Source of the DNA: Clostridiales bacterium
GTDB taxonomy: Bacteria > Bacillota > Clostridia > Christensenellales > CAG-138
NCBI GenBank assembly: GCA_012511925.1
Contig: JAAZFD010000040.1
Coordinates: 1-20,520 of the forward strand
Length of the DNA: 20,520 bases
Reading direction: 5' to 3'
A program made the translations under genes and the position numbers. Below are positions 1 to 20,520 of the stretch, piece by piece (within the stretch, counting starts at the first letter, position 1; each line of letters opens with the position of its first letter). Under the pieces are notes generated by a model that saw only the letters and a list, made by a program, of their open reading frames with translations, was not told where the DNA came from and ran no database searches.

Positions 1-2237
1 GTATAGAGAGTCATGTATGCGGCTTCCTTGTCGGGAGTCATGTCCTTGCCCCAATAGCGCTCTCTGCACCTTCTGATGTACCAGTTTGATAGGTCATCCG
101 AAAAACGCAAAAGCTCTCGTGCCGCTTCTGTGATTTTGTACTCCTCCAAACAACCGTCAATGGTTTTTACCAATGTATTTAAGCGAGATAATACCCACTT
201 ATCCATAACTGTGATTGATTCCTCTCGCAACTCATGCTTTGTGGGGTCAAAATTATCTATTTCGGCATAAAGCACATAGAATGCGTAGGTGTTCCAAAGC
301 GTTCAGATAAACTTACGCTGTGCCTCAGATACCGCTTCGTGCGAATACCTATTAGGCAACCAAGGATTCGAATTTATATAGTAGTACCAGCGAACAGCAT
401 CGGCGCCTTGCCTTTGCAGCGCATCGGCAGGGTCTATTACATTTCCCTTGTGCTTGCTCATTTTGATTCCGTTTTTGTCCTGCACATGCCCCAACACCAA
501 GCAGTTTCTAAACGCTGGTTGGTCGAACAAACAAGCGGAAATCGCAATCAGCGTATAGAACCAACCACGCGTTTGGTCAACGGCTTCGGAAATATAGTCG
601 GCAGGATAACGCTTTTCAAACTCATCCTTGTTTTCAAAGGGATAATGCCATTGCGCAAAGGGCATAGAACCCGAATCGAACCAACAGTCGATTACAGAAG
701 GCTCTCTTTTCATAGTGCAACCGCATTTTAGGCAACCGAATGTTACCTCATCGATATACGGCTTGTGAAGTTCAATGCTTTCACATTCCTTGCCGCCACG
801 CTGTATTAGCTGTGCCCTACTTCCTACAACCTCGATTTCGCCGCACTTTTCGCATACCCAAACAGGCAGAGGCGTTCCCCAATAGCGCTCACGCGAGATT
901 CCCCAATCGATTATGTTTTCTAAGAAATTACCCATGCGTCCATCACGAATGTTCTCGGGAATCCAGTTGATTGACTTGTTGAAGGATAATAGCTTATCCT
1001 TCAGCTGTGTCATCTTGATAAACCAGCTTTCACGAGCATAATAAAGCAAGGGAGTGTCGCAACGCCAACAGAACGGATAGTCATGCTCGAATTCTGCTTT
1101 TTTGAATAGGCGACCCTGTGCCTTGATGTCGGAGATTATTTGCTTGTCGGCATCCTTTACAAACATTCCTGCCCATGGGGTTGCATCGGTTAGGTGTCCC
1201 CTTTCGTTTACTAATTGTATGAACGGCAAATCATAGTTTTTTCCAACTCTTGCATCGTCCTCTCCGAACGCAGGGGCAATATGTACTATGCCAGAACCGT
1301 CTGACAGTGTTACATAGTCGTCCTCAACTATTCTGTATGGCTTTATTTCGGGGAGAAAATCAACCAACTTGAAAAGGGGTTCGTATTCTAAGCCAACGAG
1401 TTCTTCGCCTGTGTAGCTTTGTAGAATTTCGATGCTCTCATCTCCGAAAACCTTTTCCATTAAACCCTTTGCAAGCAGAAGTTTTTCGCCATTATGCAGG
1501 ACTTTTACATATTCGTACTTTGAGTTTACGCATAAGCCTACATTTGAGGGCAATGTCCAGGGGGTTGTTGTCCAAACCAAAGCGCTACAATCGAAGTTCT
1601 TTATGGGGAATGTAACGAAAATCGAGGTTTCTTTAACGTTTTTATAGCCTTGAGCTGTTTCGTGAGAAGATAGTGCAGTTCCGCATCTTGGGCAATAGGG
1701 AACGATTTTATAGCCCTTGTATAGCAAACCCTTATCGGCTATGGTTTTTAGTGCCCACCAAACTGACTCTATGTAGTTATCCTCGTATGTGATGTAGGGA
1801 TTATCCATATCTGCCCAGAAAGCTACGTCATCGGACATAGTTTCCCAAACACCCTTGTATTTCCATACCGATTCCTTGCACTTTTTTATGAAAGGCTCTA
1901 CACCGTACTTTTCGATTTGAGGCTTGCCGTCTAAGCCTAATTCCCTTTCAACCTCTAATTCTACTGGCAATCCATGGGTATCCCAACCCGCTTTTCTAAG
2001 CACGTTGAAGCCCTTCATAGTGCGGTATCTGGGGATAATGTCTTTCATGGCACGAGTGAGAATATGCCCCATGTGTGGCTTGCCGTTTGCGGTTGGAGGA
2101 CCGTCAAAGAAGGTGTATGCAGGTGCGCCCTCTCTAAGTGATATAGTTTTTTCGAAAACTTGATTGGCTTTCCAAAACTCTGAGATTTCCTTTTCACGCT
2201 CAACAAAGTTCAGCGAAGTTTCGACTTTTTTGTACAT
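1..2237 (-). CDS. ileS: Isoleucyl-tRNA synthetase, 3' end off window, one in-frame TGA
   Basis: Charges tRNA-Ile with isoleucine in the cytoplasm. The open part from the ATG at 2237 to the TGA at 303-305 encodes 644 residues. It has the class I HIGH motif as HMGH (residues 55-58, within [11 protein letters not shown]), [10 protein letters not shown], the editing-domain region, Cys pairs CPRCG, CWRCD, CEKCG and CLKCG, and the KMSKS loop as KMSKH (592-596). Translation continues in the same frame past the TGA from 302 to 1 with [16 protein letters not shown] and later [14 protein letters not shown], which is the anticodon-binding domain of this family. The TGA therefore sits inside the gene, probably in place of a GGA glycine codon. 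Full-length enzymes of this type are about 1,030 residues, so roughly 280 lie beyond the window. The gene is preceded by an Ile T-box leader and a strong promoter. An AAAGGAGC ribosome-binding site precedes the ATG. The family call is certain; whether the gene is functional is not. Confidence 0.93.
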
Positions 2238-2270
2238 TTTTTTGCTCCTTTAATATATTTTGCACTCAAA

Positions 2271-2311
2271 TAAAAATACGCCCTTGCAACCCACAACGGG
2301 ACGCAAAGGCG
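2271..2311 (-). terminator. T-box regulated intrinsic terminator before ileS
   Basis: On the minus strand CGCCTTTGC (2311-2303) pairs with GCAAGGGCG (2287-2279), with one G-U pair, and is followed by TATTTTTATTT. The 5' arm abuts the T-box core, so terminator and antiterminator are mutually exclusive, as in other T-box leaders. Confidence 0.88.
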
Positions 2312-2520
2312 CGCGATACCACCCGAATTGAAGAATAGTATGTAATTTACTCTTCCACTCAAAACCCATAACGCAGGAATGCGGCAAAGGCTACTAAAAA
2401 TGATTCGCCCATGCACTCACGGAGGATACCAAAGGGTTTGCTCATACTGTCTTGCACCGTACACAGCTCGCTAAATGGCGAAATAACTTTTGGCTTGTTC
2501 CGCTCAACGCTTTAATATTC
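2271..2520 (-). promoter_or_regulatory. Isoleucine T-box riboswitch leader of ileS
   Basis: Transcribed leader between the ileS promoter and its start codon. Read on the minus strand it holds the T-box core GGGTGGTATCGCGC (2324-2311), which base-pairs with the free CCA end of uncharged tRNA in the antiterminator. Upstream is a Stem I-like segment with AGCGAGCTG, then GAGCAAACCCTTTGGTATC (about 2442-2424), then CGTGAGTGC. The ATC in this specifier-loop context is an isoleucine codon and matches the downstream gene. A terminator hairpin follows the T-box core. The expected logic is readthrough into ileS when tRNA-Ile is uncharged. The 5' boundary is inferred from the promoter position. Confidence 0.93.
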
Positions 2521-2526
2521 TAACAA

Positions 2527-2555
2527 ATTATATTTGAAGTTTCTGTGGCTGTCAA
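2527..2555 (-). promoter_or_regulatory. Sigma-A promoter of ileS
   Basis: Perfect -35 TTGACA (2555-2550) and -10 TATAAT (2532-2527) on the minus strand with a 17-bp spacer. The predicted start is near 2520, at the 5' end of the T-box leader. It lies back-to-back with the divergent promoter at 2574-2601. Confidence 0.88.
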
Positions 2556-2573
2556 GCGAATTATGCTTTTTGT

Positions 2574-2601
2574 TTGACAGCATTTCGAATTGTGATATAA
2601 T
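2574..2601 (+). promoter_or_regulatory. Sigma-A promoter of the acyltransferase gene
   Basis: TTGACA (2574-2579), a 16-bp spacer, then TATAAT (2596-2601). The start codon at 2630 leaves a leader of about 20 nt with an AAGGAG ribosome-binding site at 2618-2623. Its -35 box is only 18 bp from the -35 box of the opposing ileS promoter. Confidence 0.8.
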
Positions 2602-2629
2602 ATGAAAATTGATATTTAAGGAGCGTACG

Positions 2630-3769
2630 ATGAAAAATAACGTCTTAGGTTTGAAAGAACGAGATGTGTATTTAGATATTGCCAAGGCGATAGGCATTTT
2701 GATGATTATCTATGCGCATGTTGCGTTGAGTGGAGTTTTATATACTACTTTTTACGCTTTTGATATTCCTTTGTTTTTCTTGCTCGCAGGAATGACATTT
2801 AACAATAAAAAGCACGATAAGTTCGGCACATGGGTTGGGCATAAGGCAAAGCGCTTCTTGCTTCCCTACCTCGTTTATTCGTTTGTTACCTTTGCTTGGT
2901 GGGCATGGGTTGAGGTTCCTCTTAGTGGCACATTGGGCGGTGCAGGCAAAACAATTTTTGATTCGTTTATACAAATTTTCTTAGCTCAAGGCTCGCAAGG
3001 CTTTATGACTCATAACCTTGCTTTGTGGTTTATTCCCTGCCTTTTCGTGGCGGAAGTGATTTATTATTTCGTAAACAAGTTATCAGTATGCACAAAGATT
3101 TTCGTAAGCATAGCGTTTGCTTTATTGGGATGGGCAATCAACATTTTGGGTCAAACTCATTTATGGCTTGTTGACTTGCCTTGGAGCGTTGAGGTTGCTT
3201 TTTCCGCTCAACTCTTTATATTGATAGGTGATTTATTAGGAAGTGGCGATGGCAGGCAAAAGATAAGAGAGCATATTTTGAAGTTCAAAAAGCCTTATCT
3301 TATTTCTATACCATTCGCTTGCGTAGCACTTTACTTTATTTCCGAGCTTAACATAAACACCTCTGCAATGATTGATACGTTTGCGTATGAGCAGATGAGG
3401 GTATCAATGGGTTCAAATGCGTTAGGCAATCCTTTACTGTTTTACTTTAATGCACTGCTTGGTGTTGGAATTGTGTTTGTGATTTCCGTACTGCTTGAGG
3501 GCTTCGTGAAAAAACGTGCAGAGAATGGAACTTCCTTACTTTTGTGGTTTGGTGTTCATTCATACGGACTTATGGCGGTGCATTTCCCTGTTAAACGCAG
3601 GGCGGTGGGCTTTATAGCAGACTTGTTTAGAACGTCTGCGAACTATGTAAGCTATGATTTTTGGTATAGCTTCCTTGCATTTGTTGTAACCTTGATATTT
3701 ACAGTAGTAATTGTTATAGTGTCTGAATCCTTTACACAGGCGATTGCAATTAAAGAATTTAGTGATTAA
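2630..3769 (+). CDS. Acyltransferase-3 family membrane protein (fucose-4-O-acetylase-like)
   Basis: Multi-pass membrane protein of 379 residues, probably transferring an acyl (often acetyl) group from the cytoplasm onto a cell-surface carbohydrate. The N-terminus reads RDVYLDIAKAIGILMIIYAH, the typical opening of this family with the conserved His at the end of the first membrane helix. About ten hydrophobic segments follow, including LPYLVYSFVTFAWWAW, LALWFIPCLFVAEVIYYFV and LLLWFGVHSYGLMAVHF. I chose ATG 2630 because AAGGAG sits 6 nt upstream; the frame stays open to 2609 without a better start. It stands alone, transcribed away from ileS and ending in two terminators. The substrate cannot be told from the sequence. 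Confidence 0.85.
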   Translation: MKNNVLGLKERDVYLDIAKAIGILMIIYAHVALSGVLYTTFYAFDIPLFFLLAGMTFNNKKHDKFGTWVGHKAKRFLLPYLVYSFVTFAWWAWVEVPLSGTLGGAGKTIFDSFIQIFLAQGSQGFMTHNLALWFIPCLFVAEVIYYFVNKLSVCTKIFVSIAFALLGWAINILGQTHLWLVDLPWSVEVAFSAQLFILIGDLLGSGDGRQKIREHILKFKKPYLISIPFACVALYFISELNINTSAMIDTFAYEQMRVSMGSNALGNPLLFYFNALLGVGIVFVISVLLEGFVKKRAENGTSLLLWFGVHSYGLMAVHFPVKRRAVGFIADLFRTSANYVSYDFWYSFLAFVVTLIFTVVIVIVSESFTQAIAIKEFSD

Positions 3770-3782
3770 CAAACCTTATATG

Positions 3783-3800
3783 CCCCGAAAAGGGGTTTTT
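3783..3800 (+). terminator. Intrinsic terminator after the acyltransferase gene
   Basis: CCCC-GAAAA-GGGG followed by TTTTT, starting 14 bp after the stop codon at 3769. The stem is short but the U-tract is good. Confidence 0.75.
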
Positions 3801-3804
3801 CTCT

Positions 3805-3824
3805 GCCCCGCAAGGGGCCTTTTT
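3805..3824 (+). terminator. Second terminator hairpin, abutting a parS-like site
   Basis: GCCCC-GCAA-GGGGC followed by CTTTTT. Its T-tract runs into the parS-like palindrome at 3824-3839. The same hairpin (GCCCCGCAAGGGGC) recurs at 4685-4698 before another parS-like site. Confidence 0.7.
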
Positions 3825-3839
3825 GTTCTACGTGGAACT
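3824..3839. promoter_or_regulatory. parS: parS-like centromere site 1
   Basis: TGTTCTACGTGGAACT matches the palindrome TGTTCCACGTGGAACA at 14 of 16 positions. The known Bacillus parS is TGTTCCACGTGAAACA or close to it. The site lies 1.65 kb upstream of soj-spo0J, where parS sites are typical. ParB/Spo0J is expected to load here and spread. Confidence 0.8.
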
Positions 3840-3900
3840 TCGCAACCGCTAAGCAACTCTCGGTTGCACATAGCCGCAACCGAGCAAAAGGAAATATTTC

Positions 3901-3929
3901 TTTCAAAACCTATATAAATGCTGTATAAT
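3901..3929 (+). promoter_or_regulatory. Promoter of the XRE regulator gene
   Basis: TTTCAA (3901-3906), a 17-bp spacer, TATAAT (3924-3929). The -10 is perfect and the -35 is poor. The AAGGGAG ribosome-binding site and ATG at 3955 follow. Confidence 0.6.
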
Positions 3930-3954
3930 AAAGAAAAAGTGAAGGGAGATAATT

Positions 3955-4668
3955 ATGACATTGGAAGTAGCTAATAAATTAACCGAGCTTAGAAAACAAG
4001 CAGGGCTTTCGCAAGAGGAAGTTGCTACAAAATTAGGTGTTAGTCGCCAGGCTGTATCAAAGTGGGAAAACGGAGAGGCATCACCCGATACGGAAAACCT
4101 CGTTGCCCTTTCGCATCTATACAAAACAACGGTTGATGAAATTCTTTGTATAGCGCGTGAAACGGAAGCCGAGAAGAAAAAACGCAGGGTAAAGGTTGAT
4201 TTACCTTTTATTCATGTTGATATTGATGATAATGACGATGACGACAAAGAGCGTGTAAAGGTCGATTTGCCCTTTATACATGTCGACACAACAGATGGCG
4301 ATGAAACAACTATAGAGTTAGAGGGCGAGCCGGATGAGAATGGAGTTTATAAAAAGGTTAATATAAAGCGCAAGTCAAAGTGGCTAAGCTTTCCTTTTCC
4401 TGCACTTGTAACGGCTGTTTATCTATTTGTAGGCTTTCAATTTCATTTGTGGCACCCGGGTTGGATACTGTTTTTGTCTATTCCGCTATATTACTGGATA
4501 GCTTCTTGTATTGATAAAAAGCGACTCGGTTCTTTCCCTGTCGCAATAGTGATAGCATTGGCTTACCTATACTTTGGCTTTTTCCATGGTTGGTGGCATC
4601 CTGCGTGGATTTTGTTTATCCTTATTCCCGTATTCGATTTCTTCTTTAAACCAAAAAAAGGTGATTAA
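3955..4668 (+). CDS. XRE-family regulator with C-terminal membrane domain
   Basis: 237 residues. Residues 1-66 form a Cro/C1-type helix-turn-helix (LTELRKQAGLSQEEVATKLG, then VSRQAVSKWENGEASPD). A charged linker holds two copies of VKVDLPFIHVD (79-89 and 101-111), separated by an acidic run IDDNDDDDKER. The C-terminus has two hydrophobic units (about 149-185 and 194-230), each with an FHxWHPxWILF-like motif (HLWHPGWILFL and HGWWHPAWILF), so it also looks duplicated. This suggests a DNA-binding protein tethered to the membrane. The start is supported by AAGGGAG upstream. It is monocistronic. The target genes and the signal are unknown; I do not recognise a named homologue. Confidence 0.8.
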   Translation: MTLEVANKLTELRKQAGLSQEEVATKLGVSRQAVSKWENGEASPDTENLVALSHLYKTTVDEILCIARETEAEKKKRRVKVDLPFIHVDIDDNDDDDKERVKVDLPFIHVDTTDGDETTIELEGEPDENGVYKKVNIKRKSKWLSFPFPALVTAVYLFVGFQFHLWHPGWILFLSIPLYYWIASCIDKKRLGSFPVAIVIALAYLYFGFFHGWWHPAWILFILIPVFDFFFKPKKGD

Positions 4669-4684
4669 CGCTCAACTTACCTAT

Positions 4685-4704
4685 GCCCCGCAAGGGGCTG
4701 TTCT
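4685..4704 (+). terminator. Probable terminator after the XRE gene
   Basis: GCCCC-GCAA-GGGGC stem (4685-4698) followed by a broken T-rich run TGTTCTATTT. It separates the plus-strand XRE gene from the converging yabPQ genes. The poor U-tract lowers confidence. Confidence 0.5.
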
Positions 4705-4718
4705 ATTTGTGTAAAAAG

Positions 4719-5057
4719 CTATTTTGTTCTACGTGGAACTTTATTATCCAGTTTACTTTTAACGCAGCCTAACAAGTTTTTCAACAACCTATGCGCAGTT
4801 AAGCCATAAAGCATAGCACCAACCGCTATGCCAAGAATCATAAATAGCCAGAACTCGCCATCGCAAAGCACAAACAGAGCTATTTCGATTACAAGTAAAG
4901 CTGCAATCAAAAAAAGCGCATCTAAAGTATAAATGCACCAACGATACTTTTTAAGGGCAAAGCGAAATATGCCAAAAATACTGTAAAGCAAGCCAATAAC
5001 AAGCCCGGCATACAATGCACCAAGCATTTGATACGGTTGCAGCAACGTTGTACTCAT
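4719..5057 (-). CDS. yabQ: Sporulation protein YabQ (spore cortex)
   Basis: 112-residue integral membrane protein with hydrophobic segments at about 10-32, 44-66 and 68-88. N-terminal QPYQMLGALYAGLVIGLLYSIFGIFR and the overall layout fit the YabQ family, which is needed for spore cortex formation in Bacillus and localises to forespore membranes. Its ATG overlaps the yabP stop by 4 bp (ATGA, 5057-5054), which indicates translational coupling. The 3' end contains a parS-like site. The call rests on weak residue similarity plus the decisive position right after yabP. Confidence 0.8.
   Translation of the reverse strand: MSTTLLQPYQMLGALYAGLVIGLLYSIFGIFRFALKKYRWCIYTLDALFLIAALLVIEIALFVLCDGEFWLFMILGIAVGAMLYGLTAHRLLKNLLGCVKSKLDNKVPRRTK
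4725..4740. promoter_or_regulatory. parS: parS-like centromere site 2
   Basis: TGTTCTACGTGGAACT, identical to the site at 3824. It overlaps the last codons of yabQ (VPRRTK). Identity over all 16 bases at two places 0.9 kb apart, beside parA-parB genes, argues against chance. Confidence 0.8.
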
Positions 5058-5350
5058 CTAAACATTCGTGAAAAGAATGAGCCTTGCTTTTGCTCTGCTA
5101 CATCAAGGTATTGCAGGGATATTATTTCGCCTTCAACTATTACCTGTCCGTCATCAAGGTCGAACTTTGTAATGTTTAGGTCGTTACCCTCGATATGCAG
5201 CTCGCCTAATTCCGTTATAAGCAGCACTTCGCTTTCATTGAACGAATCAATAGCCTTGACGCCGGTTATGTTTATGGTTTCCCTGTTTTCAAGGTGAACA
5301 ACATGGGTGCGTAAGCGCTTTGATGATGGGTCGGGGAGTTTGCGTTCCAT
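5054..5350 (-). CDS. yabP: Sporulation protein YabP
   Basis: 98 residues starting MERKLPDPSSKRL. Core LENRETINITGVKAIDSFNESEVLLITELGELHIEGNDL matches the YabP/YqfC family (beta-strand-rich, LxITGV then F-x-E-x-x-x-L-x-T-x-x-G-x-L-x-I-x-G). In Bacillus, yabP and yabQ are mother-cell sporulation genes involved in spore coat and cortex assembly. I chose ATG 5350 because GGAGGT lies 6 nt upstream; an earlier in-frame ATG at 5380 has no such site. A mother-cell (sigma-E) promoter is expected but I could not identify one with confidence. Confidence 0.88.
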   Translation of the reverse strand: MERKLPDPSSKRLRTHVVHLENRETINITGVKAIDSFNESEVLLITELGELHIEGNDLNITKFDLDDGQVIVEGEIISLQYLDVAEQKQGSFFSRMFR

Positions 5351-5406
5351 AATTACCTCCGTTTTCTTGATTTTATGCAAGTGGACAAAATAATATTACA
5401 AGCTGT

Positions 5407-5422
5407 TGTTCCACATAGAACA
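5407..5422. promoter_or_regulatory. parS: parS-like centromere site 3
   Basis: TGTTCCACATAGAACA matches the palindrome TGTTCCACGTGGAACA at 14 of 16 positions. It lies in the yabP-soj intergenic gap just upstream of the soj promoter, so binding of Spo0J could also affect soj-spo0J transcription. Confidence 0.7.
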
Positions 5423-5430
5423 ATTCATTA

Positions 5431-5459
5431 TTGCAACTTTCAACACAATGGTTTATAAT
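5431..5459 (+). promoter_or_regulatory. Promoter of soj-spo0J
   Basis: TTGCAA (5431-5436), a 17-bp spacer, TATAAT (5454-5459), followed by GTGAGGTG and the soj ATG at 5485. It starts 9 bp after the third parS-like site. Confidence 0.8.
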
Positions 5460-5484
5460 AACCGAAGAAATGTGAGGTGTTTAC

Positions 5485-6255
5485 ATGTCAAAAATAATAG
5501 CAATCGCCAACCAAAAGGGCGGCGTTGGAAAAACCACAACTGCTGTTAACCTCTCGTCCTGCTTAGCAGAATTGGGAGTGCGTGTGCTTGCTGTGGATAT
5601 TGACCCCCAAGGCAACATGACAAGCGGTTTAGGCGTTAAAGACAAAACAAGTGAAAGCATCTACGATGTAATTATCAACGGCGCATCAGCAAGAGATGTA
5701 ATAGTAGGCACAGCCGTAGAAAATCTCGACATTATTCCTTCGGAAATAAACCTTTCCGGAGCAGAGGTAGAACTCGTAAACGTTATGGCAAGAGAGCAGG
5801 TATTAAAACGCGCCTTATCTGAAATCAAAAACGAGTACGACTACATAACTATCGATTGCCCTCCCTCATTAGGACTGCTAACCCTCAATGCACTTACTGC
5901 CGCAGCTACCTTATTAGTGCCGATTCAATGCGAATACTACGCTTTGGAAGGACTTGTTCAGCTTATGAACACCGTATCGTTGGTTCGCAAGCATCTAAAT
6001 CCTGCAATAGCCGTAGAAGGTGTTGTTATGACCATGTACGATGTAAGAACAAATCTCTCTGCGCAAGTTGTAAACGAAGTAAAAAAGCTATTCAAAAACA
6101 AGGTTTACGAAACCATTATCCCGCGCTCGGTAAAATTAGGCGAAGCGCCCAGCTTCGGTTTACCTATAAATCTCTACGACCCCAAATGTGCAGGCGCAAA
6201 GGCTTATACGGATTTAGCCAAAGAATTGATTGAAAAGGACGGTAACAACAAATGA
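5485..6255 (+). CDS. soj: ParA-family segregation ATPase (Soj)
   Basis: 256-residue ParA ATPase, full length for chromosomal Soj. It has the deviant Walker A KGGVGKTT (11-18), the segment VDIDPQGNMTSGLG (37-50), and Walker B ITIDCPPSLG (121-130). It binds DNA non-specifically as an ATP dimer and works with ParB-parS to separate origins; in Bacillus it also acts on DnaA. The stop TGA overlaps the next gene's ATG (ATGA at 6252), so the pair is co-translated. This overlap also shows that TGA is a stop in this organism. Confidence 0.97.
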   Translation: MSKIIAIANQKGGVGKTTTAVNLSSCLAELGVRVLAVDIDPQGNMTSGLGVKDKTSESIYDVIINGASARDVIVGTAVENLDIIPSEINLSGAEVELVNVMAREQVLKRALSEIKNEYDYITIDCPPSLGLLTLNALTAAATLLVPIQCEYYALEGLVQLMNTVSLVRKHLNPAIAVEGVVMTMYDVRTNLSAQVVNEVKKLFKNKVYETIIPRSVKLGEAPSFGLPINLYDPKCAGAKAYTDLAKELIEKDGNNK

Positions 6256-7121
6256 CACAGCAAAAAAAGCAAGTGCTTGGCAGAGGATTAGACGCCCTAT
6301 TTTCCGACTATGAAACCCCACAAAACAATTCAGGAGGAGTTATTGAGGTTGATATAAGACTTATCGACAACAACCCCGCACAGCCACGCCAAGAATTTGA
6401 CGAGCAAAAGCTATTTGAGCTTTCCGAATCAATAAAAAGACATGGCATTGTGCAACCCATAATAGTAACAGCAAATAAAGACCGCTACACCATAGTTGCA
6501 GGCGAAAGACGTTTTCGTGCCGCAAGGCTTGCAGGACTATCTACAATCCCCGTAATAGTTAAGGCTTTTGCGGACGAGCAGCTATTCGAAATCGCTTTAA
6601 TCGAAAACATTCAGCGTGAAAACCTAAACCCGATTGAAGAAGCAAAGGCAATCCGCTTTTTAATCCAACAGCACGATATAACGCAAGACGAAGCCGCACA
6701 AAGACTGGGCAAAAGTCGCTCCGCTATCGCAAACTCGGTTCGTTTGCTAAACCTATCCGAATCTATTCAGAGAATGGTACGCTCTGGTGAACTCCAAACA
6801 GGACACGCAAAGGTGCTACTTGGCATAAAAGACGAAAAGAAGCGTGAAAACCTCGCTCATTCGGTTACTTCACAGGGTTGGTCGGTTCGTCAGCTTGAAA
6901 ACGAAATAAATTCAGATGAAAGAAAAGCCGTCATCTCAAAAACCCGAAAAAAACAACAGGCAGACCCGGCCATAAAATCGATTGTCGAAAAAATGCAGCA
7001 GATATTAGCAACAAAGGTTGAGCTAATTGGCGATATGGACAAGGGAAAGTTAGTTATCGAATACTACTCTCAAGCCGAATTGGAGTCGCTATACAACTTT
7101 ATTTGTACTATCGAGCCATAA
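6252..7121 (+). CDS. spo0J: ParB/Spo0J chromosome partitioning protein
   Basis: 289 residues. It opens with GRGLDALFSDY, the ParA-contacting N-terminus. The CTP-binding fold has box II GERRFRAARLAG (84-95) and box III ENIQRENLNPIEEA (118-131). The helix-turn-helix is ITQDEAAQRLGKSRSAIANSVRLL (about 143-166), followed by a C-terminal dimerisation region. It loads as a CTP-dependent clamp at parS and recruits SMC to origins. Three candidate parS sites lie within 2.5 kb upstream. The box II GERRFR form fits ParB rather than requiring a Noc assignment, and the position beside soj supports this. Confidence 0.96.
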   Translation: MTQQKKQVLGRGLDALFSDYETPQNNSGGVIEVDIRLIDNNPAQPRQEFDEQKLFELSESIKRHGIVQPIIVTANKDRYTIVAGERRFRAARLAGLSTIPVIVKAFADEQLFEIALIENIQRENLNPIEEAKAIRFLIQQHDITQDEAAQRLGKSRSAIANSVRLLNLSESIQRMVRSGELQTGHAKVLLGIKDEKKRENLAHSVTSQGWSVRQLENEINSDERKAVISKTRKKQQADPAIKSIVEKMQQILATKVELIGDMDKGKLVIEYYSQAELESLYNFICTIEP

Positions 7122-7170
7122 TAAACGCATAATTAGATAGTATACCACAAAGTATTTTAAGGTAATCGGC

Positions 7171-7199
7171 TTGTATATATCTGTAAAAGGTGTTACAAT
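7171..7199 (+). promoter_or_regulatory. Promoter of the aldolase gene
   Basis: TTGTAT (7171-7176), a 17-bp spacer, TACAAT (7194-7199). An AGGAGGA ribosome-binding site at 7217-7223 and the ATG at 7231 follow. Confidence 0.7.
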
Positions 7200-7230
7200 C
7201 AAGTTAGTAATCTAACAGGAGGAATAAATT

Positions 7231-8165
7231 ATGGCAATCGTAACAAGTACCGAGATGTTCAAAAAGGCTTATGAGGGCAACTATGCAATAGGCGCTTTTA
7301 ACGTCAACAACATGGAGATTATCCAAGGCATCACAGAGGCTGCAAAAGAGGAAAACGCACCCCTAATTCTTCAAGTATCAGCAGGCGCACGCAAGTATGC
7401 AAACCATACATATCTTATGAAGCTAATAGAAGCAGCAGTTATTGAAACCAACCTGCCTATTTGCGTACACCTTGACCATGGCGATTCATTCGAGCTTTGC
7501 AAAAGCTGTATTGACGGAGGCTTTACCTCTGTTATGATTGACGGCTCACACCTCCATTCGAAGAAAATATCGCACTAACACGCAAGGTTGTAGAATATGC
7601 ACATGCTCATGGCGTAGTTGTAGAGGGCGAGCTTGGCAGATTAGAGGGTGTGGAAGACGATATCAAGGTAAATTCAAAAGACGCAAGCTACACCGACCCC
7701 AACGATGTTGAAGAGTTCGTAAAAAACACAAATGTTGATTCCTTGGCAATCGCAATCGGCACAAGCCATGGCGCATACAAGTTCAAGCCAGGCACAAAAC
7801 CACAGCTTCGTTTCGACATTTTAGAGGAAATCCAAAGGCGCCTACCACAATTTCCTATCGTGCTGCACGGTTCAAGCTCTGTCGTTCCCGAATTTGTAAA
7901 GATGATAAACGACAATGGCGGAAATATGCCTGATGCAATCGGCGTTCCCGAAGATATGCTTAGAAAAGCAGCCGCAATGTCTGTATGCAAAATCAATATC
8001 GATAGCGATTTGCGTTTAGCAATGACAGGAACTATTAGGCAGTACATGGCACAAAACCCCTCACATTTCGACCCACGCCAGTACCTAAAGCCCGCGCGTG
8101 CCGCCATCAAAGAGATGGTTCGCCATAAGCTGGTTAATGTATTGGGTTGCAACGGAAAGGCATAA
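7231..8165 (+). pseudogene. fba: Class II fructose-1,6-bisphosphate aldolase, split by a one-base frameshift
   Basis: Glycolytic and gluconeogenic aldolase interconverting fructose-1,6-bisphosphate with DHAP and glyceraldehyde-3-phosphate. The first frame carries NVNNMEIIQGITEAA and the zinc-site motif VHLDHGDS, then breaks at codon 109 into HSKKISH and a stop at 7576. Reading from 7554 in the next frame restores PFEENIALTRKVVEYAHAHG, then VEGELGRLEG, AIGTSHGAYKF (metal ligand His), VLHGSSSV and NIDSD, ending in TAA at 8163-8165. One missing C in the CTCC at 7552-7555 explains it (CTC-CCA-TTC expected). With that base the protein is about 311 residues, normal for the family. Promoter, ribosome-binding site and terminator are all good, so this may be a sequence error in a live gene rather than decay. 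Confidence 0.93.
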
Positions 8166-8167
8166 TA

Positions 8168-8196
8168 ATAAGGGGGAGGTTCTCCCCTTATTAAAA
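8168..8196 (+). terminator. Terminator after fba
   Basis: AATAAGGGG (8167-8175) pairs perfectly with CCCCTTATT (8184-8192), followed by AAAATC. It lies 2 bp after the stop codon. A second weak hairpin, GGGA/TCCC (8206-8220), follows and resembles the CCCCTACA hairpin family seen elsewhere. Confidence 0.7.
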
Positions 8197-8236
8197 TCTG
8201 AAATTGGGAAGGTAAATCCCTCCCCTATTAAAAAGC

Positions 8237-8497
8237 ATGAACGAATACGAGCCTGAAATTCTAATACTTGAGGACACAGACGGAGTGGAAACCCACTTCG
8301 AAGTCATGTTAGAAACGCAATACAACACAAAAACCTATGTCGTTCTACTGCCTGCAATCGAACAAGCAGAAGAATACTTGATTTTGCGAAAAAACATCGA
8401 AGGCGATTATGAGGGCATAGCAGACGAAAACGAACTCAATGCAGTATTCAAGAAGTTTTTAGAAGAATTTAACGAGCAAAGCGATGAAAAAGAGTGA
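8237..8497 (+). CDS. DUF1292 family protein (YrzB-like)
   Basis: 86-residue acidic soluble protein. ILILEDTDGVETHFEVMLETQYNTKTYVVLLPAIEQAEEYLILR matches the DUF1292 pattern (LxDxxGxExxFEVLxxxxYxxKxYVVLLP). The function of this widespread Firmicute family is unknown; in many relatives it lies near yrzL and ruvX. Only a weak ribosome-binding site (GGGAAGG, too far upstream) is visible, so the start is less certain. It overlaps the next gene by 4 bp (GTGA), so the two are probably co-translated. Confidence 0.83.
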   Translation: MNEYEPEILILEDTDGVETHFEVMLETQYNTKTYVVLLPAIEQAEEYLILRKNIEGDYEGIADENELNAVFKKFLEEFNEQSDEKE

Positions 8498-9366
8498 AAA
8501 AGCGTAGAAAGAGAGCTTCCTTGTATATTTTTCTTGGGCTTATTCTAATAGCTGCCACACTTTGGGCACATAGTAATCTTGTAATTCAGAAGACAGGCTT
8601 TTCGGTTGTAAGTCCAAAAATAAGTGCCGAAAGTATCAAAATCGTATTTATTTCCGACCTGCACGACCGTCAATTCGGTAAATACAACTCGTATTTAGTG
8701 TCTATAATCAATAAAGAAAACCCCGATTTAGTACTTTTCGGAGGCGATATGGTTAATTCCGACACCGAAAACACATCAAAATTCTTTGAATTTGCAAAAA
8801 CAATAGCACAAAAATTCGAAACCTACATGGTTATGGGAAATCATGAAGAGATGATGCCAAAGCACATATTTGAAAAGCTGAAAAACAGTCTATCTGAAAA
8901 CGGAGTGAAAATTCTTGACAATGAAACAGTTTCGCTCGATATAAACGAAACAACAATAAATCTTTTTGGCGTAATGTTGCCGCTTTACACATATAGCGGA
9001 GTTGAGGACAGCGGTGAGCCGAAATACTCAATGACAGCCGAACAGCTAACAAGCCTTTTTGGCGAAATCGACTCAAACGCATACAACATATTGCTTGCGC
9101 ACAATCCCCTATTCTTTTCCGAGTACGCAAAATGGGGAGCGGATTTAATATTAAGCGGTCATATACATGGCGGAATTGTGCGAGTTCCCTTTGTTGGCGG
9201 CATATTCTCACCAAATGGCGAGATTTTTCCCGAATACGATGCAGGCGAATACATACTCGATTCAAGCAAAATGATTGTTACGCGTGGTTTAGCCGAATAT
9301 ATTGCCCCGTTGCGCTTGTTTAACCCGGCGGAGGTTTGTGTTGTGGAGCTGGGCGACAGTAATTAG
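8494..9366 (+). CDS. Membrane-anchored metallophosphoesterase (calcineurin-like, YkuE/YaeI type)
   Basis: 290 residues with GTG start overlapping the previous stop. A positively charged N-terminus (KKRRKR) and one hydrophobic helix (10-28) suggest anchoring with the catalytic domain outside the membrane. The dimetal centre is complete: D-x-H as ISDLH (D55, H57), GGDMVN (D85), MGNHE (N116, H117), LLAHNP (H203) and SGHIHGG (H223, H225). This subfamily includes phosphodiesterases and pyrophosphatases acting on lipid-linked or cell-wall substrates; the substrate here is unknown. Confidence 0.88.
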   Translation: MKKRRKRASLYIFLGLILIAATLWAHSNLVIQKTGFSVVSPKISAESIKIVFISDLHDRQFGKYNSYLVSIINKENPDLVLFGGDMVNSDTENTSKFFEFAKTIAQKFETYMVMGNHEEMMPKHIFEKLKNSLSENGVKILDNETVSLDINETTINLFGVMLPLYTYSGVEDSGEPKYSMTAEQLTSLFGEIDSNAYNILLAHNPLFFSEYAKWGADLILSGHIHGGIVRVPFVGGIFSPNGEIFPEYDAGEYILDSSKMIVTRGLAEYIAPLRLFNPAEVCVVELGDSN

Positions 9367-9390
9367 AGTGTAGAACTTAGAACCTTGTAG
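9364..9390. repeat. Short degenerate heptamer repeat
   Basis: TAGAGTG-TAGAACT-TAGAACC-TTGTAGG, period 7, starting in the stop codon of the phosphoesterase gene. Similar period-7 tracts occur at 10588-10629, 11820-11840 and 19493-19527. Confidence 0.5.
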
Positions 9391-9492
9391 GTTAGGATTC
9401 CATATCCCCCCGAAAATAATCGAAATGAAAACCAACAGACAAGAACCGTAGGCAATCGCTCGCTGAAATACAAAAAGCCAACATTTTTTTCC

Positions 9493-10125
9493 TCATTGCT
9501 GAAAATATGTTTGACTGTCTACATTCGCTTTTCGCTCATCATTGATTCGCTTTATCTGCTTTCTTCTTTCAAAATCAACCAATGCAACCACAACTCCAAC
9601 AATCGCACCGCTAAAATGACCGACAAACGAAACCTCGGAATTAAAGAACCAAAGCACAGCAAATACGGCACTAATCGCAAGCCAACCGCTTAATTGTCGC
9701 AAACGAACAGCCAAAGGGTCTTTACCGCCCAAGAAAGCAAACGCAAAAACGTACGCTTCCAAAGCGTATGCCGCACCGCTTGCCCCTGCAGTATATGCGT
9801 TCAGGTCTAAATAATAAGGCAAAATGCCTGTAACTACGCTTGAAATCGAGAGCAACAGCGGTAAAGTTGGACCATTTGCCTTTCTATATGAAATATTACT
9901 GCATAATACCCATCCGAAAATCAACATACCTTGCACATTCGATAAAAGATGCATAATATCAAAATGCAGAAATGACGTTAGCACAAGCGTAATAGGCACT
10001 TTCGCCATTACAATATCGTACCAATTTACTGCACTACCGCCCGATAACACAAAGAAAACAAAATATGCTCCAATGAATATTAAAATGTACTTCATTCGCT
10101 TCAAAACCGATGTGATATGGCTCAT
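9493..10125 (-). CDS. Rhomboid-family intramembrane serine protease
   Basis: 210 residues with about six membrane helices. Rhomboid hallmarks are in order: FLHFDIMHLLSN (52-63, oxyanion-side H and N), GASGAAYAL (114-122, nucleophile Ser116) and VGHFSGAIVG (168-177, catalytic His170). This Ser-His dyad cleaves membrane-embedded substrates. The length is typical for a bacterial rhomboid without extra domains. The ATG at 10125 has AGGAGG upstream. It has its own promoter. The substrate is unknown. Confidence 0.9.
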   Translation of the reverse strand: MSHITSVLKRMKYILIFIGAYFVFFVLSGGSAVNWYDIVMAKVPITLVLTSFLHFDIMHLLSNVQGMLIFGWVLCSNISYRKANGPTLPLLLSISSVVTGILPYYLDLNAYTAGASGAAYALEAYVFAFAFLGGKDPLAVRLRQLSGWLAISAVFAVLWFFNSEVSFVGHFSGAIVGVVVALVDFERRKQIKRINDERKANVDSQTYFQQ

Positions 10126-10167
10126 AATGCCTCCTTTTGTATCACTATACGCATTTTATTTGAATAT

Positions 10168-10197
10168 ATTATAGCATTTTTAGAAATGAATTGTCAA
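10168..10197 (-). promoter_or_regulatory. Promoter of the rhomboid gene
   Basis: On the minus strand TTGACA (10197-10192), an 18-bp spacer, TATAAT (10173-10168). Both boxes are perfect. Confidence 0.8.
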
Positions 10198-10293
10198 AAA
10201 GCAATAGGCGAATCGCTATTTGCGGAATATCGGCAATCGGTAGCTATCGATTAAGCCTGGACTATGTCCCGAAACTTCCATGCCAAGCTAACA

Positions 10294-10574
10294 CCAAGCC
10301 AAAACCGAAGAAAGCTATTTAGCACGCTGAATCACTCGCAGGCTTGCTATCGGTAGTAAAGTTACCAAGCCAAAATCAAGCCAAAAGCGAAGAAAACTAA
10401 ACCGAAGAAAGCTATTTAGCACGCTGAATCACTCACGGCTTGCTATCGGTAGTAAAGTTACCAAGCCAAAAGCGAAGAAAGCTATTTAGCACGCTGAATC
10501 ACTCGCGAGCTTGCTATCGGTCGTAAAGTTATCAAGCCAAAAGCGAAGAAAGCTATTTAGCACGCTGAATCACT
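10294..10574. repeat. ~71-bp tandem repeat array, 3.6 copies
   Basis: Units start with CCAAGCC at 10294, 10365, 10461 and 10532. Units 1 and 3 are 71 bp, unit 2 is 96 bp because of an inserted near-duplicate of its own start, and unit 4 is cut off after CTGAATCACT. The conserved core is GAAGAAAGCTATTTAGCACG (then CTGAATCACT), followed by GCTTGCTATCGGTAGTAAAG. GCTTG and CAAGC at the unit junctions can pair across the variable centre. No open reading frame runs through it and there are no spacers, so it is not CRISPR. It fills most of the gene-free stretch 10198-10654. Confidence 0.88.
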
Positions 10575-10587
10575 ATTTGCTACTAAC

Positions 10588-10629
10588 CACTAAGCTCAAA
10601 ACTCTAAGCTCTAAGCTCAAAGTTCTCTG
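10588..10629. repeat. Degenerate heptamer repeat array
   Basis: Six period-7 units: CACTAAG, CTCAAAA, CTCTAAG, CTCTAAG, CTCAAAG, TTCTCTG. It lies directly upstream of the BMP lipoprotein promoter. The complementary pattern (TAGAGCT-TAGAGCA-GAGAACA) appears just downstream of that gene at 11820-11840, so the gene is flanked by inverted heptamer tracts. Confidence 0.6.
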
Positions 10630-10654
10630 CTAAAAACTATATTTCCTTTTCCAC

Positions 10655-10682
10655 TTGAAAATTTTAGGTTTTGTAATATAAT
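10655..10682 (+). promoter_or_regulatory. Promoter of the BMP lipoprotein gene
   Basis: TTGAAA (10655-10660), a 16-bp spacer, TATAAT (10677-10682), followed by AGGAGGT at 10710-10716 and ATG at 10724. Confidence 0.72.
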
Positions 10683-10723
10683 AAGGACAAGCCACAGGCT
10701 CAAAAAAACAGGAGGTCTTAAAA

Positions 10724-11776
10724 ATGAAAAAGATTATCACTTTGGCAATTATTTTTGCCATGCTATTCGCATTTGTTGGCTGTAACAAAACTGAAACTCC
10801 CGTTCCTACACCAACAGTAAACCCTGATACAACAGGTACACCCGCTCCGCAAGAGACAGAGGGCGAACCCGTTTCCGTTGCTATCGTAGTTGCAGGCGGT
10901 TTAGGAGACCGTTCCTTCTATGATTCAGCAGACGAAGGCTTAAAAAAGCTAAAGGACACCTACGGAGTTGTAACACAGGTTCTCGAATGCAAAGAGGACG
11001 CTTCCTTGTATCAACCCTACCTAATCAATGCGGCTGAAGAGTACGATTTCGTTGTTGCTGTTGGCTGGCAGTTTTATGATGCTTTGGTTGCAGTTGCTCC
11101 CACAATGCCCGATACGAAGTTTATCTACGTTGACAATGCTGTAGCGGATATAGAGAACGTTCATAACATTCTATCCGCTCAAAACGAAGGCTCCTTCTTG
11201 ATTGGCTACATTGCGGCAAAAATGAGCAAAACGGGGAAAATCGGTGCAGTTGGCGGAATGGATATAGACACGATTAACGACTTTATCGCAGGCTACAAGC
11301 AGGGTGCACTTTACGCAAACCCCGATATCGATGTTCAGGTAGTTTATGCAGGCGAATTTGAAGACCCCGCAAAGGGCAAGGAAAGTGCAAACTCCTTGAT
11401 TACAGCAGGCTGTGATATAATATTCCAAATCGCAGGCAAAACTGGCGAGGGTGTGTTTGAAGCGGCTGCAGAGCAAAAAATCTATGCAATCGGCGTTGAC
11501 TCCGACCAGAAGTACATCAACCCCGATGTTATTATTTGCTCTATGAAAAAGGAAGTTGGCGAGTCAATCTTCGCAGCAGTTGAAGAATTTATCAATAATG
11601 GCACATTCATGGGCGGCGAAACAGTTGTTACAAACATGGAAAACGGTTTCGTTGGCGTTGGATATGGCGAAGACACATTGACACAGCTGGTTTCTGATGA
11701 GTTGAAGGCCGAAGTCGAAGCGCTTAAAGCTAAGATTATTTCGGGTGAAATCGTAGTTGACACTACAAGACAATAA
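10724..11776 (+). CDS. BMP-family substrate-binding lipoprotein (PnrA-like)
   Basis: 350 residues. The signal peptide ends in lipobox FAFVGC with Cys20 as the lipid-attachment site, followed by a Pro/Thr-rich linker (about 22-52). The domain begins PVSVAIVVAGGLGDRSFYDSADEGL and includes EEYDFVVAVGWQFYDAL, GSFLIGYIAAKMSKTGKIGAVGG, AGEFEDPAKGKESA, CDIIFQIAGKTGEGVFEAA and AIGVDSDQ, the standard run of BMP/PnrA/TmpC proteins. Members bind nucleosides for an ABC importer. No permease or ATPase gene is next to it, so it is an orphan here and should work with a transporter encoded elsewhere. It has its own promoter and terminator. Confidence 0.92.
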   Translation: MKKIITLAIIFAMLFAFVGCNKTETPVPTPTVNPDTTGTPAPQETEGEPVSVAIVVAGGLGDRSFYDSADEGLKKLKDTYGVVTQVLECKEDASLYQPYLINAAEEYDFVVAVGWQFYDALVAVAPTMPDTKFIYVDNAVADIENVHNILSAQNEGSFLIGYIAAKMSKTGKIGAVGGMDIDTINDFIAGYKQGALYANPDIDVQVVYAGEFEDPAKGKESANSLITAGCDIIFQIAGKTGEGVFEAAAEQKIYAIGVDSDQKYINPDVIICSMKKEVGESIFAAVEEFINNGTFMGGETVVTNMENGFVGVGYGEDTLTQLVSDELKAEVEALKAKIISGEIVVDTTRQ

Positions 11777-11793
11777 TTGCGAAGCAAAAAATA

Positions 11794-11813
11794 GGGGCGA
11801 AAGCCCCTTTTTT
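11794..11813 (+). terminator. Terminator after the BMP lipoprotein gene
   Basis: GGGGC-GAAA-GCCCC followed by TTTTTT, a strong intrinsic terminator with a stable GAAA tetraloop, 18 bp after the stop. Confidence 0.9.
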
Positions 11814-11848
11814 AGTGGGTAGAGCTTAGAGCAGAGAACACTTTTTAT

Positions 11849-11904
11849 CTTGTTCTTTTGTTACTGCGGTGGCTCTGCTACCTTCTTTCAAGAAAAGTAA
11901 GCGT
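11849..11904 (+). repeat. 56-bp direct repeat, left copy
   Basis: Begins CTTGTTCTTTTGTTACTGCG and ends AAGAAAAGTAAGCGT. It is identical over 56 bp to 13289-13344. The pair flanks the lipoprotein gene 12202-12960. It belongs to a looser family with GTTACTT and AAAAGTAA arms that also occurs at 13197 and in the array after ligA. Confidence 0.88.
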
Positions 11905-12131
11905 TGCTATCGCTCCCTCGTTCCATCGTCCCTCACACACCTTTGTTGCACAGACCTAAAACGATAGCGGGCGCATAGGTACGTTCCCTACTACCGTAAA
12001 AGTTTCATTTTCATTGGTTGGTTTGCCAATGGAACACAAAGCAAATGGATTTCGTGGAAATCTGCCATAACCGATAAAAAAGTTTTTAGCGTACTACCAA
12101 GGGTAAAAGCAAATATAATGCAAAAAATCGC
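11905..12131. other. Gene-free stretch between the two lipoprotein genes
   Basis: No convincing reading frame. It contains GCGGGCGCATAGGTACG (11967-11983) followed by TTCCCTACTA, closely resembling the hairpin at 13096-13123 on the far side of the next gene, and a CATTGG/CCAATGG inverted pair near 12014-12034. Otherwise nothing recognised. Confidence 0.5.
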
Positions 12132-12160
12132 TTGACAACGGTTAATATATCATCTATCAT
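12132..12160 (+). promoter_or_regulatory. Promoter of lipoprotein gene 12202
   Basis: TTGACA (12132-12137), a 17-bp spacer, TATCAT (12155-12160). AGAGGTG at 12191-12197 precedes the ATG. Confidence 0.75.
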
Positions 12161-12201
12161 AATAACAACTTCATAGGAATATTATTACAAAGAGGTGCTG
12201 T

Positions 12202-12960
12202 ATGAAAAAGTTTTTAGTCGTGTTTTTAGTTATCTTAACCGTTCTTTCTATGTACTCATGTGCAACAAAGGTTTCAGAACCAGAGCCAACAATTAACTAT
12301 TTAGACGAAAATGGTTTGTCAATCATAGACAAAGCAGAGTATGAATTTGTAGAACGCTTAGCCGAACCCGAGATTATCGCACCTGAGAGCGGTCTGTCGG
12401 GAACCGAATCGTTCTTAATGGCAAGCTATTTTGTGTTTGGAAAGATTGTTGATGTTCAAGAATTAAAGGTTACACACCACTATTTGAAGTCAAATGAAGA
12501 CGCAAACGACAGTGTAAATTATTGCACAGTCATAACCTTTGAAGTACAAAAAAGTTATGGGGACAAAGAGATTGCAGGCACGCAAATAAAAATTGCCGAC
12601 AAGCGTAGCTCTCATTCTTGGCACGAAAACAATGTGCCCGTAGTGGGCGACGAGTGCTTTTATCTTTTGCGTGATGCTAATGTGTGGTGGGAGTTTTTCG
12701 GCAGATTACCCGATTCGGAGCAATATGTTTCGTATGTGGTTGTAAACTCAGCTTTCATGGTAATAACAAAAGAGGATACCATGTATAGAGCAGGCGTATT
12801 TGTGAACTATCTTTTGAATGACAAAAAACCCGAAGATGAAGAACCAACAAAGGATTTATACACCTTGGCGGAAGTTGAAGAAATCATTACTCCTTATGTG
12901 TTAACGATGCAGGGTTTGTCGCCAATGGATATTCTTGATATGAAAAAAACAGACAGCTGA
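12202..12960 (+). CDS. Putative lipoprotein of unknown function
   Basis: 252 residues. N-terminal signal with lipobox LSMYSC, Cys20 as likely lipid site. The middle (about 70-160) reads VFGKIVDVQELKV, TVITFEVQKSYGDKEIAGTQIKIAD and VPVVGDECFYLL. That is the rhythm of a small beta-barrel domain found in many Firmicute lipoproteins, where a secreted protein has V-x-G-x-V, then Y/T-F-x-V-x-x-x-x-K-G, then V-G-x-E-Y-x-x-F-L. This resemblance is from memory of the pattern and is weak. The gene has its own promoter, stands alone, and is flanked by 56-bp direct repeats. No function is assigned. Confidence 0.75.
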   Translation: MKKFLVVFLVILTVLSMYSCATKVSEPEPTINYLDENGLSIIDKAEYEFVERLAEPEIIAPESGLSGTESFLMASYFVFGKIVDVQELKVTHHYLKSNEDANDSVNYCTVITFEVQKSYGDKEIAGTQIKIADKRSSHSWHENNVPVVGDECFYLLRDANVWWEFFGRLPDSEQYVSYVVVNSAFMVITKEDTMYRAGVFVNYLLNDKKPEDEEPTKDLYTLAEVEEIITPYVLTMQGLSPMDILDMKKTDS

Positions 12961-12990
12961 TAAATTCAGAATGCATAATCCACGATGGCT

Positions 12991-13123
12991 GGCGGGCAAT
13001 GCCCGCCCCTACAGGGATAATATAATTTTTTCGGGAGGATATGGAATCCTCCCCTACATTTTGCATGGTGAAAAATGTGCTTATCGCTCAAATGGCGGGC
13101 GCACACATAGGTACGCCCCTACA
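12991..13123. repeat. Three CCCCTACA-ended hairpins in a row
   Basis: Three different stems share the tail CCCCTACA. They are GGCGGGC-AAT-GCCCGCC + CCTACA (12991-13013); GGGAGGAT-ATGGA-ATCCTCCC + CTACA (13033-13058); and GGGCG-(12 nt)-CGCCC + CTACA (13097-13123). A fourth member, GGAGGAT-(6 nt)-ATCCTCC + CCTACA, lies at 19444-19469. Stem sequences differ but pairing is kept. Confidence 0.75.
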
Positions 13124-13196
13124 ACAGAGTAAAATTTTTGTGAGAATTAAATGTTGTTTAGTGCACTGTTATCAAACGGCTCTTTTGAAAAACTAT

Positions 13197-13232
13197 CTTG
13201 TTTTTGCTACTTTTTTCAAAAAGCAAGCGTGC
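13197..13232 (+). repeat. Short member of the GTTACTT/AAGTAA repeat family
   Basis: CTTGTTTTTGCTACTTTTTT then CAAAAAGCAAGCGTGC. This has G/C changes in both arms relative to the copies after ligA (GTTAC to GCTAC on one side, GTAAAC to GCAAGC on the other), so pairing is partly preserved. Confidence 0.6.
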
Positions 13233-13288
13233 CTAACCGTCCCCTTTTACCCTTGAAAATATTACTCATTCAATTAAAACATACTAAC

Positions 13289-13344
13289 CTTGTTCTTTTG
13301 TTACTGCGGTGGCTCTGCTACCTTCTTTCAAGAAAAGTAAGCGT
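13289..13344 (+). repeat. 56-bp direct repeat, right copy
   Basis: Identical to 11849-11904 over 56 bp. Followed by AACCGTCCCC, as is the related copy at 13197, marking a shared element boundary. Confidence 0.88.
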
Positions 13345-13405
13345 GCCCAACCGTCCCCCTTGGGCAACGCCCCAACAAAATCCACGAAACCGTTCGCCGC
13401 TCTTA

Positions 13406-13513
13406 ATACGCCGCAGGCGTATTTCACATTTTTTCGAAGAAAAAATATTTCACCCGTTCGAAGAACGGATTTCACCGCCGAAGGCGATTTCATTGGGAGC
13501 GAAGCTCCATAAA
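13406..13513. repeat. String of five short hairpins joined by ATTTCA linkers
   Basis: Consecutive stems: ATACGCC-GCA-GGCGTAT (13406-13422), ATTTTTT-CGAAG-AAAAAAT (13428-13446), CCGTT-CGAAG-AACGG (13454-13468), CGCC-GAA-GGCG (13476-13486) and GGAGC-GAA-GCTCC (13496-13508). Each is followed by a linker of the type ATTTCAC or ATTTCAT (ATAAAT after the last). All loops except the first contain GAA. It ends 98 bp before ecfA1, in the upstream region of the ECF operon. Confidence 0.82.
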
Positions 13514-13610
13514 TATAATTTGTTAAGCCCCTCAAACTGTGGTAAACTAATACAGCCGTTTAGTCGGTTAATTATTATGCGCCAACGGCAATAACACATA
13601 AGGAAAATAC

Positions 13611-14462
13611 ATGGGAATAATTGAGGTAAACTCGATAAGCTACGAATACAATGCAGCGAAAGATATTTCGATTGCGCCTGCACTAAAGGATGTGTCCCTC
13701 TCTATCGAGCAGGGCGAATTCCTGTGCATTGTAGGTCATAACGGTTCGGGCAAAAGCACATTAGCAAAGCATCTTAACGGACTTTTACAACCCACAAGCG
13801 GCAATGTACTTGTTAAGGGAATGGATACCAAGGACGAGCAAAGGTCATTGGAGATTAAAAAAACTGTGGGAATCTGCTTTCAAAACCCCGACAACCAAAT
13901 CGTAACAACGATTGTTGAAGACGATGTTGCGTTCGCTCCCGAAAATCTTGGAATCGAGCCAAAGGAAATTCGCCTGCGTGTTAACATGGCGCTGAAAGCC
14001 GTTGGCATGGAAAGCTACGCAACATCCGCTCCACATATGCTTTCGGGCGGTCAAAAACAACGAATAGCCATAGCAGGACTATTAGCTATGCAACCCGAAG
14101 TGCTGGTATTAGACGAAGCAACCTCAATGTTAGACCCGGCAGGGAAAGCGGAGGTATTGTCAATCGTTCAAAGGCTAAATAGCGAGGGAATCACAATCGT
14201 AATGATAACTCAATACATGGAGGAAGCGACCATTGCCGACAGAGTAATTGTAATGGCAGACGGCGAGATTGCGTTGCAGGGAACTCCCAAACAGGTGTTC
14301 TCGCAGGCTGCGGCATTGCGTGGGTTAAGATTGGATGTTCCTGCTGTTGTTGATTTGCGAAACAGGCTTATCGCCAAGGGTATGCGCCCAACTCATGCTT
14401 TGAATGCAAAAGACTTTGCAAACTTCATTGCGGAAGCTCTGGGGGTAACAAATGGCGATTGA
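13611..14462 (+). CDS. ecfA1: ECF transporter ATPase EcfA1
   Basis: 283-residue ABC ATPase of the energy-coupling factor module that powers vitamin or metal uptake through interchangeable S-components. Walker A GHNGSGKST (42-50), Q-loop CFQNPDNQIV (Gln91), signature LSGGQKQR (144-151), Walker B VLVLDEA (164-170). The H-loop position reads ITQYMEEA, with Gln201 where most ABC ATPases have His. Start ATG 13611 has AAGGAAA upstream. Its end overlaps ecfA2 by 11 bp. A possible promoter (TTGTTA 13520-13525, TAAACT 13543-13548, 17-bp spacer) is weak. Confidence 0.95.
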   Translation: MGIIEVNSISYEYNAAKDISIAPALKDVSLSIEQGEFLCIVGHNGSGKSTLAKHLNGLLQPTSGNVLVKGMDTKDEQRSLEIKKTVGICFQNPDNQIVTTIVEDDVAFAPENLGIEPKEIRLRVNMALKAVGMESYATSAPHMLSGGQKQRIAIAGLLAMQPEVLVLDEATSMLDPAGKAEVLSIVQRLNSEGITIVMITQYMEEATIADRVIVMADGEIALQGTPKQVFSQAAALRGLRLDVPAVVDLRNRLIAKGMRPTHALNAKDFANFIAEALGVTNGD

Positions 14463-15303
14463 ACTAAAAAACGTATGCCATACATATATGGAAGGTACGG
14501 CGTTCGAGCATGGCGCACTTGAAAACATAAACCTTACGATTCATGAGAACGAGTTCGTGGGAATCATAGGTCATACGGGCTCGGGAAAAAGCACATTGGC
14601 AACTCACATGAACGGCATTATTCAACCTAACAGCGGCAAGGTTTTCGTTGACGGAATAGACATGAGCGATAAACGCAAGCGCAAGGAAGGCAGAGCCAAG
14701 GTAGGCATGGTTTTTCAATATCCCGAGCATCAGCTGTTCGAAGAAACGGTTGAGAAAGACATTGCATTCGGTGTAAAAAATATGGGACTAAGCGAAGCAG
14801 ATGTTGACGAGCGAGTGCGTGAAGCGTTTTATTTGGTTGGGCTTGAATACGAAAAGTTTGCAGAGAAATCCCCTTTTGAGCTGTCCGGCGGCGAAAAACG
14901 CAGAGCGGCATTAGCAGGAATAATTGCTATGCGTCCAAAATATTTGGTGCTTGACGAACCCATGGCAGGACTTGACCCGTCGGGCAGAAAAGAAATCATG
15001 CAAACCATTATGAAGCTAAAAGATGCTTTGGGTTGTGCCGTTATTATGATTTCACATTCTATGGACGATGTGTTGAAAGCATCAAGTAGAATCATTGTAA
15101 TGAATAAGGGCAAAATAGTAATGGACGATACACCGAGGGAAATATTTTTACATTCTGAAAAATTGCTTGAAATAAACTTGGGTTTACCGCAAGGCTTGGT
15201 GTTGGCAAATGAGCTAAGAAGCAGAGGAATCGACATTCCCAAAGATGCTTTTTTGATGGACGAGCTGTTCGAAATACTGTGTGAGAGGTTGGGACTATGC
15301 TGA
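14452..15303 (+). CDS. ecfA2: ECF transporter ATPase EcfA2
   Basis: 283 residues, partner of EcfA1 in the heterodimeric ATPase. Walker A GHTGSGKST (40-48), Q-loop VFQYPEHQLFEETV (Gln89), signature LSGGEKRR (144-151), Walker B YLVLDEP (164-170), and a normal H-loop ISHSMDDV (His202). PEHQLFEETV is typical of EcfA2. The gene overlaps ecfA1 and is separated from ecfT by a 100-bp gap carrying Noc-site-like palindromes. Confidence 0.95.
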   Translation: MAIELKNVCHTYMEGTAFEHGALENINLTIHENEFVGIIGHTGSGKSTLATHMNGIIQPNSGKVFVDGIDMSDKRKRKEGRAKVGMVFQYPEHQLFEETVEKDIAFGVKNMGLSEADVDERVREAFYLVGLEYEKFAEKSPFELSGGEKRRAALAGIIAMRPKYLVLDEPMAGLDPSGRKEIMQTIMKLKDALGCAVIMISHSMDDVLKASSRIIVMNKGKIVMDDTPREIFLHSEKLLEINLGLPQGLVLANELRSRGIDIPKDAFLMDELFEILCERLGLC

Positions 15304-15313
15304 AAAATAATCA

Positions 15314-15331
15314 ATATTTCCCGGGAAATAT
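15314..15331. promoter_or_regulatory. Noc-binding-site-like palindrome (NBS) 1
   Basis: ATATTTCCCGGGAAATAT is a perfect 18-bp palindrome whose core, ATTTCCCGGGAAAT (15316-15329), equals the published Bacillus subtilis Noc-binding consensus. Noc is a ParB paralogue that binds such sites, spreads, and keeps division away from the nucleoid. No noc gene is in the window, so the reader protein is inferred. Confidence 0.7.
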
Positions 15332-15380
15332 TTCTGAAACGGGAAATCTTTTGTTGAATAATCAGTATTTCTCGGGAAAT
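15330..15380. promoter_or_regulatory. Degenerate and near-perfect NBS-like palindromes 2 and 3
   Basis: ATTTCTCGGGAAAT (15367-15380) differs from the Noc consensus at one base. Between it and site 1, ATTTC-TGAAAC-GGGAAAT (15330-15347) has both half-sites but 4 extra bases in the middle. The flanks are also repeated (AATAATCAATATTTC and AATAATCAGTATTTC), so the cluster arose by local duplication. Confidence 0.6.
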
Positions 15381-15403
15381 AACTCGAAAAAGAGGTGGGG
15401 AAT

Positions 15404-16194
15404 ATGTTAAAAGACATAACCTTGGGTAGGTACTTCCCCGGGGATTCGGTAGTGCATAGGTTAGACCCACGCACGAAAATTCTCCTAACTATTGCATACA
15501 TGATAATTATTTTCGTGGTAGATGAGCTTTGGCTTTTCGCTCCCATTGCCGCATTCATGTACTTGGCAGTGTTGGCGGCGCAAATTCCTATTCGCTATAT
15601 TCTGCACTCGTTGCGCCCCTTGCGTTGGATATTGCTACTCATGTTCGTGCTGAATATTTTCATGGTTAAAGAGGGCAAGCCTTTAGTTGATTGGTGGATT
15701 ATCTACATTACCGACGAAGCAATTTTACGGGCACTGTTCATAATCGCAAGACTTGTTTTGCTGATTGCAGGCACCTCGCTTATGACATTAACCACTACCC
15801 CTATTGCGTTGACCGATGCAATAGAGTCTTTAATGAAGCCGCTAAAACTCGTAAAATTTCCTGTACACGAGCTTGCAATGATGATGACGATAGCACTAAG
15901 ATTCATACCCACATTGCTTGACGAAACCGACAGAATTATGAAAGCACAATTAGCAAGAGGCGCAGACTTTGAAACTGGTGGACTAATTAAACGAGCAAAA
16001 TCTATGATTCCCATACTTATTCCGTTGTTCATTTCTGCGTTCAAAAGGGCTGATGAATTGGCATACGCTATGGACTCACGCTGCTATCATGGCGGCATAG
16101 GCAGAACAAGAATGAAAGTTATGAAGTATTCAAGCATAGACATTTACGCCGCTTTAACTATGGTAATTTTCTGTGCAGGAATACTATTGATTAG

Positions 16195-16198
<4 letters not shown>
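15404..16198 (+). CDS. ecfT: ECF transporter transmembrane protein EcfT
   Basis: 264-residue membrane subunit linking the EcfA1A2 ATPases to S-components. It opens with GRYFPGDSVVHRLDPRTKI, typical of EcfT, has about 5-6 membrane helices, and carries the two coupling motifs AQLARGADFETGG and AYAMDSRCYHGGIGRTR in the C-terminal half. I chose ATG 15404, with AGAGGTGG 5 nt upstream; a GTG at 15395 in frame overlaps that ribosome-binding site. The stop TGA overlaps the start of the next gene. No S-component gene is in the window, consistent with a shared (group II) ECF module. truA, the common next gene in Firmicutes, is not here. Confidence 0.94.
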
Positions 16199-18572
<2,374 letters not shown>

Positions 18573-18573
18573 G

Positions 18574-19308
18574 ACAACCCTTAGGAATCCCATAGATAAA
18601 TGCAAAGCGAGTTTTGTTGCTTGGGCTATTTTATAAATAATCTTGTTTTTGTTACTTTTTTCAAAAAAGTAAACGTTCCATACGTTCCTTCGTGTCCTCG
18701 TTCTTGGGGCTTTGCCCCCAACCCCCCCCACTACTTTTGCTAAAAGGCAAGGGCTTTGCCCTTGCACCCCACCTAAGGGTACAACCCTTAGGAATCCCAT
18801 AGATAAATGCAAAGCGAGTTTTGTTGCTTGGGCATTTTATAAATAATCTTGTTTTTGTTACTTTTTTCAAAAAAGTAAACGTTCCATACGTTCCTTCGTG
18901 TCTTCGTTCTTGAGGCTTTGCCCCCAATCCCCCACTACTTTTTGCTAGATGGCAAGGGGCTTTGCCCCTGCGCCCCACCTAAGAGTATAACCCTTAGGAA
19001 TCCCATAGATAAATGCAAAGCGAGTTTTGTTGCTTGGGCTATTTTATAAATAATCTTGTTTTTGTTACTTTTTTCAAAAAAGTAAACGTTCCTCTTGTAT
19101 CTCTCGTCCTCTTCGTTCTTGGGGCTTTGCCCCCAACGCCCCCACTACTTTTGCTAAAAGGCAAGAGGCTTTGCCCCTGCACCCCACCTAAGGGTATAAC
19201 CCATAGGAATCCCATAGATAAATGCAAAGCGAGTTTTGTTGCTTGGGCTATATTATAAATAATCTTGTTTTTGTTACTTTTTTCAAAAAAGTAAACGTTC
19301 CATACGTT
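18574..19308 (+). repeat. ~207-bp tandem repeat array of nested palindromes, 3.5 copies
   Basis: Units begin at 18574, 18781, 18987 and 19196 (206-209 bp); the last is cut after GTAAACGTTCCATACGTT. Each full unit carries several inverted repeats. Across each junction CCTAAGGGT pairs with ACCCTTAGG. TACTTTTTTCAAAAAAGTA is palindromic. GGGGC-TTT-GCCCC and GCAAGGGC-TTT-GCCCTTGC follow. Reading frames through it are products of the repeat. It fills most of the gene-free 18573-19555 stretch; the rest holds a CCCCTACA hairpin (19444-19469) and a heptamer tract. Confidence 0.92.
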
Positions 19309-19492
19309 AATAATCGCAAATTTATGTAGGTGAAAAAGTTAACTTGGTTACTAAGAACTGTTAAATCATACTTAATCTCGGTTGCACCCCTGCGGAGAGA
19401 TGGTTATCTTTTTCTGTTGGTTCTTCTAATACAGTAAAAAACAGGAGGATAGCAAAATCCTCCCCTACAAAAATTATTGTGTAATCGTTCTG

Positions 19493-19527
19493 ATTCTGCG
19501 TTCTGCGTTCTGCGTTCTGCGTTCTGC
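19493..19527. repeat. Perfect heptamer tandem repeat (5 units)
   Basis: ATTCTGC followed by four exact GTTCTGC units, then ATTC. It lies 25-60 bp past the 3' end of the minus-strand lipoprotein gene at 19556. Confidence 0.9.
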
Positions 19528-19555
19528 ATTCGCCGCAGGCGTTATTCCGAAAGCC

Positions 19556-20080
19556 TTAGCTTTCGGGTGCTGCCGTTGGTATCACCAAATAATCACGATA
19601 GAAGGTAAAATACACCTCAACTTTGGTTACCTCGCCCACATCATTCCCATAAACATCTATTATAATATCGCCGCCACGGGATTGCATAAATGTTCCGCCT
19701 ATTACCGTAGGCTCACCAAAGCCATAATCCATAAGCGTATAGTACGCATCAGAGAAAGCAGAATCAACCTCTATTCCCAAAACATTGTATCTGGGTGAAG
19801 TCGTAGAAAACCTTGTTACCATCATAACGCTGTCAGACGGCGGATTGCCCGAAACCTGCACGAAGGTACGCTCGTCCCTATATAGCTTGTAGCCTGGCTC
19901 GCCCTCCTCGCGTGTAAAATTCGTGGGTTCGAGTTCCGACTCAAGCGTTTTTAGTGGAAAAGACATAAAGCTGTTTTCGTTCACCAACTGTAGCGCTTTT
20001 TTGGGAGAAAGCTCCTTGCTGCATCCAAAAAATGTAGGAATCAAGGCAACAACCAAAAGAATAACTAATAACCTTTTCAT
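19556..20080 (-). CDS. Putative lipoprotein of unknown function (174 aa)
   Basis: N-terminal signal with lipobox IPTFFGC, Cys20 as the lipid site. The mature part is soluble and mixed alpha-beta with no family I recognise; it includes SPKKALQLVNENSFMSFPLKTLESELEPTNFTREEG and GDVGEVTKVEVYFTFYRDYLVIP. It starts 1 bp after the stop of the upstream lipoprotein gene and so belongs to the same operon. The stop codon lies inside the hairpin CCGAAAGC-TAAG-GCTTTCGG (19572-19553), which has no T-tract after it. Confidence 0.78.
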   Translation of the reverse strand: MKRLLVILLVVALIPTFFGCSKELSPKKALQLVNENSFMSFPLKTLESELEPTNFTREEGEPGYKLYRDERTFVQVSGNPPSDSVMMVTRFSTTSPRYNVLGIEVDSAFSDAYYTLMDYGFGEPTVIGGTFMQSRGGDIIIDVYGNDVGEVTKVEVYFTFYRDYLVIPTAAPES

Positions 20081-20081
20081 A

Positions 20082-20465
20082 TTAACCGCCTAAAACTTTT
20101 TTATATTGACTGGTGAAATAGTTGTAGATTTCCATCCATTGCGCAGGGGAAAGAATATCCTTAAATTTATCGAACTTAGCTTGCAATGTAGAAATCGTGG
20201 TTTTTAGCTCGTCAATCTTTTCTTGATATTCCTTGGCTTGCTTAGCGTACTCCTGCTTTTTAGCCGTAGTTGTAGCCAAAGCCTCTTTCGCTTTGATTGC
20301 TATTAGCTTTGCTTCGTATTCAACCTTTTCTTTTACTGCCGCAATTACATCACCTGCGGCTTTTTTCGCATCGGGGTCAAGATTCGAATTTTCTGAACTC
20401 CCACAGCCAACAAAAGCAGCTAAAAAAGCTACAACCAACAAAAGCAACACAAGTTTTTTTAACAT
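20082..20465 (-). CDS. Small coiled-coil lipoprotein of unknown function (127 aa)
   Basis: Lipobox LAAFVGC with Cys21. After a short Ser/Asn linker, residues 35-105 are a Lys/Glu/Ala-rich helix with heptad character (EYEAKLIAIKAKEALATT, then KQEYAKQAKEYQEKIDELKT), predicted to be a coiled coil. It is the first gene of a two-lipoprotein operon. GAAGGTGA precedes the ATG at 20465. No function is assigned. Confidence 0.78.
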   Translation of the reverse strand: MLKKLVLLLLVVAFLAAFVGCGSSENSNLDPDAKKAAGDVIAAVKEKVEYEAKLIAIKAKEALATTTAKKQEYAKQAKEYQEKIDELKTTISTLQAKFDKFKDILSPAQWMEIYNYFTSQYKKVLGG

Positions 20466-20492
20466 ATTTTCACCTTCAATATTTATTAACTA

Positions 20493-20520
20493 ATTATAAC
20501 ATATAAAATTCGGTGTGCAA
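20493..20520 (-). promoter_or_regulatory. Promoter of the two-lipoprotein operon
   Basis: On the minus strand TTGCAC (20520-20515), a 16-bp spacer, TATAAT (20498-20493). It is at the very edge of the window. Confidence 0.65.

What the first reader, a model, noticed from the sequence alone, without database searches (positions are those of the whole stretch)
15297..15403. Noc-binding-site (NBS) cluster between ecfA2 and ecfT
The gap holds ATTTCCCGGGAAAT, the known B. subtilis Noc-binding consensus, extended to an 18-bp perfect palindrome. A second copy has one mismatch and a third is degenerate, within 66 bp. The sites interrupt an otherwise overlapping operon and appear locally duplicated. 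If read by a Noc-like ParB paralogue, this marks a nucleoid-occlusion locus inside a transporter operon, in a lineage where Noc may not be documented.
Basis: partly seen in the sequence, partly recalled or inferred. Interest (0 to 1): 0.72.

Follow-up and report, generated by a model that had tools for sequence, protein, structure and literature searches.

The report
Noc-loading sites in a transporter operon
Between two genes of an ECF-type transporter operon, an uncultured Clostridia bacterium carries one exact and one near-exact copy of the DNA word that the division-blocking protein Noc binds in Bacillus; the word is kept at the same spot in its sister species, which has a Noc-type gene, so this is likely a place where Noc would load and tie the chromosome to the membrane.

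Summary
An exact 16-bp consensus Noc-binding site (NBS) inside a 20-bp palindrome (15313-15332), and a one-mismatch copy 51 bp on, lie in a 100-nt gap between ecfA2 and ecfT; the 'third copy' is only a half-site. The genome has 4 exact copies (0.013 expected); all 4 sit at matching places in a sister species although near-flank identity is 53-73%. The window's ParB has Spo0J-type residues (RSNG), but the sister encodes a Noc (QKKR); this MAG's noc locus falls in an assembly gap. Over 61 related genomes exact NBSs go with Noc (18 of 35 Noc+, 2 of 25 Noc-; this MAG set aside). Origin enrichment is only weakly supported. New here: in other genera an NBS or near-copy sits inside ecfT, in its Y-F-P-G-N codons, in two groups of Clostridia. 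The window's gap is likely a duplicated ecfT start that carried the site upstream as a 37-codon spacer ORF, while ecfT's own codons drifted. Against: Noc-bearing Clostridia elsewhere lack the ecfT site, another ecfT motif shows equal codon conservation, no binding data exist, and no noc was found in this MAG. Verdict: a known kind of element at an unexpectedly persistent, partly protein-coding address.

The parts
15313..15332 (.). NBS copy 1: 20-bp perfect palindrome holding the exact 16-bp NBS consensus (15315-15330)
   Evidence: conserved in sister genome G001 (L064)
15366..15381 (.). NBS copy 2: one mismatch (C to T) to the 16-bp consensus; perfect in G001 at the same 51-bp spacing
15340..15347 (+). 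half-site CGGGAAAT, not conserved in G001; probably incidental
15297..15410 (+). predicted spacer ORF of 37 codons (MLKNNQYFPGNISETGNLLLNNQYFSGNNSKKRWGIC*): ATG overlaps the ecfA2 stop (ATGCTGA), stop overlaps the ecfT start (ATGTTAA)
   Evidence: open in the same register in G001 (TTG start there)
15283..15309 (+). likely duplicated start context (ribosome-binding-site-like stretch, ATG, next codons), 20 of 27 identical to the ecfT start context 15390-15416
   Evidence: 0 of 2012 other ATG contexts in the pooled own-genome sequence reach 20 (maximum 17)
14452..15303 (+). ecfA2, energy-coupling factor ATPase
   Evidence: TIGR04521, 369 bits, over its cut-off of 330
15404..16198 (+). ecfT, transmembrane component; codons 15431-15445 (YFPGD, TACTTCCCCGGGGAT) are where other genera carry an NBS, here 4 mismatches away
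   Evidence: (best model CbiQ TIGR02454, 88 bits, E 7e-25, under its cobalt-specific cut-off of 111.8)
13611..14462 (+). ecfA1, energy-coupling factor ATPase
   Evidence: TIGR04520, 362 bits, over its cut-off of 315
6252..7121 (+). parB/spo0J: specificity residues R-S-N-G, that is parS-type, not Noc
5485..6255 (+). parA/soj-like ATPase beside parB
   Evidence: ParA-type models match, none of the rows shown over its cut-off

Best explanation
The 100-nt gap between ecfA2 and ecfT carries one exact and one near-exact Noc-binding site, conserved in place in the sister species, and is likely a loading point for the nucleoid-occlusion protein Noc. Shown by sequence: the site pair, its conservation, the four-site set of the genome, a Noc with NBS-type residues in the genus, and co-occurrence of Noc and NBS in relatives. 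Inferred from established work on B. subtilis Noc: a Noc dimer binds the palindrome, takes up CTP, closes into a clamp, slides onto flanking DNA and through an N-terminal helix ties this stretch of chromosome to the membrane, where it hinders Z-ring assembly. Also inferred: the site pair arose by duplication of the start of ecfT, which in other genera bears an NBS in its Y-F-P-G-N codons. The duplicate stayed open as a 37-codon spacer ORF, likely keeping ecfA2-to-ecfT translational coupling while freeing ecfT's codons to drift.
For: Exact 16-bp consensus (consensus as stated in PMC7383237). 4 exact sites in the genome, 0.013 expected, 0 in the reversed control. 4 of 4 sites at orthologous places in G001 with 14/14 identity, while near flanks are 53-73% identical, gaps counted. 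Sites lie in unrelated settings (ecf gap, an hflX-like gene, a class A PBP gene, 0.4 kb upstream of a spoIIA-like operon), unlike a regulon. G001 Noc has QKKR, against RSNG in the window's ParB; P0002, 82% identical, also QKKR. The noc flank in G000 is contig C136, which ends 201 bp past the last aligned base, about 1.2 kb short of noc; the uvrC side was not found. Exact NBS in 18 of 35 Noc+ and 2 of 25 Noc- genomes (G000 set aside), Fisher p 0.0006; 249 hits against 19 control hits at up to 2 mismatches over 61 genomes. G014 and G034, one genus, whose Noc lost Q173 (P, A), have 0 NBS. ecfT-embedded site: of 20 YFPGN-encoding ecfT genes, 9 exact and 7 with one mismatch; the NBS codons stand above their direct neighbours in synonymous conservation. 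Duplication: start contexts 20/27 identical, above all 2012 other ATG contexts.
Against: No noc found in this MAG (one PF02195 hit; TIGR04285 counted a second match in G000 that was too weak to be listed and was not seen). No binding data. 17 of 35 Noc+ genomes have no exact NBS, and G020 and G052 have exact NBSs without a Noc found. Within the family alone the link is weaker (counts within 2 mismatches, 29 Noc+ against 7 Noc-, p 0.017). NBS numbers are low (5 and 8 within 2 mismatches in the two genomes of this genus) beside about 70 in B. subtilis (PMC4331003). The ecfT site is not class-wide: 0 of 14 genes for the same peptide in a class sample had it (0-1 mismatch), though at least 7 of those 14 genomes carry a QK(K/R)R Noc. 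Codon convergence about as strong as at YFPGN was also seen at L-D-P-R-T(-K) in the same gene: YFPGN ranks third of 43 five-codon runs, after DPRTK and level with LDPRT; LDPRT passes the same kind of test; its R codon also stands out. An open spacer frame arises in 6.5% of shuffles. Translation of the spacer is untested.
Confidence: 0.84

Rival explanations
1. Operator of a transcription factor that controls ecfT; the palindrome resembles the NBS by chance.
For: A palindrome in an operon gap is a usual operator layout; one promoter-like match lies in the gap (at the chance level of 0.9 expected).
Against: The same exact word is conserved inside coding genes (hflX-like, a PBP) and 0.4 kb upstream of spoIIA-like genes, recurs in other genera in cca-, methyltransferase- and sigma-factor-like genes, and its presence goes with Noc.
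Confidence: 0.06
2. An RNA element: the two palindromes pair into a hairpin of about 20 bp in the mRNA and tune ecfA2 against ecfT.
For: Predicted fold -32.6 kcal/mol, z -3.0, 2 of 200 shuffles as stable; the arms 15315-15330 and 15366-15381 are 94% complementary.
Against: Any two copies of a palindrome pair with each other; the other three conserved sites are single copies, as are the ecfT-embedded sites in the stretches printed. No Rfam family in the gap.
Confidence: 0.05
3. A parS-like site for the window's own ParB.
For: parB lies about 8 kb away; Noc and ParB are paralogues with related sites.
Against: The ParB residues are RSNG, not QKKR; a near-perfect parS (one mismatch to TGTTTCACGTGAAACA) is at G000 contig C165:886.
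Confidence: 0.03
4. Relic or coding by-product: the words are left over from duplicated ecfT codons and are not bound by anything now.
For: The copies encode YFPGN and YFSGN, like the EcfT start peptide; copy 2 has one mismatch here.
Against: Both copies are perfect in G001 with the 51-bp spacing kept while ecfT's own codons are 3 (G001) and 4 (G000) mismatches away; the three other sites are conserved as well.
Confidence: 0.1

Closest known systems
Noc-binding sites (NBS) of Bacillus subtilis and Staphylococcus aureus
   Same: Identical 16-bp consensus; scattered over genes of unrelated function; a QKKR-type Noc in the genus; in several relatives a site on the contig that holds parB.
   Different: Few sites (4 exact and 5 within 2 mismatches here; 6 and 8 in G001) against about 70 (B. 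subtilis, PMC4331003) and 41 (S. aureus, PMC5540599); here a tandem pair inside an operon, conserved between species; in related genera the site is written into ecfT codons.
Noc (TIGR04285), ParB/Noc CTPase family
   Same: The G001 Noc aligns best with the solved Noc structures (7nfu, 7ng0, 7ol9; also 6y93) and carries Q, K, K, R at the specificity positions.
   Different: 314 bits, one below the curated cut-off of 315; noc lies near uvrC-, divIC- and spoVT-like genes (names by my reading) and on another contig than parB; the N-terminal start MPVFDFFK differs in sequence from that of B. subtilis Noc (recalled).
parS sites of Spo0J/ParB
   Same: Related palindrome read by a paralogue; a parS-like site exists in this genome.
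   Different: The centre is CCCGGG, not CACGTG, and position 1 is A, not G (PMC7383237).

Membership tests
Noc-binding site (NBS) | 16-bp palindrome TATTTCCC-GGGAAATA | tested here: met
   Exact at 15315-15330; one mismatch at 15366-15381
Noc-binding site (NBS) | A Noc protein in the same lineage | tested here: met
   G001, same genus; P0002. Not found in the MAG itself, contig break
Noc-binding site (NBS) | Several sites over the chromosome, in unrelated genes | tested here: met
   4 exact sites, all conserved in G001
Noc-binding site (NBS) | Enriched near the origin, absent at the terminus | tested here: inconclusive
   6 of 55 exact sites (20 genomes) on parB contigs against 1.7 expected, p 0.007; without this genome 5 against 1.67, p 0.025; origin and terminus could not be placed on draft contigs
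Noc-binding site (NBS) | Bound by Noc in vivo or in vitro | not testable with these tools
   Needs gel shift or ChIP
Noc (G001 protein) | Specificity residues Q173 K179 K184 R201 (ParB numbering) | tested here: met
   QKKR
Noc (G001 protein) | Curated TIGR04285 cut-off of 315 bits | tested here: inconclusive
   314 bits, just under; the listed matches I read as Spo0J in these 61 genomes score up to about 248
Noc (G001 protein) | N-terminal membrane-targeting amphipathic helix | not tested
   The N-terminus MEEKMPVFDFFKQSK was seen but not modelled
Noc (is the window's ParB one?) | QKKR residues | tested here: not met
   RSNG; TIGR04285 233 bits against the 315 cut-off
parS | TGTTTCAC-GTGAAACA | tested here: not met
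   The gap word differs at positions 1 and 6 of each half; parS-like site elsewhere

The most novel reading that the evidence does not exclude
The start of ecfT is an old, protein-coding Noc-loading address shared by two groups of Clostridia: the conserved EcfT peptide Y-F-P-G-N is spelled so that the DNA is also a Noc-binding site. In the window's genus the two readings were uncoupled by duplication: a spacer ORF made of ecfT-start copies now carries two Noc sites in tandem and keeps the operon translationally coupled, while ecfT's own codons drifted. A DNA-positioning signal and a transporter gene thus evolved out of shared letters, perhaps because Noc's membrane tethering pairs well with membrane insertion of the nascent transporter.
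Probability: 0.33. Interest if true: 0.72.

Novelty: new variant of a known kind. Interest (0 to 1): 0.52.

Why it matters
It extends Noc/NBS chromosome organisation, worked out in Bacillus and Staphylococcus, to uncultured Clostridia, by protein residues as well as by site. It also offers a rare case in which a binding site of a chromosome-positioning protein is written into a conserved protein motif and can be followed as it moves out by duplication. If ChIP confirms it, ecfT gives one persistent NBS address against which the turnover of other NBS positions can be measured.

Tried and rejected

ParB of the window as the reader of the site: rejected on residues.

Degenerate third copy: not above chance, not conserved.

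Class-wide conservation of the ecfT-embedded NBS: tested and not met. 14 of 391 class genomes encode the exact peptide pattern GQYFPGNS; none within one mismatch. In an order sample 16 of 396 have the pattern: 7 of 7 in the window's family are within one mismatch (1 exact), 2 of 9 in other families (0 exact).

Codon tests. In 8 family genomes YFPGN has 7 mismatches in all to the NBS against 24.6 expected, 0 of 50,000 draws; but the convergence control was as strong at LDPRT (0 of 5,000) and fair at RCYHG (p 0.009), not at HELAM, RADEL or TTTPI. In one search DPRTK outranks YFPGN. So codon conservation alone is not decisive.

Most NBS positions compared are not shared between genera. 39 further exact sites (34 of the 57 found in the 61 relatives' genomes plus 5 from genomes of named loci) were compared all-against-all and with 5 genus sites (ecf, hflX, PBP, spoIIA, glyS) and 3 ecfT sites. 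Recurring positions: ecf, a CCA-adding-enzyme-like gene (3 genera), a methyltransferase-like gene (2), a sigma-factor-like gene (2) and an intergenic site of G012 and G009 with the same neighbours (gene names by my reading of the peptides, not by a family search).

Promoter, terminator and RNA-family scans of the gap: nothing above chance.

Rows dropped: L114 and L110 are the same genomes as G035 and G009 (identical match coordinates). L177 (YFPGN, 4 mismatches) fell out of the 20-gene set by my regular expression; with it the count is 9 exact of 21. YFPGD genes were left out of that set. G046 was left out of the contig test because no Spo0J was listed for it. One search found no EcfT motif in 12 loci and misread G017 and G060. 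My first regular expression for Noc missed 19 of 35 proteins; one search replaced it.

Full report
Observation. The ecfA2 stop is at 15301-15303 and the ecfT start at 15404. The 100-nt gap holds the exact 16-bp NBS consensus at 15315-15330 within a 20-bp palindrome, and a one-mismatch copy at 15366-15381. The consensus is the one stated in PMC7383237 (passages read). Four exact 14-mers occur in the 1.66-Mb MAG (360 contigs, 86.6% complete), with one one-mismatch copy (the neighbour) and two two-mismatch matches; the reversed control gives 2 at that looser level and 0 for exact copies. The Markov expectation for exact copies, trained on the window, is 0.013.

Conservation. G001, the only other genome of the genus among the relatives searched, has six exact sites. 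I fetched the G001 stretches around those sites and blasted the four G000 contigs against them: each G000 site falls on a G001 site. Near-flank identity, gaps counted, is 61% (PBP gene), 73% (hflX-like gene), 53% (upstream of the STAS-domain, spoIIA-like operon) and 68% (ecf, where the second copy counts as flank); the 14 letters are intact in all four. In G001 both ecf copies are perfect, 51 bp apart. Gene names.

The reader protein. The window's ParB aligns best with Spo0J structures and has R-S-N-G at the four specificity positions. In PMC7383237 Q173 and R201, with a lysine at 179 or 184, read the NBS. G001 has a second ParB-like protein that aligns best with solved Noc structures and has Q-K-K-R. 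No such protein was found in the MAG. Its contig C136 (4674 bp) aligns with the G001 noc neighbourhood to base 4473 and ends 201 bp later, about 1.2 kb before noc; the uvrC flank was not found either. TIGR04285 counted two matches in G000, of which only the Spo0J was listed. A protein 82% identical to the G001 Noc, QKKR, is in the databases from a Clostridiales MAG; the window's ParB and the G001 ParB stretch compared are 78% identical, so P0002 may come from the window's species or one near it (inference).

Co-occurrence. Taking TIGR04285 matches of at least 260 bits as Noc (a gap lies between 248 and 260 in these genomes; residues checked), 35 of 61 genomes are Noc+; 18 of these have an exact NBS, against 2 of 25 Noc- (G000 set aside), Fisher p 0.0006. 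Hits within 2 mismatches of the 16-mer total 249 against 19 for the reversed control. Restricted to the family the difference is weaker (29 against 7 genomes, p 0.017), and G020 has 17 hits with no Noc found. Q173 is kept in 33 of the 35 and R201 in all; G014 (P) and G034 (A) lost Q173 and both have zero NBS. This is natural covariation in the direction expected from the structure work, but the two are one genus and other Noc+ genomes (for example G023, G028, G058) also have none.

Origin. parB contigs hold 6 of 55 exact sites in 20 genomes against 1.72 expected (p 0.007); without the window's genome, 5 against 1.67 (p 0.025) (contig lengths from the region fetches; test). B. subtilis and S. 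aureus sites are origin-enriched and missing near the terminus (PMC5540599, PMC4331003, passages). The trend agrees; it is not a proof.

The gap as an ORF. From ATG 15297 the gap reads MLKNNQYFPGNISETGNLLLNNQYFSGNNSKKRWGIC* and ends at 15410. It overlaps the ecfA2 stop by ATGCTGA and the ecfT start by ATGTTAA. G001 is open in the same register (from a TTG) with YFPGN twice. The start contexts of spacer and ecfT share 20 of 27 bases; none of 2012 other ATG contexts in the pooled own-genome sequence exceeds 17. The peptides match the EcfT start MLKDITLGxYFPGx, with three codons missing. I infer duplication of the ecfT start. An open frame alone is weak evidence (6.5% of shuffles), and translation is untested.

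The ecfT address. In other genera the NBS lies in ecfT itself. Among 20 ecfT genes chosen by the peptide YFPGN alone (8 of the family, 12 from the 80 named loci after dropping one duplicate; L177 missed by the expression), 9 have the exact 14-mer and 7 have one mismatch. Named cases with the exact word include Candidatus Soleaferrea massiliensis (L118) and Pseudoflavonifractor phocaeensis (L146). Synonymous conservation relative to pooled codon usage is 1.78, 1.46, 1.74, 1.27 and 1.78 at the five codons and 0.75-1.24 at the assessed columns directly around them (3-9 and 15-19); the D, P and R of LDPRT, a little further on, reach 1.19, 1.28 and 1.53. N, Y and P rank 4 to 6 of 111 columns, F 13th, G outside the first 15. 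Of the 8 named loci with the exact word, 7 lie in genomes with a QK(K/R)R Noc; in the eighth (L159, a 1.2-Mb assembly) no match of any kind was found. In two of these genomes (L138, L146) only one exact NBS was found, and its coordinates agree with ecfT. Against a wider claim: 0 of 14 class-sample genes come within one mismatch, although at least 7 of those genomes carry a QK(K/R)R Noc. So the address is lineage-bound, not universal. In the window's genus ecfT itself is 3-4 mismatches away while the spacer holds the word.

How it likely works (inferred). Following PMC8429893 and PMC4331003 (passages read): Noc nucleates on the palindromes, loads as a CTP clamp, spreads over neighbouring DNA (8-10 kb in S. 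aureus, PMC5540599) and ties DNA to the membrane, hindering division there. Two tandem sites would be expected to raise loading. I see no sequence evidence that ecfT expression is the point, though clamp spreading over a membrane-protein operon could matter.

Novelty. No paper in the held library was found that links Noc-binding sites to ecfT: one search gave 20 papers with two of three terms, 15 seen as a listing, where the 'ecft' hits read as FtsZ papers. The NBS word itself is in 3 held papers. Searches for Noc with Clostridia or Clostridioides difficile found none, with Clostridium and Spo0J two (listings only). Wu et al. 2009, which maps the B. subtilis sites, was not read. The element is a known kind; the conserved coding address and its duplication into a spacer ORF are the variant.

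Noticed in passing
window 7231-8165: The class II aldolase-like gene (name by my reading) is split in two frames (ORFs 7231-7578 and 7650-8165): frame break or assembly error.
   Followed up: no
window 2294-2516 (-): T-box leader (RF00230, 100 bits) just upstream of ileS.
   Followed up: no
window 13397-13477 (-): Gut-1 RNA (RF01706, 58 bits) just upstream of ecfA1, on the other strand.
   Followed up: no
window 18576-19308: Four tandem copies of a unit of about 207 bp, the compared 111-nt core 70-98% like its reference, downstream of the NAD-dependent DNA-ligase-like gene (name by my reading).
   Followed up: no
L271, L279, L303 (G021, G031, G026): Exact NBS in a CCA-adding-enzyme-like gene in three genera, in the other coding frame (I-S-R-E-I); likewise a methyltransferase-like gene in G013 and G022, a sigma-factor-like gene in G451 and G453, and an intergenic site with shared neighbours in G012 and G009.
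   Followed up: partly
G014, G034: Noc-like proteins that lost Q173 (to P and A), in genomes with no NBS: possible natural change or loss of Noc specificity.
   Followed up: partly
G020: 17 NBS hits within 2 mismatches but no Noc found in a 96% complete genome.
   Followed up: no
G010:C20:12811-13718: An exact NBS about 125 bp from the noc match itself.
   Followed up: no
L072:3061-4599 and L066: A conserved NBS about 0.4 kb upstream of an operon that reads like spoIIAA-spoIIAB-sigF: this uncultured genus may be able to sporulate (STAS domain; the rest by my reading).
   Followed up: no
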